Shown: positions 1-64,000 of the stretch, one piece after another
Layout of the letters: every line of letters starts with the position of its first letter
Position numbering within the stretch: position 1 is the first letter of the stretch
Assembly: GCA_003389385.1 (NCBI GenBank)
Contig: QQVM01000014.1
Location: forward strand, 1-64,000
Source of the DNA: Bacteroidota bacterium
Lineage (GTDB): Bacteria > Bacteroidota > Bacteroidia > AKYH767-A > 2013-40CM-41-45
Direction: 5' to 3'
DNA length: 64,000 nucleotides
Program-made: the position numbers and the translations under genes
Notes under the pieces: model-generated
Told to the model about the DNA's origin: nothing
Seen by the model: the letters and a program-made list of their open reading frames with translations, nothing else
The model's database searches: none

Positions 1-1
1 T

Positions 2-559
2 ACCCTGGGTAATGGAAAGCAGACAATATTGATGCTTTGCGATGCAAACGGAGATTCTTTGTGGACCCGGAAATTTAATGGTGTACAAGGCCCTGCTCCA
101 GGTGGTGGGTATACTAAATGTATGGATTCCAACCAAACCAGCGATGGTGGATTCATTCTGACGGGAGAAACTTATTGCTGCAATTTTACTCCGGGCCTGG
201 GTTGGACCAGCAGTCTTTGGGTGTTGAAAACCGATTCATTGGGTTTGATCACATCGGTCATCGATATGGAGAAACCAAAACTGGACGGTGTGTACATGGA
301 TCTGCCGTATCCAAACCCTGCAACAGAGTTCTGCAATGTCAATACAATGATCCCTCCTGGCAATTATTTAAATGCCGGATCTGAAGCGTATTTACACTTA
401 TTCGATATTCGGGGAAAAGAACTCGCAATAATAAAAGTTGGTATCGGATTAAATCTTACACGCATTGATTTGAGTGAATATGCAAATGGAGAATACCTGA
501 TTGCCCTCAGTCTGGACGGCTTCAACGCCGGAACAAAAAAGATTTTGCTGCAGCGTTGA
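2..559 (+). CDS. T9SS type A sorting domain protein, C-terminal part (5' end outside window)
   Basis: The reading frame is open from base 2, so the start lies upstream of the window; the TTG at 29 and ATG at 32 are only internal codons. The visible N-terminal part (GGFILTGETY, then LWVLKTDSLG) resembles the short beta-strand repeats of secreted Bacteroidota proteins that report records of the delta-60/propeller type. From about residue 90 the sequence has the form of a T9SS type A sorting domain: a YPNPA motif, a LHLFDIRGKEL strand, an IDLSEYANGEYLIAL strand and a final basic ILLQR. Such domains direct export through the outer membrane. The cargo function is not recognisable from this fragment. 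The partial gene at the other end of the window is of the same general kind. Confidence 0.8.
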   Translation, partial: TLGNGKQTILMLCDANGDSLWTRKFNGVQGPAPGGGYTKCMDSNQTSDGGFILTGETYCCNFTPGLGWTSSLWVLKTDSLGLITSVIDMEKPKLDGVYMDLPYPNPATEFCNVNTMIPPGNYLNAGSEAYLHLFDIRGKELAIIKVGIGLNLTRIDLSEYANGEYLIALSLDGFNAGTKKILLQR

Positions 560-779
560 GTCAGTTTGTGTTGGTTCTCAAATGAGTATAGTTGAATGAA
601 GAGTTCGGAATTCGATTCATTCTTTCTCGCTATGCGCTCAGATGTATGAGTGCGAATTTAGGCGTGAGTTCGTTGCAAAAATAATCTTAACTCAAAAATC
701 ATTCAGAGATTGTAATCAGGGCGAATCTCACACTCGTCCTCACACCCAACCCGAACTAGTCCCTCCGAACTCACGCTCA

Positions 780-808
780 TTTTTCTTTGCGAAAAGAGCA
801 AAGAAAAA
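780..808. repeat. 11-bp perfect inverted repeat
   Basis: TTTTTCTTTGC at 780-790 and GCAAAGAAAAA at 798-808 are exact reverse complements around a 7-base loop. The stem is A/T-rich and flanked by T and A runs on both strands. It sits back to back with the rplT terminator, so it may be part of a bidirectional transcription stop between convergent genes. Confidence 0.6.
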
Positions 809-827
809 AGGGAACCTGTTGGTTCCC
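804..827 (-). terminator. Rho-independent terminator of the thrS-infC-rpmI-rplT operon
   Basis: GGGAACC (810-816) pairs with GGTTCCC (821-827) around a four-base loop. Read on the minus strand, the hairpin is followed by six T residues (complement of 804-809). It lies just past the rplT stop codon. Confidence 0.8.
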
Positions 828-859
828 TTTGTCATTCATCCAAATAAACTATGGCTTTG

Positions 860-1204
860 TTATTTGACTGAATCAATCACTGCCTTAAAGGCCTGTGGCT
901 GGTTCATTGCAAGATCGGCAAGTGTCTTGCGGTTGAGGCCGATATTTTTCGCATGGATCTTTCCCATCAGTTCGGAATAGCTCATGCCGTGCTCTCTTGC
1001 GCCCGCGTTGATACGCTGGATCCAGAGTGCTCTGAAGTTTCTCTTTTTTGTACGGCGGTCACGGTACGCGTATCCGAGTCCTTTTTCAACCGTATTCTTG
1101 GCAACTGTCAATACATTGCCTCTCGCGCCCCAATTACCTTTGGCGAGCTTGAGCATCTTTTTCCTTCTTGCTCTTGAAGCTACTGAATTTACTGAACGTG
1201 GCAT
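860..1204 (-). CDS. rplT: 50S ribosomal protein bL20
   Basis: This 114-residue protein is full length for bL20. It starts MPRSVN and has the basic N-terminal helix ([15 protein letters not shown]), the [20 protein letters not shown] core and the C-terminal domain with the KTLADLA segment, all typical of the family. It binds 23S rRNA early in large-subunit assembly. The gene is last in the thrS-infC-rpmI-rplT order, which is widely conserved in bacteria, and a terminator follows directly. In other bacteria L20 represses its own operon; I did not identify such a leader structure here. Confidence 0.97.
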
Positions 1205-1288
1205 TTTGTTTTGGTTTTTGACGAAAGCGCCTCCTCATCGGGAGATCTTTTGCTTTTTGTCTGGTTAATAATTCTCCGAAACTTCGGC

Positions 1289-1486
1289 TTACTTGATCAC
1301 GAGAAGTTTAGCCACCCTGTTGTAATCGGCAGGGGAGACCAGAGTCGCATGAGTCAGGTTGCGCTTACGCTTCGTTTCTTTCTTTGTGAGGATGTGGCTC
1401 TTGTAAGCGTGCTTCCTCTTGATTTTTCCGGTACCGGTCAGCTTGAAACGCTTCTTGGCGCTGGAATTGGTTTTCATCTTAGGCAT
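1289..1486 (-). CDS. rpmI: 50S ribosomal protein bL35
   Basis: A 65-residue, strongly basic protein with the bL35 signature [20 protein letters not shown] and a [16 protein letters not shown] segment. Length and sequence fit the family along its whole extent. It is a structural protein of the large subunit. It lies between infC (21 bases upstream) and rplT (84 bases downstream). The start has no Shine-Dalgarno sequence, as is usual in this window. Confidence 0.97.
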
Positions 1487-1507
1487 CTGCGTAGGTATAA
1501 TTAATAA

Positions 1508-2095
1508 TTACTTTTTCTTTTTTGCTCCGGTGGTGATCGGTGCCATGTGAAGGAACATCCTGTTGCCTTCAAGCTTTGGCATCAATTCAACCCTTCCGTA
1601 CTCTTCAAGCGCCTGCGCGAATTTCAGAAGTATGATCTCTCCCTTTTCTTTATAAGCGATTGATCTTCCTTTGAAGTGCACATAGGCCTTCACTTTATTG
1701 CCCTCTTCAAGGAAAGTCATTGCATGCTTTACCTTGAAATTGAAATCGTGCTCATCCGTATTCGGGCCAAAACGGATTTCCTTCACGACCTGTTTACCCT
1801 GACGGGCTTTCATCTCCTTTTCCTTCTTCTTCTTGTCGTAAAGGAATTTCTGGTACTCTACAATTCTGCAAACAGGAGGATCGGCGTTCGGAACAATCTC
1901 CACCAGATCCATCTCGCGCTCCTGTGCAAGCTTGAGGGCATCCTCCCTGGAGTAAACGTCATTCTCCACATTGTCTCCAACCACACGGACTTTCTGCGCC
2001 CTGATGTGTTCGTTGATTCTGTGTTCTGCTTCCTTCTTTACCGGACCTCTTCTTTGCCAGGGCCTGTCGCCGAATGGCCTGGGCCGGTTATTCAT
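1508..2095 (-). CDS. infC: Translation initiation factor IF-3
   Basis: IF-3 binds the 30S subunit, prevents premature joining of 50S and checks the start codon. The protein has the N-terminal domain with [18 protein letters not shown], the [18 protein letters not shown] linker and a C-terminal domain with [17 protein letters not shown] and [16 protein letters not shown]. The coordinates use the first ATG (195 residues). Four codons upstream lies an in-frame ATA (2107-2105), preceded four bases earlier by AAGGAGG (complement of 2112-2118). That is the only strong Shine-Dalgarno I noticed in the window, so the true start may be ATA, giving 199 residues. The operon order thrS-infC-rpmI-rplT is conserved. 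The basic C-terminal tail AKKKK is usual for the phylum. Confidence 0.96.
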
Positions 2096-2104
2096 TGGTG
2101 TTGC

Positions 2105-2118
2105 TATATTGCCTCCTT
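2105..2118 (-). promoter_or_regulatory. Strong Shine-Dalgarno with in-frame ATA, possible infC start
   Basis: On the minus strand AAGGAGG is followed after CAAT by ATA, which is in frame with the ATG of infC 12 bases further on. thrS, rpmI, rplT, aroQ, sucC and nth have no comparable ribosome binding site. Spacing favours ATA (4 bases) over ATG (16 bases). Confidence 0.45.
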
Positions 2119-2133
2119 GTTTGTGTTTCAGTG

Positions 2134-4071
2134 TCAGTTTAGATTCAGTTGCTTATTAATTTCATCCTGAATCATTTGTGTGAATTGGGCGATGCTAAAG
2201 CTTCCAACATCTCCCTGCCCGTGTTTGCGAACAGATACGCTACCTTCATTGCTTTCTTTCTCTCCGATGATCAGCATGTATGGGAGCTTTTTAATTTCAG
2301 CATCCCTTATTTTTTTGCCAATTTTCTCATCCCTCAAGTCAACGAGCCCGCGAATATCGGAATTTATTAGAGATTGTAAAACTTTTTTCGCGTAATCATT
2401 GAATTTTTCACTGATCGGAAGGATGGCTACCTGTTTGGGGGCCAGCCAGATAGGGAAATTTCCGGCGAAATGTTCGATAAGAAATCCGATGAAGCGCTCA
2501 TGGGTGCCCAGGGGGGCTCTGTGTATGCAAATCGGAGTTTCCATCTGATTCGCAGAATTCCTGTATTCCAGTCCGAATCGGGCAGGTACAGCGAAATCTA
2601 CCTGATTGGTAGCGAGTGTAAATTCACGGCCAATCGCACTCCAAACCTGTACATCGATCTTTGGTCCGTAGAATGCACCTTCGTCTGGAACTTCCACGTA
2701 AGGAATTTTACTGTCGATCAGCACCTTTCTCACCATGTCTTCGGTTTCTAACCATAATGCCGGCTCGTTCACATATTTCACCCCCAGCTTTTTTGGCTCG
2801 TGAGTGGAGAAACGCATTACGTATTTTTCAATGTTGAATATTTTGAAATAGTTCAGGTACATTTCATTCACCGCACGAAACTCATCTGCAAATTGTTCTT
2901 TGGTGCAGTAGATGTGTGCGTCATTCATCTGCAGTGAGCGTACCCGCATCAGTCCGAAGAGTTCTCCGCTTTGTTCATATCGGTAACATGTTCCGTATTC
3001 AGCAAGTCGAATTGGAAGATCTCTGTAACTCGGATTGAGCTCTTTAAAAATCTTATGGTGATGCGGACAATTCATCGCCTTGAGGTAATACTTTTCACCT
3101 TCCAGTACCATGGGCGGATACATGCTGTCTTCGTAGTAGGGCAGGTGTCCGCTTGTCTGATACATGGATTCCTTTGCGATGTGCGGTGTGCGAACACGCA
3201 TGTATCCTGCATTCTGTTCGCTTCGCTTGGCAAGTTTCTCAAGTTGCTCAATCAACACTGCTCCGTTCGGAAGCCATAAAGGCAAGCCCGGACCTACGTC
3301 ATCATCAAAAGTAAAAATCTCCATCTCCTTGCCAATCTTGCGGTGGTCGCGCTTCTTCGCTTCCTCAATCATGACAAGGTATTCATCAAGCTGGCTTTTC
3401 TTGGGAAAAGTGATTCCGTAAATTCTTGTAAGCTGCTTGTTTTTTTCATCACCTCTCCAGTATGCGCCTGCAATGTTGGTAAGCTTTACAGCTTTGATGA
3501 TGCTGGTATCGGGAATGTGCGGGCCTTTGCATAGGTCAGTAAAATTCCCTTGCTGATAAAAGGTAATCTGCCCGTCTTCCAGTTCATTGATCAGATCCAA
3601 TTTATATTCATCGCCTTTCTTGCTGAAGTAGTCAAGCGCTTCTTTCTTGCTCACTTCTGTCCTCACATATTTGTTTCCCTGCTTAGCAAGTTCCAGCATT
3701 TTATCTTCGATCTTTTTGAAGTCATCTGAAGAAATGCTTTGTCCACCCAGGTCTACATCATAATAAAATCCATTATCAACAGGAGGGCCAATCCCGAATT
3801 TGATTCCCGGGTAGAAAAACTCGAGTGCTTCTGCCATGAGGTGGGCAGAAGAATGCCACATGGTGGATTTTGCCTCCTTATCATCCCATGTCAGCAGTTG
3901 AAGCGTGGCATCACTTTTAATGGGTCTGGTAGCATCCCAGACTTCTCCGTTCACTTTGGCCGAAATTACATTTCGCGCCAACCCTTCGCTGATACTTTTC
4001 GCTATTTCAAGCGCTGTGCTGCCTTCCGGATATTCCCTGATTTTCTGGTCAGGAAAAGTAATTTTTATCAT
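2134..4071 (-). CDS. thrS: Threonyl-tRNA synthetase
   Basis: ThrS charges tRNA-Thr and is class II. An upstream in-frame start would add 35 residues that look non-coding; the ATG at 4071 gives 645 residues, the normal length, beginning with the TGS domain ([10 protein letters not shown]). The editing domain has HSSAH at residues 73-77. The catalytic core carries motif 2 ([16 protein letters not shown]) and motif 3 ([14 protein letters not shown]). A C-terminal anticodon-binding domain follows ([12 protein letters not shown]). It leads the translation operon; the stop codon lies 26 bases before the possible ATA start of infC. A terminator of the upstream gene stands between it and its neighbour, so it must have its own promoter in 4072-4147. 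I saw no T-box. Confidence 0.97.
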
Positions 4072-4142
4072 ACTGTGGATTGATGTTAAAAGAGTGGCGA
4101 ATATACTCAAAATAGGGCAAAAGGTTTTCGACTGATACCAAT

Positions 4143-4169
4143 AAAAAAAGCACGGCCTGGACCGTGCTT
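4143..4169 (-). terminator. Rho-independent terminator of the T9SS surface protein gene
   Basis: AAGCACGG (4148-4155) pairs with CCGTGCTT (4162-4169) around a six-base loop. On the minus strand seven T residues follow. It separates the T9SS gene from thrS. Confidence 0.85.
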
Positions 4170-4190
4170 CGTACATTTTCTATGATAAAT

Positions 4191-6200
4191 TTAATCCTTG
4201 ATTATTTTTCCTGTATAGTATTGCTCGTCCTTGGTCTTTAATACCCAGAGGTAGATACCTTCTTCCAGTAATTGCTCGTCAACAAAACTGATTCGGTTAT
4301 GACCGCCTTTCAGGAAGTATGATTTTTTTACACACAACTTACCGTCGGTAGAGAATATTGAAAGATTAGCCGGCTGATCCTTGTCAGAACGAATTTCGAC
4401 TGAGAATGAATCTTTGAATGGATTCGGAACAGGACCTCGTGTTATTTCGGGAGTTTTATTTTTCTCACCGGCAACTCTGGCAGTCCTGAGCATTTCAGTG
4501 CTGCCGTCATAATCAGTCTGGCTCAATCTGTAATATACCAGTCCGTTACCAGGATAATGATCGGTGAAGGTGTAATCAGTGCTCACGCTGCTATTACCCT
4601 GACCGATAACAGTCCCGATATTGACAAACTGCTCCCCGTCAAAGGATTTAGCAATTGTATAGTAATCGTTGTTTATCTCCGTGGCACTTGTCCAGTCAAT
4701 AAAGACTTTCCCGTTTTTTCTCTGAGCATTGAAGCTAAGCAAATCAACTGGCAGGGGAGAACTGGTTATATAGACAATGAGATAATGAAAATTTGTTCTT
4801 CCACACTGATCTGTAACTCTCACTCTAACCACATGTATTGTGTCAGAAGTCACCACCGGAGCTGTGTACATAGTTGTTGCTGCAGTAGGATCCTGGAATG
4901 AACCTCCGTTCTGACTGCTCCACTGGTATGTGTATGGTGGAGTGCCTGATGTAGTAACTGACAAGGCACTGGTACTTTGTCCGGTTGACAAATACGTATT
5001 CATGTTTGCTGTCACATTCACTTTTTTTGCATTTCCAGCCTGTAGAATGTAGTTGAAATATGCTCTTTGTGCGGAGACTCTGTCTGAAGCGGATCCACCA
5101 CCTGTGTTCAAATCATGACCACCCTGATACATTGCCCAACCGTTTGCAGGATTATTGAAAGCAGGGCCGTAAACCAGGACAGTGCCTTCCTTTGGAGTCG
5201 TACCGGTTCCGGTTGTGATTCCTCTTCTTGCAGTTCCGCTCCACTGACCTGTTGACATAGGCTGGAACCATTGCTCCGATCCGCCCAATGAAGCATTGTG
5301 TGCATTGCCCATGAATTGCATCACCGGATCATTCGGATAAAAATAGGAATATGGAGATGCAGGGCTTTTTACATGTGTCTCAGTAATGGCAGGTCCACAT
5401 TTATTGGATCCCCAGCATTTCAATCCGTTTGAAGTCAAGAAATTCAATTGCTGAGGGCCGGAAGGATTTTTACAGCCTTCCATCATACTAACAGAATGAC
5501 ACTGAGCCCATATCCAGGATTTTTGCACAGTAACAAAGTCATAAAGATAGCTGTGCGTCGGCCAGGTAGGATCGCCGTGCGGATTACTCCAAACGTCGAA
5601 ACATGCTGTGAGCTGTGCCGGTGTTCCTATAGTGTAAGCATCATTTGGGATTCCTGCATTAGTATAGTATGTTTTGAGAATATCCTGATTTCCCGAAAGG
5701 GAATCAATCATTACGATTGGCATGGCAGTGATTGTGAAAGCCACAGGAACTGCAAATGCTGATACGCTATATTGTCCGGTCACACCTTGTGTTTCCCAAA
5801 ATGCGATTCTGGCTGCAATTGAAGGAGTGATGAATTCCTTTTGAATGATAAAGGTTCCTCCTCGGTAACTGACTGAATTATGGGTGAAATCTACTCCATC
5901 TTTTGATTTGGTTTCACTGATAGCCCATTTGACTGGAACATTATGATTCTTTACCATATCATATATTAATCCGTATGGTTTCAGTCCGTTTGCAATTGTC
6001 TGTGGCGTAATTCCCATATTGATTATATAGGAACCTGATGAAATGTTTTCCATCGCTGTGCTTGCTTTGGATTCCTCCATTTTAAGCGTATGCATGACAA
6101 TTGCGAATATTCCGGAAAGGAGAGCAAACGAATAAACACCAACGAGAATATAGTTGAATTTAATCCTTTGCCTGGGTTCTAAGCGTACAGAATTTCTCAT
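4191..6200 (-). CDS. T9SS type A sorting domain protein with conserved secreted N-terminal region
   Basis: A 669-residue surface or secreted protein. Residues 17-39 form one hydrophobic segment behind a basic N-terminus. A large domain of about 350 residues follows (YIINMGITPQTIANGLKPYG; a GGTFIIQKEF strand). From memory this resembles the N-terminal part of many very large secreted Bacteroidota proteins, but I know no assigned function. Next come an Ig/PKD-like domain (PPYTYQWSSQNGG), the common LPVDLLSFNAQ module and a T9SS sorting domain (PVPNPFKDSF to the C-terminal KIIKD). The domain order supports export by T9SS and attachment or release at the cell surface. It is a single gene with its own terminator. 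Confidence 0.8.
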   Translation of the reverse strand: MRNSVRLEPRQRIKFNYILVGVYSFALLSGIFAIVMHTLKMEESKASTAMENISSGSYIINMGITPQTIANGLKPYGLIYDMVKNHNVPVKWAISETKSKDGVDFTHNSVSYRGGTFIIQKEFITPSIAARIAFWETQGVTGQYSVSAFAVPVAFTITAMPIVMIDSLSGNQDILKTYYTNAGIPNDAYTIGTPAQLTACFDVWSNPHGDPTWPTHSYLYDFVTVQKSWIWAQCHSVSMMEGCKNPSGPQQLNFLTSNGLKCWGSNKCGPAITETHVKSPASPYSYFYPNDPVMQFMGNAHNASLGGSEQWFQPMSTGQWSGTARRGITTGTGTTPKEGTVLVYGPAFNNPANGWAMYQGGHDLNTGGGSASDRVSAQRAYFNYILQAGNAKKVNVTANMNTYLSTGQSTSALSVTTSGTPPYTYQWSSQNGGSFQDPTAATTMYTAPVVTSDTIHVVRVRVTDQCGRTNFHYLIVYITSSPLPVDLLSFNAQRKNGKVFIDWTSATEINNDYYTIAKSFDGEQFVNIGTVIGQGNSSVSTDYTFTDHYPGNGLVYYRLSQTDYDGSTEMLRTARVAGEKNKTPEITRGPVPNPFKDSFSVEIRSDKDQPANLSIFSTDGKLCVKKSYFLKGGHNRISFVDEQLLEEGIYLWVLKTKDEQYYTGKIIKD

Positions 6201-6399
6201 GATAAAATGAATAGATTACAAGCTTTTTAGCTTAAATCCTTATATCCATTCATCATGTGATTGTTAATGCAGTTTTCAGTCTGAACTTACATAGAATCAG
6301 TCCTGAGAAAAAAAACACACAAATATTTATTGGCAAAAAAGCGGGTTTATTCTGAAAAAACTAACAGAAATCAATTTTTACAAATCCTTAATCTTACAT

Positions 6400-6792
6400 T
6401 CATAGTTCGAGTACTTTTTTGATATCCGGCAGAAAATACCTGTCGCTTTTCATGATTTTTCCGTCTTCACGGTAAATTGGTTTACCGTTCGCGTCCAGCT
6501 TGCTCATGTTGGATCTGTGTATTTCATCAAACACTTCCTCAATCTTATTCTGAAGTCCGTGTGCTATTATTGTTCCGAGCAAAATATACAATTTGTCGCC
6601 AAGCGCATCAGCTATCTGACTGATGTCATTATCCCTGCATGCGTCCAGATATTCATCGTTTTCTTCTGCCATGAGGCGATGTCTGAGCTGGATGATACGT
6701 TCAGACAACATTGCATCCGGCGACTTGCGGTATTCTAGTCCGAACACTTCGTGAAATTCTATGACCTTGTTGATTTTATCCTGCAACGACAT
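6400..6792 (-). CDS. MazG-like nucleotide pyrophosphohydrolase
   Basis: A 130-residue all-helical protein of the MazG / phosphoribosyl-ATP pyrophosphatase (PRA-PH) superfamily. The magnesium-binding pattern is visible: EENDE near residue 39, then DALGDKLYILLG around residue 63. The C-terminal part (SNMSKLDANGKPIYREDGKI) matches a branch of the superfamily common in bacteria and phages. The family hydrolyses nucleoside triphosphates or similar substrates to the monophosphate; the substrate here is unknown. It lies 12 bases downstream of the carboxylase subunit gene and may be co-transcribed with it. No HisI-like domain is present, so histidine biosynthesis is unlikely. Confidence 0.8.
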   Translation of the reverse strand: MSLQDKINKVIEFHEVFGLEYRKSPDAMLSERIIQLRHRLMAEENDEYLDACRDNDISQIADALGDKLYILLGTIIAHGLQNKIEEVFDEIHRSNMSKLDANGKPIYREDGKIMKSDRYFLPDIKKVLEL

Positions 6793-6804
6793 GCTGTTTA
6801 GTTT

Positions 6805-8436
6805 TTAAGTTTGAATAACTCCTACATTATATGCTTTTGTGATCGGAGAATGATTGGCAGCTTCAATGCCCATAGATATCCAGTCGCGTGTTTCAAGCGG
6901 GTCTATCACTGCATCTAACCAGAGCCTTGCAGCAGCGTAATATGGTGAAGTCTGTGAATTGTATTTGTCGGTAATTTCTTTCAGCAATCTGTTTTCTTCT
7001 TCTTTGCCAAGTTCTTTTCCCTGCGATTTCATCGCGCTCATCTGTATCTGCAACAAAGTCTTTGCCGCCTGTGCACCTCCCATCACCGCTATTTGAGCAG
7101 TGGGCCAGCCTACAATGAGTCTGGGATCGTATGCCTTTCCGCACATGGCGTAATTTCCGGCCCCGTAAGAATTTCCGACTATGACAGTAAACTTTGGAAC
7201 CACTGAATTACTCATGGCATTCACCATTTTGGCGCCGTCTTTAATTATTCCGCCGTGTTCGCTGCGGCTGCCAACCATAAAGCCAGTAACGTCCTGAATA
7301 AACACCAGTGGAATTCTTCTCTGGTTGCAGTTCATAATGAACCTGGCAGCCTTATCTGCAGAGTCAGAATAAATCACACCACCGAATCGCATTTCACCCA
7401 GCTTAGTCTTCACAACTTTCCTCTGGTTCGCTACAATTCCGACTGCCCAACCGTCAATTCTGGCAGTTCCGCAAATAATGCTTTGTCCGAATTTCGCCTT
7501 GTACTCATCAAACTCACTGTTATCTGTCAGCCGGTAGATAACCTCATGCATATCGTATTGCTTGGTCGGGTCATTGGGAACTATTCCGTAAATGTCTTTG
7601 GGGTTTTTTGCCGGTGATTGTGATTTTTCCCTGTTGAATCCTGCTTTTTCAAATGTCCCAAGTTTGCTGAAAATGTCACGGATATGATCAAGTGCAGATT
7701 TATCATCAGGAAATTTATTATCAGTCACTCCTGATATCTCACAATGAGTTGTGGCGCCTCCCAATGATTCATTGTCAATGTTTTCTCCAATCGCCGCTTT
7801 TACAAGGTAAGATCCGGCGAGAAAAATTGTTCCTGTCTTTTCAACGATCAGTGCTTCGTCACTCATAATCGGCAGGTAAGCTCCGCCGGCAACGCAGCTT
7901 CCCATGATGGCTGCAACTTGCACTATGCCCATGGACGACATGACAGCATTGTTTCTGAAGATTCTTCCAAAGTGTTCCTTGTCGGGAAATATCTCGTCCT
8001 GCATGGGAAGAAAGACTCCTGCACTATCAACAAGGTAAATGATTGGGAGACGGTTTTCAATCGCAATTTCCTGAGCACGAAGATTTTTCTTCGCAGCCAT
8101 AGGAAACCACGCACCGGCTTTTACTGTGGCATCATTCGCTACAATCACGCATTGCCTCCCAGATACGTATCCAATACCCGTTACTACACCTGCTGAAGGA
8201 CATCCTCCGTACTCCAGATACATTCCATCTGCAGCGAATGTGCCTATCTCAATAAACCTTGTGTTTTTATCTCGGAGGTAATCCACTCTTTCACGCGCGA
8301 GCATTTTACCCTGATCGTATTGCTTTTGTGCATTCTTTTTTCCGCCGCCTTCTCTGATTTTGTCAGTCTTTAACTTCAGCTGATCTACCAGCAGCCGCAT
8401 GGCATCTTCATTCTTGTTGAATTCAATATCTGTCAT
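6805..8436 (-). CDS. Acyl-CoA carboxylase carboxyltransferase subunit (methylcrotonyl/propionyl-CoA type)
   Basis: The 543-residue protein has the two crotonase-like halves of biotin-dependent acyl-CoA carboxylase beta subunits. It keeps the GGCPSAGVVTGIGYVSGR region, oxyanion-hole stretches such as GSCVAGGAYLPIMSDE, and the C-terminal GAGNYAMCGKAYDPR-LIVGWPTAQIAVMGG segment. The family moves CO2 from carboxybiotin to an acyl-CoA. The length and the LEYGGCPSAG motif lean towards the methylcrotonyl-CoA type, but substrate cannot be fixed from sequence. No biotin carboxylase or carrier gene is adjacent; a biotin carboxylase lies about 53 kb away at 61068. The start ATG has no competing upstream start. 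Confidence 0.9.
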   Translation of the reverse strand: MTDIEFNKNEDAMRLLVDQLKLKTDKIREGGGKKNAQKQYDQGKMLARERVDYLRDKNTRFIEIGTFAADGMYLEYGGCPSAGVVTGIGYVSGRQCVIVANDATVKAGAWFPMAAKKNLRAQEIAIENRLPIIYLVDSAGVFLPMQDEIFPDKEHFGRIFRNNAVMSSMGIVQVAAIMGSCVAGGAYLPIMSDEALIVEKTGTIFLAGSYLVKAAIGENIDNESLGGATTHCEISGVTDNKFPDDKSALDHIRDIFSKLGTFEKAGFNREKSQSPAKNPKDIYGIVPNDPTKQYDMHEVIYRLTDNSEFDEYKAKFGQSIICGTARIDGWAVGIVANQRKVVKTKLGEMRFGGVIYSDSADKAARFIMNCNQRRIPLVFIQDVTGFMVGSRSEHGGIIKDGAKMVNAMSNSVVPKFTVIVGNSYGAGNYAMCGKAYDPRLIVGWPTAQIAVMGGAQAAKTLLQIQMSAMKSQGKELGKEEENRLLKEITDKYNSQTSPYYAAARLWLDAVIDPLETRDWISMGIEAANHSPITKAYNVGVIQT

Positions 8437-8520
8437 AAGATTCTTAATGGGTTAAAGATATTGAAATTGAATGTTCACTTTCAGAGCTTAGGGCTAAAAT
8501 GCCAACAAAAAATTGATAAA

Positions 8521-9390
8521 TCACTTCTTTTTGTCCTTTTTCAGTATTCTGATTTTAGGAATAACAGGTCTGTGTCTTTCCAGTTTAAATGGTTTAAAGC
8601 TGAATGACTTGATGATAACTTCGATGTCTTTCAAACTTGCCGGTTCGGTTTTCTGATAAAGCCAGTAATTGATGCTCGCCTTTTCAGCTCCGCTCACGTA
8701 CGCTTTGCTGGTTTTAAACTTCCACTCTCTTTCAGGTTCAAGGGCGCTGTCAGGATGCACCGGCTCAAGGTAAGTTGACTTGAAACAAATACTGGTCTTT
8801 CTGATTTCAATGATGTGTTTGGATGGACGACTCAGGTCAAAGTTGAATCTCATCGCCTTATCCTCAAAAGGCTGGATTACATACTGTGAATTGAGTGCTT
8901 TCTCTTTTCCCCATTTTGAAAATTCAATGTCGATTTCGTTGTGATGATTGCTTGTGTCTTTTTCATCATAGATGAACAATCCGATGACGGCATCTTTGTC
9001 AAGAGGCTGGGGAAGCTTGTCGAGGACAAAAGTGTAACGTCCAAAACCCATACTGCGGCTTAACCTCACTTCAGCAGCGAACCATCTTTCATTTCTTTGA
9101 ACGATTTTCAAATGCAGTTTTCCTTCTTCGTCAACATGGACATTGTCTGCGGATTTCGAAAAATAATTCTTGCCAGGACCGGTGTACCTTCCTTGCGAAT
9201 CCTTGATATACCACTTATAGCCAGAAAAAATTATACTGTCATTTGGATTGTAATAGTTTCTGGTTTGGGCCATGCTTATATCTGTCTGGAATGCAAGCAT
9301 CTGCGTGCAGAAAATTATCCGTACAACTGAGACTTTGTATGTTGTCCATCTGAATTGAAAAAAGCCTTTATTAAAATTCTTTTCGTTCAT
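8521..9390 (-). CDS. Secreted glycoside hydrolase family 16-like protein
   Basis: A 289-residue protein with a hydrophobic N-terminal segment (about 20-41) ending MAQ, which looks like a Sec signal peptide. The mature part has the jelly-roll features of GH16/concanavalin-like lectins: early GYKWYIKDSQGRYTGPG, the strand WFAAEVRLSRSMGFGRYTF, and HNEIDIEFSKWG, which supplies the ExDxE catalytic pattern of GH16. GH16 enzymes cut beta-1,3 or beta-1,3-1,4 glucans and related polymers. The tail is very basic (RILKKDKKK). The gene follows xerD by 20 bases on the same strand. The fold is fairly secure from the motif; the substrate is unknown. Confidence 0.7.
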   Translation of the reverse strand: MNEKNFNKGFFQFRWTTYKVSVVRIIFCTQMLAFQTDISMAQTRNYYNPNDSIIFSGYKWYIKDSQGRYTGPGKNYFSKSADNVHVDEEGKLHLKIVQRNERWFAAEVRLSRSMGFGRYTFVLDKLPQPLDKDAVIGLFIYDEKDTSNHHNEIDIEFSKWGKEKALNSQYVIQPFEDKAMRFNFDLSRPSKHIIEIRKTSICFKSTYLEPVHPDSALEPEREWKFKTSKAYVSGAEKASINYWLYQKTEPASLKDIEVIIKSFSFKPFKLERHRPVIPKIRILKKDKKK

Positions 9391-9410
9391 GCTGAAATTC
9401 TGCCTTTCAT

Positions 9411-10334
9411 TCAGGCTCTTGGATGATGTTGTATTATGGACTGCCTGAGATAATCCCTGTCAAGATGAGTGTATATCTCCGTAGTAGTAATCGATTCATG
9501 TCCCAGCATTTCCTGCACGGCTCTCAGGTCTGCGCCGCCTTCAATGAGATGTGTAGCGAATGAATGACGGAAAGTGTGAGGGCTGATTGATTTTTTCAGG
9601 TTGATTTTCTCTGCTAGCTGCTTGATGATCGTGAACACCATTATCCTTGTGAGATATCTTCCTCTCTTATTCAGAAATACGATGTCCTCACTTCCTGAAA
9701 TGATTTGTTGGCGATTCCTGATTTCATTCAGGTAAATCCTGATATTTTTAATAGCAACGCTGCCAATAGGAACCAGTCTTTCCTTGTTGCCCTTTCCTGT
9801 CACTTTTACAAAGCCTATTTCCAGATGCAGATTTGACAGGCGAAGTCCGACCAATTCGCTCACCCGAAGTCCGCAGGAATACAGTGTTTCCAGCATTGCT
9901 TTGTTACGAGTTCCTTCCGGTTTACTCAGGTCAATTGCTTCTATGAGTGAGTTGATTTCCTCTACACTGAGTGTGTCCGGAAGCTGTCGCCCGATTTTAG
10001 GAGTTTCAAGCAGCTGAGATGGATCGTTTTGAATGACGTTTTCCAGCAACAAGTATTTAAAAAATCCTTTGATACCGCTGATGATCCTGGCCTGGCTGCG
10101 TGCGCCCATTCCCAGTTCGTTAATCCATCGAATAAAATCCTGAAGACGGTTATGGTTTATTTCCGAAGGTGAGAGCTTGCCGCCATCAAGAGCTGTGAAG
10201 TTTTCCAACAAGCTAACGTCATGTATATATGCCTGAACGGAATTGACCGACATGGAGCGTTCCAGCTTCAGGTAGGATTTGTAGCCATTCTTATATGTTT
10301 TCCAGCTCAGGGTGAATTCTGTTAGGGATTTCAA
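9411..10334 (-). CDS. xerD: Tyrosine recombinase XerD
   Basis: A 307-residue site-specific recombinase of the XerC/D group, which resolves chromosome dimers at dif with FtsK. The N-terminal SAM-like domain (YLKLERSMSVNSVQAYIHDV) is intact. The catalytic set is complete: R157 (CGLRVSEL), K181 (VTGKGNKER), H253 and R256 (PHTFRHSFATH), H279 (LGHESITTT) and Tyr288 (EIYTHLD). The start used is TTG at 10334; no ATG precedes the conserved WKTYKNGYKSYL segment, so a non-ATG start is needed. It is divergent from aroQ. Nothing nearby suggests an integron or prophage, so a housekeeping role is likely. Confidence 0.92.
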   Translation of the reverse strand: MKSLTEFTLSWKTYKNGYKSYLKLERSMSVNSVQAYIHDVSLLENFTALDGGKLSPSEINHNRLQDFIRWINELGMGARSQARIISGIKGFFKYLLLENVIQNDPSQLLETPKIGRQLPDTLSVEEINSLIEAIDLSKPEGTRNKAMLETLYSCGLRVSELVGLRLSNLHLEIGFVKVTGKGNKERLVPIGSVAIKNIRIYLNEIRNRQQIISGSEDIVFLNKRGRYLTRIMVFTIIKQLAEKINLKKSISPHTFRHSFATHLIEGGADLRAVQEMLGHESITTTEIYTHLDRDYLRQSIIQHHPRA

Positions 10335-10441
10335 AATTGGAAAAAGCTGCGTTTGTTTGTCTTTATGGCTAATTTATTTTTCCACAAGCCAGTTTGGATA
10401 ATTCTCAGTATTTTTAAACCTTTCAGCTCATATTTATACTT

Positions 10442-10864
10442 ATGAAGATTCTGATTATTAATGGACCAAACCTGAATCTGGTTGGCAGCAGGGAACCTGA
10501 ACTTTACGGAAACGAGAATATGGATACATATTACCGTAAACTGGTGGACATGTTTCCTGAAGTGCAACTGAGTTATTTTCAGAGTAATATTGAAGGGGAG
10601 CTGATTAACGCAATACAAAGTGCAATAGGCAAAACCGAGGGATTAATAATCAATGCAGGAGGTTATACGCATACATCAGTGGCCATCAGAGATGCGATAG
10701 CCATGATTCAGGTTCCTGTAATTGAAGTCCACATTTCCAATGTGTACAAAAGGGAAGATTTCAGACATAAATCACTTATGGCTTCTCATTGCTTCGGTGT
10801 TATTGCCGGTTTCGGCCTGGACTCGTACCGGCTGGCATTACTGGCTTTAATCAATAGGAAATAG
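10442..10864 (+). CDS. aroQ: Type II 3-dehydroquinate dehydratase
   Basis: The 140-residue length and sequence fit type II dehydroquinase, the third step of the shikimate pathway. Landmarks are MKILIINGPNLNL at the N-terminus, the catalytic Tyr in ELYG, INAGGYTHTSVAIRDAI with the catalytic His region, and EVHISNVYKREDFRHKS. The enzyme works as a dodecamer in the cytosol. It is transcribed alone, divergent from xerD, with no other aro gene nearby. The ATG has no Shine-Dalgarno. Confidence 0.96.
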   Translation: MKILIINGPNLNLVGSREPELYGNENMDTYYRKLVDMFPEVQLSYFQSNIEGELINAIQSAIGKTEGLIINAGGYTHTSVAIRDAIAMIQVPVIEVHISNVYKREDFRHKSLMASHCFGVIAGFGLDSYRLALLALINRK

Positions 10865-10969
10865 CAAATTTTTTCTTAGACCTTAATGAAATTATCTCAA
10901 GTTGTATCATTGCATTCCTCAGGATAATATGCACTTAGAATGGTATGCTCGGATTCTTATATTAATCGT

Positions 10970-12916
10970 CTATTTTATCTTATATGCAAAGGACATATTT
11001 TTTTTCATTTCCCTTTGCAGCTTCATGACTCTTGCATGTGCCTGACGTGCCTGTTCAAGACGTGTACGGTCATTATTCAGTTCATAGAAAGAAATATGCT
11101 GGTCTAGCATGGCCTGAAAATCCACCAGCTTGTCTAATGCCCCCGCATCATTCATCATCAGTGGTGATGACAAATAAGGAAAATCCATTCTTAGAAACTC
11201 TGCAGCGCTGAGTGAATCTCCCGGAACTGTTGACATGAAGCATCCGGAAACATAACGAGAAGGGTTGTAAATTTTTTCTTTCATATAAAACACATGTGCT
11301 CTTGGATCTGTCAGGAAAATCCGGTTCTGTTCCTTAGCTGTCGATTCAATTTTTAAAACAAGCTTTCTGAACTTATTCATCAAGCTTTCAGTGCTCAGGT
11401 CACAACCGGTTGTTGTTGCCTGGTATGGGTGTTCCTTTCTCAGTTCATCAAGAAAATCTTTGTATTCATGCTTTATTTTTTCATGAAACTCAGGATAGTT
11501 CAATGGCAGTATGCGGTAATGCGTGAATTTAATGTCATAATTGAGAACGATCAGATCTGGCCGGAAATTTTCAACTATCCTGTGGTAATAGTAAAGCATG
11601 ACCGTTGTCCAGTCTGATATAAGCACTACGCTGTTCTCAGGTGCTGATGAATCCAGCAACTTCATTAGGTCTTCTCCGACCGGATAAGAATTACGGTTGT
11701 GCGAAGGGTAGAGATAAATTGTGTTTCCGATGATAAACAGTGGCAGAATATATGCCAGTTTCCATTTTTTTATAAAACCGTTTATGCCGTATAAAACCGG
11801 AATCATCAACAGCATGAATGGTAAAAGCATATATGCATCAGTGCTTGCCCACTGATTGTTATTGATCTGGTAGAAAAATAAAATCAAAAAGTATAGAATG
11901 GCTGCCAATCCTATTCGCATCATCCTGTGCTTTGACAGCTGATAAAGCCCAAGGAAAAGTAAAGGCAGAAATACACCGAGCTGAACTGCAGTAAGTTTTA
12001 GGAAAAAGGGGACACGAGCCGACATGATGCTTCCTGAAGTCTGAGTGATGTTTTTGGTATATGCGCCTCCTCTCATGTGAAAAAGGAGTTCATCCAGATT
12101 GTGTGGTCTGGCAAACATGTAAAGGTACTCGCTTTGGGCCCTGTAAAACATCCATCCATAGAATGCAATGGTGATCAATCCCGCACCTGCAGCCATCATC
12201 CAGAAGTTTCTTTCCCAAAATACAGAGAAATACTCCTGGATAAATGACTTTCTCTTTGTTGCCTTTTTCTTTGAGCTTGTCTGGGTTTTTTCTGAAGGAC
12301 TGAATAAATTACTTATGAAAAACACCGGAACAAATGGGAGAAACATAATCATGGTTACATGATGATTGCTTAATCCAAGTCCAAGTCCTGCGGCTGCGGC
12401 GATTAACCATTTTTTATCACGTGTAATATTGAAACGAACAAGACCGAAAAGTGCCAATGCCATGGTAAGTAGCTGAAAACCGTAAACCTCAATGGTATTG
12501 GCCCAGATCCAGGTAGTGGGAGCAAGAGCAAATCCAAGTGAAGTGAATAAAGCACTGAGATTTTTATAAAGTTCATTTTCACTCAGGCTTGAGAGCATTT
12601 TTCTGAAAGTGAAGTAAAGCAACATCGCCGCCAGCGAAACACACAAGGCTGAGTAGAATGAAAGAGAAAGAATAGTAGGTAAGCTGAATAATGCGGTGAG
12701 TTTTTCCCATAGCATTGCAGACAAAATATAGGAGGGTACCCCGGGAGGATGAGCGATTGATCCCAGCTTTATTACTACGGCGAATTCAGCAGCGTCATCA
12801 AACATCAGAGTGTCTGAACATGTAACAGAATACAGGATAAATGGCAACAGAAAACTTAACAGCGCAAGAATCCTGTTCATCACAAATGCAGATTTAATCA
12901 TAAGTAAGAATTTCAT
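10970..12916 (-). CDS. DUF2723 multi-pass membrane protein (GT-C glycosyltransferase-like)
   Basis: A 648-residue integral membrane protein. The first extracytoplasmic loop reads FDDAAEFAVVIKLGSIAHPPGVPSYIL, which matches the DUF2723 signature (acidic pair, then HPPG). This signature is shared with GT-C fold enzymes such as protein O-mannosyltransferases, where the acidic residues are catalytic. Roughly ten hydrophobic helices follow up to residue 410, then a soluble C-terminal domain of about 230 residues. A role in transferring a lipid-linked sugar to protein or lipid is the family inference. It starts three bases after the EamA gene ends, within a YggS-EamA-DUF2723 run. Confidence 0.8.
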   Translation of the reverse strand: MKFLLMIKSAFVMNRILALLSFLLPFILYSVTCSDTLMFDDAAEFAVVIKLGSIAHPPGVPSYILSAMLWEKLTALFSLPTILSLSFYSALCVSLAAMLLYFTFRKMLSSLSENELYKNLSALFTSLGFALAPTTWIWANTIEVYGFQLLTMALALFGLVRFNITRDKKWLIAAAAGLGLGLSNHHVTMIMFLPFVPVFFISNLFSPSEKTQTSSKKKATKRKSFIQEYFSVFWERNFWMMAAGAGLITIAFYGWMFYRAQSEYLYMFARPHNLDELLFHMRGGAYTKNITQTSGSIMSARVPFFLKLTAVQLGVFLPLLFLGLYQLSKHRMMRIGLAAILYFLILFFYQINNNQWASTDAYMLLPFMLLMIPVLYGINGFIKKWKLAYILPLFIIGNTIYLYPSHNRNSYPVGEDLMKLLDSSAPENSVVLISDWTTVMLYYYHRIVENFRPDLIVLNYDIKFTHYRILPLNYPEFHEKIKHEYKDFLDELRKEHPYQATTTGCDLSTESLMNKFRKLVLKIESTAKEQNRIFLTDPRAHVFYMKEKIYNPSRYVSGCFMSTVPGDSLSAAEFLRMDFPYLSSPLMMNDAGALDKLVDFQAMLDQHISFYELNNDRTRLEQARQAHARVMKLQREMKKNMSFAYKIK

Positions 12917-12919
12917 CTC

Positions 12920-13864
12920 CTAAAATAATTCATTCAGCTTGTCCCGCCAAATCAGAATAATCACTCCGGCAACCGCTACAATGACTCCTGCCAGTGCCTT
13001 GGGACTTATTCTGTCTTTAATCAGGAAGTAAGCAATGAAAAGTGCGAATACAGGTACCAGAGAAAAAATTGTTTGCGCCACCGCAGCGTTAATGTAAAAG
13101 ACGGTAAATATTGAAAGTGTAACACCGATTACCGGCCCGAACATTGTCCCGGATACGGCGAATTTTATTCCGTTGTTCTGATTTTTAATAACCGGACGAA
13201 GTTCATCGGCAATCTTGCCAGTGAGTGTAGAAAAAATAAATAAAGAAAGTGTGGCGCACAGCAAACGCATGAATGTCGCATGCACAGGGTAAATTTCTCC
13301 TGATGCGAATATTCCTTTTTGAGCCATGACCAGGCCTGTTCCCTGGCAAAGGGCAGAAATCAAACCGAATAAAATTCCTTTAATAATGCTGCCGTGTCCG
13401 TAATCAGGAATTAATTTACGCTCTGATCGCCCCAAACTGATCCACATGACTCCGCAAATTGTGATTATAATTCCGGCCATGCCAATAAGTGACATTCTAT
13501 CTCCATTCAGAAAGAACCCGGCAAACAATGCCGCAGCAGGCGCTAGTGTCATAAGGACACTTCCAAGCCTGGCTCCAAGAATTCTGAAAGCTGCGAAACC
13601 GAAATGATCTCCAATTGTCATTCCGATAATGCCCGATAGCCCCAGCCATATCCATGCTGATATGTGTTGCTCACTGAATATTTCAAACAACTGAGATGGC
13701 CTGATGCTAAGTGACAGTGAGAAAACCAACACGCAAGCCAATATCAATCTGAAGTGATTCAATGAAGATACTCCAAGTCTTCGGGCTGCCTGAGTGAACG
13801 GGAATATGCCAATAGCCCATGATAATGTGGCAAGCAGCGCAAAGTTGATTCCTGTGAAACTCAT
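12920..13864 (-). CDS. EamA-family (DMT superfamily) transporter
   Basis: A 314-residue protein with ten predicted membrane helices in two EamA repeats: the first starts at MSFTGINFALLATLSWAIGI, the second at about residue 160 (GILFGLISALCQGTGLVMAQKG). This is the standard architecture of drug/metabolite exporters; the substrate cannot be read from sequence. It is six bases downstream of the YggS gene and three bases upstream of the DUF2723 gene, so the three are probably one transcript. Confidence 0.85.
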   Translation of the reverse strand: MSFTGINFALLATLSWAIGIFPFTQAARRLGVSSLNHFRLILACVLVFSLSLSIRPSQLFEIFSEQHISAWIWLGLSGIIGMTIGDHFGFAAFRILGARLGSVLMTLAPAAALFAGFFLNGDRMSLIGMAGIIITICGVMWISLGRSERKLIPDYGHGSIIKGILFGLISALCQGTGLVMAQKGIFASGEIYPVHATFMRLLCATLSLFIFSTLTGKIADELRPVIKNQNNGIKFAVSGTMFGPVIGVTLSIFTVFYINAAVAQTIFSLVPVFALFIAYFLIKDRISPKALAGVIVAVAGVIILIWRDKLNELF

Positions 13865-13870
13865 CCAGTC

Positions 13871-14539
13871 TTATCTTTCTCCGAATATCGATGTGCCTAT
13901 CCTAACCATGTTGCTGCCTTCTTCTAGTGCTATTTTATAATCCGAACTCATTCCCATGCTCAGCACATTGAAATGTTTGCATACTTCAGGATAATCATTC
14001 TGCAACTTGTCATACAAATCACGAAGGGACCTGAACTCTCTGCGAATTTTATTCTCATCATCAGTGAATGTCGCCATGCCCATCAATCCTGCTGTCTGAG
14101 TAAATTTTAAATTTCGGAACTCGTCGGATTGAATAAGCTCTCTGGTTTCTTCAAAAGAAAATCCGAACTTGCTCTCTTCCTCTGCTATGTGTACTTGCAA
14201 GAGACATTGAATGATCCTGGAGTTTTTCCGTCCTTGCTTCTCTATTTCTTTCAGCAGTTTCATGCTGTCAATTGCATGAATAAGATGAACGTATGGTGCA
14301 ATTATTTTGACCTTGTTCGACTGAAGGTGCCCGATAAAATGCCACCTGATGGTTTCAGGCAACGAATTCCTCTTTTCCTCTAACTCCTGGACATAGTTTT
14401 CTCCAAAGTCATCTTGCCCGTTTTCATGGAGAGCTGCAACAGCCTCAGCGCTTTTGGTTTTGCTCACTGCAACCAGTGTAGCTCCATATGGCCTGAGTTC
14501 TTTCAGGATGCTTCGATAGTTTTCAGAATTAAAAAGCAT
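13871..14539 (-). CDS. YggS/PLPBP-family pyridoxal phosphate homeostasis protein
   Basis: A 222-residue protein from the ATG at 14539; an upstream TTG would add 13 residues not seen in the family. It has the PLP-binding lysine in LVAVSKTKSAEAV, the DFGENYVQEL strand, WHFIGHLQSNKVK, and MGMSSDYKIALEEGSNMVRIG, the family's phosphate-binding end. YggS proteins are single-domain TIM barrels that buffer free PLP; no catalysis is established. It heads the YggS-EamA-DUF2723 group and is divergent from the glutathione peroxidase gene. Confidence 0.93.
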   Translation of the reverse strand: MLFNSENYRSILKELRPYGATLVAVSKTKSAEAVAALHENGQDDFGENYVQELEEKRNSLPETIRWHFIGHLQSNKVKIIAPYVHLIHAIDSMKLLKEIEKQGRKNSRIIQCLLQVHIAEEESKFGFSFEETRELIQSDEFRNLKFTQTAGLMGMATFTDDENKIRREFRSLRDLYDKLQNDYPEVCKHFNVLSMGMSSDYKIALEEGSNMVRIGTSIFGER

Positions 14540-14640
14540 AAGGTCTCCGCGAATCTGTTTTTTTAAAATAATTTTCAAAACTATTGAACAATTTCATATT
14601 TCCTGCATTGTATGTTCTCTGACTAGGTTAAATTTATCGG

Positions 14641-15216
14641 ATGAAAAAAATAATACGATTCCTGGGAATTCCATTTGCCGCACTGATCGGTGCCTGTACC
14701 AGACCTGCAGAGAAACCTCCCGGAAATGTTCAAAATCCAAATATGACTGCTTTTTACACCATCAAACTGAATGATATCAACGGTAAAGAAGTTGATTTCA
14801 GTACTTATAAAAACAAGAAGCTCCTGATTGTCAATACTGCCAGCAAATGTGGATATACTCCGCAATATGCTGACCTCGAGAAATTGCAGGAGAAATACAA
14901 AGGACGTTTGATTGTGCTTGGATTTCCTTCGAATCAATTTGGAGGACAGGAGCCAGGAAGTAATCAGGAAATACAGGAATTCTGCACAGAGAATTTCAAT
15001 GTGACTTTTACTCTTTTTGAAAAATCGGATGTTAAAGGTTCAGATAAGAATGAGCTTTACCGGTGGCTGACAGATAAATCCCAGAACGGCTGGAATGAAC
15101 AGGAACCTACATGGAATTTCTGCAAATATCTGATTGATGAGAAAGGTGTTCTCATGGGCTTTTATCCAGCCTCAGTTAATCCCTTTGACGAAAAGATCAT
15201 TTCTCAAATTGAGTGA
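14641..15216 (+). CDS. Lipoprotein glutathione peroxidase-like thiol peroxidase
   Basis: A 191-residue GPx-family peroxidase. The N-terminus is a lipoprotein signal with lipobox LIGAC (Cys19), so the protein is probably anchored in the cell envelope. The catalytic set is present: Cys70 in NTASKCGYTPQY (cysteine, not selenocysteine), Gln99 in FPSNQFGGQEPG and Trp158 in TWNFCKYLID. Bacterial cysteine GPx proteins usually take electrons from thioredoxin-like donors and reduce hydroperoxides. Monocistronic, divergent from the YggS gene, convergent with the DUF1015 gene two bases away. Confidence 0.9.
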   Translation: MKKIIRFLGIPFAALIGACTRPAEKPPGNVQNPNMTAFYTIKLNDINGKEVDFSTYKNKKLLIVNTASKCGYTPQYADLEKLQEKYKGRLIVLGFPSNQFGGQEPGSNQEIQEFCTENFNVTFTLFEKSDVKGSDKNELYRWLTDKSQNGWNEQEPTWNFCKYLIDEKGVLMGFYPASVNPFDEKIISQIE

Positions 15217-15218
15217 TT

Positions 15219-16466
15219 TCAGTCCTTTAAGGAGTGTAAAACCAGCCCGCTGCGTAGCTTCGGCTCAAACCATGTAGTTTTTGGAGGCATGATTTTACCG
15301 CTGTCTGCAATGTCAATCAGTTGTTTCATGGTGACAGGATAAAGTGCGAATGCTACTTTCATTTCTCCTGAATCCACTCTTTTCTCAAGTTCTCCCAAGC
15401 CTCTTAATCCCCCCACAAACTCAATCCTCTTGTCTGTGCGCAGGTCCTTTATATTCAGAATCGGCTCAAGAATCTGTTCAGAAAGTATTGTTACGTCGAG
15501 AACACCGATAGGGTCCTGATCATTGTAGGTTCCTGCCTTCGCAGTCAACCGATACCATTTTCCGCTCAGGTACATACTGAATTCATGTAGTTTGGAAGGC
15601 CTGTATGCAGTCTTTCCAATCATCTCGATTTCAAAACCCTTCTCGAGCTTCTTTAAAAACCCATCTTCATTCAGTCCGTTAAGATCCTTCACGACACGGT
15701 TGTAATCCATGATGGCGAGTTGGTCATCCGGAAAATGAACAGCAAGGAAAAAATTATAGTTTTCTTGGCCTGTGTGATTAGGATTCTCGTTTTTCAAATC
15801 CCTGCCTGTGAGTGCGGCAGCAGCTGTCCTGTGATGTCCGTCTGCCACATATGTGCTTTTAAGTTTAGCAAACTCGGATACGACAGATTTAATGGTCCCT
15901 TTATCATGTATAACCCAAAACGTATGTCCGATTCCATCTTCTGATGTGAAGTCATACTCAGGTGTGTTTTTTACAACTTCAGAAACAATATTATCAAGTG
16001 CAGGAACATTCGGATATGCGAAAAAAACCGGTTCATAATTAAGCATGCTTACTCTCACGTGTTTCTTCCTGTCTTCTTCCTTGTCAGGTCTTGTAAGCTC
16101 ATGCTTTTTTATCACGTCATTAAAATAATCTTCTATTGATGCCGCTGCCACTATGCCGTACTGCCTGCGACCGTTCATGGTTTGAGCATAGATGTACAGG
16201 CATTCTTCTTCATCCTGAAAAAATATGCCGTCCTTCAACATCTTTTCAAAATTCTCCTTTCCCTTGCTGTAAATTTCCGGAGCATAGATGTTATGTCCGT
16301 CGGGAAAATCAATTTCCGGCTTGATTACATGATAAAACGAAAGATCATTTCCTTTTGCTTCCTCTCTTGCTTCTTTTTCATTGAGTACGTCATAGGGCTT
16401 GCATGCAATTTTAGCAGCCATTTCTTTTTTCGGCCTGATTCCCCTGAATGCTTTGATTATCGCCAT
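15219..16466 (-). CDS. DUF1015 family protein, possible free-serine kinase (SerK/SbnI-like)
   Basis: A 415-residue DUF1015 protein. The N-terminal motif CKPYDVLNEKEA and the central VADGHHRTAAAA are the family hallmarks. Characterised members (archaeal SerK and staphylococcal SbnI) phosphorylate free serine using ATP or ADP, making O-phosphoserine; that activity is an inference here. The neighbour upstream on the same strand is a class V aminotransferase of the SerC/serine-pyruvate type. From memory, DUF1015 genes often sit beside serC and serA in Bacteroidota, together with the ferredoxin and LuxC-type genes also found here. No serA is present. Confidence 0.85.
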   Translation of the reverse strand: MAIIKAFRGIRPKKEMAAKIACKPYDVLNEKEAREEAKGNDLSFYHVIKPEIDFPDGHNIYAPEIYSKGKENFEKMLKDGIFFQDEEECLYIYAQTMNGRRQYGIVAAASIEDYFNDVIKKHELTRPDKEEDRKKHVRVSMLNYEPVFFAYPNVPALDNIVSEVVKNTPEYDFTSEDGIGHTFWVIHDKGTIKSVVSEFAKLKSTYVADGHHRTAAAALTGRDLKNENPNHTGQENYNFFLAVHFPDDQLAIMDYNRVVKDLNGLNEDGFLKKLEKGFEIEMIGKTAYRPSKLHEFSMYLSGKWYRLTAKAGTYNDQDPIGVLDVTILSEQILEPILNIKDLRTDKRIEFVGGLRGLGELEKRVDSGEMKVAFALYPVTMKQLIDIADSGKIMPPKTTWFEPKLRSGLVLHSLKD

Positions 16467-16483
16467 ATTTTCTAGTGTAGCTT

Positions 16484-17560
16484 TTATTTTAAATTCAAAA
16501 TATCTTCAATTGCTTCTGTTACTTCAGTCATGTCATCCAGATTCAATTCACCCATGTGTGCTATCCTGAATGTTTTTTCTTTCAGCTCTCCGTAACCGTT
16601 CGAGATTACCATGCCTCTTTCCGCGAGCTTTTCATTCAGATCACTGACAGAGATTTTTCTGGTATTTTCGATGCAGGTAACTGTCATTGATTCAAAACCC
16701 GGTTGTGGAAGAGTTTTGAAAAAATGATTCGCCCAATTGATTGTATATTCAGCACACTCCATGTGCCTGATGAAACGATTTTCAATTCCCTCTTTTATAA
16801 TTCGGTCAAGTTGATAGTCAAGTGCGAACATATGGGGCAGGGAAGGAGTGCAATGATATTGGTGATCTTTTTTATCTATGAATTGTAAAAGCGTTTTGAA
16901 ATCGAGATAATATCCTCTTTCGCCAAGCTTTTCAAAGCGACTTTCTGCTTTTTTGGAAACTGATGCAATCGAAAGTCCCGGCGGAAGCGCCAGCGCTTTT
17001 TGCGATGACGAAATCAGCACATCGATGCCGAGGCGGTCCGTATCTATTTTTACTCCACCGAGCGAACTGACTGCATCAACCATCCAAACTACATCCGGAT
17101 ACTTTTCCATTACTTCGGAAATCGATTCAATCGGATTTCTTAGTCCGGTTGATGTTTCATTATGAGTGATTGTTACTGTATCGTATTTGCCTGACTTAAG
17201 GTAAGCATCAACGGTTTCAGGCATGGTAGCGTAACCTGGCTTCTCTTCATGCAGATCAGCATCAATTCCGTTGAGTCTGGCAAGTTCCCACCATCTTTTT
17301 CCAAAAGCACCTACTGCAAATACAATGGCTTTTTTTTCGGTTGCGCTGCGAATGGCACCTTCCATGAGTCCGGTGCCGGAAGATGTACTCAGAATGATCT
17401 TGTTACCGGTAAACATCAGCTTACGCAACTTGTCAGTGATGTCACGTTGCAGAATGCTGGCTTCTTTAGTCCTGTGACCAATCATGGGTGTTCCCATTTT
17501 TGACAGTACTTCCGGGTGAACTTGTGTCGGACCGGGAATAAATAACTTTTTGATTTTCAT
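16484..17560 (-). CDS. Class V PLP aminotransferase (serine-pyruvate / alanine-glyoxylate / SerC-like)
   Basis: The ATG at 17560 gives 358 residues beginning MKIKKLFIPGPTQVHPEVL; an upstream start adds 12 hydrophobic residues and is less likely. Features of fold type I class V are GHRTKEAS, the SSGTGLMEGAIRS loop, WMVDAVSSLGG with the PLP-contacting Asp, and the Schiff-base Lys in SSSQKALALPPG. The family interconverts amino acids and 2-oxo acids, commonly serine, alanine or glyoxylate. Its position between a DUF1015 protein and the ferredoxin/LuxC group is where I would expect serC, so it may act in phosphoserine formation. A TAnnTTTG-like box (complement of 17584-17591) lies just upstream. 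Confidence 0.88.
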   Translation of the reverse strand: MKIKKLFIPGPTQVHPEVLSKMGTPMIGHRTKEASILQRDITDKLRKLMFTGNKIILSTSSGTGLMEGAIRSATEKKAIVFAVGAFGKRWWELARLNGIDADLHEEKPGYATMPETVDAYLKSGKYDTVTITHNETSTGLRNPIESISEVMEKYPDVVWMVDAVSSLGGVKIDTDRLGIDVLISSSQKALALPPGLSIASVSKKAESRFEKLGERGYYLDFKTLLQFIDKKDHQYHCTPSLPHMFALDYQLDRIIKEGIENRFIRHMECAEYTINWANHFFKTLPQPGFESMTVTCIENTRKISVSDLNEKLAERGMVISNGYGELKEKTFRIAHMGELNLDDMTEVTEAIEDILNLK

Positions 17561-17611
17561 ATAAATGTGAAAAAACAAGGCTGCAAAGATAAGCAATGTG
17601 ACGAATACCCT

Positions 17612-18505
17612 TCAGCGTTGTGAAGGGGTCTGCAGGTTTGTTCGTCCTGGCTTCCAGTCAGACCTAACATCCACATCCCTCTGATACACCCATCGGGATG
17701 ATTTAAACCGAAATCCGTCGTAGCTTCCATCGGGACCCATCAACTGTTCCATACTTCCTTCTGCAGCCGATTTGCCGGGCGCAGAGAGATGATCAAAAAC
17801 AATCATACGCATGTTCTTCTCGTATCGCAGCGACATGCTGGCTTGTGATGTATAAGAAAAAATAACCCGGTTCTTGTACACATTGTCGGTCTTGAATAAT
17901 GGAAATCCGAAGCGCGGATTATCATTATCGAAATGCAATACATCGATTACCTTTTGTGTGATTCGCCGGTCTTTTCCTTTCCATCCCAATAATGTGTAAT
18001 AAGTTTTTTTACCTCGTTTAACCGGGATGATTTCATAGTAAGTGGCTCCGAACCATTTCTCGGGTTTAAGTCTTTCCAGTTCGGTCTTCTTAATTGATTC
18101 GGTGCTGTCATACAACGAAACAACTTTAAATGCCCCGCTTTTCGTTTTGTACTGAAGGTATCCAAAGTAGTTGAATTGGTTTCCGTCGGTTTGCGCAATT
18201 ACCCAAGTGTAAAGACGAATTTTATTATCCGGAGAATTGCGTATGAGCAGATTTTTAAGTGAGTCAAATCCGTGGCTAAAAGATCCATCCATCAATATAG
18301 CCTTACCCAGAATGTCACGGAAAATAGAATTAGCAGCCTTTCGCACCGAATCAGAATTCGATTGCTGCATTTGACGAATCAGTTCCTTCGTCACACTGTC
18401 CGGTGGAAGCAACTCTTGTCCACTCGCAAATTTTCCTGAGTAGAATAAGAGTAATGCTATGAACAGAATGTAATTCAGATTTTTCCTGACAAGGTATATA
18501 TTCAT
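17612..18505 (-). CDS. Secreted Bacteroidota protein of unknown function
   Basis: A 297-residue protein from the ATG at 18505. The N-terminus is a clear Sec signal (hydrophobic stretch LNYILFIALLLFYSG, then ASGQE). I do not recognise a named domain. The body alternates helices (LIRQMQQSNSDSVRKAAN) with strands (NQFNYFGYLQYKTKSGAFKVVSLYD; KTYYTLLGWKGKDRRITQKV). Trp/Tyr-rich segments near the end read as a beta-rich fold. It lies between the aminotransferase and ferredoxin genes, with a terminator between it and the ferredoxin. Confidence 0.75.
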   Translation of the reverse strand: MNIYLVRKNLNYILFIALLLFYSGKFASGQELLPPDSVTKELIRQMQQSNSDSVRKAANSIFRDILGKAILMDGSFSHGFDSLKNLLIRNSPDNKIRLYTWVIAQTDGNQFNYFGYLQYKTKSGAFKVVSLYDSTESIKKTELERLKPEKWFGATYYEIIPVKRGKKTYYTLLGWKGKDRRITQKVIDVLHFDNDNPRFGFPLFKTDNVYKNRVIFSYTSQASMSLRYEKNMRMIVFDHLSAPGKSAAEGSMEQLMGPDGSYDGFRFKSSRWVYQRDVDVRSDWKPGRTNLQTPSQR

Positions 18506-18514
18506 TCGTGTAAA

Positions 18515-18549
18515 AATAAAAAACCGCAATATCAAACGTACTGCGGTTT
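18515..18549 (-). terminator. Rho-independent terminator of the ferredoxin gene
   Basis: AAACCGCA (18521-18528) pairs with TGCGGTTT (18542-18549), loop 13 bases. On the minus strand it runs into a T-rich tract (complement of the AAAAATAAAAAA stretch). It lies 20 bases past the ferredoxin stop and just before the start of the next minus-strand gene. Confidence 0.75.
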
Positions 18550-18569
18550 CCTTATATTTTGCTGAAGCA

Positions 18570-18920
18570 TCAGGCCAGGTGAAGCTTTTCTTTCTTGGCC
18601 AATAGATCCTCTTTAGATTCTCTGAAATCCGGATCGTCTACGCAGCAATCCACAGGACAAACGGAGGCGCATTGTGGCTCATCATGGAAGCCAACGCACT
18701 CAGTACATTTGTCTGATACTATGTAGTAAATATCCATTGCGACAGGAGTTTGCGCAGCGTCGGCATCAACTTCAGACCCGTCAGATCTTTTAAACATGCC
18801 TTTTACAGTCGTACCATCAGAAAATCGCCAGTCGGCACCACCTTCATAAATTGCATTGTTAGGACATTCCGGCTCACATGCGCCGCAATTGATACATTCT
18901 TCGGTAATTTTTATGGCCAT
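18570..18920 (-). CDS. 2[4Fe-4S] dicluster ferredoxin
   Basis: A 116-residue protein with two cysteine clusters: [12 protein letters not shown] near the N-terminus and [22 protein letters not shown] further on. The spacing and the long linker between them match Alvin-type 2[4Fe-4S] ferredoxins, which carry electrons at low potential in the cytosol. The gene is divergent from the LuxC-type acyl-CoA reductase, an association I recall as common in Bacteroidota. It has its own promoter and terminator, so it is probably monocistronic. Confidence 0.92.
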
Positions 18921-18956
18921 AATCTTTTCCTTTACTTTTGTGTTCAGTATTTACGA

Positions 18957-18986
18957 CAAAAATAATTAGATTTCTTTCATATCAAA
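18957..18986 (-). promoter_or_regulatory. Bacteroidota-type promoter of the ferredoxin gene
   Basis: On the minus strand TTTG (complement of 18983-18986) is followed after 18 bases by TATTTTTG (complement of 18957-18964), matching the TTTG / TAnnTTTG consensus. It sits 37 bases before the ferredoxin ATG. Confidence 0.6.
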
Positions 18987-19049
18987 AATTAATGACCTGA
19001 TAAATGCGCTGAATATTAGCACCATCCTGTGGTCAGAAGGTAATATCAA

Positions 19050-20129
19050 ATGAATAAAGACGAACTTATCCTTGCTTTTTCCGCCTTAGGAAGTGATTTG
19101 GCTTCCATGGCAGACCTGCTTTCCAAACCAGATCCTTCTGAGAAAGAAGATGAATATGGAATTTTAAAAGCGGCAATTTTATCTTATCGCGAAAATCCCT
19201 GGTTCACACACGATAACATCTCAAGTGCATTGTATGAGTTGTCAGTTATGTTGAATGAGGATTCACTAAGATCCTGGATTCATTCATACGAACCGAAAAT
19301 TAATTATAATTCTTCCTCGAAGACTGTAGGATTAATAAATGCTGGAAATATTCCTCTTGCAGGTTTTCATGATTTCCTTTGTGTGTTAATGAGCGGACAT
19401 TCTTATCAGGGTAAAAATTCCACTACAGACCGGATTCTGCTGCCATTTGTTGCCAACAAACTTGTGGAGTTGATTCCTGAGATAAAAAATAGAATCACTT
19501 TTTCAGAGAAACTCAGCAATTTCGATGCCGTGATTGCCACAGGCAGCAATAATTCCTCGCGTTATTTTGAATATTATTTTTCCAAATATCCTCACATCAT
19601 CCGGAAAAACAGAAATGGCATTGCTGTTCTTGATGGGGAAGAGACGGAAGAGGATTTAAAAAATATGTCGGATGACATTTTTCGTTATTTCGGCCTTGGC
19701 TGCAGAAATGTGTCCAAAATATATTTCCCTGAAGGTTTTAACCTGGACAGGTTCTTTCAGTCGCTTTATCACTGGAGTTCAGTGATGAGTCATCACAAAT
19801 ACATGAACAATTTTGAACATCACAATGCCGTGCTATTGCTGAAAAAAGTATCCTTTTTGCAAAATGGCTTCATCATTTTAATGGAGGATGCTTCATTGGC
19901 TTCGCCGGTTGCCGTGCTGCATTATGAATTTTATTCTGAAAAAAACAGACTGTTTGAAAAACTGAGTGCATCATCCTCAGAAATACAGTGTATTGTCAGC
20001 GCCCGGAAAGGTTTTTTCACTCATCCTGATCTTGAAAAAATCAGCGTCAGGCCAGGCAAGACTCAAAGCCCGAAGATAGGCGATTACGCAGACGGAGTTG
20101 ATACTATGGAGTTTTTGCTTGGTCTGTAA
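19050..20129 (+). CDS. LuxC-type acyl-CoA reductase
   Basis: A 359-residue protein related to LuxC (PF05893), the NADPH-dependent reductase of acyl groups to aldehydes in luminous bacteria. Visible landmarks are VGLINAGNIPLAGFHDFLCVL, a Rossmann-type stretch with DAVIATGSNNSSRYFEYYF, and FGLGCRNVSKIYFPEG with a conserved cysteine. No luxA/B/D/E genes are near. Bacteroidota carry such proteins without bioluminescence and their role is unknown. Here it is divergent from a dicluster ferredoxin that might supply electrons, which is speculation from position. Confidence 0.85.
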   Translation: MNKDELILAFSALGSDLASMADLLSKPDPSEKEDEYGILKAAILSYRENPWFTHDNISSALYELSVMLNEDSLRSWIHSYEPKINYNSSSKTVGLINAGNIPLAGFHDFLCVLMSGHSYQGKNSTTDRILLPFVANKLVELIPEIKNRITFSEKLSNFDAVIATGSNNSSRYFEYYFSKYPHIIRKNRNGIAVLDGEETEEDLKNMSDDIFRYFGLGCRNVSKIYFPEGFNLDRFFQSLYHWSSVMSHHKYMNNFEHHNAVLLLKKVSFLQNGFIILMEDASLASPVAVLHYEFYSEKNRLFEKLSASSSEIQCIVSARKGFFTHPDLEKISVRPGKTQSPKIGDYADGVDTMEFLLGL

Positions 20130-20140
20130 GAATAGTTTAC

Positions 20141-21298
20141 TTATTGTGATGATACAAGATTGAAAAGCCTTCCCCAGCGAATTTTATTGAGGAAAGTGCC
20201 ATGACTGTCCCAGCTCATCCAAATGAACACTGCTTTACCCACCACATGATCTTCGGGAACAAATCCCCAAAATCTTGAGTCTGCGGAATTGTGCCTGTTG
20301 TCACCCATCATAAAATAATAATCCATGCTGAATGTGTATTCTGAACTTTCCTTGCCGTTGATGATGTAGCGCCCGTTTCTTTCTTCAAAGGTATTACCTT
20401 CATATTCCACAATCGCTTTTCTGTACATTGAAATATTCTCCGGTGTAAGTACGATCTTTGAGCCTTTGCTTGGAACCCATATAGGCCCCATGTTATCTAC
20501 ATTCCAGCCAAGTCGGGGATCTGATGGAAAAATAAAATCCTGATAAACATTCTGCGGAACAACATTCGCTTCAACTTTTCTGACATTTCCGAACGACTTC
20601 AGATCATTGGCTGATTTTTCTGTCAGATGAAAGTTGTATTCTATCGGTGACATCATTTCCCCCTCTCTTAAGCCAAGTCTTGTGATTGCTTGTTCACTGA
20701 ATCCTGAACCATCTGTAACTACGTGGTAACTTGTCTGAGAATTTTTCGGAGTTTCTGCTGCTTTGCCGTTCAGAAATACTTTTCCATCGACAAGCTTGAT
20801 TGTGTCACCTGCAATTGCAATGCATCTTTTAATGTAGTTCTCCTTTTTGTCAACGGGTCGGCCTTCCGTCTCAGCAGGCCAGTTGAACACTACACAGTCT
20901 CCGCGTTGCACTTTCCCAAATCCAGGCAAACGGTAATAACCGATCTTAATCCACTCAAGGTATGACTTGCCTCCAAAAACCGGCATGGTGTGATGTGCGA
21001 AAGGGAAGGAAAGTGGTGTGTTTGGTACACGTGCACCATAGCTAACCTTGCTCACAAAAAGGAAGTCGCCAACCAGAAGCGATTTTTCCATCGATGGAGT
21101 AGGGATTGTATATGCTTCAATGAAGAAAGTTCGGATGATTGTCGCTGCAATTACCGCAAAGATAATTGCGTCAACCCACTCTCTTATCCAGCTCTTGCGC
21201 TGACCGGGTTTGGTCTTGATGAGGAACCATACCCCAAGAGTAAAAATTCCGAAAATGATGTCCTTGACAAGTCCCCAGTTCACTCTGAATCGCGCCAT
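20141..21298 (-). CDS. lepB: Signal peptidase I
   Basis: A 385-residue membrane-bound leader peptidase. After two hydrophobic segments (about residues 13-27 and 42-58) comes the catalytic serine motif TIPTPSMEKSL (Ser69) and the general-base lysine in KENYIKRCIAIAGD (Lys157). Box E (MMGDNRHNSADSRFWGFVPEDH) is near the C-terminus. The length exceeds that of E. coli LepB because of an insertion of about 100 residues between the Lys box and box E, typical for this phylum. The gene ends the parA-parB-DUF5683-dapB-lepB run. It cleaves Sec signal peptides at the outer face of the inner membrane. Confidence 0.95.
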   Translation of the reverse strand: MARFRVNWGLVKDIIFGIFTLGVWFLIKTKPGQRKSWIREWVDAIIFAVIAATIIRTFFIEAYTIPTPSMEKSLLVGDFLFVSKVSYGARVPNTPLSFPFAHHTMPVFGGKSYLEWIKIGYYRLPGFGKVQRGDCVVFNWPAETEGRPVDKKENYIKRCIAIAGDTIKLVDGKVFLNGKAAETPKNSQTSYHVVTDGSGFSEQAITRLGLREGEMMSPIEYNFHLTEKSANDLKSFGNVRKVEANVVPQNVYQDFIFPSDPRLGWNVDNMGPIWVPSKGSKIVLTPENISMYRKAIVEYEGNTFEERNGRYIINGKESSEYTFSMDYYFMMGDNRHNSADSRFWGFVPEDHVVGKAVFIWMSWDSHGTFLNKIRWGRLFNLVSSQ

Positions 21299-21375
21299 AT
21301 CGCAGATTAATTATTTATTGCGAAAATATGCTCAAGGGATGAGCAAATGAGTTAATAGTCAGTTAATTTTCCACA

Positions 21376-22119
21376 TTATAGGCTTAATAAATCCTGCATC
21401 CCGAACACTCCTTTCTTACCCCTTATCCACTCGGCTGCCATGAGTGCTCCTTTTGCAAATCCGATCCGGTTAAAAGCTTTGTGAATGATTTCAATCTCAT
21501 CTTCGTCAGAAAAATATTTGACTATATGTGTGCCCGGTACATCACCCTCTCTGCTGGAGAAAACAGGGAGTTCTCTGTCTGTGTTGTCACTGGGAGTCAC
21601 ATTGTCATCGCTCTTGTAATTTTTCCATGTGTCCAACCGGTCAACTTTTTCAATAATCTGATTGGCAAGGGTTATCGCAGTTCCGCTCGGCGCGTCTAAT
21701 TTCTGCAAGTGATGACATTCATGAATGAGCACCTCATCGTATCCGGGTTGCTTATTCATCAGGTACGCAAGTTTTTTATTCAGCTCAAAGAATATATTGA
21801 CACCAATGCTGAAGTTTGAAGTGTAAAAAAATGCCTGATTGCGCTCAGTACAAAACTTTTTTACAGTCTCGTATTTCTCAAGCCATCCGGTGCTTCCGCA
21901 CACTACCGGGACATTTGCATTGAAGCAATGTATAATATTCTGATAAGCACTCTCCGGTCCGGTAAATTCAATAGCGACGTCCGCATTTTTTATTTCAGAG
22001 TTTGCCCATTCGTCTCCATCTTCCTTGTTTACCTTCAGAATAATTTCATGCCCTGTTTCGATAGCAATTTCTTCAATTGCTTTACCCATCTTTCCGTATC
22101 CAATCAATGCTATTTTCAT
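21376..22119 (-). CDS. dapB: 4-hydroxy-tetrahydrodipicolinate reductase
   Basis: A 247-residue enzyme of the diaminopimelate/lysine pathway. The N-terminal nucleotide-binding segment is MKIALIGYGKMGKAIEEIA. The active site is in ECHHLQKLDAPSGTA, the family pattern with paired histidines, a lysine and a PSGTA loop. The C-terminal part ends with IRGKKGVFGMQDLL, as in other DapB proteins. It is nine bases downstream of the DUF5683 gene and precedes lepB; there is no other dap gene nearby. Confidence 0.96.
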   Translation of the reverse strand: MKIALIGYGKMGKAIEEIAIETGHEIILKVNKEDGDEWANSEIKNADVAIEFTGPESAYQNIIHCFNANVPVVCGSTGWLEKYETVKKFCTERNQAFFYTSNFSIGVNIFFELNKKLAYLMNKQPGYDEVLIHECHHLQKLDAPSGTAITLANQIIEKVDRLDTWKNYKSDDNVTPSDNTDRELPVFSSREGDVPGTHIVKYFSDEDEIEIIHKAFNRIGFAKGALMAAEWIRGKKGVFGMQDLLSL

Positions 22120-22128
22120 ATGTCCGGT

Positions 22129-22677
22129 TTATTTAATGGTAAAGATAAGTTTAATTCCTGCAACCGGATTTGCATTCTGGTTTAAGTCAATGCATGGAGC
22201 CGGCCTAAAACTTAGGTTTTCGCTTACATCGAAATCCTTCAGCTGGGCGTCCACATAAGCATCTACTATGTTCATTGCATATAGCACTCCCGTGAGTATG
22301 TAGCTCAGGTCCCGGTTTCGTCTGTAAAAATCCTTCCTTACGCGTAAATCTTCAGAAGTGAGCTGTGAAAATTCATCCACTGTAGCAGGGTCCCCGTCAT
22401 TTCTCTGAATGAAAGCGTTCTTATACCGGTTATATTCCTGATCATTATTCCCTATAAAATAGACCAGTGTGCCAAATCCCGCATACAACACCGGAATCTT
22501 CCATAATTTGCCGTTCATTGCCTGTCCAAGACCAGGCAGCAAGGCTGACTGCAGAGCTCTGCGATTGGCAGTTTTATTTACCTGGCTGGTCAGGCTGTCT
22601 TCACCATCTGCAAAACTTTCGTGCGGAAGATGAAAGATCAGGCAAACCAGAAAAATTCGAAAAAGATTTTTACGCAC
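22129..22677 (-). CDS. DUF5683 domain protein
   Basis: A 182-residue envelope protein of the DUF5683 family. It has a signal peptide (FRIFLVCLIFHLPHESFA), the family motif ALQSALLPGLGQAMNGKLWKIP, a hydrophobic helix VLYAGFGTLVYFIG and the RNRDLSYILTGVLYAMNIVDAYVDAQL segment. Function is unknown. The position between parB and dapB is a conserved Bacteroidota arrangement. Compact size and two central hydrophobic segments suggest a small membrane protein. Confidence 0.85.
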   Translation of the reverse strand: MRKNLFRIFLVCLIFHLPHESFADGEDSLTSQVNKTANRRALQSALLPGLGQAMNGKLWKIPVLYAGFGTLVYFIGNNDQEYNRYKNAFIQRNDGDPATVDEFSQLTSEDLRVRKDFYRRNRDLSYILTGVLYAMNIVDAYVDAQLKDFDVSENLSFRPAPCIDLNQNANPVAGIKLIFTIK

Positions 22678-22743
22678 TATGAATTATGGAATAAACCTAC
22701 ACAAAGGAATAAAATTCCCCTGATAACGATACCGAATGGCTGA

Positions 22744-23643
22744 TTAGTAATTTAAAAGCTCCAGCAGACGATTCAGATCATCATCGTCATTGAAAGGAAT
22801 AATAATTTTTCCTTTGCCAGAATTAGTCTGACTCAGTGTGACTCTGCTGTTGAAATGACTTGATAACAGGTTCTGGATTTTGTTCAGTTCCTGGTTTTGA
22901 GACATCTTTGACTTGGTATCCTTTTTTCCTTTCCCTTTGCTTCCGGATCTGCGTGCAAGATCTTCGACGTCACGAACATTCAGGTCATTCTCCAGAATTT
23001 CCTTGTAGAGTAGGATTTGGTGAGCGATATCATCCACGGCGAGTATTGCCCGTGCATGACCCATGGTGATTTTCTCATCCCTGATGGCAGCTTGTATTTC
23101 AGGAGGAAGTTTCAGAAGACGCAAATAATTCGTTACGGTACTCCTGCTTTTTCCAACTCTTTCGCTCATTTCTTCCTGTGTCAAATCGCATTCCTCGATG
23201 AGCCGTTGATATCCTATGGCTACCTCAATAGCATTCAGGTTTTCACGCTGGATATTTTCTACCAATGCCATTTCCAACATGGCCTGATCATTCGCTATTC
23301 TAATGTAGGCAGGAATGGTCTTCAGCCCAGCCAGTCCGGAAGCACGGAACCTGCGTTCTCCGGAAATAATCTGGTAGCGGTCATATCCAAGCTTCCTTAC
23401 GGTTATCGGCTGAATGATGCCAAGTGTTCTTATTGACGCTGCGAGTTCCTGAAGCGATTCTTCAGAAAACTCTGACCTTGGCTGAAAAGGATTGGGTTCG
23501 ATCTGTGATATATCCACATGTGTGACAGATCCTACCACAGCCTCATTCTTGTCGAGGCTTGCGGATTTGTGTGTTACGTCAGTTTCTGAATTTTCAAGCA
23601 GTGCGCTAAGGCCTTTGCCCAATGCGCTCTTTTTAGTGCTCAT
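22744..23643 (-). CDS. parB: Chromosome partitioning protein ParB
   Basis: A 299-residue ParB/Spo0J protein. The N-terminal CTPase domain has [15 protein letters not shown] and the arginine-rich [14 protein letters not shown] box; the central HTH domain ([26 protein letters not shown]) reads par[11 protein letters not shown] linker precedes the C-terminal dimerisation domain. It overlaps parA by 11 bases and follows it, as is usual. I searched the window by eye for the parS palindrome TGTTTCACGTGAAACA and close variants and did not find one. Confidence 0.96.
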
Positions 23644-24448
23644 CTGTTACAGGGATTTTTTTATCTGCTTCCTTGATCTTGGTCAAATTATTCTTCTGAA
23701 GAATCTCCCTGGCAAGATTGAGGTAATTAATGGATCCTTTACTGTTGGCATCATGCATGATGATTGTTTGTCCGAATGAAGGTGCTTCTCCGAGTTTGGT
23801 GTTACGTTGTATAATTGTGTCAAAAACCATTTGCTGAAAGTGGGTTTTCACTTCCTCTACAACCTGGTTAGAAAGGCGAAGCCTAGAGTCGTACATCGTA
23901 AGCAGAATACCTTCGATCTCCAATTCCGGGTTCAGACGGCTTTGAACGATTTTGATTGTATTGAGAAGTTTTCCCAGCCCTTCCAAAGCGAAATATTCAC
24001 ATTGAACAGGAATCAGAACTGAGTGAGCGGCAGTAAGTGCGTTGATGGTTACAAGTCCGAGTGAAGGTGAACAGTCTATGATGATAAAATCATATTCATC
24101 CTTCACTTTATCCAGCACATCTTTCATTTTCTTCTCTCTGTTAGGAAGATGAATCATTTCAATCTCAGCTCCGACTAAATCGATATGTGAAGGGATGAGG
24201 AATAGATTCGGAGTTTCGGTCTTAAGAATGATGTCTTTTGGATTCGCCTCATTGATGATGCATTCGTATATGCTTGTTTTAACGGTGCGAGGATCAAATC
24301 CTACGCCCGAAGTTGCATTCGCCTGGGGATCGCTGTCAATCAGCAGGGTTTTGTATTCCAGCACAGCCAGGCTGGCAGCCAGATTCATGGCTGTGGTGGT
24401 TTTTCCCACACCGCCCTTTTGATTCGCAATTGCAATAATTTTTCCCAT
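23633..24448 (-). CDS. parA: Chromosome partitioning ATPase ParA
   Basis: A 271-residue deviant Walker-A ATPase (Soj/ParA). The [14 protein letters not shown] loop is at residues 11-24, with the [13 protein letters not shown] and [19 protein letters not shown] segments of the family. It lacks an N-terminal HTH, so it is chromosomal-type rather than plasmid type Ia. With ParB it segregates replication origins. First gene of the run parA-parB-DUF5683-dapB-lepB. Confidence 0.96.
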
Positions 24449-24497
24449 TTAATTTCTGGTTTTTGTTTTTCGTTTCTGAAAAACGGTTAATCGGCTA

Positions 24498-25178
24498 TTA
24501 TATTTCTGTCGTTTCTCCGATGTTCATCAATAATAATTCCTTGCCCGCATTGTCAAATCTTTTCCTTGCATCCTCCTGATCAATTTTGATCATGTCAAAT
24601 GTATCATAATGCATCCCTATGATCTTTTCACATTTAATGAAATTAGATGCGATCACCGCATTGTCAATTCCCATAGTGAAATTGTTTCCTATAGGAAGAA
24701 ATGCGAAGTCGATGGTTCTGAATTCACCTATCAGCTTCATGTCTGAATGCAAAGCTGTATCACCTGCGTAGTAAAAATGAATGTCAGGTGTTTCTATCAG
24801 GAATCCCATCGCATTGCCGGCGTAAGTACCGTCTGGCAGGCTGCTGGAATGAACAGCGTGCACACATTTAACTTTGCCAAAATCAAACATCCAGTGGCCA
24901 CCGGTATTCATCGGATGAGTTTTGATTATGCCTTTCTTTTGAAGCCATGCATGAATTTCATAACTTGAAATGATCGTTGCATTTGTTTGCCGGGCGAGAT
25001 CTACCAGATCAGCGGTATGATCTTCGTGTCCGTGAGAAACGAGAATGTAATCAGCCTTGATGTTTTCAAAATCAATATGGCTGGCTTTTGGATTTGGTCT
25101 TATGAACGGATCAAACAATAGTGTTTTTCCGTTGGTACTGACCTGAAAGCAGGAATGTCCGTAATATGTGATTATCAT
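24498..25178 (-). CDS. MBL-fold metal-dependent hydrolase (UPF0173 type)
   Basis: The ATG at 25178 gives 226 residues beginning MIITYYGHSCFQV; a longer frame of 48 extra residues has no family support. The metallo-beta-lactamase signature is SHGHEDHTAD, with further ligands in HAVHSSSLPDG, YYAGDTALHSD and GMHYDTFD. This matches the UPF0173 group of zinc hydrolases, whose substrate is unknown. It lies 49 bases upstream of parA on the same strand, so it could share a transcript with the par genes. Confidence 0.88.
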   Translation of the reverse strand: MIITYYGHSCFQVSTNGKTLLFDPFIRPNPKASHIDFENIKADYILVSHGHEDHTADLVDLARQTNATIISSYEIHAWLQKKGIIKTHPMNTGGHWMFDFGKVKCVHAVHSSSLPDGTYAGNAMGFLIETPDIHFYYAGDTALHSDMKLIGEFRTIDFAFLPIGNNFTMGIDNAVIASNFIKCEKIIGMHYDTFDMIKIDQEDARKRFDNAGKELLLMNIGETTEI

Positions 25179-25304
25179 GTTAATTTTACTCAAAATGCAA
25201 AAATAAGCCTTTTCAGGCTTGAAGTTTCTAAAGTTACCAACATACTCACTAATATGTGAATAAACCTGGAAAAGTTGTAACAGCTCTTTGTGGAAAAAAA
25301 CAGG

Positions 25305-25336
25305 GTAAAAAGAAAGCCCCATGCTAAAGGGGGCTT
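25305..25336 (-). terminator. Rho-independent terminator of the DUF3276 gene
   Basis: AAGCCCC (25314-25320) pairs with GGGGCTT (25330-25336) around a nine-base loop. On the minus strand a T-rich run follows. It is 28 bases past the stop of the DUF3276 gene. Confidence 0.75.
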
Positions 25337-25363
25337 GATATCAATCTGTTCGATGGAGTGCAA

Positions 25364-25735
25364 TTAACCAAGATCGTCAAAATTGACGTCTGTGAACGTG
25401 GAGGAGGGTTTTTCTGTATTTCCTGAATCTTGCTCCCGATCCCTTTCACGATCGTAATGATGTTCAGGAGCATCCACTTTCAGCGTGCCTACATGCCCAA
25501 CTGCCTCATTAAGCCCGTCAATGAATTTTTGAAAATCTTCCCTGTAAAGAAATATCTTATGCTTCTCGTAGTAGGCAACTCCGTCATCTCCCTGCCTCTT
25601 CTTGCTTTCAGTAATGGTGAGGTAATAATCATTTGACTTGGTACTCTTCACATCAAAAAAGTAGGTTCTTTTACCTGCCCTGACCGATTTGGAAAAAACT
25701 TCTTCTCTGTCCCTCTGGCTGTTTCTATCTGACAT
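25364..25735 (-). CDS. DUF3276 (PUR-domain) nucleic-acid-binding protein
   Basis: A 123-residue protein of the Bacteroidota DUF3276 family, which is related to PUR-alpha single-strand nucleic acid binding domains. The fold is visible as FSKSVRAGKRTYFFDVKSTKSNDYYLTITESKK and the helix EDFQKFIDGLNEAVGHV. A charged linker (YDRERDREQD) leads to an acidic-hydrophobic tip FTDVNFDDLG. Such a tip resembles protein-docking tails of ssDNA-binding proteins, an inference only. The gene is monocistronic with a clear promoter and terminator. Confidence 0.82.
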   Translation of the reverse strand: MSDRNSQRDREEVFSKSVRAGKRTYFFDVKSTKSNDYYLTITESKKRQGDDGVAYYEKHKIFLYREDFQKFIDGLNEAVGHVGTLKVDAPEHHYDRERDREQDSGNTEKPSSTFTDVNFDDLG

Positions 25736-25772
25736 AAGCTTAACTTGGTTTAGTTTTTAAGGTGTTTGGCAA

Positions 25773-25802
25773 CAAAAATATAAAATAAATCATATGTGCA
25801 AA
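25773..25802 (-). promoter_or_regulatory. Bacteroidota-type promoter of the DUF3276 gene
   Basis: On the minus strand TTTG (complement of 25799-25802) precedes TATTTTTG (complement of 25773-25780) by 18 bases, the same layout as at the ferredoxin promoter. The ATG follows 38 bases later. Confidence 0.6.
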
Positions 25803-25914
25803 TACAATTTATTCATTTTGAATGTTTGATATTCAGTTGATTAAGTGCCCGGATTTGGATGTTGAAACAGGTAATGAGAGCAAATGCACACCGCATGAAG
25901 CCAATAAGTAGTGA

Positions 25915-25934
25915 TGCTTCAAAGTTTTGAAGCA
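25915..25934. repeat. 9-bp inverted repeat across the uvrA stop codon
   Basis: TGCTTCAAA (25915-25923) and TTTGAAGCA (25926-25934) are exact reverse complements separated by two bases. The uvrA stop codon is inside it. There is no T-tract on the minus strand after it, so it is not a typical terminator; it could be an RNA end-stabilising hairpin or an operator-like site. Confidence 0.5.
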
Positions 25935-28849
25935 AGATATTTACCAGTATAGGAAGCAGAACACTTTACCAGATCTTCCGGAGTTCCTTCGAATACAATT
26001 TGTCCGCCTTCTTTTCCTCCTTCAGGTCCCAGATCAATAATCCAGTCAGCGCACTTGATAATCTCAGGATTGTGCTCAATAATCAAAATGGAATTTCCCT
26101 GCTCAATAAGCATATGAAATGAGTTGAGCAATTTGCTGATATCATGAAAATGAAGTCCGGTGGTTGGCTCATCAAAAATGAACAATGTGTGAATCCCGCC
26201 TGTGTTTTTTCCAAGGAATGATGCAAGTTTAACACGCTGCGCTTCCCCTCCGGAAAGGGTGTTGGAACTTTGTCCGAGTTTAACATAGCCTAAGCCAACA
26301 TCCGCAAGTGGTTTCAGCTTAGCTGCAATTTTGTTCTCTGAGCCCGATTTTTTCCCTTTCACGGTAAAAAAATCAATTGCTTCGTCCACTGTCAGATCAA
26401 GAATACCGGCGATGTTTTTCCCCAAGTATTCAACTTCAAGGATTTCTCCCCTGAACCTGCTTCCTTTACAAGCTTCACAGACAAGATGAATATCTGCCAT
26501 GAACTGCATTTCTATTCTTACTTCACCTTCCCCTTCACAAACTTCACATCTGCCACCTTCCACGTTGAATGAAAAGTGTCCGGCCTTGTATTTTCTGGCG
26601 CGAGATAAGGGGAGTTCGGCAAAGAGCGACCTGATGTCATCGTATGCTTTCACATAAGTAACCGGATTGGACCGGGAAGACTTCCCGATAGGATTTTGAT
26701 CAACCATTTCAACAGAAGAAACCATAGTATAATCACCCCCAAGTTTATCAAATGCTCCGCTCTGTTCTCCGTAACCTCCGTGCATCTTTCTCAAGGCAGG
26801 ATAAAGGACCTTTTTAATGAGAGAAGTTTTTCCGCTGCCACTTACACCTGTAACTACTGTCAAAACTCCCAGAGGAATATTTACATTCAGGTTTTTAAGA
26901 TTGTTTTCTCTTGCGCCTGTTATCACAATTTGCTTCTTGAAGGCTCTTCGCTTTGCGGGCACTTTAATTTTTTCCTGCCCACTCAGGTACCTGCCTGTGT
27001 AACTTTTGTTGTCTTTGATGATACCTTTGAAATCGCCCTGGTAAACAAGTTCCCCGCCGAGCCTTCCGGCCTCGGGACCTATGTCTATTAGTTCATCTGC
27101 GGCTTTCATAATTTCTTCGTCATGTTCGACTACAACAAGAGTATTTCCTGAATCTCGGAGTGAATTCAGCACACCTATCAGGCGCTCTGTATCTCTCGGG
27201 TGAAGGCCGATACTCGGTTCATCCAAAATGTACATCGAACCGACCAGACTGCTCCCTAGTGATGTGGCCAGATTGATTCTTTGTGATTCTCCACCAGACA
27301 ATGTGTTGGAAAGACGATTGAGTGTGAGGTAGCCCAGTCCGACTTCAGTCAGGTATTTCAATCTGTTTTTAATTTCAAAGAGAATACGACCTGCAATATT
27401 CTGCTCATGATCTGTCAGTTTCAGTTTAGTGAAAAATTGCAAAGATTCTTTCACCGGCATGAGTACAATTTCAGAAACTGACTTGCTCTCAATTTTCACA
27501 TAATTAGCATCCATTCGTAAACGTGTGCCAGAGCATTCCGGACAGGTAGTTTTCCCTCTGTACCTTGAAAGCATCACCCTGTATTGAATTTTATAAGCCT
27601 GCGATTCCACCCAGGTAAAAAAATCATTCAGACCTTCAAAATACCTGTTACCTGTCCAGAGCAACAGTTTTTGCTCTTCGCTCAGCTTGTATATCGGTCT
27701 GTGTATAGGAAAATCAAATTTAAGAGCGTTCTTCACGAGTTTATCATTCCACTCTTTCATCTTATCGCCTTTCCAGCATACAATGGCCCCATCATATACA
27801 GAAAGGCTTTTGTCAGGAATCACCAGGTCTTCGTCAATTCCGATCACCGACCCGAAACCTTCACATCGCTTGCAGGCGCCGTATGGATTATTGAAGCTGA
27901 ATAATGCTGTGCCAGGTTCCTCAAATGTTATTCCGTCCAGTTCAAATCTGTTGGAGAAGATGATCGTCTCATCATTACCTTCATCTTTCATGATCCGGAT
28001 GAAACACTCTCCATGACCTTCGAAAAAGGCCGTTTGAACAGAGTCCGCAATTCTGCTCTGGTTCTCTTCCGAATTCCGGTCATTCACAATGCGGTCAATC
28101 ACAATTTTTATTTCTTCAGCTTTTTTGCCGCTAACATGAGTGTCCTCAGTTTCGGTTTTGCTTTTTTTCCTTCCTCCTGTTTTCGGTTTATCTGCTTTGA
28201 TACCAATTGACTTTTCAAATTTTTCCAGCAGCTTTTCATTTTCCTTATTGAGTAAATCTTCGGTTTTATAAATTTTCTCTCCGGCAAGTACTCTGATAAA
28301 TCCTTTCTGAAGCAGGACATTCATTTCATCTTTCAGGCTTCTTCCGGGATGCAAATAAAGATCGGCCAGCAGCATTAGCCTGCTACCATCCGGAAGATTG
28401 CTGATGTAATCAAGAACATCCTCAACCGTATGCTTCTTAACCTCCAAACCACTGACGGGAGAAAAAGTCCTTCCTATCCTGGCAAAGAGCAATTTCAGAT
28501 AGTCGTAGATCTCAGTGGATGTTCCAACTGTGGACCTGGGATTTCTTGTATTGACCTTCTGTTCTACAGCAACAGCAGGGGAGATGCCGCTGATATAATC
28601 TACTTCAGGCTTATCCATTCTGCCAATAAACTGTCTGGCATAGGAACTCAAACTTTCCACATACCTTCGTTGCCCTTCGGCAAACAAGGTGTCAAATGCA
28701 AGCGAAGATTTCCCTGATCCTGATAGTCCGGTAATTACTATGAATTGGTTTCTAGGCAGAGCCACATCGATGTTTTTCAGGTTGTGGACCCTTGCTCCTT
28801 TAATCAGGATGTAATCTTTGGGATCCAGAGAATCAAATTCTGTTTTCAT
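25919..28849 (-). CDS. uvrA: Excinuclease ABC subunit A
   Basis: A 976-residue UvrA, the damage-sensing ATPase of nucleotide excision repair. The first Walker A is GLSGSGKSS (41-49) and the second GVSGSGKTS; the ABC signatures are LSGGESQRINLA and LSGGEAQRVKLA. The C-terminal zinc module is complete (CEVCEGEGEV then CEACKGSRF). In the N-terminal module the first CxxC is absent: where E. coli has CPIC this protein reads RFELDG, and only CKRCEGFG remains. A lysine-rich insertion lies at about 205-245 (GGRKKSKTETED), explaining the extra length. Transcribed alone; the ATG has no Shine-Dalgarno. Confidence 0.97.
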   Translation of the reverse strand: MKTEFDSLDPKDYILIKGARVHNLKNIDVALPRNQFIVITGLSGSGKSSLAFDTLFAEGQRRYVESLSSYARQFIGRMDKPEVDYISGISPAVAVEQKVNTRNPRSTVGTSTEIYDYLKLLFARIGRTFSPVSGLEVKKHTVEDVLDYISNLPDGSRLMLLADLYLHPGRSLKDEMNVLLQKGFIRVLAGEKIYKTEDLLNKENEKLLEKFEKSIGIKADKPKTGGRKKSKTETEDTHVSGKKAEEIKIVIDRIVNDRNSEENQSRIADSVQTAFFEGHGECFIRIMKDEGNDETIIFSNRFELDGITFEEPGTALFSFNNPYGACKRCEGFGSVIGIDEDLVIPDKSLSVYDGAIVCWKGDKMKEWNDKLVKNALKFDFPIHRPIYKLSEEQKLLLWTGNRYFEGLNDFFTWVESQAYKIQYRVMLSRYRGKTTCPECSGTRLRMDANYVKIESKSVSEIVLMPVKESLQFFTKLKLTDHEQNIAGRILFEIKNRLKYLTEVGLGYLTLNRLSNTLSGGESQRINLATSLGSSLVGSMYILDEPSIGLHPRDTERLIGVLNSLRDSGNTLVVVEHDEEIMKAADELIDIGPEAGRLGGELVYQGDFKGIIKDNKSYTGRYLSGQEKIKVPAKRRAFKKQIVITGARENNLKNLNVNIPLGVLTVVTGVSGSGKTSLIKKVLYPALRKMHGGYGEQSGAFDKLGGDYTMVSSVEMVDQNPIGKSSRSNPVTYVKAYDDIRSLFAELPLSRARKYKAGHFSFNVEGGRCEVCEGEGEVRIEMQFMADIHLVCEACKGSRFRGEILEVEYLGKNIAGILDLTVDEAIDFFTVKGKKSGSENKIAAKLKPLADVGLGYVKLGQSSNTLSGGEAQRVKLASFLGKNTGGIHTLFIFDEPTTGLHFHDISKLLNSFHMLIEQGNSILIIEHNPEIIKCADWIIDLGPEGGKEGGQIVFEGTPEDLVKCSASYTGKYLASKL

Positions 28850-29150
28850 GCGAAGATGTAGCGGAAATCGCGAAGTTAAGGATTAATTGGCCTTGGGCAG
28901 GAGGATTAGGATTGTGATCAATTGCCATTATCTGCCTGTTTTAGGATGTTTCATGAAGCTTTGTAAGAATTCTGCAATAATTTGTGGATAATTACTTGCT
29001 AGCCACTTGATTTTTCATTTTCCCTTTTCTATATTTGATTCAGGATTCAGGCAGGGAAGACCTGAGTTATCCATTAACTTTAAAAAAAGGAGAATACATA
29101 GCTAGAAAACTACTTTAATTAATCAGTATTTACTTAAAGCAGAATCAGCT
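28850..29150. other. 301-bp divergent intergenic region between uvrA and the sigma factor
   Basis: No ORF worth calling. It should hold the uvrA promoter on the minus strand, which I could not match to the TAnnTTTG consensus, and the sigma factor promoter on the plus strand at 29007-29037. No LexA-like palindrome stood out by eye. Confidence 0.5.
29007..29037 (+). promoter_or_regulatory. Bacteroidota-type promoter of the sigma factor gene
   Basis: TTG (29007-29009), 20 bases, then TATATTTG (29030-29037), matching TAnnTTTG. The leader to the ATG at 29151 is then about 105 bases, long for this window. Confidence 0.5.
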
Positions 29151-29738
29151 ATGTCTAAACTCCAATTAATGGATGATAAAGTCCTGGTGGGCCTTTATCA
29201 AAAGGGCGATCAGTCCGCAATCTCAGAACTTATTAGAAGATACAAGCAGAGGATTTATTCTTCTATTTTCTTCCTTGTGCGAAACAGGGAGCTTGCTGAA
29301 GATCTATTCCAGGAAACTTTTATTAAAATCATTAATAGTCTCCGCAAGAACCATTACAACGAACAGGGAAAGTTTCTGCCATGGGCTCTTCGTATTGCGC
29401 ATAATCTTGTGATTGACCACTTCAGAAAACAGAAACTTATGCCTTTGCAGCATGACTCTGAAGAATTCAGTGTTTTTGATATCCTGCCTCAAAAGGAAAA
29501 AAATCCTGTGGAAAGAATTATTCATGACGAAAAGATGGAGCTTGTTCGTGCTCTTCTCGATAAACTGCCCAAAGATCAGCGTGAAGTTGTCATTTTGAGG
29601 CATTATGGAGGTCTTTCATTTAAGGAAATCTCTAAAATGCTTGATATTAACATAAATACCGCCCTCGGCAGGATGCATTACGCTATTCTGAAAATGAGAG
29701 AAGTGATGGATGAAAAAAAGATCCGCCTGAAAGAATAA
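29151..29738 (+). CDS. Sigma-70 family (ECF-like) RNA polymerase sigma factor
   Basis: A 195-residue sigma factor with regions 2 and 4 only. Region 2 is seen in LIRRYKQRIYSSIFFLVRNR, ELAEDLFQETFIKI and LPWALRIAHNLVIDHFRKQK. Region 4 is LPKDQREVVILRHYGGLSFKEISKMLDI with the -35 recognition helix NTALGRMHYAILKMRE. The protein lacks the extra domains of long ECF groups. A 72-residue gene follows 69 bases later and then a strong hairpin, so the two likely form a transcript. The small protein is a candidate partner. Which promoters it serves is unknown. Confidence 0.93.
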   Translation: MSKLQLMDDKVLVGLYQKGDQSAISELIRRYKQRIYSSIFFLVRNRELAEDLFQETFIKIINSLRKNHYNEQGKFLPWALRIAHNLVIDHFRKQKLMPLQHDSEEFSVFDILPQKEKNPVERIIHDEKMELVRALLDKLPKDQREVVILRHYGGLSFKEISKMLDININTALGRMHYAILKMREVMDEKKIRLKE

Positions 29739-29807
29739 TTTTTTCAGGGGTTTACAATATGCTCCCCCGCTGTAGCGTTATTCATTACAAATTCTAAAAC
29801 TTGTTTC

Positions 29808-30026
29808 ATGAATAAAACTACTACACGGGAAGATCTTTTACTTTACGCTTATAATGATTGCGGCTTAGCCGATAGCGATCGCATTCAAAAAGCCGTTGAC
29901 GGTGACCCCATTATACAGAGTGATTTTAATGAAATATGCCAGGTGCTCGACTTGTTGAATCATTCTGTTCAGGAACCCTCTCAGGAATGCATTGACCGCA
30001 TTATGAAGTATAGCTTAAATCGGTAG
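29808..30026 (+). CDS. Small protein downstream of the sigma factor, candidate sigma regulator
   Basis: 72 residues, acidic, predicted mainly helical (TREDLLLYAYNDCG; DSDRIQKAVDGDPIIQSDFNEICQVLDLLNHS; ECIDRIMKYSL). There is no membrane segment, no HxxxCxxC zinc motif and no known domain that I recognise. The protein-like composition, tight spacing and terminator behind it argue it is real. I recall similar short genes next to sigma factors in related genomes. A cytosolic anti-sigma or co-regulator role is plausible but only from position. Confidence 0.7.
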   Translation: MNKTTTREDLLLYAYNDCGLADSDRIQKAVDGDPIIQSDFNEICQVLDLLNHSVQEPSQECIDRIMKYSLNR

Positions 30027-30027
30027 T

Positions 30028-30063
30028 AAAAAAAAACAGCGGTTCTCTCTTAACCGCTGTTTT
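30028..30063. terminator. Bidirectional terminator between the sigma operon and a minus-strand region
   Basis: AAAACAGCGGTT (30033-30044) pairs with AACCGCTGTTTT (30052-30063), a 12-bp stem with a seven-base loop. On the plus strand TTTTATT follows. On the minus strand a longer run of T (complement of the nine A at 30028-30036) follows, so it should stop minus-strand transcription at least as well. Confidence 0.85.
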
Positions 30064-30090
30064 ATTCTCTCTAACCAATTCTTTATCTAA

Positions 30091-30180
30091 TCATAGGCGC
30101 AGTGTTTTGATTTCTACAGGCAAACTAACCTTGAAGTCTTTGTCGTACAAGATTATTGGGTTTTCTTTGTTTTTATGCAT
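30091..30180 (-). CDS. Possible 29-residue small protein (or remnant)
   Basis: An ATG-to-TGA ORF of 29 codons whose product ends IILYDKDFKVSLPVEIKTLRL-like (KDFKVSLPVEIKTLRL is the last part), which looks more protein-like than random sequence. The minus-strand side of the following hairpin carries a nine-T run, as expected for a transcribed minus-strand gene. Just upstream, in another frame, a second protein-like stretch (KLHVKLDFTEKNGQLTC) runs into a stop. The whole could therefore be a frameshifted remnant of a longer gene. I recognise no family. Confidence 0.3.
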   Translation of the reverse strand: MHKNKENPIILYDKDFKVSLPVEIKTLRL

Positions 30181-30276
30181 GTAAGCTGACCATTTTTCTC
30201 GGTGAAATCAAGCTTAACGTGTAATTTGGTCTCTCAAAGATTATTATGATTTGAAAATTTATTGCCCTGAAGAATT

Positions 30277-30924
30277 ATGACCAGAAAGGAACGCTTTGCT
30301 AGAGTTTTGGAATACTTCTTAAAAGAACGACCTGTTGCTGAGACTGAATTGGAATATGCATCTCCTTATGAACTGCTTGTTGCGGTGATACTCTCAGCTC
30401 AATGTACTGACAAACGCGTGAACCTAGTTACCCCTGAGTTTTTTTCCAGATTTCCAAATGCTTATAAGCTAGCAGAAGCTGAACCTGCAGAGATATTTCC
30501 GTACATCAGAAGCATCTCTTATCCCAATAATAAATCAAAGCATCTGGCAGGCATGGCCAGAATCCTGACTAAGGAATTTGACGGCGTGGTGCCTGCGGAT
30601 GTGGATAAGCTACAAAGGCTTCCGGGGGTAGGGAGGAAGACAGCCAATGTGATCGCTTCTGTGGTCTATAACATGCCGGCCATGGCCGTCGATACTCATG
30701 TGTTCAGGGTATCTGAAAGAATTGGTCTGACAACGAATTCAAAAAATCCGGCGCAGACGGCAAAAATAATAATAAAAAATATTCCTGAAGATTTAATTTC
30801 AATTGCTCACCACTGGTTAATCCTTCACGGAAGATATATCTGCAAAGCCAGAAATCCTGAATGCAATTCTTGCGGAATCAGTGATGCATGCAGATATTTT
30901 CAAAAAACTTCGAAGAAAAAATAA
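30277..30924 (+). CDS. nth: Endonuclease III
   Basis: A 215-residue bifunctional DNA glycosylase/AP lyase of base excision repair, acting on oxidised pyrimidines. The helix-hairpin-helix and catalytic lysine are in LQRLPGVGRKTANVIAS (Lys121), the catalytic aspartate in AVDTHVFRVSERIG (Asp139). The [4Fe-4S] loop has the standard C-x6-C-x2-C-x5-C spacing (CKARNPECNSCGISDAC). The protein is full length. It converges with the SDR gene, whose stop is one base away. Confidence 0.97.
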   Translation: MTRKERFARVLEYFLKERPVAETELEYASPYELLVAVILSAQCTDKRVNLVTPEFFSRFPNAYKLAEAEPAEIFPYIRSISYPNNKSKHLAGMARILTKEFDGVVPADVDKLQRLPGVGRKTANVIASVVYNMPAMAVDTHVFRVSERIGLTTNSKNPAQTAKIIIKNIPEDLISIAHHWLILHGRYICKARNPECNSCGISDACRYFQKTSKKK

Positions 30925-30925
30925 T

Positions 30926-31702
30926 TCACTTGTAAAGATTCGCGGCGATTTTCTCAGTAAGCGATTTAGGAACCCAACTCACAAGTTTTGCTTGAACCTG
31001 ATTTAAAAAACCCGGAATAATTTCTGCTTTCCCTTTAAGCAAACCCTCAATTCCTATGCGAGCGACTTTTTCTGGACTCATATTGAACTTAGCAGCATTC
31101 TTTAGCAAAGTTGGCGAATTCATTCCAGCAGCCTCCATAAAATTGGTTTCAGTAGGGCCTGGACTTATGCATGAAACAGAAATTTTTTCATTCTTCAACT
31201 CTAGTCTGAGCGCTCTTGAAAATTGCAGTACAAAAGCTTTGGATGCGCAGTAGACCGCGATTGTAGGAACTGCCTGGTAGGCAGAAGAACTGGATACGTT
31301 TAATATGTAAGACTTTCGGCTTGTTTTCATCAATGGCACAAGTCGATGGCAAAGCTTTACAAGAAGGTTCATGTTTACATACATCATTTCTTCCTGCTTT
31401 CGAAGGTCTAGTTCATTGAACTTCCCCCAATACGCGTAACCTGCATTGTTCACAAGTATTTCGAGAGAAGATGCATTTTGCTTCACAGTATTGATTACTT
31501 GCTCTACTGAATCTTCTTTGCAGAGATCAGCAAGGGCATATGCAACATTGACTGAATAACGTTGTTCCAGATCTGTCTTGATCTTAATCAAATCTGATTC
31601 TGTTCTTGCTGCAAGTATTAAGTCGTACCCGCGGGATGCAAGCTCTTCTGCAAAGGCTTTTCCAATTCCTCTGCTGGAACCGGTAATCAATGCTGTTGGC
31701 AT
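30926..31702 (-). CDS. Short-chain dehydrogenase/reductase
   Basis: A 258-residue classical SDR. The NAD(P)-binding motif is TGSSRGIGKAFAEEL, the NNAG motif is in LVNNAGYAYWG, and the catalytic Ser/Tyr/Lys appear as NVSSSSAY and YCASKAF. Arg in AARTES after strand 2 hints at NADP preference. The substrate is not predictable; related proteins are annotated only as oxidoreductases. It is 50 bases downstream of the PhyH-like gene on the same strand. Confidence 0.9.
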   Translation of the reverse strand: MPTALITGSSRGIGKAFAEELASRGYDLILAARTESDLIKIKTDLEQRYSVNVAYALADLCKEDSVEQVINTVKQNASSLEILVNNAGYAYWGKFNELDLRKQEEMMYVNMNLLVKLCHRLVPLMKTSRKSYILNVSSSSAYQAVPTIAVYCASKAFVLQFSRALRLELKNEKISVSCISPGPTETNFMEAAGMNSPTLLKNAAKFNMSPEKVARIGIEGLLKGKAEIIPGFLNQVQAKLVSWVPKSLTEKIAANLYK

Positions 31703-31752
31703 ATGTAATAGGATTCCCGGATTTATTCCGGATTTGAAATCTCTTGTTTAGT

Positions 31753-32562
31753 TCACTTTACCAGTTTCTGGAAGTGATGATAAAACGGAGTGGAGCTGCT
31801 TTCGTCTTTGGGCATGAATTTTCCAAGAATTATCGGGATATACATCACTCTCCTGCGGCTTGCGGCTCCCATGTGAGGTGACATAGCCACACGATGCCAG
31901 ATCCTTCCGTCATGAACAACCATGTCGCCGGCCTTAGCATCTACAAGCATTTCATTTTTATCTTCGTCATTGTTGAGGAAGTATGCTTTTTTAAAAAGCA
32001 TGCTGAACATGTTTTGCTTGTGTGTTCCCGGAATGATGCGAAGGCCGCCTTTATCTGAAGATGAACTGTCTAGATACAAGCCTACATTCAGCATTGGCAG
32101 TACTTTCTTTCCGTAAAAAATGTCGCGCATACTGTCGGTATGCCAGCCCATTTGCCGGAAATTGCTCATGGGTGTGTTGACGTAATGATTAAAAATGACT
32201 CCGTCTTTTTCATTCTCTGCAATACGTGCTCCTTCAGGCAACAAAACCTTCAGACAGCTTACTCTGTTGCTGTTTACAAATTTGTGTATTGGTTCGGAAT
32301 AATTGGATGTAAACGGAAAACGATGGACAATTTGCTTGTTGTTTTCATCAACACCGTATTTGATCGGCACTCCGTTGATTTTTTTTACTCCATCGCTGAT
32401 CCATTTTTCCTGGATCTTTTCTGTCGATTCAATGATCGCTTGCACCTCTTCAGCAGTGGCTACTCCTTCGAAGTGAATGAATCCATTTTCATCAAAAAAG
32501 CTTTTTTGTTCAGCGGTAATTTTTTCACCTAAACTGAATTTCGGATATGAATTCGGGTTCAT
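31753..32562 (-). CDS. Phytanoyl-CoA dioxygenase (PhyH) family protein
   Basis: A 269-residue non-heme iron, 2-oxoglutarate oxygenase-like protein. The facial triad is visible: WHTDSM (His and Asp) and a distal His in HDGRIWHRV, with Arg-rich RRRVMYIP for the 2-oxoglutarate carboxylate. The N-terminal FFDENGFIHFEG is typical of PhyH. Members hydroxylate a wide range of small molecules or lipids and the substrate here is unknown. The SDR downstream might act on the hydroxylated product, an inference from adjacency. Confidence 0.85.
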   Translation of the reverse strand: MNPNSYPKFSLGEKITAEQKSFFDENGFIHFEGVATAEEVQAIIESTEKIQEKWISDGVKKINGVPIKYGVDENNKQIVHRFPFTSNYSEPIHKFVNSNRVSCLKVLLPEGARIAENEKDGVIFNHYVNTPMSNFRQMGWHTDSMRDIFYGKKVLPMLNVGLYLDSSSSDKGGLRIIPGTHKQNMFSMLFKKAYFLNNDEDKNEMLVDAKAGDMVVHDGRIWHRVAMSPHMGAASRRRVMYIPIILGKFMPKDESSSTPFYHHFQKLVK

Positions 32563-32724
32563 ATATTTGTTTTTCTAATGTAATTCAGGATAGTTTATAA
32601 TCAGCTGCCTGTAAAATCTTCAGAATAAGCTTAAACTGCCAAAATTACACCATGACAAATATAAAGGATTAATTTTATTTTAAAATAGGGCTGTATTCCA
32701 TAATGCCAAAATACAATTGTCAAT

Positions 32725-32755
32725 AAAAAAGCCACCCGGTTGCCCGGGTGGCTTT
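32725..32755 (-). terminator. Rho-independent terminator of the two-component operon
   Basis: GCCACCCGG (32731-32739) pairs with CCGGGTGGC (32744-32752) around a four-base loop, with A/T pairs extending the stem. On the minus strand a run of T follows. It is about 75 bases past the histidine kinase stop. Confidence 0.85.
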
Positions 32756-32830
32756 AAACGTATCAACACAAATCAAGATCAAATATCTTGTTTGTAAAAA
32801 AAAGATAATTAGATGAATTTGATGTGAATT

Positions 32831-34165
32831 TTATTGGCTTTTGGGGAATCCAATTATAAACTCAGTTCCTTTCAATCTTGCTTTTCCTCCAATCACTTCA
32901 ATGCTGATACCATGAAACTCTGCTATTGTTTTCACAATTGGAAGCCCAAGTCCAAAACTCATTGTATCGTCAGGCCTGAACCTTCTGAAGCGGTCGAATA
33001 TATGCGGTATGTTCTGCTCCTCAATTCCAACTCCTTCATCAGCAATTGATATTTTGTATGAACTATTGCTTTCAACTCCCGTCACTGAAATTTTGCTATC
33101 GGGCAGACTGTATTTTATTGCATTTGCGATTATATTGAAGATCAGTGTATGTATCAATGATTTGTTGCATGGATAAAAATCAGCATCCCCGCTGAAATTT
33201 TTTTCGAGTTTAATCTGCTTTTCTTCTAGCCTCTCTTCAACTTCTGAAATCACGTCGATTGTCAGTTCATGCAGATTTACTGATTCATTTTTGAGATATT
33301 GGTCATTCTCAATCTTAGATATGTACAAAAATGCTCTGACAACCCGAGTTAGTCTGGATAATGTTTTTTGCGATTCAGCAAGTTGGCTTAGAACTTCATT
33401 CGGAATTCCGCTTTCATTCATGAGATTTTCAATCCGGTTTCTCAGGATTGATACAGGAGTGAGCAATTCATGGGAAACGTTCGTGATGAATTCTCTTTCT
33501 GACCTGAAAGCCAGCTGAATTTTTTTCATCATTTCATTTATCTCCTGGTTGAGTTCTATGAATTCGGTTGTACTGGTTTGAATCGGCATCGGAACAAAAT
33601 TCTCAGGGTGCCTGATGTTTCTCAACTTCTGACTGGTGATTTTACGAAAAGGTCTGAGAAGTATCTGGACGAATCCAAAGTCAAGAAAAATAAAAATCAG
33701 GATGATAATTAACATCATTCTTAGCGTGAATTCCCTTATTGTATCTGTAAGATGATCAAGGCTGCTGATTCCCTCACCGATTTCCAGATTGTAAAGCTGG
33801 TTATCGTAGATAAAGGCCTGACTGAGTACACGGTGTTTCAGAATTTCATTCTCAATGTTCCGCTCGGAATTGTTGATATGGATTTTACCGAAATCATCCG
33901 GCATTCTTGAAAGAGGAGAGATAGCTACATATTCTTCTTTAAAAATATTGTAGCTGCTGAAGCTGCAATCCTGATCTAGTGCAATCTCATTCACACCGCC
34001 CCTTTCAATCATCAAAGTCATCTTGTCAAGCCGTGCGTTCAGTCGGTCATCCACGTGGTTGTAAACCACTTGTTCGATTACAACTGGCAAGGCAAGGCCA
34101 AAAGCCAAAATGATAATGGCTTTTGACAAAGCATTATACAAAGCAAATTTTAACTGAAGTTTCAA
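32831..34165 (-). CDS. Sensor histidine kinase
   Basis: A 444-residue kinase. Membrane helices at about 9-31 and 149-171 enclose a periplasmic domain of about 115 residues that I cannot assign. A short HAMP-like linker leads to the dimerisation domain with His232 in FITNVSHELLTPVS. The catalytic domain has the N box (NIIANAIKYS), G1 (DEGVGIEEQ), the F box (IFDRFRRF) and G2 (GLGLPIVK). It is 23 bases downstream of the response regulator, its evident partner. The signal is unknown. Confidence 0.94.
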   Translation of the reverse strand: MKLQLKFALYNALSKAIIILAFGLALPVVIEQVVYNHVDDRLNARLDKMTLMIERGGVNEIALDQDCSFSSYNIFKEEYVAISPLSRMPDDFGKIHINNSERNIENEILKHRVLSQAFIYDNQLYNLEIGEGISSLDHLTDTIREFTLRMMLIIILIFIFLDFGFVQILLRPFRKITSQKLRNIRHPENFVPMPIQTSTTEFIELNQEINEMMKKIQLAFRSEREFITNVSHELLTPVSILRNRIENLMNESGIPNEVLSQLAESQKTLSRLTRVVRAFLYISKIENDQYLKNESVNLHELTIDVISEVEERLEEKQIKLEKNFSGDADFYPCNKSLIHTLIFNIIANAIKYSLPDSKISVTGVESNSSYKISIADEGVGIEEQNIPHIFDRFRRFRPDDTMSFGLGLPIVKTIAEFHGISIEVIGGKARLKGTEFIIGFPKSQ

Positions 34166-34188
34166 TTCCTGATAATTTATTGACCGAC

Positions 34189-34866
34189 TCAGGACATATT
34201 CAGGCGATATCCGATCCCCCTTACCGTTTCGATGAAATCTGAATTTCCGTATTGCGAAAGTTTCTTGCGGAGATTCTTCATGTGAACATCAATGTAATTG
34301 GATTCATAATCGTCTTCCAAAACATCACCCCATATGTGTTCAGTCAATTGTACGCGGGTGATAACTCTGTTTTTATGGAGAGCCATATAGTGCAGAATAT
34401 CAAATTCTTTCTTTGTCAGGTTTATCTGGTTACTTCCATGATTGACAGTCCTGTTCTGTATGTCCATCAGAAAATCTGAAATCTGAATTGTATTGTTTTT
34501 TAATCCATGTTTGCGGCGAAGTATCGCTTGCATCCTGGCCTGAAGTTCCAGCAATGAAAAAGGTTTGGCGAGGTAATCATCCGCACCTAAATCAAGTCCG
34601 CTGATCTTATCATCAATAGTTCCTCTTGCTGTCAGCATAATGAACGCGGCATCCTTGCCGCCTTCTTTTGCTTCTTTCAATAGTTGTAGTCCGTTGCTGT
34701 CCGGAAGACCGATGTCCATGAGCACAAAATCATAAGAATTGATAAAAATTTTTTCAGATGCGCTCTTTCCGTTAAATGCAACATCACAGTGATAACCCTG
34801 TTTGGTCAGGAAAATTTCAATTTCGTGTGAAAGCTGTCTTTCGTCTTCTACTATCAGTACATTCAT
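34189..34866 (-). CDS. OmpR-family response regulator
   Basis: A 225-residue regulator. The receiver keeps the acidic pair (VEDE), the phosphoacceptor Asp51 (LMDIGLPDS), Thr79 and Lys101 (LAKPFS). The C-terminal winged helix has the ESNYIDVHMKNLRKKL recognition region and ends RGIGYRLNMS. The kinase gene follows and a class III aminotransferase gene precedes by 11 bases, so the three may share one transcript. Targets are unknown. Confidence 0.95.
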   Translation of the reverse strand: MNVLIVEDERQLSHEIEIFLTKQGYHCDVAFNGKSASEKIFINSYDFVLMDIGLPDSNGLQLLKEAKEGGKDAAFIMLTARGTIDDKISGLDLGADDYLAKPFSLLELQARMQAILRRKHGLKNNTIQISDFLMDIQNRTVNHGSNQINLTKKEFDILHYMALHKNRVITRVQLTEHIWGDVLEDDYESNYIDVHMKNLRKKLSQYGNSDFIETVRGIGYRLNMS

Positions 34867-34877
34867 TATTTCTCAGT

Positions 34878-36062
34878 TTAGTTTTCATTCAATGATTCGA
34901 GTATCACCGAACAGGCCATTTTAATTTCATCATCGCTGATAATCAGCGGGGGTGCAATTCTGAGGCAATCAGGTGCGAAAAGAAACCAGTCTGTTAGTAA
35001 TCCTCTTTCTAAACACTTACCGATGACTTTTTGATTTAAATCGGAAGAATCAAATTTCAAAGCACAAAATAAACCTTTTCCCCTAAATTCCCTTATGAGA
35101 GGATGATGAAGATAATTTTGAAATACCCTGCCTTTTCGGATTACCTCAGATTTATAATTTCCTTGTTTCAAATGCTTAACCAAAGCCAGGGAAGCAGCGC
35201 AAGAGAGGGGGTGGCCTCCAAATGTAGTGATGTGTCCCAGCACAGGATCATAACTCAGAACTGACATGATTTTCCTGGAAGAAATGAATGCTCCCAGAGG
35301 TAAGCCACCACCGAATGCTTTACCCAGTAAAAGGATATCAGGTATAACACCAGATTCTTCAAATGCGAACATGGGACCAGTTCTGTGCATACCAGTCTGG
35401 ATTTCATCCAGAATGAGCAAAGTCCCGTTTGCCTCACACTCTTCTTTGAGCTTTTTCAGGTACGTTTCTTCAGGAATGATTAATCCGGCTTCTGCCTGAA
35501 TCGGCTCAATGATTACAGCAGCAGTTTTTTCATCTATCTCGCCAAGTTCCGCCACTGAATTGAATTCGAGTATTTTTATACCGGGCAGAAGCGGGCGGTA
35601 AGAGTTTTTCAATGCCTCGTTTCCGCATACACTAAGAGAGCCCTGTGTGCTTCCGTGATAAGAATTTCGAAAGGATATTATCTTGTTCCTTCCAGTGAAC
35701 CTCTTAGCCAGCTTTATGGCTCCTTCAGTTGCTTCACTTCCGGAATTTGTAAAATAAACAGATGATAATTGCGAAGGCAATAAAGAGCACAACTCTTTTG
35801 CAAGTTCAACTTGTACGGATTGAATCACTTCACCGTATACCATGAGGTGAAGATGCCGGTCGACCTGCTTTTTAACTGCTTTTTTGATTTCAGGATGTGA
35901 GTGGCCAAGATTACTGACGGCAATACCGGAGATCAAATCCATAATCTTTCGGCCACTTTTTTCCATCAAATACATGCCTGATGCATGTTCAATTTCAAGT
36001 GCAAGCGGACTGGAACTGGTTTGGGCCAGGTGTTGATAGAATAATTCTCTGGTAGCAGGCAT
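34878..36062 (-). CDS. Class III PLP aminotransferase (acetylornithine aminotransferase-like)
   Basis: A 394-residue fold type I, class III aminotransferase. Key segments are YFTNSGSEATEGAIKLAKR (phosphate loop), SYHGSTQGSLS, ILDEIQTGMHRTG with the PLP Asp, and the Schiff-base Lys in LLGKAFGGGLPLG. The family includes acetylornithine, ornithine and 4-aminobutyrate aminotransferases, and the substrate cannot be fixed here. No arginine or GABA genes are adjacent; its transcriptional link to a two-component pair is unusual. A TAnnTTTG box (TATCTTTG, complement of 36067-36074) lies directly upstream of the ATG. Confidence 0.9.
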   Translation of the reverse strand: MPATRELFYQHLAQTSSSPLALEIEHASGMYLMEKSGRKIMDLISGIAVSNLGHSHPEIKKAVKKQVDRHLHLMVYGEVIQSVQVELAKELCSLLPSQLSSVYFTNSGSEATEGAIKLAKRFTGRNKIISFRNSYHGSTQGSLSVCGNEALKNSYRPLLPGIKILEFNSVAELGEIDEKTAAVIIEPIQAEAGLIIPEETYLKKLKEECEANGTLLILDEIQTGMHRTGPMFAFEESGVIPDILLLGKAFGGGLPLGAFISSRKIMSVLSYDPVLGHITTFGGHPLSCAASLALVKHLKQGNYKSEVIRKGRVFQNYLHHPLIREFRGKGLFCALKFDSSDLNQKVIGKCLERGLLTDWFLFAPDCLRIAPPLIISDDEIKMACSVILESLNEN

Positions 36063-36302
36063 GCTTCAAAGATAGGGATAAGAAAAGTTGAAAATTCACT
36101 TCAAGGCGTAAGAGCCTTGGCACTTATCAATTTATAGGACTTATTCACTTACTGAATGGGCAGTTTAATGTTAATAATTCAGTTATGATCTTGCTGTTCA
36201 AGGCAATTCAGGGCCTGACTAAATACATAACTTCGAAACAAAATATTCGTTTAATCAGTTGATAAATTCGCATGCCTTTGCATGCCCCATAAATTACATA
36301 AA

Positions 36303-38459
36303 ATGAAAAAAGCTTTCGCATTAATGTCATTGCAAGTTTTATTCTCCCTTGCAATGGCTATAGAGCCGCCTGCAGGAATGAACCTGGGATTGCATAGGAA
36401 AGTGATGCTATCAAACTCGGCAGATGATATGGTTTCAGTGCTTATTCAGGGTAACGTTGCCTGTATTCGTGATGTTGTCGAACGTGAAAATGGTGTATTC
36501 GTTGTCTCAGCCGGTGATGTGGCATCGGTTAAAGTGCCCGCACTTTCTTTGCCAACTATTCTTGAAAAAAATTGTGTGAGGCGTATTGAAGCATATCCAT
36601 CTTATGTGAAAACCCTGAACGATACCATGCGCATGCTTTGCAGAGTTGATGAAATTCACCAGGGGCTCACTCCTTTGCAGGAGTCATTTCTTGGAGATGG
36701 TGTTGTAATTGGTTATATCGATTCTGGAATCGATGTCGATCATGATGATTTCAAAGACTCCTTGGGAAATACAAGGGTAGCATGGCTTTGGGATATGACT
36801 TTGCCTGTAGGACCGAATACACCGATGCCTTATGGTTATGGTCAGGAATGGAACGCTTCCGAAATTAATCTCGGAATGTCCTCTGCTCATACCGGTGAAG
36901 CACAGTTTGGACACGGAAACTACGTGGCCGGAATTGGATCAGGAAACGGTCGGGCTACAGGAAATTTTAAGGGAGTAGCACCTAACACAGATATAATTGT
37001 GGTATCGTACGACTTCAATGCTGCAGACACTGTGTCAAGAATGGCGCATGCGGTAAGTTATATTTTTAACAGGGCCAATGCCATGGGCAAGCCATGTGTA
37101 ATCAATGCTTCATTGGGTGAATATTACGGATCTCATGACGGACGTGATTTACAGTCTCGTTTTATCAGCAATCTGATCATTCAGCAGCCTGGCAGAGTAG
37201 TGGTTGCTGCAGCCGGCAATGCCGGCGGGATTCCATTTCACGTGGGGAATTCCACCAGCGCAGGTGATACTACATTTACATGGTTCAGATATAACAGCAC
37301 TTTCGGAGGAGCCTATGTTCAGTTATTTGGTGATACCCTTAGTATGAATGACATTACTTTTTCCATCGGAGCGGACAAGATCAGTCCGAATTATGAATTC
37401 AGGGGAGCAACTCCATATTCAACTGTTGCATCTACTTTAAATAATGTGGTAACAAGAAATGTCTTTAACGGGCCCAACAGAATTGGCGTGGTTCAAACTC
37501 TTGCAACGCTCAACGATGATGTATACTCTCTCGAAGTTTATGTGATTCCAGATTCGACTGCGTATAACTGGAGATTCAGTGTAACCGGAAATGGCAGTTT
37601 TGATTCATGGTCGTTCGATTGGGTTTCACAGAATTTACCATCGTCAGGCGACTTCCCTGATATCGTAAAATACCATGCACCTGATACCATTCAAACTATG
37701 GTTTCCGGAATTGCCTGTCTTGACAATGTGATAACTGTTGGAAATTATTTCAATACAGACAGGCACTATGACGTCAACAATGTACTGCAAATAGCTCCTG
37801 CAGATTTTCCACGTCAGTTGGCACCTAACAGCAGCCGTGGTCCGACAAGAGACGGAAGAATCAAGCCTGATATCTGTGCCCCGGGACATCATATCATTTC
37901 TACGGGTGTACTCACTTCCATGCCCGGACTGATAGCTGCCCAGCCTCATAAAGTAGCTCAAGGCGGCATGCATATTACCGGTGGTGGAACCTCAGCATCT
38001 GCTCCGGTTGTGGCGGGAATAGCTGCGCTCTATCTGCAACAGAATCCATTGGCAGGCTGGGCTGAAGTAAAAAACGCCATTGTTAATTGTGCCGTGTCTG
38101 ACATGTACACTTGGGGACCTCTTCCAAACAATGCCTGGGGACATGGTAAAGCTGATGCTTTTGGAGCACTCACAACTTGCAGGATCACTTCAGTTAACCA
38201 ATATTCAATTACTGAGAATAACATTCAAATTTTCCCCAATCCTGCAAAGAGTAAAATTACAATCACAGGAAGTTCTCTGGGTGACCTCATCAACGGGAAA
38301 GCGACATTGTCAGATATTCACGGAAGACCATTGATGACTCATGCAGTAGAAGGCAAAGTCCTGGAACTTGATTTGTCTGGAATTCCCAAGGGCTTTTATT
38401 TTCTCCGGCTGTCTAAAGAAGGAAGAGCAGGATTTATAAAAAAACTTGTCATTCAATAA
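36303..38459 (+). CDS. S8 (subtilisin-like) serine peptidase with T9SS sorting domain
   Basis: The ATG at 36303 gives 718 residues and a typical signal peptide (MKKAFALMSLQVLFSLAMA); the ORF could begin seven codons earlier. After a propeptide-like region of about 100 residues comes the S8 domain: Asp in VVIGYIDSGIDVDHDD (about residue 140), His in FGHGNYVAGIGSG (about 204) and Ser in GGGTSASAPVVAG. A CUB-like insert is likely between His and Ser. The C-terminus is a T9SS type A domain (IFPNPAKSKITI ... FIKKLVIQ). It is thus a secreted or surface protease. Monocistronic. Confidence 0.93.
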   Translation: MKKAFALMSLQVLFSLAMAIEPPAGMNLGLHRKVMLSNSADDMVSVLIQGNVACIRDVVERENGVFVVSAGDVASVKVPALSLPTILEKNCVRRIEAYPSYVKTLNDTMRMLCRVDEIHQGLTPLQESFLGDGVVIGYIDSGIDVDHDDFKDSLGNTRVAWLWDMTLPVGPNTPMPYGYGQEWNASEINLGMSSAHTGEAQFGHGNYVAGIGSGNGRATGNFKGVAPNTDIIVVSYDFNAADTVSRMAHAVSYIFNRANAMGKPCVINASLGEYYGSHDGRDLQSRFISNLIIQQPGRVVVAAAGNAGGIPFHVGNSTSAGDTTFTWFRYNSTFGGAYVQLFGDTLSMNDITFSIGADKISPNYEFRGATPYSTVASTLNNVVTRNVFNGPNRIGVVQTLATLNDDVYSLEVYVIPDSTAYNWRFSVTGNGSFDSWSFDWVSQNLPSSGDFPDIVKYHAPDTIQTMVSGIACLDNVITVGNYFNTDRHYDVNNVLQIAPADFPRQLAPNSSRGPTRDGRIKPDICAPGHHIISTGVLTSMPGLIAAQPHKVAQGGMHITGGGTSASAPVVAGIAALYLQQNPLAGWAEVKNAIVNCAVSDMYTWGPLPNNAWGHGKADAFGALTTCRITSVNQYSITENNIQIFPNPAKSKITITGSSLGDLINGKATLSDIHGRPLMTHAVEGKVLELDLSGIPKGFYFLRLSKEGRAGFIKKLVIQ

Positions 38460-38523
38460 ATTAACTGGCTTAATCAAAATGGAGCTCCTCTGCTTTGTTC
38501 AAACTAACATTCCATGCTGAATT

Positions 38524-39549
38524 ATGATTGAAAGATTTCCGGAAGAAAAATTGAAAGAGGTTTCAGCTTTGTTAAACAAACCCTCTCGAATTCTTATAAC
38601 TACACATCACAGGCCTGACGGAGATGCCATGGGATCTTCGCTTGCTTTGCTCTTATACTTTCAGGCAAAAGGATTTTCTCCCATCCTACTGGTACCATGC
38701 GAATACCCGGATTTTCTTCAATGGCTGCCGGGAAATGATCAGGTGCTCAACTTTGAAGATGATGAGTCGCATGCAGAAGAGTTGGTGAATGATTCAGACA
38801 TGATATTTTGTCTGGATTTTAACTGGCTTAGCAGGGTGGAAAAGATGGAACCCTTATTACGAAAGTCCAAAGCAGTTAAAATTCTGATTGACCATCACTT
38901 GAACCCTGAAAGTATTTTTGAGTACACGTTTTCTTATCCTGACGCATCATCGACTTCCGAACTGATATTTGATTATATCAAAGCATCAGGAGATGAGAAA
39001 TTGATCAGTCCGGATATTGCAACTGCCTTGTATTGCGGAATTATGACTGATACGAATTCTTTCCGTTATGAGAGTATGAAGGCCGGTACACACAGGATTA
39101 TTGCCAGTCTGATTGAAGCTGGTGCCCGTAATCATTTGATTCATCAGAATGTATATGATTCTAATACTGAAAACCGCCTTCGATTATTGGGATACGCGCT
39201 CAAGGAAAAACTGGTTGTGCTTAGAGAATTCAGATGTGCGTATATATCACTTTCTGAGAAAGAGCTTGAAATGTTTAATTTTAGGACAGGCGATACGGAA
39301 GGAGTAGTCAATTACGCTCTGAGTATTCTAGGGGTTGAACTTGCAGCCCTGTTTACAGAAAGAGAAGGGTTTGTCAAGATTTCATTCAGATCCAAAACTG
39401 ATTTTTCTGTGCAGGAATTATCTTCAGCACACTTTAACGGTGGTGGACACAAGAATGCTTCTGGAGGGAGATACAATGGACCATTGTCTGAAGCTATCAT
39501 GACTTTTCTGGATATATTGCCGGAGTACAAAGAAAAGCTTTTAAAATGA
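38524..39549 (+). CDS. DHH/DHHA1 phosphoesterase (NrnA-like)
   Basis: A 341-residue cytosolic phosphoesterase. All DHH motifs are intact: THHRPDGDAMGSS, the Asp in FCLDFNWLS, the DHH box (LIDHHLNPES) and CGIMTDTNSF. The DHHA1 motif GGGHKNASGG is near the C-terminus. NrnA proteins degrade nano-RNA and dephosphorylate pAp; related enzymes hydrolyse pApA. Its stop overlaps the next start (ATGA), indicating translational coupling to the FKBP lipoproteins. From memory, this gene next to a gldI-like gene is a known Bacteroidota order. Confidence 0.9.
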   Translation: MIERFPEEKLKEVSALLNKPSRILITTHHRPDGDAMGSSLALLLYFQAKGFSPILLVPCEYPDFLQWLPGNDQVLNFEDDESHAEELVNDSDMIFCLDFNWLSRVEKMEPLLRKSKAVKILIDHHLNPESIFEYTFSYPDASSTSELIFDYIKASGDEKLISPDIATALYCGIMTDTNSFRYESMKAGTHRIIASLIEAGARNHLIHQNVYDSNTENRLRLLGYALKEKLVVLREFRCAYISLSEKELEMFNFRTGDTEGVVNYALSILGVELAALFTEREGFVKISFRSKTDFSVQELSSAHFNGGGHKNASGGRYNGPLSEAIMTFLDILPEYKEKLLK

Positions 39550-40082
39550 GAACCGCTTATTTTCAATTGTTAGTTTGTGCATTCCTGATTTCATGCAATT
39601 CCTCAGTTGAGAAACGAAATGAAATTTCGGAAAAGCAGCTGGTTGATTTAAATGAGCGTTTGATTGAAGCAAACAAGTTGATTGTAAGAAAAGAATTGCA
39701 TCTCATCGACAGTTTTATCAGAGAACAAAATCTTTTAGGTGTAAAAACAGGAAGTGGCTTGTTCATCATGCACTATAAAATTGGATCAGCTAAAAGCGTT
39801 AATCAGGGTGATGAACTTGAATTGCAACTGAAAATTGAATCGCTTGACGGAAAAGTATATTTTCCGACACAGAATGAGAGTAATAAAAAAATTAAAATTG
39901 GTTCGGGAGAAAATGAAAAGGGGCTTGAAGAGGCATTGTTGACAATGAATGAGGGTGATTCGGCAATGTTGATCTTGCCATCTCACCTGGCATTTGGATT
40001 GCACGGAGTAGAGGGGGAGATACCCGGAGCAAGCCCCCTTATTTACCGGGTTGGAATTAATCAGATAAATAAAAGCCAATGA
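39546..40082 (+). CDS. FKBP-type peptidyl-prolyl isomerase lipoprotein (GldI-like)
   Basis: 178 residues. A lipoprotein signal ends in FLISC, so it is envelope anchored. Residues 85-175 resemble an FKBP domain: GDELELQLKIESLDGKV, IGSGENEKGLEEALLTMNEGD, and LPSHLAFGLHG. GldI, an FKBP-like lipoprotein needed for gliding and T9SS in Flavobacterium, is of this type, and the neighbouring DHH gene fits that context. Several residues lining the FKBP pocket look changed, so isomerase activity is uncertain. It overlaps genes on both sides by four bases. Confidence 0.8.
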   Translation: MRTAYFQLLVCAFLISCNSSVEKRNEISEKQLVDLNERLIEANKLIVRKELHLIDSFIREQNLLGVKTGSGLFIMHYKIGSAKSVNQGDELELQLKIESLDGKVYFPTQNESNKKIKIGSGENEKGLEEALLTMNEGDSAMLILPSHLAFGLHGVEGEIPGASPLIYRVGINQINKSQ

Positions 40083-40981
40083 GAATTTTATCAATTTCAT
40101 TTATAATACTGTTATTATCTTCCTGCAGAAGTGGAGTTGAAAAAAAAACAGAAGCTGGTTTTCGGTATGTCTTGTATCAGATGAATGAAGGGCCTAAAAT
40201 TAGACTAGGAGATTATATCACACTCGACCTTGTGTATAAGACTCACGATGATTCAGTACTTTTTGATAGTAGGTTGCATAACGTTCCACTAAGGTTTAAA
40301 CTGGAAAAGGTACCCTTCAAAGGTTCTTATGAAGACGGCTTGCGTTATCTTTCTGAAGGAGATAGTGCTACATTTTTTGTGCCCGCTGATTCATTATATC
40401 AGCATTATTATCACAAAGCCGGATTCAATATTTCTCAATCCCTTACAGCCTTCGAACCCGCCACCTTCCTGAAGTTTGATGTAAAAGTTCATAAAATTCA
40501 AACTTCCCATGAAGCCGAAATGGAAATTGCCTTGATTGAAAGCCGGCTTGAAAAGGAAGAACAACAGATCATGCAAAAATTTCTGTCAGAGCATAAGTTT
40601 TCTGAGGTCGCAAACGGTAAGAAATATTACTACAGTTTAATAAATGAAGGCAAAGGAGAAAAAGTCAAGGATCAAACTTTGGTTTCACTTCTTTACAAAG
40701 GAAGTTTTCTCAATGGGGAAGTATTCGACAGCATTGTAGATCCAGAAAAACCATTCAAGTTTATTTGGGGTTCCGGACAGGTGATTAAAGGCTGGGAATT
40801 GGCGTTGACTGATAAGAGAGCCGGAGATAAATTCAAATTGCTCCTGCCTTCATCACTCGCATACGGAGAAGAAGGTCTTCGTAACATAAGCAACGGAAAG
40901 GAAATCATACCGCCATTTACCCCTATGTTATTTGAAATTGAAATTCTGTCAGTGGAAAATTCTGCGGCGATTGCCAGATAG
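40079..40981 (+). CDS. Lipoprotein with two FKBP-like domains
   Basis: 300 residues. The lipobox LLSSC follows the signal peptide. A first FKBP-like half (GDYITLDLVYKTHDDSVLFDSR; EDGLRYLSEGDSATFFVP) is joined by a charged helix (EKEEQQIMQKFLSEHKF) to a second, more typical FKBP domain (VSLLYKGSFLNGEVFDSI; GSGQVIKGWELALTDKRAGDKFKLLLPSSLAYGEEG). Probably an envelope folding factor acting with its neighbour, perhaps in assembly of secreted proteins. Translationally coupled to the preceding gene (ATGA). It converges with the RsmI-like gene one base away. Confidence 0.85.
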   Translation: MRILSISFIILLLSSCRSGVEKKTEAGFRYVLYQMNEGPKIRLGDYITLDLVYKTHDDSVLFDSRLHNVPLRFKLEKVPFKGSYEDGLRYLSEGDSATFFVPADSLYQHYYHKAGFNISQSLTAFEPATFLKFDVKVHKIQTSHEAEMEIALIESRLEKEEQQIMQKFLSEHKFSEVANGKKYYYSLINEGKGEKVKDQTLVSLLYKGSFLNGEVFDSIVDPEKPFKFIWGSGQVIKGWELALTDKRAGDKFKLLLPSSLAYGEEGLRNISNGKEIIPPFTPMLFEIEILSVENSAAIAR

Positions 40982-40982
40982 A

Positions 40983-41690
40983 TTATTTCCCAAGAATAAA
41001 AATACACGGCTTTTTGTTAAGGTCCGGAGTAGATTTTTTCCAGGCGCCAATTTCTTTGGTAGAAATGAATTCGTTCTTGCTGGTGATGTTGCAGGCGATA
41101 GATAATCTTGTACTGTTCTTGCAGGTGCTTAGTATATCATTTAAAATCGACTGATTTCTGTATGGAGTTTCCATAAAAATCTGGGTGATTCCGCTCTTCA
41201 TCACTTGCTTTTCAAGCTCGGAAATTTTTTGCTGCCTTGCTTTACTGTCTCTGGGAAGGTATCCGTTAAATGTAAACTGTTGTCCGTTGAAACCGCTTGC
41301 CATCAAACTTAGGAAAATACTGGATGGGCCGCTCAATGGAATTACTCTGATTCCTATGGTGTGCGCTATTGTGATGTAATCGCTTCCGGGATCAGCAATA
41401 CCCGGACATCCTGCATCTGAGAGTAATCCAATATCGGTACCTGCCTTCAATAAATTGAATGTTTCAGAAATTGAGTTTGCGTACTGATGTTCATTCAAAA
41501 GGTATATCTTTAAGGAAGACTGATCCTTTTCAGGTTTAATCCGTTTAATAAATCTCCGTGCTGTTTTCTCATCCTCAACGATAAAATGACTCAGCGCTGA
41601 AACAACAGATTTGTTGTAATCAGTTATTTCATTTACATTCTCATCTGTAAGCGGAGTAGGGATGAGATATAATTTGCCTCGTTCAGACAT
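40983..41690 (-). CDS. Tetrapyrrole-methylase-fold SAM methyltransferase (RsmI-like)
   Basis: A 235-residue protein with the RsmI-type motif GLLSDAGCPGIADPG, the SGPSSIFLSLMASGF segment and FMETPYRNQSILNDIL. RsmI makes the 2'-O-methyl at C1402 of 16S rRNA. This form is shorter and more diverged than E. coli RsmI (about 285 residues), so the target is likely rRNA but not proven. It is last in a minus-strand run starting at the TIGR02757 gene and follows the phosphatase gene by 14 bases. Confidence 0.82.
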   Translation of the reverse strand: MSERGKLYLIPTPLTDENVNEITDYNKSVVSALSHFIVEDEKTARRFIKRIKPEKDQSSLKIYLLNEHQYANSISETFNLLKAGTDIGLLSDAGCPGIADPGSDYITIAHTIGIRVIPLSGPSSIFLSLMASGFNGQQFTFNGYLPRDSKARQQKISELEKQVMKSGITQIFMETPYRNQSILNDILSTCKNSTRLSIACNITSKNEFISTKEIGAWKKSTPDLNKKPCIFILGK

Positions 41691-41704
41691 CTTGAATAAT
41701 ACAA

Positions 41705-42181
41705 TTAATCTTTTTGCAGAAAGTCCTTTTCAAGCGAATCAATCACTGCATCGCAAGCTTGATCCAGCAAATTAAAAACTTCTGTAAAGCCATCTTGTGA
41801 TCCAAACCATGGATCAGGCACATCTTTTAAATTTATTTCAGGAAGATATGATAAAATCAGGCTGACTTTGGAAATGTCACTTTTCGAACGTGCTAGCCTA
41901 AGTATATCCCTTAAATTGGAACTGTCCATAGCGAAAATGTGATCGAAGGCATCAAAATCATAAACGGAAAATTGTCTTGCTACCTGACCAGATATATCAA
42001 TTCCGAATTTTTTTGCTGTGCTTATTGCTCTTGGGTCAGGATTTTCACCGGCATGCCAGCTGCCTGTTCCTGCTGAGTCAACTTCTATTTCTAAATTTCT
42101 TTCCCGGATTTTACCTTTCAGTATTCCTTCCGCCATCGGAGACCGGCAGATATTTCCCAGGCAAACCATCAGTATTTTCAT
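41705..42181 (-). CDS. Low molecular weight protein-tyrosine phosphatase
   Basis: A 158-residue LMW-PTP. The catalytic P-loop is CLGNICRSP with Cys7 and Arg13, directly after the first strand MKILMV, and the general acid Asp is in VPDPWFGSQDGF. Members act on phosphotyrosine proteins, often bacterial tyrosine kinases, or on arginine phosphate. No kinase gene is nearby. The gene is 12 bases downstream of the dihydroorotase-like gene. Confidence 0.93.
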   Translation of the reverse strand: MKILMVCLGNICRSPMAEGILKGKIRERNLEIEVDSAGTGSWHAGENPDPRAISTAKKFGIDISGQVARQFSVYDFDAFDHIFAMDSSNLRDILRLARSKSDISKVSLILSYLPEINLKDVPDPWFGSQDGFTEVFNLLDQACDAVIDSLEKDFLQKD

Positions 42182-42193
42182 GTCAACTTCTCT

Positions 42194-43468
42194 TCAATTG
42201 CAGAAATGCAAAATTGAATTGTTATATACCATTTCAACCCTGCCAATGAGTTGGGTATTTATGAAGGGATTATTTTTAGATTTGGATTTTATATCCCATT
42301 CGCGAACAGTCCAATTGTTAGCAGGATCGAACAAAACAAGGTTAGCTTTGGCTTTCTCTTCAATCACCGGGACAGGTAATCCGATTATACTCCGGGGATT
42401 TGAATTCAATTTGGAGAAAATTTCTGCATGATCCAAATGATTCTTCAGCGCAGTGAATGCGCAACTGAGGCTGGTTTCCAGACAACTGATTCCATAAGCG
42501 GCAAGATCGAACTCGGTCTTTTTACTCTCGGTATGTTCCGGACTGTGGTCAGAACAAATTGCATCAATTGTATTATCCTTTAATCCTTCAATCAAAGCGG
42601 AAATGTCTTCATTCGTCCGCAATGGTGGCATTAGTTTGTACAATGAATTGAAGTCGGAAAGGTGAGAATCATCCAGCAGCAGATTATGAGCTGCTACATC
42701 ACAGGTAATTTTATATCCTGCTTTTTTAGCCCTGCGAATCTTTTCTACTGAACCGGCAGTGGAAATGGTTGACAGATGAATATTTGTATCTGTATAAACT
42801 GATAACATGATGTCTCTTTCGACCATGATCTCTTCTGCAATGGCAGGTATTCCTCTTAGTCCGCACAAAGTGCTTTGCTGGCCTTCATTCATGACACCCT
42901 TTCCTGAAATGCTTTTGTCATTTGGGAAATTGAAAATTCTCGCATTGAAATCTCTGCTGTATAAGAGTGCTCTGATGAGTAATCCGGCATCCTGAACAGA
43001 ATGTTTGTCATCAGTGAAGACACGTGCACCTGTAAGGAACATGTCATGCATTTCAGAAAGATCTTTGCCTTTTAAATCCATTGAAATCGCGCCTGCAACA
43101 TGCACATCCGTGATCTTTCCAATTGAACGATTAAGAATATAATCTACCTGAGATTTATTGTCGACTGCCGGAGTAGTGTCAGGCATAAGAAGTACATCGG
43201 TAAATCCTCCCTGAGCCGCAGCCATGCAGCCGCTATCTATGGTTTCTTTGTATTCTTCTCCCGGTTCTCTGAATCGCGCATGGAGATCGAATAATCCTGA
43301 AAAAAGATATTTTCCGGACCCGTCAATTACATGATCAGCTTTCTCATGATCCACAGAGTTTTCTGTAATTAAAGCGATTACATCATCTTCAATACAAACA
43401 TTTACTTTTCTTCCATTGAAAGATGAGGACTTATCCGCAATTATTACATTCCTGATTATTGTTCTCAT
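42194..43468 (-). CDS. Dihydroorotase-like amidohydrolase, probably catalytically inactive
   Basis: A 424-residue protein aligned throughout with class I dihydroorotases, but most metal-binding positions are changed. The HxH motif reads DLHARFREPG (His63 kept, Arg65 for the second His). Where the family has HxED there is FNFPNDKS at about 180. The histidine before ST is Thr in HLSTIST. Asp307 in CSDHSPEH is retained. In bacteria with an active PyrC, such PyrC-like proteins can be structural partners of aspartate carbamoyltransferase. This may be that kind; I recall a similar BatA-adjacent paralogue in the phylum. It overlaps the BatA gene stop by four bases. Confidence 0.8.
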   Translation of the reverse strand: MRTIIRNVIIADKSSSFNGRKVNVCIEDDVIALITENSVDHEKADHVIDGSGKYLFSGLFDLHARFREPGEEYKETIDSGCMAAAQGGFTDVLLMPDTTPAVDNKSQVDYILNRSIGKITDVHVAGAISMDLKGKDLSEMHDMFLTGARVFTDDKHSVQDAGLLIRALLYSRDFNARIFNFPNDKSISGKGVMNEGQQSTLCGLRGIPAIAEEIMVERDIMLSVYTDTNIHLSTISTAGSVEKIRRAKKAGYKITCDVAAHNLLLDDSHLSDFNSLYKLMPPLRTNEDISALIEGLKDNTIDAICSDHSPEHTESKKTEFDLAAYGISCLETSLSCAFTALKNHLDHAEIFSKLNSNPRSIIGLPVPVIEEKAKANLVLFDPANNWTVREWDIKSKSKNNPFINTQLIGRVEMVYNNSILHFCN

Positions 43469-45555
43469 GGCCTGGCTGCTTGAATGTTTTTTGCAGGCTG
43501 GTAATACCTGATCAATAGAATTTCAACTGCAAGAAAAATCAGACACAACAGAATAAAATATTTCCAGAGTCTTTTTCCTTCATCCAATTCTGCAATGGAA
43601 GCTGACAAGTCTGCATTTGTTGTGTTTATGACAGTAAGCTGATTTATATTTGACTTATCTGCAAGTCTCCGAAGTTCTTCTGGACTTAAATAGCTGAGGT
43701 CAGATTCTCTGCGATCGTAATTAAAAGAATGCAATGTCAATATTGCATCTCCTGAAGTGAGAGAGTAATTGCCTGCTTGTTTCACCTGGTCGTGAACGGC
43801 TACAATAAGCTTGTTAGATAAGGCTCTGCTTTCAGGTATGATGTCAAAACCCAATTCCGGATTGATCAGGTGAAGAATAGTTTCTGAGCCTCTGATGCTG
43901 TCGCGATTTACTGTGAACTCGTTATCCCTTCCTATTATTGAAGGCGCCGATACAGAATTTGTGCTTAGCAAGGCCGCTTTCAAAACAAATGGAACAAAGA
44001 TCGCATGCCTGTGGAAATTGCTCCATTCATCTTTAAGTGGTACGCTGAGCGTATATGTTTTTCCTTTTCCGCTTTCTGTAACAGCTAAGAATGTATTTCC
44101 GTTACTTAACCTCATCAAGGCTTCTTCACGTGATTTCATCCCTCTTGAAAACTGGAAATATTTATGTGCAATTGGCAAGTCAATATTTTCATTACGGTTT
44201 TTCCCTCTATCAAAGACATCCGAAAACACAGGATGCCTGAACTCTATTGCACTGACTTTCTCAGGATTCTCTGCTTTTCCTGAAACCGGGTTGCATCCCA
44301 ATGCCTGATACAATGAACTGTAGTTTTTCAAGTCAGCACTCTCTGACGGGATTATCAGGCAGCTGCCGCCATTTTCAACATAACGCTGAAGCTCATGTTC
44401 CAGACCGGTAGAAATATTGTCAACCTCGTTGAGTACGATAAAATGTTTGCTGTCGAATGATGAATAATTAACCTGGCCTGATGTAACAGAAGAATAATCA
44501 AAATAAGGATCACTTCGAAAAAGAATATTAAGATAGTCGCGCTCCTTCGGACTTCCGATACTTAAAATATTAATCTTCTCGAGCACATTGAAACTGAAAT
44601 AATAGTTATCATCAAAACTGACAGGATAATCGCTGATTGAAAGCCTGGAAGCCTGCCAGCCATGCCGGTTTACGGTGAAGGACAATCTGGTGTCTGTGCT
44701 TGACTTGGCCGGTATGTTCACACTTGCAAGGGCTCTTTGCTGATCATTTATCAGAAGTTTGAGCGGAATATTTTCGGCATTTTTATCACCGTTATTTCTG
44801 ATTCTGACAATGAGCTCCGCCGGAGCATTCAATAAAACATAAGGTGTTTCAAGAAAGCAAGTATCTATGGAAATATTTTGTTCAGTAATAGCTTCCAGCG
44901 GTACCAGGCGGAATTGAATAAGCGTGTCCGAAATACTATTGTCGAAATCACTGATGGATTTTTGAAAGTCGGATATAATAAAAGCAGATGCAGAGGCTTC
45001 ATCTCCGGTTTTGCCGGCCAGGAGATCGGCTTGCCTGGACATGATTTCCGACACATTACGAGAGGCAGATCCGCTTTGAACCCTGTCTAGCTCCTGTAGA
45101 AACTCATCTCGTGTCAATAGTCGCTGATGCCGGCCTTCAAATTCATTGGTCAACAATTGAAATCTGTCGCTGGCTTTATAGCTGAGCGCAATTTCTCTGG
45201 CTTTTCTTTTTGCATCATCCAGAAGAATTCCATTGGATCCTCTTGAATTCATACTAAAAGAATTGTCTACAAATATGCTGATGTTCCTGCTAGCCGACTT
45301 TTTAATTTCAGTTCCTGATGGTATGTAAGGCTGTGCAAAAGCTAGTATTAAGAAGCCTAAAGCCAGAATTCTTGAAATCAGCACCAGTAAATGCTTGACT
45401 TTGGATTTTGAGCGTGTATCCTGTTTAATCTCCTTTAAAAAGCGCACATTGGTGAAATACAGTTTCTTAAACCGGCGGAAATTAAAAAGATGAATTATAA
45501 TCGGGATGGCAAGGGCTGCTAGAGCGAACAAAAATGCTGGATAGATGAACTGCAT
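43465..45555 (-). CDS. BatA N-terminal domain protein with von Willebrand-like region
   Basis: The ATG at 45555 gives 696 residues starting MQFIYPAFLFALAALAIPII, the first of two membrane helices of the BatA N-terminal domain (IHLFNFRRFKKLYFTNVRFL between them). Then comes a von Willebrand factor A-like segment with a MIDAS-type start (IFVDNSFSMNSRGS), long beta-rich stretches, and a C-terminal helix at about 670-690. Bat proteins are envelope proteins of unclear role. The longer ORF start is rejected because it precedes the membrane helix by 38 unlikely residues. TAnnTTTG-like TATATTTG lies just upstream. Confidence 0.82.
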   Translation of the reverse strand: MQFIYPAFLFALAALAIPIIIHLFNFRRFKKLYFTNVRFLKEIKQDTRSKSKVKHLLVLISRILALGFLILAFAQPYIPSGTEIKKSASRNISIFVDNSFSMNSRGSNGILLDDAKRKAREIALSYKASDRFQLLTNEFEGRHQRLLTRDEFLQELDRVQSGSASRNVSEIMSRQADLLAGKTGDEASASAFIISDFQKSISDFDNSISDTLIQFRLVPLEAITEQNISIDTCFLETPYVLLNAPAELIVRIRNNGDKNAENIPLKLLINDQQRALASVNIPAKSSTDTRLSFTVNRHGWQASRLSISDYPVSFDDNYYFSFNVLEKINILSIGSPKERDYLNILFRSDPYFDYSSVTSGQVNYSSFDSKHFIVLNEVDNISTGLEHELQRYVENGGSCLIIPSESADLKNYSSLYQALGCNPVSGKAENPEKVSAIEFRHPVFSDVFDRGKNRNENIDLPIAHKYFQFSRGMKSREEALMRLSNGNTFLAVTESGKGKTYTLSVPLKDEWSNFHRHAIFVPFVLKAALLSTNSVSAPSIIGRDNEFTVNRDSIRGSETILHLINPELGFDIIPESRALSNKLIVAVHDQVKQAGNYSLTSGDAILTLHSFNYDRRESDLSYLSPEELRRLADKSNINQLTVINTTNADLSASIAELDEGKRLWKYFILLCLIFLAVEILLIRYYQPAKNIQAARP

Positions 45556-45574
45556 TGAGTGCAAATATAAGGAT

Positions 45575-46342
45575 TCAGAATTTCTCAAACACCCCAAGCC
45601 CGAACAAAGCAAAATCATATTTGACCGGATCCTCGGGGTCGAATTCTCTGAGCTTAGCCGTGAGCTCAAGGACAGCTTTCCAGTCGTTGCTGGTCCTTAT
45701 TAAAAGTCCCAGTTTGCGTGAAACTCTGCCAGAATGCAAATCAAGAGGGCAGAGAAGATGCTTTGAACTATTGTTTTGCCAAATTCCGAAGTCAACTCCA
45801 TGATTGTCCTTGCGAATCATCCAGCGTAAAAACATATTCATTCTTTTTGCAGCAGATCCGGCCTTGGGATCTGGAAGGTGTTTTCGTAATCTGGAAGGGT
45901 GTCTTTTGCCAAAAAAGTCATTCCTGAATAGCGTAAGGGAATTCTCCGTTTGCTCCGGGCTATTCAAATTTTGAAAGTAACTCTCAAGGCCATCCTTTTG
46001 ATATATTTGTTTGAGTGCCCCTATGAAAAAAGCGCAGTCAGAAGGAAGAAATGTCCGGTGAACAAAAGCCGAAAAGCGTCTGAGATCTTGATGGGTGTGC
46101 TGTAAAATAAAGTCATGCGGGGAATCATCCATCAAACTTATAAGATTTCTGGCATTACGAATGATGATTTTTCGCTGCCCCCAGGAAATTATGGAAGTGA
46201 GGAAAGCAGATATCTCAATATCCTCCTTCTTGCTGAAAAGATGGGGTATTGAAATCGGATCTGATTCAATGAATTCAGGCCTGTTGTACTGACGGGCTTT
46301 TTCATCCAGGAATTCCTTCAGTTCCGTGGGGTTGAGAATCAT
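45575..46342 (-). CDS. TIGR02757 (DUF2400) family protein
   Basis: A 255-residue protein matching TIGR02757: DPISIPHLFSKKEDIEISAFL at the N-terminus, ISWGQRKIIIRNA, MNMFLRWMIRKDNHGVDFGIW and PLDLHSGRVSRKLGLL. The family is widespread in Bacteroidota and resembles helix-hairpin-helix DNA glycosylases in fold, but I know of no demonstrated activity. It heads the minus-strand run to the RsmI-like gene. Confidence 0.88.
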   Translation of the reverse strand: MILNPTELKEFLDEKARQYNRPEFIESDPISIPHLFSKKEDIEISAFLTSIISWGQRKIIIRNARNLISLMDDSPHDFILQHTHQDLRRFSAFVHRTFLPSDCAFFIGALKQIYQKDGLESYFQNLNSPEQTENSLTLFRNDFFGKRHPSRLRKHLPDPKAGSAAKRMNMFLRWMIRKDNHGVDFGIWQNNSSKHLLCPLDLHSGRVSRKLGLLIRTSNDWKAVLELTAKLREFDPEDPVKYDFALFGLGVFEKF

Positions 46343-46371
46343 TCCGCAAGGATACGCCCTAAATCCTGAAC

Positions 46372-46458
46372 TTAAAGAATGACTGAAAGAACTATCAGGG
46401 CGCCGAGCAGCAATATTCCCAGGTCAATGAAGAGTAATTTGTCTCTGTTTGTATTCAT
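46372..46458 (-). CDS. Possible 28-residue single-span membrane peptide
   Basis: An ATG-TAA ORF encoding a charged head (MNTNRDK) followed by an uninterrupted hydrophobic segment of about 20 residues (LLFIDLGILLLGALIVLSVI). This is the form of small membrane proteins often missed in annotation. There is no Shine-Dalgarno or clear promoter, so support is only the amphipathic layout and the otherwise empty space around it. Confidence 0.3.
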   Translation of the reverse strand: MNTNRDKLLFIDLGILLLGALIVLSVIL

Positions 46459-46499
46459 TGGCTGCTATTTTTTTAAATGAAATTATCTTTCCTTAATCC

Positions 46500-46685
46500 T
46501 TATGCCGGGATTGAATTACGGCGTCTGAAGTTGCCTCCATGTATCACTGAAAACACTCCGGATACCTGTTCAAGCAGGTTTTTGTGATGATCCCTCAGGA
46601 CTTCTTCTGTCTGCTTTCCTAAGTATGAAATTGTAAGCTTTGTGTTTTTATTTTCTTTGTTTGAATTTGTGAATACGATTTCCAT
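46500..46685 (-). CDS. Small protein of unknown function, 61 residues
   Basis: The ATG at 46685 gives 61 residues; an upstream start would overlap the receiver remnant. The N-terminal half reads as two beta strands (MEIVFTNSN, KLTISYLGK) followed by a helix (EEVLRDHHKNLLEQVSGVF) and a basic tail (GGNFRRRNSIPA). I recognise no family. It lies 31 bases after the end of the interrupted receiver gene and could be in the same transcript. Confidence 0.45.
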   Translation of the reverse strand: MEIVFTNSNKENKNTKLTISYLGKQTEEVLRDHHKNLLEQVSGVFSVIHGGNFRRRNSIPA

Positions 46686-46716
46686 GGTTTTGTTTTTTAT
46701 AGTTTGTTTAATTGGT

Positions 46717-47163
46717 TTACACGATAAATTCCCTGAGCTGGTAAGCATCCAGCGGAGTATCCAGAAAGCGAACTACGCTGGGCTGGAGCAGCATTTCATG
46801 TTTCAGATCATCATTCCTGCTGCCGCTGAGGAGAATAAGCTTGCATTTGTTTCTTATAAAATCGGACAGTTCGGAGAAGTCTGACATGAAGTTTCTGGCT
46901 GAATAAGATTCATCGCTGTCGTCGAGATTCAGGAAAATCAGTTCGGGTACTTCGCTTAAAAGTTCGGTGTCGTGTAATCTTTTCATGACAGCGGCTGCCT
47001 ACTCTTCCATCTTCACTTGTTTGGCTACAGACATTACTCTGAGCAGAATTTCATTGATTTCCCTGTTCTTGGAGTTACTGTCAATCAGAATAACTTTCTC
47101 AAAGCGCGGAGCATGGCTCTGCGGCGTGATCTCATAAAACTGTTTGTGTTTCTTGGCTTTCAT
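46717..47163 (-). pseudogene. CheY-like receiver domain gene interrupted by an in-frame TAG
   Basis: Read as one frame, 47163 to 46717 encodes a single receiver domain of 148 codons split by TAG at 47001-46999. Before it: basic leader, then KVILIDSNSKNREINEILL (first strand and helix). After it: ELIFLNLDDSDES, KLILLSGSRNDDL and FLDTPLDAYQLREF, which are strands 3-5 of the same fold. Both halves keep the same frame, so a single base change explains the break. The active site is also altered: the phosphoacceptor Asp position reads Asn (FLNLD) and the invariant Lys reads Thr (LDTPLD). It is either a decaying gene, two separately translated halves, or a sequencing error on top of a pseudo-receiver. 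Confidence 0.65.
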
Positions 47164-47356
47164 GGTGGTTGAATTTGATTCTCAAATGTACCCCCAGCAT
47201 GAGCCCTAAAAAAGGGACAAATAGCAGAAAATAAGACATACCTGTGTAGATATGCTGATTACTGAAAAATAGTTAAAAAGGCATTTTATTGCATTGAGCT
47301 GCAGTTTTCAATCATTCATTATTTTATTTAAAAGTTACTTAAATATATGATAATAA

Positions 47357-47402
47357 GGTATTTATATCAATTTTCTTTGTTTTGGAAATTGATATAAATA
47401 CC
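47357..47402. repeat. 17-bp perfect inverted repeat, A/T-rich
   Basis: GGTATTTATATCAATTT (47357-47373) and AAATTGATATAAATACC (47386-47402) are exact reverse complements; one wobble pair and one C-G pair extend the stem, loop eight bases. It lies 28 bases past the stop of the small acidic protein gene. Neither side has a long T-tract, so a plain terminator is not certain. An operator or mobile element end are alternatives. Confidence 0.75.
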
Positions 47403-47429
47403 CATATTATTGCAATTCAGGACATAAAA

Positions 47430-47645
47430 TTATGCTTTTGGATCTACTGGCTCCACAACTACCGTTTCATGAGGATCTGAAGCATCATCGAATAATAAGT
47501 TAAATGCATCGTCTCCTCCATTATTTTCATAGCCTTCATTTGAGCGAATCTGTTCCAGTAATTCCGCATCAAAATCAGATACAGATTTGTAGTCCTCTGC
47601 TTTCAAGCCTAGGGCCATTAAAATGTAAATTATTAATTCCAGCAT
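47430..47645 (-). CDS. Small acidic protein of unknown function, 71 residues
   Basis: Residues 1-15 are hydrophobic (MLELIIYILMALGLK) and the rest is strongly acidic (FDAELLEQIRSNEGYENNGGDD, LLFDDASDPHETVVVEP). It could be a membrane-associated peptide or a precursor, but there is no Cys, Gly-Gly leader site or other RiPP signature. A TAnnTTTG box (TATGTTTG, complement of 47661-47668) lies just upstream. It is divergent from the 508-residue helical protein gene. I recognise no family. Confidence 0.5.
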   Translation of the reverse strand: MLELIIYILMALGLKAEDYKSVSDFDAELLEQIRSNEGYENNGGDDAFNLLFDDASDPHETVVVEPVDPKA

Positions 47646-47749
47646 TGTTGTTTTTTATTTCAAACATATGCCGGGTGTCAGGCCTCGTGTACCAATATTT
47701 CATTGATTTCTTACAAAAGGAAGAACTCCATAAAAATCAATTTTGATAA

Positions 47750-49276
47750 ATGAAAGCATACGAGCAATTGCAGCAACTGATTCTTGTTTTGAATAAAGAA
47801 GAAAAAAGAAAGCTTAAAAAAAGATTACTTGAGCAATCTGAAATTTATTCAAGACAAAAAACTTTGAAGTTATTTGAACTTATTGATGACAATAAAGCAA
47901 GTTCGCGCCTCCTGACTTATCGCGCATTGTACGATAAAGATGGACAGAATCAGTCATTTTCAAAATTATGTCTGAGGCTGAAAGAAAAAATTTATGAAGT
48001 CATTCTGGCGAAATCCTCAATCCTGAGCAATCAGGCTGCGGAAAGAACATTGAAAATATTTGAACTGCGAAAAAAAATTAATCTGATTGATTTGCTTGTG
48101 TTCAAAGGTTACAGGTTTAATATTATCAATGAACTGAATTCAATAATTAAATCTTCTCATGAATTTGAAGTTTATGATGTTGAACTGAGTGCTTTGTCTA
48201 CAAAATTTAGGTTAGTTTTTTTGAAAGGTAATAAGCAATTAAATAATAAGATCATGAAATCAATATCAATGGTTCAAGAAGAATGGAGAATGTTTAATGA
48301 AGCGCAAGTAATATTTACAGAAATTAATTCAAAGATCAATAAATCCAACGAATTTGAGGATTATAAAATCGATTTAGAAAGCGCAATTACATCCTTTAAT
48401 AATTATCTCAAGAAATCGTCGTCTCCAACAATTTTGTATTTCAAGCTTTTTTTAGAAATGGATAGGGCTCAAAAAAACGAAAATTATTTTTTGGCAGATA
48501 AACTCTTGTTAGAACAATACAATACAATCAGAGGTTTCAAATCAGTTTATAATATTACACGTGAATTCAATTGCACTCTGAATTATGCCGATAACTTTAT
48601 TCAGCTTAATAATTACTCGAAGGCACTTGAATATACGGCCCGAACAAAAGTATTAATGCAAAATCACCAGTTGAATTTCAGTCTTGCTTTGGAACTTGAA
48701 TTACTGGCACTCATTTACTGGGGAAAAGTAGAGCGGGCTTTGCCATTATCGGAAAAATTACAGCAGTTATCATATAAGCTAAATAATGAATATTTGTTGA
48801 GCAGACGTTTGCTTATGATTTTAAATCTTCATTTTATAAACCGGAATTTTCAAAAAGTAATTGAGTTGCTTACTGAAAGCCGGGAGATTGACAGGGATAA
48901 AGAGGGCTTGAACATTATCAGGCGACTTATGACCATACTATGTAAAATTGAGTTGAATGATCTCGATTCACTTGAACTCAATATTCAGAATATGGATAAG
49001 TATATAAAAAGGATGATGAAGTCGAAATATATTCAGCCCCGTTACCTGATTATTTTCCGCATTCTTAGGAAACTTATTAACGATAACTTTGATTATAAAA
49101 AAGTTTATTCTTCCCGCAAAAAACAATTTGATCTTTTGTATTCAGGACAAAAGGAATACAAGTGGAAAATCAAGAGTCCGGAGCTGGTAATTTTTGAAGA
49201 ATGGTTTTTATCCAAAGTGGAAAAATCTCATTATAATCATGCAGAAGTTATGAACAAAAGGGCAGCACATATTTAA
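47750..49276 (+). CDS. Helical-repeat protein of unknown function, paralogue A
   Basis: 508 residues, Lys/Glu/Leu-rich, almost certainly all alpha-helical with TPR-like repeats. There is no signal peptide or membrane segment. The N-terminus (LILVLNKEEKRKLKKRLL) fits a pattern I recall from a large lineage-specific Bacteroidota family with no assigned function. It is paralogous to the protein at 50744: both have a segment of the form KKxxLxxxLxxRGxxxxxxxxLxxII after residue 105, and both end in a near-identical block (KSPELVIFEEWFLSK here, LSPEMIVFHEWLLAK there). Base composition is more A/T-rich than the neighbouring housekeeping genes. Confidence 0.75.
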   Translation: MKAYEQLQQLILVLNKEEKRKLKKRLLEQSEIYSRQKTLKLFELIDDNKASSRLLTYRALYDKDGQNQSFSKLCLRLKEKIYEVILAKSSILSNQAAERTLKIFELRKKINLIDLLVFKGYRFNIINELNSIIKSSHEFEVYDVELSALSTKFRLVFLKGNKQLNNKIMKSISMVQEEWRMFNEAQVIFTEINSKINKSNEFEDYKIDLESAITSFNNYLKKSSSPTILYFKLFLEMDRAQKNENYFLADKLLLEQYNTIRGFKSVYNITREFNCTLNYADNFIQLNNYSKALEYTARTKVLMQNHQLNFSLALELELLALIYWGKVERALPLSEKLQQLSYKLNNEYLLSRRLLMILNLHFINRNFQKVIELLTESREIDRDKEGLNIIRRLMTILCKIELNDLDSLELNIQNMDKYIKRMMKSKYIQPRYLIIFRILRKLINDNFDYKKVYSSRKKQFDLLYSGQKEYKWKIKSPELVIFEEWFLSKVEKSHYNHAEVMNKRAAHI

Positions 49277-49346
49277 AATATCCATCATCTATTGGATTGA
49301 ATGATAGTGGTAACGGAATTTCATTTGGAACTCCAAATCACTTCTT

Positions 49347-50270
49347 ATGCCCACTGTTTCATTTTACCTCATGTACCTTTTAGGATTCCAAAATTTATCC
49401 GACTCAACTGTTCATAAAAATTATAAGACGAGATTAATTAAACTTGAGGAAAAGCAAATTCAAGTTCAAAATCACCAAATAGATTTTGGTAGTTCATTCT
49501 TCTACGATCGGAATTCTGCAATAAAGAAAAGTTTATATATTAAGTCTTTCTTCAATTATTCACGTGAAGCCAAAATTGAATATTCTGTAAAGACCAAGAT
49601 TCAGTATAATCTTGATTACCGTTTCGCGGCCACTTATTTTATCGACAGTCTTTGGAATAAGAACAGAGATGAATTCAACATTTCTTTAATGTTGCTAAAT
49701 AAAAAATCTGCAAAGATTCATTCAAGTTATTCTCTTCAGATTAACTCAGGAATTTTTCCGGAATTCGGAAACTCAGTTTCATCTTCTGATTATTCATCTT
49801 TTTTTAATCCCGGGTCTATCCTTTTTACCCGCGGCTTTATGTTTAAATTTTGGAAGCGAAGTTGGCTTAATGTATCACTTGCCTCAATCAGGATTTGGAC
49901 TCTGCCGGTATTGCATGAATCAATTCCGGACAAAATAAATAAGCAAGCCGAACCTGAAAGAAAATGGAATTTTGATTATGGGTTTTCACTCAAATGCGGG
50001 GTCAGAGAAAAACTTACTAATAAGCTGGAATGGGATGCCCGTCTCACGTTATTTATCAACTCAGCCACTGCATATTCCCAGTCACTTTTAGTTGATCAGA
50101 GATTGACTTATTCTCCCTTTAAACCCGTAAGAATTACTTCCCATTCCAGTTTTAGGTTGAATCCTGCGAGGAATCGGCAGGCACAATTTTTCCAGGAGAT
50201 TCAGATTGGGATTGGATTTGTACTGATACCAGACAGGACTCAATCTTCCTTACCTGGAGCATCATATTGA
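49347..50270 (+). CDS. Probable outer-membrane beta-barrel protein of unknown function
   Basis: 307 residues. The N-terminus has a short hydrophobic stretch (VSFYLMYLLGF) that could serve as a signal peptide. The body is rich in alternating aromatic/polar segments typical of barrel strands (KIEYSVKTKIQYNLDYRFAA; WLNVSLASIRIWTL; LEWDARLTLFINSA), and a last strand FFQEIQIGIGFVLIP near the end. No named domain recognised. It follows paralogue A by 70 bases on the same strand; its last 31 bases overlap the convergent HTH gene. Confidence 0.6.
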   Translation: MPTVSFYLMYLLGFQNLSDSTVHKNYKTRLIKLEEKQIQVQNHQIDFGSSFFYDRNSAIKKSLYIKSFFNYSREAKIEYSVKTKIQYNLDYRFAATYFIDSLWNKNRDEFNISLMLLNKKSAKIHSSYSLQINSGIFPEFGNSVSSSDYSSFFNPGSILFTRGFMFKFWKRSWLNVSLASIRIWTLPVLHESIPDKINKQAEPERKWNFDYGFSLKCGVREKLTNKLEWDARLTLFINSATAYSQSLLVDQRLTYSPFKPVRITSHSSFRLNPARNRQAQFFQEIQIGIGFVLIPDRTQSSLPGASY

Positions 50271-50548
50271 TCCCTTGCAGGCTCTGCTGCCATTCTGGGC
50301 TCAGTTTTATTCTTTTCCATCATTTCGAATACTTCCAAGGGACTCATGTTGTGAATTGAACATAACCTGAAAAAATTTTTCATGGTAATGTTTTGTCCGT
50401 TCTCCCATCTCCAATAAGCAGTTCTGTTGAGATTGAACTCATAGCTGAAAATTTCAGCTGATTTAAATCCTTGCTTAAGCCTTAGCTTACGAATGACAAT
50501 GCCAAGGTCAATTAATTTTTCATCCTTTTGTTGTTTTTTATTTTCCAT
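50240..50548 (-). CDS. HTH (XRE-like) transcriptional regulator
   Basis: The ATG at 50548 gives 102 residues; the longer ORF adds 21 residues of poor quality. The HTH spans about 13-70: LGIVIRKLRLKQGFKSAEIFSYEFNLNRTAYWRWENGQNITMKN, the Cro/CI pattern with the recognition helix around NRTAYWRWE. The tail is polar and probably unstructured. The gene is divergent from paralogue B, so it may regulate that promoter and itself; this is inferred from position. It overlaps the end of the barrel gene tail to tail. Confidence 0.72.
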   Translation of the reverse strand: MENKKQQKDEKLIDLGIVIRKLRLKQGFKSAEIFSYEFNLNRTAYWRWENGQNITMKNFFRLCSIHNMSPLEVFEMMEKNKTEPRMAAEPARDQYDAPGKED

Positions 50549-50743
50549 TGTGATTTGTTTTGATGAGGATGAAAGTAGATGTGACACGAAAGTGAACTTA
50601 GGACAGAACAAAAGATTGAAAAGCTTATGTATGGATCATTCAAAATATTGTATATTGCTAAATATTAATAACTTATAATAATCATCAGAGGACAAAATCA
50701 ATGTTTTTTTTAACTCTGTTTTTACATAAAACAACATATCATT

Positions 50744-52318
50744 ATGAAGGAATACTTGAATTTGAAAGAAATTCTAATGAAACTTACGGACAACGAGAAG
50801 GTAGATTTGTTTAATTCAATTGAATATATTAGAAGAAATGATTTTTCTATTTTAATTAAGGCTATCATAGATAACCCTGAAATTCATTTGTCTGATATAA
50901 GGAATCTGTATTTTAAAAATGAGAAAATTAATGCTCTTCGTACTAAGGTTAAAAAGATTTTACACTTAATAGATGATTTACTTTTAAAACACAAATTTTT
51001 TGTAGAATTACCTATTCAATATGACAGAACGTATCATTTGATTGAACTTAAAAAAAAATTATTGTTAGCTGAAATATTATTTATTAGAGGCTTAAGCTTA
51101 CTCGCAGTTGACTATATAGATAAAATAATTTCTAAGGCAAATAAATTTGAATTCTTTGATATAGTTGCAGCATGTAAAAAGAGCAAACTTTATTTTTTAA
51201 TTAGAAGAATTGAAGGCCAGTTAATCGAAAAACTGTCTGATGAAATAAAAGAATATCAGCTCAAGAATACTTTGTTTGAAAAGGCAAGATCTTATTATTA
51301 TAAGTCTGTTTTAGGAAGTCCTGCTTATAGAGCAAAATTTAATACTGAAGAAAATTTAAAAAGAATACTAAACGAGTTGGAGGAGGATTTTAAATTTACA
51401 AAATCTTTTCGGATTTTTAATTATGCCTTGATGATTGATGTTGCGAATACTAATTGTCATACCAATCCAATTGTTTATGAAAAGAAATATAAGAAAATAT
51501 TACAACTTCAAAAGAATTATGCATGTTTAAATGAGCCAATACAAATAAGTACTACATTACTAAACCTTGCCCGCGCAAATATTTACAATTACAATTTTGC
51601 TAAAGCAATAGAATTAATTAGAAATGCAAAACCCCAACTAATTGCAAGTCCATTAAACAAGGCCATCGTAATTGAACAACAATTTTTAACTTTGTATTTT
51701 TTCGGCCAAAAATATATGCCTTATTTCCAAAAATTAGATTCATTTGTTTGGGAAGGTATTTTAAAAAATTTAAATGCGGATAAAATAAGATACTATCAGG
51801 CTTGCATTCATTTTATTGATGGAAAATTCACTGATAGTCTTTTTGTTTTATCGGATCTCCCTCATTTAAATAAGCACAAAGATGATTGGAATGTTGCTAT
51901 ACGCATTCTGCGGGTCTTGTGTCTGATTGAACTTGACAAGACAGACGAAACTGATCTTGAAATTGAAAGTTTACGAAAGCATGTGGAACGTGTAAAAAGG
52001 GAGCTTAGAGTGGATCCCAGAGCCGAAAGAATTGTAAAATGCCTTGTCAGCTTATCTCAACATAGCTATAACTATAAAAAGTTATTAAAATCACATGCAA
52101 AGCATGTAGATGCATTAACATCTGCTGAAATTGATATGCGCTGGAAAATTCTATCACCTGAAATGATTGTTTTTCATGAATGGTTATTGGCAAAGTTGGA
52201 TTCAAAGCCATACGATCATGTTCAGGTAATGGTCAAACAAAAGAAAAGGTTTGACGAAGAATTCAGCAAAGCATTCTTACCTTTGGAGCAGGATGCCGAT
52301 ACAATTGAAAGTCTCTGA
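50744..52318 (+). CDS. Helical-repeat protein of unknown function, paralogue B
   Basis: 524 residues, all-helical, very A/T-rich coding sequence. It is homologous to the protein at 47750, with the same length, the same N-terminal layout (ILMKLTDNEKVDLF), the same middle motif (ELKKKLLLAEILFIRGLSLL) and the same C-terminal block at residues 466-493. Extra at the C-terminus is an acidic tail (QDADTIESL). Its last 26 bases overlap the start of mnmH in another frame, so the two may be co-expressed. The 195-bp upstream gap, shared with the HTH gene, is A/T-rich and likely holds the control sites. Confidence 0.75.
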   Translation: MKEYLNLKEILMKLTDNEKVDLFNSIEYIRRNDFSILIKAIIDNPEIHLSDIRNLYFKNEKINALRTKVKKILHLIDDLLLKHKFFVELPIQYDRTYHLIELKKKLLLAEILFIRGLSLLAVDYIDKIISKANKFEFFDIVAACKKSKLYFLIRRIEGQLIEKLSDEIKEYQLKNTLFEKARSYYYKSVLGSPAYRAKFNTEENLKRILNELEEDFKFTKSFRIFNYALMIDVANTNCHTNPIVYEKKYKKILQLQKNYACLNEPIQISTTLLNLARANIYNYNFAKAIELIRNAKPQLIASPLNKAIVIEQQFLTLYFFGQKYMPYFQKLDSFVWEGILKNLNADKIRYYQACIHFIDGKFTDSLFVLSDLPHLNKHKDDWNVAIRILRVLCLIELDKTDETDLEIESLRKHVERVKRELRVDPRAERIVKCLVSLSQHSYNYKKLLKSHAKHVDALTSAEIDMRWKILSPEMIVFHEWLLAKLDSKPYDHVQVMVKQKKRFDEEFSKAFLPLEQDADTIESL

Positions 52319-53348
52319 TTTTGCTGACTTAGCCTGCTCTGGTTCATATGTTTTATTGGACATGCGTTCTGAATCTGAGTATAATTTTTCCAGCATTCCA
52401 GGATCGCTGAATATTCCAATTTTGAATGATGCCCACAGACACGAGGTCGGTTTAACGTACAAACAAAAAGGGAAAAAGGAAGCGATAAGAAAAGGATTTG
52501 AACTGGCGGGACCGCTTTTTTCCTCTATCCTTGATAAGGCAGATAAACTGTGCGGACAAAAACCTGTACTCTTGTATTGCTGGAGAGGGGGACTGCGCTC
52601 CTCAATCAGTTCATGGCTCCTGGAAACCGCAGGCTTTAATGTTTCATTGCTTGAGGGTGGCTATAAAGCTTTCCGGAACTTCGCACTTTCTCAGTTCTCT
52701 GTAAAAAGAAAAATTTTGGTTTTAGGCGGTAGGACAGGTTCGGGAAAAACTGAATTGTTGAAACGCATGAAAAATCAGGGGCAATTTGTCATAGACCTCG
52801 AAAACATTGCGAATCATCGCGGTTCAGCTTTTGGTGCACTTGGCAAAGGTCCGCAACCTTCCAACGAGTATTTCGAAAATATGCTTGCTATGGAACTTCT
52901 GCGCATTCCTGTTAATGAGCCGGTGTGGATTGAGAATGAAAGCCGCGCAATCGGAAAACTGAAATTGCCGGATGATTTATACAGACAGATCAGGTTTGCT
53001 CCTTTGGTTGAGCTAAACATTGATATAGTAAGACGAAAGCAAAATATAATGAAAGAGTATGGTATTTTCCCAGTAGAAGAACTTTTGACTTGTACTGAAA
53101 AATTGGCTAAGCGTTTGGGAGGTTTGAGACTTCAGAATGCACTGTCTGCACTCGCTGAGAACGACCTTGATGCCTGGCTTGATATTGTGCTTGATTATTA
53201 CGATGCCACCTATGCATTTGGATCCACACAAAGAGAATCTACCGGAATTTTTTCGTTTTCTCCTGAAATTGATGACACTGAAAGTCAAATTGTGGAAAAG
53301 CTGATTAAAATAGCCTCCAGAATGGATTCCCAATTTCAAAACGTATGA
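52293..53348 (+). CDS. mnmH: tRNA 2-selenouridine synthase
   Basis: The ATG at 52293 gives 351 residues; the longer ORF start lies inside the previous gene. The N-terminal rhodanese domain has the catalytic Cys96 in LLYCWRGGLRS, and the second domain the P-loop GGRTGSGKT (145-153). This is the MnmH/SelU/YbbB architecture, which converts 2-thiouridine at position 34 of some tRNAs to 2-selenouridine, via geranylated intermediates, using selenophosphate. selD follows with a four-base overlap and provides that donor. Confidence 0.93.
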   Translation: MPIQLKVSDFADLACSGSYVLLDMRSESEYNFSSIPGSLNIPILNDAHRHEVGLTYKQKGKKEAIRKGFELAGPLFSSILDKADKLCGQKPVLLYCWRGGLRSSISSWLLETAGFNVSLLEGGYKAFRNFALSQFSVKRKILVLGGRTGSGKTELLKRMKNQGQFVIDLENIANHRGSAFGALGKGPQPSNEYFENMLAMELLRIPVNEPVWIENESRAIGKLKLPDDLYRQIRFAPLVELNIDIVRRKQNIMKEYGIFPVEELLTCTEKLAKRLGGLRLQNALSALAENDLDAWLDIVLDYYDATYAFGSTQRESTGIFSFSPEIDDTESQIVEKLIKIASRMDSQFQNV

Positions 53349-54385
53349 ATACTGATACTCAAAAAAATTCATTCAGGTTAACTCAATTAAGTCAGGGGGG
53401 TGGGTGCGGCTGTAAAATTGCTCCGGCTGTTCTTGAACAGATACTTCAAAAATCTGGTGATGAGAAAATATTTCCTGAGCTATTGGTAGGTTATGAGCAT
53501 GCAGACGATGCAGCCGTCTATGAAATGAGTGACGGAAATTGTATAATCAGCACGGTTGATTTTTTTACACCTGTAGTGGATGATCCTTATGATTACGGAA
53601 GAATTGCTTCTGCCAATGCCCTGAGTGACGTGTACGCTATGGGAGGCAAGCCTTTGATTGCACTGGCAGTGTTAGGCTTTCCTGTGGAGAAATTATCATT
53701 GGGAGCAGCTAAAGAAATGATCAGAGGGGCAAAGTCTGTTTGTGAAATGGCAGACATACCGCTGGCTGGTGGACATTCAATCAATATTTCAGAACCTGTA
53801 TTTGGACTTTCTCTGACAGGCATTGTTTCAAAAGATAATATCTGCAGAAATCATACTGCGAAATCCGGTGACCTCATTTTCCTTACCAAAGCGCTCGGAA
53901 CCGGAATTATTTCCACTGCCATCAGAAAGGGAAAAGCAAGTGATCAGGATGTGGAACTCGCAGTTCTGCAAATGACACAGCTGAATAACATTGGTTCAGT
54001 ACTGGCTGAAAAGAAACTTGTCAGTTCCATGACAGATGTGACAGGATTTGGACTTTTAGGTCACCTTATTGAAATGTGTGATGGCAGCGGACTGTCTGCA
54101 GAACTGTATTATAAGAAAGTACCGCTCCTGCCCGGACTGGATAAATTTATCTCTTCATTTGTTTTTCCTGATAATACTTACAGAAACTGGAATGCATTTG
54201 AAAATAAAGTTCAGGGTGTAAACGGACCGGAATTTATAACACTTTGCGATCCACAGTCCAGTGGTGGCTTGTTGTTTGCAGTTAGTCCTCATAAGATTGA
54301 GGACCTGAAAAAAGTAATTCCTGACATCGGAGAACCAATAGGACAGTTTACAAGCAGGAAGGGTGTGCTGGTTTCAGTTCAATGA
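53345..54385 (+). CDS. selD: Selenide, water dikinase
   Basis: 346 residues. The catalytic loop is GGGCGCK with Cys21 and Lys24; cysteine replaces the selenocysteine found in some SelD proteins, and no in-frame TGA is present. AIR-synthase-fold motifs follow (VDFFTPVVDDPYDYGRIASANALSDVYAMGG; AGGHSI; SMTDVTGFGLLGHL). It makes selenophosphate from selenide and ATP. Coupling to mnmH and lack of selA, selB or a visible selC in the window point to tRNA selenation as at least one use. Confidence 0.95.
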   Translation: MNTDTQKNSFRLTQLSQGGGCGCKIAPAVLEQILQKSGDEKIFPELLVGYEHADDAAVYEMSDGNCIISTVDFFTPVVDDPYDYGRIASANALSDVYAMGGKPLIALAVLGFPVEKLSLGAAKEMIRGAKSVCEMADIPLAGGHSINISEPVFGLSLTGIVSKDNICRNHTAKSGDLIFLTKALGTGIISTAIRKGKASDQDVELAVLQMTQLNNIGSVLAEKKLVSSMTDVTGFGLLGHLIEMCDGSGLSAELYYKKVPLLPGLDKFISSFVFPDNTYRNWNAFENKVQGVNGPEFITLCDPQSSGGLLFAVSPHKIEDLKKVIPDIGEPIGQFTSRKGVLVSVQ

Positions 54386-54419
54386 TATGTTTTAAACCTG
54401 TCTTGCAAAAAGATTACTT

Positions 54420-55070
54420 CTATGAAAGCACTCCGTCTTCAATATGCAGTTTCCTGTCGGACATGTTTGCGAGTTCTTCACTGTGCGTTACAATTACAAA
54501 AGTCTGATTGAGTGAATCACGCAGTGAGAAAAAAAGATTGTGAAGTGATTTTGCATTGGCACTGTCAAGATTTCCTGATGGTTCATCTGCAAACACCACT
54601 GCCGGATCATTAATTAAAGCTCTGGCAACCGCAACTCTTTGCTGTTCTCCTCCGGAGAGTTCCGATGGTCTGTTGGATTCCCTCTTGTCAATTCCCAGTA
54701 TCTTCATCAGTTCTCTGGCTTTTTCCCTGATTGTTGCAGGTTTTTGCCCGGCAATCATTGCAGGCAGCATGATATTTTCAATTGCGCTGAATTCAGGAAG
54801 TAAATGATGAGACTGAAAAACAAAGCCTATTTTCTTATTGCGAAATGCTGATAATGATTTGGAATTCATGCTTGTGATCTCAGTTCCATCAATCATTACC
54901 TTTCCATTATCAGGACGGTCCAGTGTTCCCAGTATGTGTAGAAGCGTACTTTTGCCTGCACCGGAAGGCCCAACGATAGATACGATTTCACCTTTTTTTA
55001 TTTCCAGACTGACATCTTTCAAAACGGATAATGCTTCATAAGATTTACTGATGTCTTTTGCTATTATCAT
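54420..55070 (-). CDS. ABC transporter ATP-binding protein (LolD/MacB-like)
   Basis: 216 residues with Walker [11 protein letters not shown]-loop ([17 protein letters not shown]), signature [15 protein letters not shown], and Walker [14 protein letters not shown]. The HHLLPEFSA and [10 protein letters not shown] forms are typical of LolD and MacB ATPases, which drive lipoprotein release or mechanotransmission. No permease gene is adjacent, so the partner is elsewhere. It converges with selD and is downstream of the DUF5916 gene by 31 bases. Confidence 0.9.
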
Positions 55071-55101
55071 TCAAAATTGATTTGATCAAATGTATGAATA
55101 A

Positions 55102-57558
55102 TCAGGATTTTTTTCTGTTCAGATACTGATAGTCGAAGTAGTAAAGTATCTTAACAGAGACAGAGTTTGTTTGTGGGTTGTCCAGTATATTATCAAGGTT
55201 TTTGAAATATGACAAACCGGAATCAGTCGACTCTCTGGAAATAGCATTTTTATACACAATTAAAAATGAGCTTCCTGGTGCAAATTGCCAGTTGAAAACC
55301 ATGTCTACATTGAAGAATGCGCTGTTAAAATCAGCATCATAGTTAGCATTGATCTCACTTAATTTTCCGTTGCCTTCCAGATTGAAGTAACGATCATATA
55401 TACCGTCAGACCAATAATGCCTTGCCACAAGCGAAAGCGACATATCATTTTTGAAAAGGTATTTGGTAGTTACGCTGTTTTCGATTGTTATGACATTTCT
55501 TTCTCCGAAGACAGATGACAAACTTTCATTTTCTTCATAACTAACCCAGCCACGTTCATTCACATAACGGTCATAAAAATGTGATAGGAATACAGACCAT
55601 TTATCGCTTAGCCTGATTCTTGGCACAACATAATACCCGTATGAAAAGGCATCCTGCACTGGAATTATGGCGCTTCTACTTCCGAAATCGAAGGAAAGCT
55701 TTCTGTTATAATTTGTCGTGAAATTAATACTGCCTGCTGTCCGCTTGGGTTTTTCATAGTACATCCCTTCAATTCTTGGTTCGTAGTAATCCTTTCCTTT
55801 TGTTAGATTAGTTCCTAATTGAGAGTATATGGACCAGTTGTTATTGAATAACAGAAAAAGATCAAATCCTGATTGCAGTTCTGTCAACTGATTGTTTTCA
55901 CTCTCTCTGCCTGTTCTGTTTGTCCAAATGTTCAAACTTCCGTATTTAAAGTATTTCCAAAATGGATTATATTTTACATATGTGTAATAGACATTTGCAT
56001 CAGTGTAATCTCTCACAAATGAAACACCTAAATCATTTTTATTATAATTTTTATCACCTACTTCATACCAAACACCCGCCTTGTGATTACCTTTGATTTT
56101 AGCTGCACTGAAACTGTACTGGTTACCTTTGAGGTTTTGTTTATTCCCTTCAGAGTCTCGCTGAAAAATCTGGCTGAGTGAATATCGTCCCGAAATTCTG
56201 TAATCATGCCCTTTGTTTTCGTGTGTATACTGTGCGGCACTCACATTTGCATCTCTCCATGAACCTTCACGAAGCGTGTTGGCATTGACTATGTAAAAGT
56301 TTGAATTGTTTTTTAATTGCTGGTCTGCTATTACAACACTGTAATTGGTTAAAGGATCTGTTTGAATTTTTCTGACATTACCTTCAGGATCTTTTGCTTC
56401 AGCTTGCATTTCAGCAGTGATAGCGTTCATTATCCCTAAGCCGAGCCCTTTGTCAGTTCGCCCCGTAAGTTTACTTGCATTGATGAGGCTTGAGCGATCG
56501 GGATTTTCAGACAATACTTCATCATCATTCAACAAGCTGCTCACCGAATAGAACAGGGCAGGAGTGCGGCCAATTCTTCTTGAGTAAAACAGATTACCTT
56601 TCTTAAACAAATCTGTGCCTTCTTTGAAAAAAGGGCGCCTCTCCTCGAATACAGTTTCAAAGGCGGAAAGGTTTTTAACTTTGTTATCACTTTGTACCTG
56701 GCTGAAGTCAGGCAAAAGAGTAACATCCAGGGTGAATCGTTCGTCAAGACCCAGCTTCAAATCTGCTCCGCCGGAATAGCTATATGCTACATCGTTGCCT
56801 GAATGTTCACCATTCAGGAAGTGTGGGCTTCTTTCAGTGTAGAACGAAAGGTATGGCGTTACTGAAAGCCGCAGAGGGGGCTCTATTTTTTCAATTCCTT
56901 CAAGAGTTCCCCAAAAAAACATCTTGTTACTCGCACTTTTGGGTGTATATGACCACTGAATTTGTTCTCTGCTTCTTCTGATAAATCTTGTAAATTGAAT
57001 TCCCCATTCCTGCCGTTCACGTGAAGGAAATCGAATCGCAGAATAGGGAATTTTCATTTCAAGACTCCAGCCGTCAGATTGTAACTGAACCGCGCTTTCC
57101 CACACTGCATCATATGTCAGATCCTGATCATAAGAATCAGTCTGCACTCCTGAAGCGCTTACTTCAAATACGTATCCGGACTGTCTGGTATTATAGGGAT
57201 CGAGGCTCACACGAAATGCATCTGCATTCAGATTGGAGCCATCATCCCGGTTGCCAAGCTGAGTGAGAATACTGTCTGGTGAAGAATCGAATAAATATGC
57301 ACTGAAATAAATGGCTGTATTATCATAAACCACCCTTATATAACTTCTTTGACTTGCCTGATTTCCTTCCACTGGTTCAAGCTGTATAAAATCATCAGCA
57401 ATTCCAGCGAAAGTCCAGGCTTCATCATCAAGCAAACCATCTATTTTTATAGGAACTTCAACTCTTGCAGCCTGATAAGTTTTTTTGGTTACATCTGGCG
57501 GTGCAGCAATAAATTGCTGAGAAAGCAGTAGGGATAGTATGAATAAAAGTCCTTTCAT
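55102..57558 (-). CDS. DUF5916 / CBM9-like outer-membrane protein
   Basis: The ATG at 57558 gives 818 residues with a Sec signal (MKGLLFILSLLLSQQFIA). Residues 20-220 form a carbohydrate-binding-family-9-like domain (VPIKIDGLLDDEAWTFAG; DAFRVSLDPYNTRQSGYVFEVSASG), followed by a long DUF5916 region with barrel-like strands and the conserved LPDFSQVQSDNKVKNLSAFETVFEERRPFF. The architecture is common in Bacteroidota; the function is unknown, and a surface glycan or metal uptake role is often suggested without proof. Confidence 0.87.
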   Translation of the reverse strand: MKGLLFILSLLLSQQFIAAPPDVTKKTYQAARVEVPIKIDGLLDDEAWTFAGIADDFIQLEPVEGNQASQRSYIRVVYDNTAIYFSAYLFDSSPDSILTQLGNRDDGSNLNADAFRVSLDPYNTRQSGYVFEVSASGVQTDSYDQDLTYDAVWESAVQLQSDGWSLEMKIPYSAIRFPSRERQEWGIQFTRFIRRSREQIQWSYTPKSASNKMFFWGTLEGIEKIEPPLRLSVTPYLSFYTERSPHFLNGEHSGNDVAYSYSGGADLKLGLDERFTLDVTLLPDFSQVQSDNKVKNLSAFETVFEERRPFFKEGTDLFKKGNLFYSRRIGRTPALFYSVSSLLNDDEVLSENPDRSSLINASKLTGRTDKGLGLGIMNAITAEMQAEAKDPEGNVRKIQTDPLTNYSVVIADQQLKNNSNFYIVNANTLREGSWRDANVSAAQYTHENKGHDYRISGRYSLSQIFQRDSEGNKQNLKGNQYSFSAAKIKGNHKAGVWYEVGDKNYNKNDLGVSFVRDYTDANVYYTYVKYNPFWKYFKYGSLNIWTNRTGRESENNQLTELQSGFDLFLLFNNNWSIYSQLGTNLTKGKDYYEPRIEGMYYEKPKRTAGSINFTTNYNRKLSFDFGSRSAIIPVQDAFSYGYYVVPRIRLSDKWSVFLSHFYDRYVNERGWVSYEENESLSSVFGERNVITIENSVTTKYLFKNDMSLSLVARHYWSDGIYDRYFNLEGNGKLSEINANYDADFNSAFFNVDMVFNWQFAPGSSFLIVYKNAISRESTDSGLSYFKNLDNILDNPQTNSVSVKILYYFDYQYLNRKKS

Positions 57559-57651
57559 TTGCTGTAATTCCTTTCGCAAAGTAAAATTTAATATTATTTT
57601 AATGGGTTAAAGAAAAGTTAATCGAAACTTGCCTAAATCGTTTGAATCACA

Positions 57652-58176
57652 ATGATAATTACCAAGCCTAAAGAAAGAGACTTATCGGATTACTACCGAA
57701 GTTATCTGGCAACAGTTCCTGAATTTGATCTAATGGAAGCTTTGGTCAAAAGACAAGACGAATTCGAATTATTCGTATCCGAGATTCCGGAATCTATGCA
57801 TAGTTTTGCCTATGCATCTGGTAAATGGACAATTAAGGAGGTGATCGGTCATTTGATCGATACAGAAAGAATTCTTGTTTACCGTGCACTGAGGATTGCA
57901 AGAAGTGATCAAACACCCTTACCGGGTTTTGACGAGAATCATTTTGTATTATTCTCAGGATACTCAACGCGCACTTGGGAAAGCATAATGCTCGAGAAAC
58001 AAGCGTTGAGTGACTCTACTCATTATTTTTTTCAATTTCTTGATCAGGATTGTTATGATCGAACTGGACTGGCTAACAATTCCAACGTGTCTGTCAGGTC
58101 ATTGTTGTTTTTTATCATTGCTCACGAAAGGCATCACTTGAACATTATCAGAACCAGATATTTAAATACCCCTTGA
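57652..58176 (+). CDS. DinB/YfiT-family putative metal-dependent enzyme
   Basis: A 174-residue four-helix protein of the DinB superfamily. The metal-binding histidines are in VIGHLIDTERI (about residue 66) and AHERHHLNII (about 160). Such proteins include bacillithiol and mycothiol S-transferases, but most are uncharacterised. SGKWTIKEVIGHL is typical of the YfiT branch. It is transcribed alone, divergent from DUF5916, with 67 bases to the sucC start. Confidence 0.85.
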   Translation: MIITKPKERDLSDYYRSYLATVPEFDLMEALVKRQDEFELFVSEIPESMHSFAYASGKWTIKEVIGHLIDTERILVYRALRIARSDQTPLPGFDENHFVLFSGYSTRTWESIMLEKQALSDSTHYFFQFLDQDCYDRTGLANNSNVSVRSLLFFIIAHERHHLNIIRTRYLNTP

Positions 58177-58180
58177 AAAG

Positions 58181-58211
58181 TCTGTTTTTTGACTTGATTT
58201 GCTTAAATTTG
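58181..58211 (+). promoter_or_regulatory. Possible promoter of sucC-speB
   Basis: TAAATTTG (58204-58211) matches TAnnTTTG; a TCTG at 58181-58184 is 19 bases upstream, one mismatch from TTTG. The ATG of sucC follows 32 bases later. Confidence 0.4.
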
Positions 58212-58243
58212 CGTCCGAAAATTATCAAATCCCAACTCCGGCT

Positions 58244-59443
58244 ATGAATATTCATGAATATCAGGGTAAATCCATTTTAAAATCATTTGGTGTAGGAATT
58301 CAAGAAGGAATTGTTGCCCAAAATCCAGATGAAGCGGTGAAAGCCGCACAGGAACTTACTCAGCAAACCGGAACCAACTGGTGGGTTGTGAAGGCACAGA
58401 TCCATGCTGGTGGCAGAGGCAAGGGTGGGGGTGTGAAATTGGCCAAGTCACTTGATGAAGTGAAAGAAAAGGCCTCAGCTATAATCGGAATGAATCTCGT
58501 GACGCCACAGACCGGACCTTCAGGCCGCAAAGTGCATCAGGTTCTGATCGCTCAGGATGTCTATTATCCCGGCGAGTCTCCCGTGAAAGAATTTTACATG
58601 AGTGTGCTGCTGGATCGCCAGAGTGGAAGAAATATTATCATGTATTCCACTGAAGGAGGAATGGATATTGAGGAAGTGGCAGAGAAGAGTCCGGAAAAAA
58701 TTCACAAGGAAGAGATCGATCCTAAAGTGGGTATTCAGGCTTTCCAGGCCAGAAAAGTCGCATTCAATCTTGGTCTGAGCGGCAAATCATTCAAGGAAAT
58801 GACCGCTTTTGTTTCTAATTTGTATAAAGCATACGATACAATTGATGCTTCTCTATTCGAAATTAACCCTGTTCTGAAGACTTCAGATGATAAAATCATT
58901 GCAGTGGATGCAAAAGTGAATTTTGATGATAATGGTCTCATCCGCCATCCTCACTATGCAGCCATGCGAGATATCCGCGAAGAAGATCCAACAGAAGTTG
59001 AAGCCGGCGAGCATAACCTTAATTACGTGAAACTCGATGGAAACGTTGGTTGCATGGTAAACGGAGCAGGTCTTGCGATGGCTACCATGGATATCATCAA
59101 ACTTGCCGGTGGTGAGCCAGCCAATTTCCTGGACGTAGGCGGCACAGCAAATGCAGCTCGTGTAGAGCAGGCTTTCAGGATAATCCTGAAAGATCCGAAT
59201 GTAAAGGCGATTCTCGTGAATATATTTGGAGGAATTGTCCGTTGCGACAGAGTGGCGCAGGGTATCGTGGATGCTTATAAAAATATCGGCTCTATACCTG
59301 TTCCAATTATTGTCAGACTTCAGGGAACTAATGCTGTTGAAGCAAAGAATATAATTGATAAATCTGGTTTAAAAGTATATTCCGCTATCCAACTTAAGGA
59401 AGCGGCTGATCTGGTGAACGAAGTATTAAAGAAGGGAATATGA
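58244..59443 (+). CDS. sucC: Succinyl-CoA synthetase beta subunit
   Basis: The ATG at 58244 gives 399 residues starting MNIHEYQGKSILKSFGV, the standard N-terminus; 15 more residues upstream are not family-like. The ATP-grasp domain carries AQIHAGGRGKGGGVKLA and the Mg2+ region LFEINPVL; the C-terminal domain includes NIFGGIVRCDRVAQG. It joins succinyl-CoA to substrate-level phosphorylation in the TCA cycle. The alpha subunit gene (sucD) is not here, as is usual in this phylum. Its stop overlaps the speB start. Confidence 0.96.
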   Translation: MNIHEYQGKSILKSFGVGIQEGIVAQNPDEAVKAAQELTQQTGTNWWVVKAQIHAGGRGKGGGVKLAKSLDEVKEKASAIIGMNLVTPQTGPSGRKVHQVLIAQDVYYPGESPVKEFYMSVLLDRQSGRNIIMYSTEGGMDIEEVAEKSPEKIHKEEIDPKVGIQAFQARKVAFNLGLSGKSFKEMTAFVSNLYKAYDTIDASLFEINPVLKTSDDKIIAVDAKVNFDDNGLIRHPHYAAMRDIREEDPTEVEAGEHNLNYVKLDGNVGCMVNGAGLAMATMDIIKLAGGEPANFLDVGGTANAARVEQAFRIILKDPNVKAILVNIFGGIVRCDRVAQGIVDAYKNIGSIPVPIIVRLQGTNAVEAKNIIDKSGLKVYSAIQLKEAADLVNEVLKKGI

Positions 59444-60330
59444 AAGTACTCGATAATGAAAGCGCCTTTCTGGCGATGCCTGAACCTGAATTATGTTCTT
59501 ACGAAAATTCGCGCTTTGTAATTCAGCAAGTGCCTTACGAATATACCTCATCCTACATTTCTGGAAGTGAAAAAGGGCCCGCATCTATTGTTTCAGCATC
59601 TCATTTTGTCGAGTTTTATGATGAGGAACTCGAAATGGAAACATATAAAAAGTGCGGCGGAATTGCCACACTTGATGGGATGGATTTTGAGGGATTTATT
59701 AATGAAGTAGCGGTTGATATGATTGAGAAGCAAACTTCTTCACTCCTGGATGACGGAAAGTTTGTGGTTTCAGTGGGCGCAGAGCATACAGTAAGTTACG
59801 GCTTTGTCAAAGCACATGCAAAGAAATTTGATAATCTCAGCATATTACAATTTGATGCACACTCAGATTTGAGAATGAATTATCAGGGCAATCCTTACTC
59901 ACATGCCTCAGTAATGGCAAGGATTAATGAAATGAATTTGCCTATCGTTCAAATCGGGATAAGGGCGCAGTGCGCAGAAGAAGCTAAACTGATTAAATCT
60001 TCGTCAAACATCAATACTTTTTACGCTCATCAGATCAGAAAGAATCCTAACTGGATAAATGAAGCGATCTCTAAATTGAGCGATAATGTATATATTACAA
60101 TTGATGCAGACGGATTCGATCCGTCCATTATGCCTGCAGTAGGTACTGCCGAACCTAATGGTTTATTTTGGGTGGAGACTCTGGACTTTTTCAGAGAAGT
60201 TTTTCGTAAGAAAAATGTTGTAGGATTTGATGTAGTGGAATGTGCTCCGCTCGACGGATCAATCCTTTCAGAATATACTCTCGCCAAACTCATATACAGA
60301 CTGATTGGATACAAGTTGACTGGTAAATAA
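59440..60330 (+). CDS. speB: Agmatinase / ureohydrolase
   Basis: A 296-residue arginase-superfamily enzyme. The binuclear Mn site ligands are in GAEHTVSYG, FDAHSDLR and IDADGFDPSIMPAVGTAEP. The last segment fits agmatinase better than arginase. It yields putrescine and urea from agmatine. No arginine decarboxylase is in the window. Overlap of four bases with sucC (ATGA) suggests translational coupling. Confidence 0.9.
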   Translation: MKVLDNESAFLAMPEPELCSYENSRFVIQQVPYEYTSSYISGSEKGPASIVSASHFVEFYDEELEMETYKKCGGIATLDGMDFEGFINEVAVDMIEKQTSSLLDDGKFVVSVGAEHTVSYGFVKAHAKKFDNLSILQFDAHSDLRMNYQGNPYSHASVMARINEMNLPIVQIGIRAQCAEEAKLIKSSSNINTFYAHQIRKNPNWINEAISKLSDNVYITIDADGFDPSIMPAVGTAEPNGLFWVETLDFFREVFRKKNVVGFDVVECAPLDGSILSEYTLAKLIYRLIGYKLTGK

Positions 60331-60349
60331 AAATTCATTATTTTTATTT
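60325..60349. repeat. 10-bp A/T-only inverted repeat after speB
   Basis: AAATAAAAAT (60325-60334) and ATTTTTATTT (60340-60349) are exact reverse complements with a five-base loop, overlapping the speB stop codon. It has no G/C pairs, so a stable RNA hairpin is doubtful; it may act as a weak terminator. Confidence 0.35.
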
Positions 60350-60373
60350 GAATCATTTGGTCTGTTTTTAGTT

Positions 60374-61030
60374 ATGAGAGATTTTAAAATTGACAATAAA
60401 GGAACGACACAGCTTTATAAAAATCCTATACTCGAAAAGCTGACTCGAACTAATTTTCTTTTTCCGGTAATCCTTTATTACCTTATTTCGGCTTTTTGTA
60501 TTTCTTATCTGGCGATTTATCGTCCCGAAGTGAAATTAGTTGCTTATTCATGGCTCTTTTTAATTGGACTGATACTATTTACGCTTGTGGAATACCTTAT
60601 TCATCGTTTCGTGTTTCATTTTAATGCTGAAACAGAAAAGGAGCAACAACTTCAATACAATATTCATGGTGTTCATCATGAATATCCAAGAGATAAGGAC
60701 AGGCTGGTGATGCCTCCTGTACTTTCAATCTTTCTTGCTTCCTTTTTTTTCGTTCTCTTCAGATATACCATAGGAATTTATGGAGTGATTCTATTTGCAG
60801 GTTTTGTTGCCGGATACAGTACTTATCTTATCATTCATTACGCTGTCCATGCCATGAAACCACCCGCGAATTTTTTGAAAATTTATTGGACACATCATAG
60901 CCTGCACCACTATCATTCTGTGGATACAGCTTTCAGCGTGAGTTTTCCGTTTTGGGATTATATTTTTGGAACCGTTCCGCACAGACAAAAGGATTTGAAA
61001 GATTCTTCAGGAAAAGGAAAGGTGCACTAA
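60374..61030 (+). CDS. Fatty acid hydroxylase superfamily membrane protein
   Basis: 218 residues with four hydrophobic segments and the eight-histidine di-iron motifs of the sterol desaturase/fatty acid hydroxylase superfamily: HRFVFH, HGVHHEYP, HYAVH and THHSLHHYHS. The closest known type is fatty acid 2-hydroxylase without a cytochrome b5 domain. In Bacteroidota such enzymes may hydroxylate sphingolipid or other fatty acyl chains. Monocistronic or with speB 43 bases upstream. Confidence 0.87.
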   Translation: MRDFKIDNKGTTQLYKNPILEKLTRTNFLFPVILYYLISAFCISYLAIYRPEVKLVAYSWLFLIGLILFTLVEYLIHRFVFHFNAETEKEQQLQYNIHGVHHEYPRDKDRLVMPPVLSIFLASFFFVLFRYTIGIYGVILFAGFVAGYSTYLIIHYAVHAMKPPANFLKIYWTHHSLHHYHSVDTAFSVSFPFWDYIFGTVPHRQKDLKDSSGKGKVH

Positions 61031-61067
61031 TCCATATATTGCTACCTTTACATCTCTTACGAATAGC

Positions 61068-62567
61068 ATGAAAAAAATACTCGTTGCAAACCGTGGTGAA
61101 ATTGCCATCAGGGTTATGAGATCGGCCCGGGAAATGGGAATAAAAACCGTCGCGGTTTTTTCGGAGGCCGACAGAAATGCGCTGCACGTTAGGTATGCTG
61201 ATGAAGCGGTTTTCATTGGACCTCCGCCTTCATCTCAAAGTTATCTTAATATCGATAAAATAATCTCAGCTGCTCTGGATACCGGTGCAGATGCCATTCA
61301 TCCGGGCTATGGATTTCTTTCGGAAAACGCTATCTTTTCAGATAAGGTAAGAGAAAGTAATATAGTATTTATCGGACCTTCCGGTGATTCAATGAGAATG
61401 ATGGGCAGCAAGATTGATGCGAAAATTACAGCTGAAAAACTGGGTGTTCCACTGGTCCCAGGCACTGCCAGAGCGATTGAAGATGTTTCAGAAGCTAAAA
61501 AGGTAGCCAAGGACATTGGCTTTCCCATCCTCATCAAAGCTTCAGCAGGTGGCGGGGGTAAAGGGATGAGAATCGTGAACTCTGAAGCTGAGTTTGAAGA
61601 GCAGATGAAACTCGCTGTCAGTGAGGCCAGATCTTCTTTTAGTGATGGCTCTGTTTTTATTGAGCGATATGTTGCTTCTCCAAGACATATTGAAATCCAG
61701 ATCTTGTCGGATAAGCATGGCAATGCCGTGCATCTTTTTGAAAGGGAGTGCAGCGTACAAAGAAGACATCAGAAAGTAGTCGAAGAGGCACCTTCATCCG
61801 TACTTACTCAAAAGCAGAGAATGGAAATGGGAGAATGCGCTGTGAAACTTGCAAAGGCTTGTCATTACTCTGGCGCTGGTACTGTAGAGTTTCTTCTTGA
61901 TGAAAACATGAATTTTTATTTCCTCGAGATGAATACACGTTTGCAGGTGGAACATCCCGTGACTGAATTCATAACAGGACTTGATCTTGTAAAGGAGCAA
62001 ATAAAGATTGCCAGAGGAGAAAAACTTTCATTCACACAAGAAGAGTTGAAGATTACTGGTCATTCATTGGAAATCCGTGTGTATGCCGAAGATCCACTAA
62101 ACAATTTCTTGCCTGATATTGGTAAGTTGCAAACATATCAGGTACCTCATGGTCCTGGCGTAAGAGTGGATGATGCTTACGCTGAAGGAATGGAAATCCC
62201 TATCTACTACGATCCTATGATCGCAAAACTGATTACTTATGGTGCAAACAGGAGCGAAGCTATATCCAGAATGATCAGGGCTATTGAGGATTATACCATA
62301 TCCGGTGTTGCTACTACTCTTGAGTTTTGCAAGATGGTCATGCTTCATCCTGCTTTTGTCAGCGGAAAATTTGATACTCATTTTGTTAAAAATTTCTTTG
62401 ATCCTGAAACTTTGAAGCAGGAAGATGATGAGGAAATGAAGCTGGCATCTGTGCTCGCATTGATTTCACTGATGAGGAATCGAAATGGTGCCACTGATCC
62501 TGTTGTTTCAAATTCTGATCAGCTGATTTCTAACTGGAGATTAAAACGCAGATCCATTAATGATTAG
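61068..62567 (+). CDS. accC: Biotin carboxylase subunit of an acyl-CoA carboxylase
   Basis: A 499-residue biotin carboxylase. It has the N-terminal MKKILVANRGEIAIRVMRSA, the ATP-grasp loop KASAGGGGKGMR, and the catalytic EMNTRLQVEHPVTE. About 50 residues longer than E. coli AccC at the C-terminus, but there is no AMKM biotin-carrier domain. It could serve AccBC or a propionyl/methylcrotonyl carboxylase; the separate beta subunit at 6805 may be a partner. The symbol is by similarity. It is 37 bases downstream of the hydroxylase gene. Confidence 0.9.
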   Translation: MKKILVANRGEIAIRVMRSAREMGIKTVAVFSEADRNALHVRYADEAVFIGPPPSSQSYLNIDKIISAALDTGADAIHPGYGFLSENAIFSDKVRESNIVFIGPSGDSMRMMGSKIDAKITAEKLGVPLVPGTARAIEDVSEAKKVAKDIGFPILIKASAGGGGKGMRIVNSEAEFEEQMKLAVSEARSSFSDGSVFIERYVASPRHIEIQILSDKHGNAVHLFERECSVQRRHQKVVEEAPSSVLTQKQRMEMGECAVKLAKACHYSGAGTVEFLLDENMNFYFLEMNTRLQVEHPVTEFITGLDLVKEQIKIARGEKLSFTQEELKITGHSLEIRVYAEDPLNNFLPDIGKLQTYQVPHGPGVRVDDAYAEGMEIPIYYDPMIAKLITYGANRSEAISRMIRAIEDYTISGVATTLEFCKMVMLHPAFVSGKFDTHFVKNFFDPETLKQEDDEEMKLASVLALISLMRNRNGATDPVVSNSDQLISNWRLKRRSIND

Positions 62568-62599
62568 TGAAAAGGCATGGCTATTGTAGTTGCTTAAAT

Positions 62600-63217
62600 A
62601 TGAGAAAGTACACTTCTTCTTCAGTCTTCGCCTTAGTGTTCTTCCTGCAGATAATGGCATGCTCTTTTGCACAGGCACCAAAAAAGCTACCTGATAATGG
62701 AGGAGTGAGATTGCCTTATATAATTGAAGGTGAAGACACAATTCCGGTAGTTAATTTAAAACAGGTTAGCATTGAGGAGATTAACCCAGACTATCTTAAG
62801 GAGTTGCAGGCTTATTACAGACTTCGGCACAACGTAATTAAAGTCTATCCATATGCCAGGCTTGCTTCTGTAAAACTTCAGGAGATGCAAAGAAACATGG
62901 CAAGCATGAAAACAGAACGTGAAAAAAGAAAGTACCGGAAGTCAACAGAAGAGCAAATCAGGAAAGATTTCGAAGAACAGATTAAAAAACTTAGCATAAG
63001 TCAGGGTAAGGTCCTAATCAAGCTGATTGACCGGGAAACAGGCTTCACTTCTTATGATTTGATTAAGGATTTGAAAGGTTCCTTAAATGCGTTTTTTTCA
63101 CAAGGCATCGCAAAGCTTTTCGGGCACGATTTAAAAAATGAATACGATCCTGAAGGTGAAGACAAAACCATTGAAAACATTGTCAGGCAAATTGAGACTG
63201 GTCAAATCAGATTTTAA
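62600..63217 (+). CDS. DUF4294 domain protein, secreted
   Basis: The ATG at 62600 gives 205 residues with a signal peptide (SSVFALVFFLQIMACSFAQA); an upstream GTG start is rejected because it adds eleven residues ahead of the signal. The mature protein contains the DUF4294 segment (AYYRLRHNVIKVYPYARLASVKLQEM), then charged helices with KEREKRKYRK-like content and a C-terminal LIDRETGFTSYDLIKDLKGSL. Function unknown; common in Bacteroidota. It overlaps the following convergent gene by four bases. Confidence 0.83.
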   Translation: MRKYTSSSVFALVFFLQIMACSFAQAPKKLPDNGGVRLPYIIEGEDTIPVVNLKQVSIEEINPDYLKELQAYYRLRHNVIKVYPYARLASVKLQEMQRNMASMKTEREKRKYRKSTEEQIRKDFEEQIKKLSISQGKVLIKLIDRETGFTSYDLIKDLKGSLNAFFSQGIAKLFGHDLKNEYDPEGEDKTIENIVRQIETGQIRF

Positions 63218-64000
63218 TTTGACTTGATAAAACGAAAAGAACTTCTTTTCCCTTCTGAAGTGATAATTTCTCCAATATAAACCCCGCGTGACAGCCCACT
63301 TGTACTGATATTGTGAAACATTTCATCATTACGGATTTCTCTTAAAGTTTCCTGTCCATGGATATTATATAGTTTTAAGATAAATCCTTTTCCTGATTCA
63401 TTGGATATTCCGATCTCAGACAATGATTGATCATATCGTACTGAAAAATATTTATTTGAATTTTCAATTTCTTCAATGCTGATAGGGGAAAGGGTTTCGG
63501 CAAAAACCATGGGTACATAAATGTAATCGTGTTTGATTCCCTCACTCGATAATAGTACCAGAACCGCATCCTGATTTCCCCGACCGTAGCTATACGTGTA
63601 TCCGCACATCGCAATTCTTCCGTTTAAGCTCTCAATCATTCCTAAACCTTCTTCGTCATTGGCACCTCCGAAACTGTGCGATTCAATATAATTACCGGAA
63701 CTGTCAAGCAAAAAGGTGAATATACTACCTGAACCAAATCCGCTTGGATCCTTCCGTCCGATAAATGCCAGATTTCCATTGTTTAATTCAAGGCATCTGT
63801 TGAGGTAATCTGATTCAGGACTCAGGGTAGTTGGAATAACAGAAGAAGAGCCGTTGCTGTCTACCATCATTATCCAGAGCTCATCATTTCCAGGATTGGC
63901 CGGATTTATAGCTTTTCCGCAGGTTAGCAAGCGCCCTGAGCTCAATGAAATCACATGATTTAGTTCATCATTTCCAAGGAGTGAGAACCGGAAGTCCGAA
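63214..64000 (-). CDS. T9SS type A sorting domain protein, C-terminal part (5' end outside window)
   Basis: The frame is open to the window edge; the GTG at 63954 is not the start, since at least 15 sense codons precede it. The repeats (GRLLTCGKAINPANPGNDELWIMMVD; GNLAFIGRKDPSG; GRIAMCGYTYSYGRG) are beta-propeller or record-type strands resembling those at the left edge. The C-terminal 75 residues form a T9SS sorting domain (FILKLYNIHGQETLREI; GLSRGVYIGEI; final FIKSN). Secreted or surface protein, cargo function unknown. Confidence 0.8.
   Translation of the reverse strand, partial: SDFRFSLLGNDELNHVISLSSGRLLTCGKAINPANPGNDELWIMMVDSNGSSSVIPTTLSPESDYLNRCLELNNGNLAFIGRKDPSGFGSGSIFTFLLDSSGNYIESHSFGGANDEEGLGMIESLNGRIAMCGYTYSYGRGNQDAVLVLLSSEGIKHDYIYVPMVFAETLSPISIEEIENSNKYFSVRYDQSLSEIGISNESGKGFILKLYNIHGQETLREIRNDEMFHNISTSGLSRGVYIGEIITSEGKRSSFRFIKSN

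Follow-up and report, generated by a model that had tools for sequence, protein, structure and literature searches.

The window, by which we mean the whole stretch of 64,000 nucleotides that was analyzed, harbors two forward-strand genes that encode related proteins of about 510 residues. Paralogue A (positions 47750 to 49276, 508 aa) and paralogue B (50744 to 52318, 524 aa) were each identified as an open reading frame (ORF) and by a paralogy search. Their alignment spans the full length with 24% identity (E value of 1.2e-32), and they are true paralogues, as had been proposed in a previous reading of this DNA (the sequence-only reading). No third family member turned up in the 3.36-Mb genome. 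The family is an unnamed TPR family, here designated TPR510. The C-terminal block that A and B had been said to share falls inside the best-conserved part of the family, with K379, R426, E473, and W480 (paralogue B numbering) invariant among 29 aligned sequences. In a phylogenetic tree, A of the window groups with its orthologues from genomes G001 and G009 with support of 98/98. A division into two clean clades was not retained, as the A clade (G000, G001, and G009) is supported by 98/98 and the B clade by only 80/92, with long branches.

The genes of A and B display a GC content of 30 to 31%, against approximately 40% in their larger neighbors. This A/T richness had been noted and attributed to lateral acquisition or fast evolution. 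TPR510 genes are in general richer in AT than their neighbors (26 of 28 loci and 64 of 74 loci), and their chromosomal place in the order is fixed; TPR510 lies beside a TIGR02757-family gene in 14 of the 19 genomes with a strong match. In the window this conserved neighbor, a marker of the locus in this order, is found at 45575 to 46342 on the reverse strand. Because different families of the order have TPR510 at this same place and AT richness is general in TPR510, recent lateral acquisition of A and B is unlikely, and this explanation of the composition was rejected. TPR510 proteins are fast-evolving helical-repeat proteins. Of 42 genomes of the order, 35 carry them, as do 85 of 396 genomes sampled from the class. 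For the named genome collection, a profile combining the 29 sequences proved too divergent; one built from five A-type sequences led to 11 loci.

Accessory genes between the paralogues

The sequence-only reading had placed a probable outer-membrane protein and an HTH regulator between A and B. The former gene (49347 to 50270, forward strand, 307 aa) gave one weak, sub-threshold match, to DUF3078 (E value of 0.14), which does not confirm an outer-membrane barrel; we refer to it as a putative barrel protein. A homologue occupies the same place in G001, of the same genus (25% identity, E value of 1e-32), and the ORF at this place in G009 has no similarity to it. The HTH ORF (50240 to 50611, reverse strand), divergent from B, has related genes elsewhere in the same genome family, and its HTH_3 match (E value of 0.012) lies below the cut-off.

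That the paralogues, the barrel, and the HTH protein form one surface-sensing or conflict module, as that reading had guessed, now appears extremely improbable. All four genes do occur together in G000 and G001, but among the compared loci relatives of the barrel did not extend beyond the window's genus (G000 and G001), nor those of the HTH protein beyond its family, and TPR510 is widespread without both. This locus comparison rejects the two genes as the core of a system, and they can be regarded as genus-level and family-level accessories, respectively. The neighbor that does recur beside TPR510 is a small divergent gene. A conflict function also found no support, as no PADLOC model matched A, B, or the putative barrel at E values up to 1, one TPR510 relative had no match in plasmid and phage collections, and the chromosomal place is fixed. 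The HTH protein matched generic control-protein models in PADLOC. The sensing role that had been guessed at remains plausible, and our results support it as such.

The small divergent partner gene

Back to back with A, on the reverse strand, lies a 71-codon gene (47430 to 47645; MLELIIYILMALGLK...ETVVVEPVDPKA), which we propose encodes a propeptide. A profile built on the small genes from other loci detected it (E value of 3e-18), and its translation was checked. G001 has a relative at the corresponding place, as does G009, with a weak match. The gene had been overlooked in the sequence-only reading. No small divergent gene belonging to paralogue B was found.

Genes of this kind, which carry a hydrophobic head or a signal peptide, recur upstream of TPR510. 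Among genes with free upstream space, the discovery set had a partner at 19 of 32 TPR510 genes and 2 of 61 other genes. With lengths of 35 to 140 aa allowed, the first test set gave 24 of 37 against 4 of 52 and the second 19 of 30 against 4 of 47; pooled, the test sets correspond to 43 of 67 TPR510 genes against 8 of 99 others (Fisher P value of 1e-14). Under this fixed definition, roughly one in three TPR510 genes with free space has no partner. The dN/dS ratio was 0.05 to 0.18 in six of seven small-gene pairs and saturated in the seventh, showing, as judged from substitution patterns, that the sampled small genes are coding and under purifying selection. Tandem copies (2 to 5) are present at 12 loci. 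In 43 of 51 small proteins, the hydrophobic head is followed by a Gly within residues 12 to 16. Because head-type N termini are without the usual basic residues, their export is doubtful. The other type, seen in 17 of 43 partners, has a classical signal peptide followed by a tail of approximately 70 residues, often with Cys, and these proteins resemble small secreted proteins more closely than propeptides.

In three lineages, a single precursor contains 2 to 5 copies of a short peptide. Precursors of G518, G643, G456, and G680 each contain DIIVDEI(A/G)H in triplicate, and in the latter two P is the first residue of the middle copy; the 126-residue precursor of G454 carries four copies of PSTMFDQTDG and one of PSTVFDQTDG; and that of G014 has GTEQSGWG twice. 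No internal repeat is present in the small protein of the window. In G518 and G643, 15 copies of DIIVDEIAH have 12 DNA spellings and one amino acid spelling, so that in this best case the repeats are kept at the residue level as synonymous codons drift. The bare number of repeats (10 of 124 partner candidates) was dropped as an argument, since 16 of 808 control ORFs also have them. The control repeats resemble plain DNA repeats, some being antisense of the G454 precursor, and the repeat argument thus rests on residue-level conservation.

A leader followed by repeated cores is also the layout of a RiPP precursor, for which TPR510 would be a regulator or recognition protein. We consider this improbable, as no recurring maturase-like gene was seen among the neighbor clusters, of which the family-model scan covered a part. 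Still less probable is a toxin-antitoxin or defense pair, in which the TPR protein would restrain a small hydrophobic toxin. The small hydrophobic head, the tandem copies, and the fast evolution of TPR510 are consistent with such a pair, but the results with PADLOC and with the plasmid and phage collections described above, together with the fixed chromosomal place, argue against it, and a pore-type toxin has no obvious use for conserved, repeated C-terminal peptides.

The 104 bp between the small gene and A (47646 to 47749) contain TATGTTTG, 15 bases before the ATG of the small gene. It matches TAnnTTTG, which we take to be the Bacteroidota -7 box. This motif precedes 9 of 63 small genes and 48 of 749 control ORFs, with a frequency of 3.6% in shuffles, and was judged too weak as support. 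In 6 of the 8 genomes from two families, a 19-base site has its sole occurrence between the pair. An intergenic motif shared across the order was rejected (best 9-mer in 6 of 10, with shuffles reaching 7). The GATRAACGACYRAACNRAA region would be candidate DNA for TPR510 binding. The divergent layout and the single conserved site in two families would also be expected if TPR510 acted as a local regulator, with the small gene as its target or product (a small secreted or membrane protein under ordinary autoregulation) rather than its ligand, and the partners with classical signal peptides resemble secreted end products. We regard this reading as unlikely, though the least so of the alternatives; residue-conserved repeats within precursors, as well as precursor genes in tandem, are more typical of peptide signals, and the fold neighbors of TPR510 are peptide receptors.

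The TPR510 fold and the receiver genes

A Pfam scan of the 29 members gave only generic TPR models, in some members (TPR_19 in 6 of 29), and in the family-model scan no TPR model matched A or B. An AlphaFold2 model of paralogue B (m7bb84d4ca859; mean pLDDT of 90.0, pTM of 0.82) is an all-helical superhelix. Structure prediction thus upholds the TPR-like character that had been ascribed to both paralogues, confidently for the one modeled, and the proteins have no curated family of their own. In VIA-align, the first 11 rows were all Rap or NprR (Z of 18.6 to 19.5 over 280 to 306 residues at 3.3 to 5.0 Å), RapH-Spo0F was in row 19, and the first other family was LGN (Z of 17.7 and less), trailing Rap by less than 2 Z; MalT gave 14.5. 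Among the aligned chains, the modeled TPR fold is thus shown to be closest to Rap/NprR. TPR arrays are a common fold, and the top 50 Foldseek matches, led by LGN and APC/C TPRs, included neither Rap nor NprR. Neither was present among the 35 matches of the 29-member profile to PDB chains (E values up to 1). As to membership in a characterized family, TPR510 has a fold resemblance but no sequence match to RRNPP proteins, some of its members match generic TPR models only, and the family itself is unnamed. The N-terminal domain (residues 1 to 101), modeled alone (pLDDT of 79.9), had no Foldseek match at E values of 0.001 or less; comparison with SigD region 4 (Z of 5.2 over 63 residues) and Ebola virus VP30 (Z of 8.3) gave nothing decisive for a fold assignment.

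Rap acts on the single-domain receiver Spo0F. In the window, a single-domain response-regulator receiver gene (46717 to 47163, reverse strand) is broken by an in-frame TAG about one-third of the way in. The gene is open in G009 (Response_reg E value of 3e-14), G015, and G019, and in G001 it is open but the phospho-acceptor Asp is absent. Receiver-domain genes lie within 3 kb upstream of TPR510 at 15 of 111 loci and downstream at 1 of 111.

A putative RRNPP-like pair in Bacteroidota

MalT- and LGN-type superhelices share the repeat fold, at the lower Z values given above, and are not known to have a small divergent precursor gene. A passage of PMC10075063 sets out five RRNPP criteria, including a propeptide of 10 to 100 aa, export by Sec (SignalP) or PptAB, a receptor of 250 to 500 aa, TPRs, and adjacency. 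The 71-residue product falls in the propeptide range, the genes are 104 bp apart, the superhelix, the fold matches, and TPR_19 provide the TPRs, and the proposed receptors, at 508 and 524 aa, are just above the length filter. Like Rap-Phr of Bacillota, TPR510 combines a TPR receptor module of similar shape with an adjoining small gene and, at some loci, a receiver, and repeated precursor genes and internally repeated peptides are described for the RRNPP family in part of PMC9765709. Unlike Rap, TPR510 has no detectable sequence similarity to it, bears an extra N-terminal domain of approximately 100 residues, is accompanied by head-type precursors without the basic residues of a Sec signal, and resides in Gram-negative hosts; its precursor gene is divergent and upstream, whereas PMC9765709, in the portion concerned, places that of Bacillales systems directly downstream. 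NprR-NprX and PlcR-PapR likewise have an extra N-terminal domain plus TPRs, although that of TPR510 has no significant HTH match. The same source, in part, describes a Gly after the hydrophobic helix of NprX/PapR-type propeptides and repeated mature peptides in NprR-linked precursors.

A single family with a Rap/NprR-like fold, a recurrent coding partner, residue-level repeats, and upstream receivers are what the computations gave. With these, we consider it somewhat probable that TPR510 proteins serve as receptors for intracellular peptides whose precursor is encoded by the small divergent gene, a pair working in the manner of Rap-Phr or NprR-NprX. Counting against this reading are the repeat-free small protein and the broken receiver gene of the window, the absence of Rap and NprR from the Foldseek list and of sequence similarity to RRNPP proteins, the TPR510 genes without a partner, the partners that resemble secreted proteins, the doubtful export of the head type, the repeats in control ORFs, and the sparse promoter and intergenic motifs. 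For this pair we infer export, cleavage, re-import, binding, signaling, and DNA binding as follows. A propeptide, of approximately 45 to 80 residues in the head type, would be taken to or across the inner membrane by its N-terminal hydrophobic segment. Its C-terminal stretch, sometimes multicopy, would be cut out as a short mature peptide and re-imported or retained; candidate peptide importers are present in the window's genome. The peptide would bind the groove of the superhelix (about residues 130 to 510) and alter the activity of TPR510, which may act through its N-terminal helical domain (residues 1 to 100) upon either DNA or a partner; in some lineages this partner would be the single-domain receiver whose gene belongs to the divergent cluster.

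Passages of the surveys PMC10075063, PMC9765709, and PMC13220807 regard intracellular TPR peptide receptors as belonging to Firmicutes or Gram-positive bacteria, one large survey among them having analyzed only Firmicutes genomes. No earlier description of a TPR510 pair was found in the literature searched. We put forward tentatively that TPR510 and its partners form a Bacteroidota-wide family of peptide communication systems, which would be the first of RRNPP-like type in Gram-negative bacteria. In such systems, the TPR receptor and the divergent propeptide gene, often multicopy, would have coevolved in many lineages, flanking a single conserved site and at some loci accompanied by a receiver, each lineage with a C-terminal signal of its own (for instance DIIVDEIAH, PSTMFDQTDG, GTEQSGWG). 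If true, the counterpart in 85 of the 396 sampled genomes would be a candidate peptide language for a large Gram-negative group, its predicted signal sequences could be synthesized and tested at once, and TPR-peptide sensing would be of very old ancestry or a case of convergence.

The TPR510 family and its locus

Both open reading frames proposed in the sequence-only reading, A (47750-49276, + strand, 508 aa) and B (50744-52318, + strand, 524 aa), are present as described, and its core observation of two paralogues holds: with A as the query, a search of the whole genome matched only A itself and B, the latter over the full length at 24% identity (E 1.2e-32). Scans with family models assigned neither protein to a Pfam, NCBIfam, or PADLOC family of its own. 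The product of the ORF between them (49347-50270, + strand) is at most a putative barrel. B as the query matched 27 of 61 relatives. A profile built from 29 members of this family of helical-repeat proteins, here called TPR510, detected it in 35/42 genomes of the order, 85/396 genomes of the class (E ≤ 1e-20), and 15/392 genomes of a phylum sample (E ≤ 1e-10). Named records with relatives are from Bacteroidetes, Bacteroidia, and Flavobacteriales bacteria (SHNE01000053.1 among them) and are nearly all MAGs. Members are strongly diverged (mean pairwise identity, 25%) and retain a C-terminal signature.

The A/T-richness of A and B was confirmed (30 to 31% GC versus about 40%); of the two interpretations offered for it, lateral acquisition or fast evolution, the first did not survive comparison. 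TPR510 genes were lower in GC than their neighbors at 26/28 and 64/74 loci, with the starkest contrast in the compared genome G009 (35 to 37% versus about 60%). Low GC characterizes the family as a whole. Strong hits (E below 1e-90) occurred in 19 genomes of the order, 14 of which have a divergent TIGR02757-family gene within 4 kb of TPR510; in the other five, TPR510 is located at the end of a contig and/or an intact TIGR02757 gene was not found. Downstream of TPR510 in six genomes (the window's own, G001, G009, G014, G017, and G006) is a gene that we take to be selU. Because these neighbors recur, the locus is inherited in place.

Other features were seen at these loci. In G009, an AT-rich gene (37% GC) of 327 aa lies between selU- and selD-like genes of about 60% GC (locus L034, 4646-5629). 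In one family, TPR510 is immediately followed by the gene for a C25 (gingipain-type) peptidase that carries a type IX sorting tail (locus L042, 10026-13427). The minimum of cumulative GC skew in the window is at about 34000-36000.

A small divergent gene beside TPR510

At several loci, small divergent ORFs beginning MLEIIIAILLSLGI or MIELIIALLMNLGI lie between the TIGR02757 gene and TPR510. With an iterated profile, ORFs of this kind were detected at many loci, among them those of the window (47430-47645, - strand; MLELIIYILMALGLKAEDYKSVSDFDAELLEQIRSNEGYENNGGDDAFNLLFDDASDPHETVVVEPVDPKA; E 3e-18), G001, and, weakly, G009 (E 0.007). In this discovery set, such an ORF accompanied 19/32 TPR510 genes that had 400 bp of unoccupied DNA upstream, versus 2/61 other genes. 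A partner was then defined, before the test sets, as an ATG-initiated ORF either of the head type (N-terminal hydrophobic head, ≤110 aa) or, at ≤140 aa, containing both a hydrophobic stretch and a basic residue. Partners were found at 24/37 TPR510 genes versus 4/52 others in one test set and at 19/30 versus 4/47 in the second (combined Fisher p 1.1e-14); the 80 regions cover many, not all, TPR510 places from the class-wide search, with one place in G648 common to both sets. The small gene is firmly linked to TPR510.

Additional partners recognized by eye at loci failing the definition, some of them convergent and downstream, were left out of the counts. Convergent downstream ORFs with hydrophobic heads occur in one family (L052, 7886-8074; L182, 4975-5211; L204, 1780-2034; L222, 4140-4358) and have a common C-terminal motif such as IIIFEDTHF. 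A 61-codon ORF (46500-46685, - strand) lies in the window between a broken receiver gene and the TIGR02757 gene, and G001 has one of similar length in the same place (L053, 7684-7872).

Evidence for the proposed peptide precursors

The small ORFs are genes: their dN/dS values were 0.05 to 0.18 in six of seven pairs (the seventh was saturated). Tandem copies (two to five) occur at 12 loci. Some of the proposed precursors are internally repetitive. Precursors have three copies of DIIVDEIAH in G518 and G643 and three copies of DIIVDEIGH or PIIVDEIGH in G456 and G680; relatives in G631 and G616 have a single terminal IIVDELQH. The G454 precursor has four copies of PSTMFDQTDG and one of PSTVFDQTDG, and that of G014 has two of GTEQSGWG. 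The 15 copies of DIIVDEIAH, from five genes in two genomes, have 12 DNA spellings and one amino acid spelling: selection acts on the peptide. The window's protein has no internal repeat, and a bare repeat count separated candidates from controls weakly (10/124 versus 16/808). Gly is found within residues 12 to 16, directly past the hydrophobic head, in 43/51 head-type proteins. NprR- and PlcR-linked propeptides are reported to have Gly past a hydrophobic helix, and multiple copies of pheromone genes as well as peptides repeated internally are also reported (PMC9765709). Among head-type genes, a precursor role is well supported.

Of the 43 test-set partners, 26 are head type and 17 are signal-peptide type. 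Partners of a second kind, of about 100 aa with a classical-looking signal peptide (L180, 4283-4594; L183, 4844-5143; L210, 4232-4531; L217, 2001-2294), share a tail of the type YL..GY.V...TIVYV..G.IVGHED, and the two that were scanned had no family match. For signal-peptide-type partners, the precursor role is less well supported, and the alternative that the small gene is a target or product of TPR510 fits better. Both roles may exist among the partners.

Fold of the proposed receptor, possible regulation, and relation to RRNPP systems

The predicted structure of B (mean pLDDT 90.0) is confident; it begins with a helical domain of about 90 residues at the N terminus and continues as a TPR superhelix. 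For this model, the top Foldseek rows scored modestly and were LGN and APC/C TPRs, with Rap absent from them. Realignment of the Foldseek candidates with VIA-align placed Rap or NprR in rows 1 to 11 (Z 18.6 to 19.5), the best structural alignments to the model, with LGN next (17.7). Modeled alone, the N-terminal domain (pLDDT 79.9) gave no decisive structural match. Sequence profiles of TPR510 matched generic TPRs only.

Receiver-domain genes lie on the opposite strand within 3 kb upstream of TPR510 at 15/111 loci versus 1/111 downstream (p 0.0003; one place was entered twice). The receiver gene is interrupted by an in-frame TAG in the window (46717-47163, - strand), is open in G001 with its phospho-acceptor Asp lost, and is apparently complete in G009, G015, and G019. 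The 19-base sequence GATRAACGACYRAACNRAA, a candidate operator, is present as a single copy in six of eight genomes of two families, in every case located between TPR510 and its small gene (L176, 4768; L047, 8256; L174, 3074; L168, 4206; and others); a reversed control pattern had zero matches. For the window's order, no shared motif was demonstrated. Two matches to oligopeptide-binding and three ORFs matching POT-type transporter families are present in the window's genome, so peptide import is possible in principle.

The TPR510 pair is not classed as an RRNPP member, because no sequence similarity was found and its proposed receptors slightly exceed the published length filter (PMC10075063). 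A search of the open-access literature found no report of such a system in Bacteroidota. The modeled fold and the gene layout suggest that the peptide would bind TPR510; it might also be exported and act in density sensing. We lean, with moderate confidence, toward the small gene and TPR510 forming a peptide-receptor pair that works like RRNPP systems.
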